A stretch of 5,679 bases of DNA from Chitinivibrionales bacterium (GTDB lineage: Bacteria > Fibrobacterota > Chitinivibrionia > Chitinivibrionales > JANQEN01): NCBI GenBank assembly GCA_030593665.1, contig JAUVGS010000162.1, forward strand, positions 1 through 5,679, written 5' to 3'. Shown here in pieces: positions 1 through 5,679 of this stretch. Below the pieces are notes generated by a model. The model was not told the origin of the DNA. It did not search any database and saw only the letters and a list, made by a program, of their open reading frames with translations. Positions within the stretch are counted from its first letter, which is position 1, and the number at the start of each line of letters is the position of its first letter. A program made the translations under genes and the position numbers.

Positions 1-675
1 GTATATCTTAGTAATTTCTTTGGTGGCTATCACTTCCATACCATCAAAATGACCACCGCCAAGTTCTTCAAAATCAAATTCTTTTTCCCATTTCTTAGTT
101 TGCTTATTAAAACTGTAGAACGGTCGAATATTATCAAAAGTCTCATAACCGGCATACCACACATCATTTATCTTATCGTATCCAAGTAGAGACAGAAAAG
201 AAATGACAGAAGAAGAGCCATCGCAAATGGTTGTGTTACTGCCTGTCGTAAAATCATAAAAATAAACGGTGGATCTGTTTATGTAATAAATGCCTCCGTC
301 TATTGCATAGAGTTCTCCGCTATTTTGCATACCCAGTTTCGGCACACTGTATGTTTTTTTAAAGGTAAGTGTTCTGGGGGCAATAGGCCCCGTTGCATCA
401 GGATTGTCGGGGTGCTGGTTCGCATTGGCACCACCTGGAATGCTGATTTCATAGACATCCAGATTCCCCTGTGTTCTATTTACATAGAGGAGATTACCAT
501 AACTGTCAACATCACCACCCCCTTTATACGTTGACGTGTTCTCGGTAAACAATGAGTACATATAAAACTCGTCGGGGTTATTCATGTCCCATTTAATATC
601 CTGGGCCGGTGAACTGTACGTAAATAACAGAACACCAGTGTAGACAAAAATAGCAGATATTTTTAAGAAACTCAT
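1..675 (-). CDS. Secreted protein of unknown function, 5' part (runs off the window start)
   Basis: An open frame of 225 codons runs from ATG at 675 to the window edge without a stop, so the C-terminus is missing. The start is supported by a strong Shine-Dalgarno (AAAGGAGTG, 680-688) a few bases upstream. Residues 1-25 are a classic signal peptide: a Lys near the start, a hydrophobic stretch (ISAIFVYTGVLLF) and a likely cleavage site at SSPAQ, followed by DIKW. This resembles the leader ends of the Kelch genes in the same window (AQ followed by a short strand with Trp). The mature part is rich in Gly, Asn, Tyr and aromatic beta-strand patterns (GNLLYVNR, GELYAIDGGIYYINR, YDKINDVWYAGYE, YSFNKQTKKWEKEF). 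This suggests a repetitive beta-propeller-like extracellular protein, but no family is recognised. No in-frame UGA occurs in the visible part. It is separated from the Kelch array by more than 800 bases and is probably a separate transcription unit. Confidence 0.85.
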   Translation of the reverse strand, partial: MSFLKISAIFVYTGVLLFTYSSPAQDIKWDMNNPDEFYMYSLFTENTSTYKGGGDVDSYGNLLYVNRTQGNLDVYEISIPGGANANQHPDNPDATGPIAPRTLTFKKTYSVPKLGMQNSGELYAIDGGIYYINRSTVYFYDFTTGSNTTICDGSSSVISFLSLLGYDKINDVWYAGYETFDNIRPFYSFNKQTKKWEKEFDFEELGGGHFDGMEVIATKEITKIY

Positions 676-679
676 GTAT

Positions 680-688
680 CACTCCTTT
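680..688 (-). promoter_or_regulatory. Ribosome binding site of the 1-675 gene
   Basis: The minus strand reads AAAGGAGTG, with the GGAG core 6 to 7 bases before the ATG at 675. It fixes the start of that gene and is the best Shine-Dalgarno match in the window. Confidence 0.75.
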
Positions 689-691
689 AAA

Positions 692-719
692 ATTCTGAGA
701 AGTATATTCTGAGAAATAA
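692..719. repeat. Two tandem copies of a 14-nt repeat in the leader of the 1-675 gene
   Basis: ATTCTGAGAAGTAT is followed directly by ATTCTGAGAAATAA. The first ten bases, ATTCTGAGAA, are identical in the two copies (692-701 and 706-715). The pair lies just upstream of the Shine-Dalgarno, in the probable 5' leader. It could be an operator pair for a dimeric regulator or a chance duplication; the sequence alone does not decide. Confidence 0.45.
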
Positions 720-744
720 AGAATCACTTATTTTTTATCATCAA
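715..744 (-). promoter_or_regulatory. Weak sigma-70-like promoter candidate for the 1-675 gene
   Basis: On the minus strand TTGATG (739-744) and TTTATT (715-720) are spaced by 18 bases in an AT-rich stretch, about 40 bases before the start codon. The -10 match is poor, so this is only a candidate. Confidence 0.2.
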
Positions 745-840
745 ATTTTGAAACAATACGAAAGCTACCAATCGCACCCATCTATTTTCAGTGATTTTCT
801 TGATTAGACAATATCTATCATAGCTTTTATAGTATTTTTC

Positions 841-924
841 AAAATTATCTACTTAATTACGTCCCTAATAACTAATATAGCGCATTCTCATTGTGGATAT
901 GTGAGTAGTAAAATTATCCGCTTA
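841..924. repeat. Imperfect 15-nt direct repeat pair
   Basis: AAAATTATCTACTTA (841-855) and AAAATTATCCGCTTA (910-924) match at 13 of 15 positions with starts 69 bases apart. They lie in the gene-free stretch. They may be binding sites or chance in AT-rich DNA. Confidence 0.3.
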
Positions 925-1085
925 CCGAAATGTAAGCACTTTGTCATTAACAATTGAGAATCATCCTGATGTTGTCGTCACTGCACAAGCACGACACTGT
1001 CTCATCGAAATATTTTCCTTCAGAAGCCTTTATTGTATTGAAAACAACTGATGCGTAGCCAAAAGATTGCGGGAATAGTTTATTT

Positions 1086-1259
1086 CAGAACTCAGTATAA
1101 TACGCAAAATTGACAATTACAAATCGCAAGTTTCTTTTCCTCTAATATTCTCCTCGTCCTCCTCCTCGATCTTTTTTTAAAGATAAAAAGAAAAACCGAG
1201 GACGAGGTTTTTTAACTTGCGATTTTATCTTAAGGAATTAAGATAATTCCTGAGTTCTG
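1086..1259. repeat. 174-bp nested inverted-repeat element (MITE-like or structured RNA)
   Basis: The outer arms CAGAACTCAG (1086-1095) and CTGAGTTCTG (1250-1259) are perfect complements. Inside them AAATCGCAAGTT (1121-1132) pairs with AACTTGCGATTT (1214-1225), and CCTCGTCCTC (1152-1161) pairs with GAGGACGAGG (1198-1207). The centre can fold as TCTTTTT (1170-1176) with AAAAAGA (1185-1191). A separate small hairpin, AGGAATT/AATTCCT (1233-1239 and 1245-1251), lies on the right side and competes with part of the outer arm. The left half is pyrimidine-rich and the right half purine-rich. No protein is encoded. The layout fits a miniature inverted-repeat element or a long structured transcript; no convincing target-site duplication is seen. 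Confidence 0.6.
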
Positions 1260-1262
1260 TTT

Positions 1263-1282
1263 AAAAGCCCCTCTGCGGAGGG
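1263..1282 (-). terminator. Rho-independent terminator-like hairpin downstream of the Kelch array
   Basis: On the minus strand CCCTC (1278-1282), loop CGCA and GAGGG (1269-1273) form a short GC-rich stem followed by GC and then TTTT (1263-1266). It lies downstream of gene C and of the sorting-domain relic, where the transcript of the array should end. The stem is only 5 bp and the U-run is short, so strength is uncertain. Confidence 0.45.
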
Positions 1283-1360
1283 ACAAGTCGATTTTTTGGA
1301 GTGTTCACACCCTTTGTCTTGAGGACGTTAGACAAGGCTTTTGCAATTACCTCAAACTAT

Positions 1361-1501
1361 TTAATAAAAAACGGCTGTTTTAGATTGTGTATAGGTATCC
1401 ACACGAAGAGTGACGATATAGACCCCGGCGGGTACTCTCGAAATGCGGTTCCATTCAACGTTATACTCTCCCGCTGCCTGCCTGGTATTGCTCACCGCCA
1501 T
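1361..1501 (-). pseudogene. Orphan C-terminal sorting-domain fragment (relic of another Kelch-type gene)
   Basis: Read on the minus strand from ATG at 1501 to TAA at 1361-1363, this gives 46 residues that match the C-terminal end of genes A and B. RQAAGEYNVEWN corresponds to RQQAGKYEISWN of gene B, VPAGVYIVTLRVDTY corresponds to VPAGIYFVRLTVDDY, and the end is TAVFY followed by a stop. Only the last three strands of a FlgD-Ig/T9SS-type sorting domain are present; there is no propeller, signal peptide or start region. A TAA lies in frame four codons before the ATG, and the ATG is two bases after the stop of gene C. It therefore looks like a stranded tail rather than a working gene. Gene C itself ends in a different version of the domain, so a C-terminal replacement or deletion here is plausible (inference). 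Confidence 0.65.
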
Positions 1502-1503
1502 GA

Positions 1504-2886
1504 CTATTCTTTAGAAACATTTACTATCTTACTTGTCACCTTTTCAGCAGTTTCAATTTTGAAGATATACATGCCGCCGCCGACAATCATGCCGGAATCA
1601 TCTGTTCCTGGCCAGCATATACTGTGACTGCCCCTGGTCATTTCTTTATCAACAAGACGCCGTACCAACCGGCCTGTAATTGTATAAATACCAATGGTTA
1701 CTCTACCGGCAATTGACACGTAAAAGTTGATATTACCATTACCATGCACAGTGTTTTGAAACAGTGTAACTTCCTTTGGCATCTCTGAAACGTTGTTTAT
1801 GGCGGTTTCACCCTTAAAACACCAGACATCGTTATAACAACCTCCGGAAGCATTGCAACCTCCCATTATCCACATTTTTCCATCATAAACAAACGAGGCA
1901 TGAGTATGTCGGGGAGTCCAACCTGCTGATGTTTCTTTTGTCCAATTTTTACCATCCGAAGAGCGCCAAACATCGTTATATGCTTCACTATTACCGTTAT
2001 ATCCACCCATCATCCATAGTTCATTATTATAAACAACACAAGCCAACCCCCGTCTTTTTTCCCATGGAGCGGATGCTGTTTCCTGTGTCCAATTTACCCC
2101 GTCATCAGAAGACCAGACATCATTATGTACTGTGCTGTTAGACACACCCATTTTCACCCCTCCCATAATCCACATTTTGCCCTTGTAAACAACTGCGGAA
2201 AAAGCTGCCCTCTCCGGCCAACAGTTTGAAGCGGTCTCTGTCCAGTTAGTGGCATCAGGTGAAGACCAGACATCCGCCACTGTTGTGCTTGTCGCAAATC
2301 CGCCAAGCAGCCAGATTTTATCTTTGTAAACAAGCGCACACGAAGCACACCGTTTACTCCATCCGGGTGTATTTGTTACACCATTCCATTTCTCTCCATT
2401 GTTTGAACGCCAAACCTGGCTTGAGCATGGCCCGCTTCAACAGGTACTTCCGCCCACAGTATACATCTCCCCCTTAAAAACAACTGTAGGAAAATTGCTG
2501 CATATATTAAAAAGAGCGTCTTTACTCACCGTAGTCCAGGAAGTACCGTTTGTTGAATACCAGATATCTTCATAATCTTCGCTTTGCGAATCCAGACCCT
2601 TCAGTATCCACATTTTTCCATCATAAACGACAAAAGAGTGTTCGCTTCTGGCTGCCCAGGTAGCGGAAGCGGTTACCTGACTCCAGCTTCCCCGAGCCCA
2701 CAGAGAGGCCGGTAGTAACACAATAAGGAGTACTATTGCCGCCAAAACAGGTTTACAATAAGCCATACGTTCATGCCGGTATAATCCGCACCTCCCGCGG
2801 GAAGGGTGTTTTGCGCTCATGTTTACCGGCATGCCTGATTCACCACACCAGCCTCCTTTGTTTTTTACCATAGTATTCTTTTTCAT
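1504..2886 (-). CDS. Gene C: secreted six-bladed Kelch protein, candidate selenoprotein (Cys-Sec)
   Basis: Read through the in-frame TGA at 2437-2439 this is 460 residues, ending in TAG. ATG 2886 is chosen because GGGA lies 8 bases upstream and the protein starts MKKN; GTG 2892 and ATG 2766 are alternatives. The hydrophobic signal core lies near residues 46-63 (VLAAIVLLIVLLPASLWA), after an unusually long, charged N-region encoded partly by a palindrome. Six Kelch blades follow (pattern DVWxSxDGxNW...R...VVYxxKMWIMGG): two before the UGA and four after. Sec would be residue 150, in GGSTC-U-SGPCSSQVW. Residues 372-460 form a FlgD-Ig-like sorting domain of a different subtype from genes A and B. 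The product should be exported and cell-surface or extracellular; substrate and partner are unknown. Cysteines are frequent (KRCASC, GGCNASGGC). Conventional gene calling would split it into two ORFs. The alternative is a nonsense-mutated pseudogene, which the two intact halves and the matching paralogues argue against. Confidence 0.8.
2396..2430 (-). promoter_or_regulatory. SECIS-like hairpin of gene C
   Basis: The minus-strand palindrome GCCAGGTTTGGC (2409-2420) begins 16 bases after the UGA. It forms a 4-bp stem with a GGTT loop whose first base lies 21 bases after the UGA. An outer helix CCAT (2427-2430) with ATGG (2396-2399) is possible. Bacterial SECIS elements are known to sit just behind the UGA inside the coding frame and to show a G-U-containing apical loop. 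The same 12 bases occur behind the UGA in the other two genes. Confidence 0.65.
2437..2439 (-). other. In-frame UGA in gene C, candidate selenocysteine codon
   Basis: TGT-TGA-AGC interrupts the frame right after a Cys codon at the end of blade 2 (GGSTC-U). The frame continues uninterrupted on both sides. Genes A and B have a UGA in the same Cys-UGA context, so an ancestral, retained recoding site is more likely than three mutations. Confidence 0.75.
2772..2833. repeat. REP-like palindrome inside the N-terminal coding region of gene C
   Basis: Perfect 10-bp arms CATGCCGGTA (2772-2781) and TACCGGCATG (2824-2833) enclose a GC-rich core, CACC-TCCCG/CGGGA-AG-GGTG (2789-2808). The core is itself self-complementary apart from two unpaired bases. 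Base composition differs clearly from the AT-rich surroundings. If translation begins at 2886, the element encodes about residues 18-38, between MKKN and the hydrophobic signal core. This resembles palindromic elements that insert in frame into proteins, as known for Rickettsia palindromic elements (family relation not shown). If translation begins at 2766 it is a 5'-leader hairpin that buries a GGGAGG sequence. Confidence 0.65.
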
Positions 2887-2934
2887 TATCACATTCCCTA
2901 GACGTTAATAAACAGTTCAGATTTTTCAAAATGC

Positions 2935-2967
2935 TGAAATTGGAAATTCATGTTTTTCCCAATTTCA
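2935..2967. terminator. AT-rich hairpin between genes B and C
   Basis: TGAAATTGG (2935-2943) pairs perfectly with CCAATTTCA (2959-2967) across a 15-base loop. It lies in the 130-base gap between gene B and gene C. It could weaken read-through after gene B or be a processing site. It lacks a GC-rich stem and a clean U-run on the minus strand, so a true terminator is doubtful. A short tandem AATTTCAAATTTCAAA overlaps its right arm. Confidence 0.3.
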
Positions 2968-2988
2968 AATTTCAAACCGTGAATGGCT

Positions 2989-3017
2989 ATTATACATGCA
3001 ATTACCTCTATTATTAA
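2989..3017 (-). promoter_or_regulatory. Candidate sigma-70-type promoter for gene C
   Basis: On the minus strand a perfect TATAAT (2989-2994) is preceded, with a 17-base spacer, by TTAATA (3012-3017), which matches TTGACA at four of six positions. It sits about 100 bases before the chosen start of gene C and just after the stop of gene B. Gene C may therefore have its own promoter in addition to read-through from genes A and B. Confidence 0.35.
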
Positions 3018-3024
3018 AATGTGA

Positions 3025-4314
3025 CTATTTGACGACAACTTTCTCAACCAGCCTGTAATCATCAACGGTCAACCGGACAAAATAGATACCGGCAGGAACA
3101 TTCGCGATCTCATCATTTCTACTGTTCCAGCTAATTTCATACTTTCCAGCCTGCTGTCGCTCTTCCGGCAGCACATACGTTTTCCTGCCCATACCATTAT
3201 ACACACTGAGTTTTGTCAACGCAGGTGTTGACAGGGTATAGGTAATACGGATTGAGCTTGAATGATTCGACGATGACACGGTAAAAGCCGTACTTGTCAA
3301 TAAGTCGGGTAGTATTTCTTCATTGATTTCCGTGGCTTCCTGATAGTACCAGACATCGCTGAATCTGTCTCCGCCAGCATTTCCACCTCCCAGAACCCAG
3401 ATCTTATTATCATATACAACCGAGGTATGACAAGCACGCGCCGCCCATCCTGCTGAAGCAGTGGCTTCTGTCCAGTTAATACCATCGGCGGAATACCACG
3501 CGTCACCATAACACGTAACACCGGATCTGCCGCCCATTATCCAGATTCTATTGTTATAGACAACTGCGGTATGATAGCATCGTATCTGCCATGGAGCTGA
3601 AGCAGTCACCTGTGTCCAGTTTTTGCCGTCAGCAGAATTCCAGACATCATTTTTAATACTATTTTGCGATACTTCCCCGCCAAGCAACCACATTTTGTCC
3701 TTAAAAATAACCACTCTGTGTCCGGTTCGTTTCCATCCCGGAGAATCTATTACCAATGTCCAATCCACACAATTATTCGATTGCCAAACCTGGCCGAAAG
3801 TATTACCACTTCAGCAGCCCTCATCACCGCCGATTACCCAGGCTTTATCCTTAAAATTGACACAGGCAAATCCGGCACATGCCTCAAAAGGTGCTATGGC
3901 AATTCCCTTATTCCAGCTCGTTCCATTGGAGGAACCCCATATATCTTTTCGCTTGCCGTATGAATCACTCGGATCCGAACCTTTCAGCACCCATAGTTTA
4001 TTATTGTATGAAATCGCAGCGTGATCAAATCTATTTGTCCATCCTGCTGAATTAGTAGCACTTGTCCAGTTTATTCCATCGGATGAATACCACGCGTCAC
4101 TCGGATCTCCGGAAGAAAGACCTCCAATTACCCACATTTTATTATCGAATACAATAGAGGCGTGAGATAATTTTCTCTGCCAGGCAGCGGAAGCTGTTGC
4201 CCGTGTCCATGTCATTTGAGCAAATGTAGATGATTCAAACAGTAATATCAAAAACAGAACACTCAGAATACCTTTACCCGATATTCGTATCATACACACT
4301 TCTTTCTTGGTCAT
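3025..4314 (-). CDS. Gene B: secreted six-bladed Kelch protein, candidate selenoprotein (Cys-Sec)
   Basis: With the in-frame TGA at 3811-3813 read as Sec this is 429 residues, ending in TAG. The ATG at 4314 has AGGA 10 bases upstream; an internal ATG (MIRISGKG, residue 8) is also possible. Residues 1-33 are a signal peptide with core ILSVLFLILLF and cleavage near STFAQ. Three Kelch blades precede the UGA and three follow, each with the pattern DVWxSxDGxNW...R..H..VVYxxKMWxxGG. Sec would be residue 168, in GGDEGC-U-SGNTFGQVW. Cysteines shortly before it (FEACAGFAC) and after it (SNNCVDW) could be resolving partners. Residues 341-429 form a FlgD-Ig/T9SS type A-like sorting domain ending VPAGIYFVRL...VEKVVVK. 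The gene follows gene A after 40 bases and is probably in the same operon. Its role is unknown; a surface or extracellular redox-active propeller is inferred. Confidence 0.82.
3776..3798 (-). promoter_or_regulatory. SECIS-like hairpin of gene B
   Basis: GCCAGGTTTGGC (3783-3794, minus strand) starts 16 bases after the UGA, the same distance as in gene C. The stem can be extended by TTCG (3795-3798) pairing with CGAA (3776-3779), leaving a 3-base bulge on the 3' side. That gives an 8-bp bulged helix under a GGTT loop. The bulge is on the 3' side, whereas the known E. coli fdhF element has a 5' bulged U. Confidence 0.68.
3811..3813 (-). other. In-frame UGA in gene B, candidate selenocysteine codon
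   Basis: TGC-TGA-AGT follows GGDEGC at the end of blade 3, with an intact frame on both sides. The preceding Cys makes a vicinal Cys-Sec pair. Unlike genes A and C, where the site closes blade 2, here it closes blade 3. Confidence 0.78.
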
Positions 4315-4354
4315 ATTCTGAAAGTCCTAAAGCTTCTCATTCGGGATTCACTTC
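4315..4354 (-). other. Short gap between genes A and B (operon link)
   Basis: Only 40 bases separate the stop of gene A from the ATG of gene B, on the same strand and without a terminator-like hairpin. AGGA lies 10 bases before the ATG of gene B. Co-transcription of A and B is likely. Confidence 0.5.
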
Positions 4355-5674
4355 TCACTTCATAAACACAACCTTCTCGACCTGGTATTTATTACCGGCT
4401 TCCAGGCGAATGAAATAGATACCGGCAGGAACTAAAGTGCCGGAATAACCGATACCGTTCCATATAATTTTATACGTACCGGCGGGCTGGTTCCCGTTGC
4501 ACAGGGCAGCTATCTTATCTCCTGCTCCATTATAAACATTTACTCTTGTCATCTCAAATTTTGACAAAACGTACCTAATGGATACACTGGCAAGCCGACT
4601 TGACGTTACGGTTAATTTCAACATATTCGAAGACGCAGTATTTATGTTATCCGAAACTTCGGTCGCGCCCTTATACCACCACACATCATTTAACTTGCTG
4701 CCGCCATCACCGGCTATCACCCATATCTTACTATCAAAAACAGCGGAACTGTGTCCATACCTCTTGGACCATTGAGCCGAAGCAGTGGCCTGATTCCAGT
4801 TCTCTCCATCAGTTGAATACCACACGTCATTGTACCGGGTATCAGTATAGCCAACTCCTCCACCTATTAACCACATTTTATTATCATACACAACAACCGT
4901 ATGGCCGTCTCTCTTTGCCCATGCTGCTGAACCGGTAACTTTTGTCCAGTCACTTCCGTTAGTTGAGCACCACACATCATTATGATCTTCAAAACTTGTT
5001 ACCCCGTATGCACCGCCGCCAAGCAGCCACATTTTGCCGCCAAAGGCAACTACAGCGTGACCTATTCTTGCTTCCCATGGCGCTGAAGCAGTAGCCTGAG
5101 TCCAGTCCTTTCCATTGGAGGAGTGCCAGACATCATTTTTATACGCTGCCGCCATGCATCCGCCCATTATCCATATTTTATTGTCATGGACAACGGCAAC
5201 CGGCCCCTCACGGTCGCCCCATGCCGCCGATTCCGTTACCTTAGTCCAATCACTTCCATTACTCGAATGCCAAACCTGGCTGAATCGGAGACCTCAACAG
5301 CCGTCCCGGCCACCAAGCAGCCATAGCTTTTCATTGTATATAACACAACCCATACCGGTACTCATGGCATAGGGTGTTTTTGAATTGGCACATGTCCAGT
5401 TCTGCCCATCAGTTGTATACCAGGCATCATTGTACATATTATCGTTTGATACATATCCGTTTAACATCCACAGTTTATTATTGAATGCTATTGATGAATG
5501 ACTGGATCGAATTTTCCATTGTGCTGATTGTGTCGCGCAAGTCCAGTTTATTTGCGCGGATAGCGGAGTTATGCACACTAGTAAAAGCAACAACCCGACG
5601 AATACGGCACCTGTCTGTGGCAACGAATGCCCGATTCTGAAAAATTCCTTCAGTAAAGCAATTGCCCATTTCAT
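4355..5674 (-). CDS. Gene A: secreted six-bladed Kelch protein, candidate selenoprotein (Cys-Sec)
   Basis: With the in-frame TGA at 5294-5296 read as Sec this is 439 residues. The ATG at 5674 is only five bases from the window end, so its ribosome binding site and promoter are not visible and an earlier start cannot be excluded. Residues 1-41 form a signal peptide with core AVFVGLLLLLVCI and cleavage near TPLSAQ. Two Kelch blades precede the UGA and four follow (WIMGG, WLLGG, WLIGG and WVIAG ends). Sec would be residue 127, in GGRDGC-U-GLRFSQVW; the Gly-Cys-Sec-Gly string resembles the redox tail of animal thioredoxin reductases, but the context is unrelated. Residues 349-439 are a FlgD-Ig/T9SS-like sorting domain (VPAGIYFIRL...VEKVVFMK). 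The true stop is also TGA (4355-4357), with another in-frame TGA six codons on. It is the first visible gene of the array, with gene B 40 bases downstream. Confidence 0.82.
5262..5290 (-). promoter_or_regulatory. SECIS-like hairpin of gene A
   Basis: GCCAGGTTTGGC (5269-5280, minus strand) starts 13 bases after the UGA, one codon closer than in genes B and C. CTC-C-GA (5285-5290) can pair with TCGAG (5262-5266) with a single bulged C, forming an outer helix below an internal loop. The apical loop is again GGTT, with its first base 18 bases after the UGA. Confidence 0.68.
5294..5296 (-). other. In-frame UGA in gene A, candidate selenocysteine codon
   Basis: TGT-TGA-GGT follows GGRDGC at the end of blade 2, with the frame intact on both sides. 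The context Gly-Cys-UGA matches gene B. The following base is G here and A in genes B and C. Confidence 0.78.
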
Positions 5675-5679
5675 TGCAG

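Follow-up and report, generated by a model that had tools for sequence, protein, structure and literature searches.

Three tandem genes on the reverse strand of the window (the whole stretch of 5,679 nucleotides that was analysed) each carry one conserved in-frame UGA, with a selenocysteine (Sec) insertion-type hairpin downstream of it, and are therefore predicted to encode secreted Kelch proteins with selenocysteine. We consider it highly probable that these are selenoprotein genes whose products would place Sec on an exported Kelch propeller, with a likely redox role. The evidence in the DNA consists of the UGA and its conservation, the hairpin with its codon choice, the constrained frame downstream and the Sec genes of relatives, and the original prediction of a candidate selenoprotein family is supported. 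The genes and their sites are:

1504..2766, reverse strand: gene A, predicted secreted six-blade Kelch protein, one in-frame TGA, 420 residues on read-through
2437..2439, reverse strand: Sec-type TGA of gene A, STC-U-SGPCSSQVW
2409..2420, reverse strand: SECIS-type hairpin of gene A, GCCA-GGTT-TGGC, loop 20 nt past the TGA
3025..4314, reverse strand: gene B, predicted secreted six-blade Kelch protein, in-frame TGA at codon 168, 429 residues on read-through
3811..3813, reverse strand: Sec-type TGA of gene B, EGC-U-SGNTFGQVW
3783..3794, reverse strand: SECIS-type hairpin of gene B, GCCA-GGTT-TGGC, loop 20 nt past the TGA
4355..5674, reverse strand: gene C, predicted secreted six-blade Kelch protein, in-frame TGA at codon 127, 439 residues on read-through
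5294..5296, reverse strand: Sec-type TGA of gene C, DGC-U-GLRFSQVW
5269..5280, reverse strand: SECIS-type hairpin of gene C, GCCA-GGTT-TGGC, loop 17 nt past the TGA

Translation with TGA read through gives exactly one inner TGA in each tandem gene (3/3), at an equivalent position in all three: the same blade site, 5–6 codons ahead of QVW. The blade concerned is the second in genes A and C and the third in gene B (blades counted by eye). The halves on either side of each TGA are open ORFs, which join into the full proteins at the coordinates listed. Both structural claims made earlier from the sequence are thereby borne out, namely three tandem Kelch genes each with one Cys-adjacent in-frame TGA (3/3; STC-U, EGC-U and DGC-U) and, from the ORFs and domain matches, a frame open on both sides of the TGA that yields a joined protein with Kelch repeats and a sorting-type tail. 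The frame of gene A is open up to 2892, and ATG at 2766 is more likely to be its start than GTG at 2892. An Rfam scan of the window (E up to 1) gave no match, a tRNA search of the window found none, and the neighbouring genes, searched for clues to function, offered nothing decisive. Chance or assembly error as the source of the TGA was rejected because the same TGA site recurs in separate assemblies. Phage origin was likewise rejected; the whole window has no match in phage records, and gene C and ORF 1–675 have no PHROG.

Seven more genes share this TGA site; they come from three MAGs, two of Candidatus Aegiribacteria and one of Chitinivibrionales. The site is thus present in 10/10 genes whose DNA was read, from four sources (the window and the three MAGs). 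Genes A and C each align TGA to TGA with an L001 gene. The site comparison is based on trimmed alignments or on the motif itself; the untrimmed alignment shifted gene B by one blade. A degenerate pattern of the site matched 3/356 genomes of three phyla, at seven places, all in these Kelch genes, and its reversed control gave 0 matches in the same 356 genomes. The Kelch family with a Sec-type UGA is rare (3/356 genomes). Most regex matches beyond L001, L002, L003 and L033 were out-of-frame noise, and single-protein scans of viral contigs and genome contigs gave no match.

Protein database predictions split the genes of the window and of the other contigs at the UGA (P0005, P0124–P0129, P0132, P0216 and P0219), as would be expected if the TGA were a true stop that ends a short N-terminal protein and leaves the remainder as a separate or decayed gene. 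Among the split entries, four more N-terminal halves (P0126–P0129), known as protein sequence only, stop at the identical residue. They belong to three contigs of 30836, 18851 and 6733 bases, and the listing gives C-terminal halves, P0219 and P0216, for contigs of the first two of these sizes. A true stop is nevertheless extremely improbable. Read by eye, the C-terminal half begins within a blade and lacks anything like a signal peptide at its start. Whether homologues truly end at the UGA had been named as a check on the original prediction: the frame stays open past the UGA in all ten genes read as DNA, and the second half is under purifying selection in those gene pairs that could be measured, with a dN/dS after the UGA of 0.17 in the L001/L002 Kelch pair, which is the cleanest. 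The ten genes keep one stop at the identical site, even in pairs whose synonymous sites are saturated or nearly so.

In one gene, a TGA decoded as another residue (Trp or Gly), or read through by a near-cognate tRNA, would look alike, and a Kelch locus of a Gracilibacteria MAG (L039) indeed has at least three in-frame TGAs. Gracilibacteria read TGA as Gly (code 25), and L039 was set aside as such. For the ten Kelch genes this explanation is highly improbable: they contain 22–26 TGG codons yet a single TGA each (two in L033), relatives do not have Trp at the position of the TGA, and the adjoining codon encodes Cys in seven genes and is itself TGA in L033. The terminator of gene C is itself a TGA, acting as a true stop. 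TGA reassignment was rejected on the codon counts, the site context and this stop; the Sec genes in the MAGs and the SECIS-type hairpin after each site also speak against sense decoding.

The presence of selA, selB, selC (tRNA-Sec) and selD in the genome had been proposed as a test of Sec use, and all are present in 3/3 MAGs carrying the same Kelch genes. Over the three MAGs, tRNA-Sec scores 61–76 bits (cut-off 47) and SelB 334–355 bits (cut-off 242), with SelA and SelD above cut-off in each. All six selD genes of these MAGs have one in-frame TGA themselves (6/6). A SelD gene of the Chitinivibrionales MAG (L121) has the hairpin GTCCA-GGT-TGGGC, and those of L116 and L120 have other G-loop hairpins.

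A hairpin GCCA-GGTY-TGGY is found at 10/10 Kelch sites, 17 or 20 nt past the UGA, with the QVW codons as its coding face. A search of 1.17 Mb (both strands, duplicates included) for the hairpin GCCAGGTYTGGY finds it at these 10/10 sites and at a single distinct place besides. Pairing is 81% for the hairpin versus 24–40% when it is slid; one of five covariation measures fails to stand out from shuffles (191/500), namely the number of pairs with a double change. The stem kept in all ten sites is of 4 bp only. A comparable element is found in E. coli fdhF (formate dehydrogenase H), a gene with one in-frame UGA and, as folded here, an apical loop GGTC closed by GCA/TGC 18 nt past it (17 or 20 nt in the Kelch genes). 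The fdhF product differs in having a fold unrelated to that of the window's Kelch proteins, which are predicted to be secreted and in which the UGA is usually Cys-adjacent.

In the published bSECIS model a stem-loop carries a G in the first two loop positions and lies 16–37 nt from the UGA (PMC13188914), and this loop and distance are seen at 10/10 Kelch sites. A bSECIS search had been suggested as a check on the prediction and its outcome is divided: the GGTY-loop hairpin is present at every site, but the published energy rule (<= -7.5 kcal/mol) is reached, in our own implementation, at only 5/10. Genes B and C fail, and gene A passes only through a different hairpin. The rule is itself unspecific, as 10–23% of all codons in the 13 scanned genes would pass it, and some bSECIS fail the energy model (PMC13188914). 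The energy ranks of the Kelch sites against all codons of the same genes are weak, from 7/418 to 108/416. The energy scan gives a Fisher value of 3e-4 over the 13 genes, with related genes taken as independent and L001V entered with a wrong downstream TGA.

QVW occupies the usual DVW place of Kelch blades and could have been retained for the protein fold alone, the hairpin being a by-product of its codons. This is very unlikely. In all ten genes QVW is written with CAG and GTY, and the codon before it ends in GC; by the genes' own codon usage this choice is improbable (product 3.7e-12, genes assumed independent). Moreover, 11 aligned ordinary homologues have no QVW at that place, and the motif is absent from all others among 229 protein records, which were drawn from lists of the best 120 of 2698 and the best 120 of 5823. 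Here an RNA signal appears to dictate a protein motif.

We infer that the conserved GGTY-loop hairpin after the UGA would recruit SelB and tRNA-Sec, such that selenocysteine would be inserted in place of a stop. Export of the full-length product would rely on a signal peptide and a type IX-like sorting tail. It would then be displayed as a propeller of six Kelch blades, with Sec, usually Cys-adjacent, predicted to sit at the hairpin tip of one of them. There the site may support extracellular thiol–disulfide, polysulfide or peroxide redox chemistry in anaerobes.

Pfam Kelch models match the joined proteins with E values down to 5e-29, and six blades were counted by eye in each of genes A, B and C. 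The predicted fold of gene C (pLDDT 90) matches Kelch domains in the PDB, the best matches being those of the eukaryotic proteins LZTR1 (TM score 0.77 by target length), KLHDC2/3/10 and KEAP1. These are intracellular ligase or sensor subunits; they differ from the gene C model in sequence, with 15–22% identity over the listed fold matches, and in carrying no Sec. The N-termini of the window's Kelch proteins are hydrophobic (read by eye). The tail of gene B scores 27.2 bits with NCBIfam Por_Secre_tail (cut-off 23) and 25.4 bits with FlgD_ig (cut-off 27), and the tails of genes A and C, at 28.5 and 32.2 bits, are above the FlgD_ig cut-off only. A full-length PorU-like T9SS sortase is present in 3/3 MAGs, above cut-off in two and at 393 versus 420 bits in the third. 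The Kelch selenoprotein candidates are likely to be exported by the type IX route.

The Cys-Sec pair put forward originally holds in the three genes of the window and in seven of the ten overall, but is not universal: the remaining members have Sec-Sec, CxxU and Gly-Sec (one each). The Sec-Sec member, L033, reads TGA TGA where 7/10 genes read Cys TGA, the Cys codon position being itself a TGA. Relatives had also been expected to have Cys at the UGA position. No such Cys was found among the 229 protein records (best 120 of 2698 and best 120 of 5823), and L033 instead presents the reverse exchange, from a Cys codon to TGA. According to an excerpt of PMC12013277, nearly all selenoproteins have Cys homologues, with GrdA as an earlier exception. 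For selenoproteins it is unusual that no Cys form was seen, and the redox role thereby has no Cys counterpart for comparison. A redox role, with the site as a candidate solvent-exposed selenol/thiol outside the cell, is still the likely one. Alternatively, although we rate this as rather doubtful, the inserted Sec could form an extracellular site that does no thiol-type redox chemistry and instead holds a cofactor or binds a soft metal or an organometal. Some members have an extra Cys close to the site (YCCQVW, YCQVW and FCQVW), no oxidoreductase domain was matched in the joined Kelch proteins by domain-profile searches, and the catalogued CU-motif families include some tied to metals by name (MerB-like SaoL, HgcA and MbdU; PMC13188914). 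On the other hand, the same searches matched no metal-binding family, CxxU and Sec-Sec are arrangements of redox sites, and the Gly-Sec member has no adjacent Cys.

The closest ordinary relatives are six-blade Kelch proteins with a sorting-type tail (P0050 and P0056 of candidate division WOR-3, and P0037) with 39–41% identity to gene C. They have the same length, blades, N-terminus and tail, but their blade has neither QVW nor the Cys-Sec site. Related genomes can have Sec genes, yet 0/147 genomes of the WOR-3 phylum match the site pattern.

The May 2026 catalogue holds 119 prokaryotic selenoprotein families and subfamilies, and its Table 1 has no entry for Kelch, propeller, FG-GAP or VCBS (PMC13188914), which agrees with the earlier remark that no Kelch-type selenoprotein family was recognised. 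Its envelope selenoproteins (UshA-like, ExtKL multiheme cytochrome, MtrB/PioB-type barrel and a TonB receptor with FCYXU) likewise have Sec outside the cytosol by name, but they include no Kelch, FG-GAP or beta-helix protein. In view of the conserved site, the Sec genes, the hairpin, the constraint and the absence from this catalogue, the Kelch proteins with a Sec-type UGA very probably represent a new selenoprotein family. If so, the selenoproteins would gain both a fold and a location, the type IX-exported surface, that are new to them. A family with no Cys form seen is easily missed by methods that seek Cys/UGA pairs, which may explain the oversight, and the Kelch family offers direct tests of selenium's job outside a bacterial cell.

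The same genomes also encode FG-GAP and beta-helix-type proteins with Sec-type UGAs, and these relatives point to a secreted selenoproteome in little-known anaerobes. We somewhat favour the broader view that FCB-group anaerobes export a selenocysteine coat by the type IX route. The coat would draw on three or more secreted repeat folds that are unrelated to one another (Kelch propeller, FG-GAP propeller and beta-helix), with five genes within 8 kb in one genome, a conserved Sec loop, a GGT-loop SECIS and no Cys versions; selenium itself would therefore be required for an undescribed surface chemistry. The FG-GAP hairpin shows weak covariation, with a double change in one pair and 94/500 shuffles doing as well. 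A second such family has matches in 36/42 genomes of one phylum.

The three Kelch genes of the window, A (1504-2766), B (3025-4314) and C (4355-5674), all on the minus strand, encode products of 420, 429 and 439 residues, respectively, when TGA is translated as a residue (A counted from the ATG at 2766). The original prediction of a single in-frame TGA in each paralogue was confirmed on translation, with one inner TGA apiece; the terminal stop of gene C is also TGA. The N-termini read as hydrophobic and signal-peptide-like. Family-model matches identify Kelch repeats and, at the C-terminus, a sorting-type domain in each product, and six blades were counted by eye in each. The UGA is located in blade 2 of A and C and in blade 3 of B, 3' of GG-x(2-3)-C and with QVW 5-6 codons further on. 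Judged from sequence comparison, the assignment of the Kelch genes as selenoprotein genes, with UGA as the putative selenocysteine (Sec, U) codon, is strongly supported.

The N-terminal halves matched six proteins, two of which are the window's own and four of which lie on other contigs. All four foreign records terminate at exactly the same cysteine: two end in GGRDGC and are 82 and 69% identical to gene C; the other two, ending in GGSTC and AGSTC, are of the gene A type. The C-terminal halves matched the protein records P0219 and P0216, whose contigs have 30836 and 18851 bases, as do two of the N-half contigs; these C-halves presumably share contigs with the matching N-halves. In a scan of one genome per species (84,980 species), 523 matched and the best 80 of the 523 (78 loci) were used. 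The top two relatives are metagenome-assembled genomes (MAGs) of Candidatus Aegiribacteria (best-segment identity 50 and 44%) and the third is a Chitinivibrionales MAG. Translation placed the same UGA site in seven of their genes: two in L001 and one in L002 (Aegiribacteria loci), and four in the Chitinivibrionales MAG, three of them at locus L003 and the fourth at L033 on the same contig. In the alignment of the ten proteins (gene C numbering, with gene B misregistered), Trp135 is invariant and Gln133 and Val134 are nearly so; judged by motif, QVW follows the UGA in all ten genes. The preceding codon is Cys in seven of the ten; in one other gene the site reads CPT-U (CxxU), and in another GG-U. 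In L033, two successive in-frame TGAs (3301-3306, plus strand; EG-U-U-GG) occupy the place of Cys-TGA elsewhere and form a candidate double-Sec site. A DNA pattern for the site (TGA, 15-18 bases, QVW and flank) occurred in two of 42 genomes from the Aegiribacteria phylum, one of 167 from the Chitinivibrionales phylum and none of 147 from the WOR-3 phylum; all seven matches coincide with the seven known MAG genes, and the reversed control pattern had no match in the same genomes. Since QVW is fixed in the pattern, QVW variants escape detection.

In five aligned gene pairs, TGA stands opposite TGA every time and opposite no other codon. The dN/dS ratio of the L001/L002 Kelch pair is 0.34 before the UGA and 0.17 after it, and that of a pair of FG-GAP genes is 0.11 before and 0.15 after; dS is saturated or near-saturated in the remaining three pairs. 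Each Kelch gene contains 22-26 TGG codons versus one TGA (two in L033). In a Gracilibacteria locus (L039), three or more in-frame TGAs interrupt the Kelch genes, as would be expected if TGA is read as Gly in that group; such genes are a trap for selenoprotein searches.

A GCCAGGTYTGGY hairpin with the loop GGTY lies 17 or 20 nt 3' of the UGA at all ten sites. Across 1.17 Mb of locus sequence, searched on both strands and with duplicates included, its 12-mer has one further distinct place. The 12-mer encodes QVW and the preceding residue (Ser, Gly or Cys, with an NGC codon in every case), and the probability of the joint codon choice, calculated as a product under the genes' own codon usage, is 3.7e-12, a value that assumes ten independent genes, which is not fully true. 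Base pairing is 81%, compared with 24-40% after sliding the partner strand. Among 500 shuffles, none matched the observed pairing and one matched the covariation score, while 191 had at least as many doubly changed pairs; the outer three pairs are frequently unpaired. The E. coli fdhF fold, taken as a yardstick, has the loop GGTC closed by GCA/TGC at 18 nt past the UGA, and the hairpin of one Sec-SelD of the Chitinivibrionales MAG is GTCCA-GGT-TGGGC. A downstream stem-loop, named in the original prediction as a mark of bacterial selenoproteins, is conserved at ten of ten sites as a SECIS-type hairpin (one predicted to direct Sec insertion), but the published bSECIS energy rule (-7.5 kcal/mol; PMC13188914), in our own implementation, is passed at only five. 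In the window, B and C fail and A passes via a different hairpin; 10-23% of all codons in 13 scanned genes also pass.

Sec genes were surveyed in 18 genomes, including the three MAGs with Kelch-UGA genes. These three carry tRNA-Sec at 75.0, 76.4 and 66.7 bits, the third with a second copy at 61.3 bits; the family cut-off of 47 bits is poorly specific, being exceeded in 14 of the 18 genomes and in five of 14 control genomes. SelB (full-length) and SelA are above cut-off in all three MAGs, each with two copies in the Chitinivibrionales MAG, G003. SelB is above cut-off in 12 of the 18 genomes overall, and so in nine of the 15 lacking the Kelch-UGA family; Sec genes alone are therefore no predictor of the family. 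Each MAG has two selD genes, all six with one in-frame TGA, and one Sec-type selD shares a contig with the L001 cluster. Two sets of selA, selB and tRNA-Sec (G003:C6 and G003:C244) are present in the 6.3 Mb Chitinivibrionales MAG, which may have two systems or be a mixed bin.

A May 2026 catalogue lists 119 prokaryotic selenoprotein families and subfamilies (PMC13188914); its accessible text, including the whole of Table 1, contains no Kelch, propeller, FG-GAP, VCBS or WD40 term, and the accessible texts of the deep-Sep paper (PMC12013277) and a 2022 review (PMC9312934) contain no Kelch or propeller term. Literature combining selenoproteins and Kelch, among the matches listed, chiefly concerns KEAP1, KLHDC and selenium nutrition or disease. 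Searches of the published literature returned nothing joining selenocysteine with Aegiribacteria or FG-GAP, nothing joining selenoproteins with Fermentibacter and, for selenoproteins and type IX secretion, nothing beyond rabbit work.

Locus L104 (Aegiribacteria CSMAG_2402) contains five same-strand genes in 8 kb with one Sec-type UGA each: one Kelch, one FG-GAP and three beta-helix-type, of which one was assigned by a Pfam beta-helix model and the other two by likeness to it. The features outside the Kelch family are as follows.

L104:2973-4403, minus strand, beta-helix-type protein, one TGA
L104:5242-6744, minus strand, beta-helix-type protein, one TGA
L104:6762-8192, minus strand, beta-helix-type protein, one TGA
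L001:1595-2851, plus strand, FG-GAP (VCBS) protein, in-frame TGA
L104:1701-2969, minus strand, FG-GAP (VCBS) protein, in-frame TGA
L106-L115, FG-GAP (VCBS) proteins, in-frame TGA

The beta-helix-type TGAs precede S-[ST]-CGGGGVHC (USSCGGGGVHC, USTCGGGGVHC) and are accompanied by a GTGGGGTCCAC hairpin. Two of these three proteins score above cut-off with sorting-tail models; the third scores below cut-off, and the L001 FG-GAP protein matched none of these models. The FG-GAP proteins are a candidate second, larger selenoprotein family, matched in 36 of 42 Aegiribacteria-phylum genomes. At least one in-frame TGA occurs in 95 of the 98 matches listed, but some of these TGAs may be terminal stops because the query was extended beyond its own stop. 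The TGA column is identical (GUCTGAT-x-PQV) in all ten genes inspected, from two Aegiribacteria and eight further genomes, with the hairpin CCRC-AGGTY-GYGG; this site pattern was found in none of 147 genomes from the WOR-3 phylum. Counting the FG-GAP family and the L104 set, Sec-type UGAs occur in these organisms in at least three groups, Kelch among them. A further L104 gene (9265-10062, minus strand) has an in-frame TGA within a sorting-type tail (NISC-U-LTGNG), which may be Sec, an error or a sign of a pseudogene.

Gene C was modeled with AlphaFold2 from 36 sequences, with Cys substituted for Sec (mean pLDDT 90, pTM 0.71). In the model, residues 126-127 lie within a blade 2 turn that connects strand 116-123 to strand 130-137. 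The nearest solved folds are the Kelch domains of LZTR1, plant specifier proteins, KLHDC proteins and KEAP1, and no enzyme domain matched the Kelch proteins. As to function, we infer that the putative Kelch selenoproteins may provide an extracellular redox site, a tentative role that, taken alone, falls somewhat short of probable; the main rival is soft-metal binding. The redox role was preferred because the predicted Sec is mostly beside Cys, once in CxxU and once in Sec-Sec, because the site is at a predicted turn of proteins with predicted export and because a relative, Candidatus Aegiribacteria, was named from an anoxic lake rich in sulfide and polysulfide and is a presumed fermenter (PMC4846661).

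Immediately downstream of gene A, a lone sorting-type tail without a propeller (1361-1501, minus strand; RQAAGEYNVEWNRISRVPAGVYIVTLRVD...) is perhaps the remnant of a fourth Kelch copy. Positions 1-675 (minus strand) hold the 5' part of another protein, cut off by the window end, with a signal-peptide-like N-terminus; the portion present has no family-search match and no in-frame TGA. Between this frame and gene A, a perfect 12 bp inverted repeat (AAATCGCAAGTT / AACTTGCGATTT; 1121-1225) encloses a stem-like stretch that includes a run of T and may be either terminator-like or a mobile remnant.
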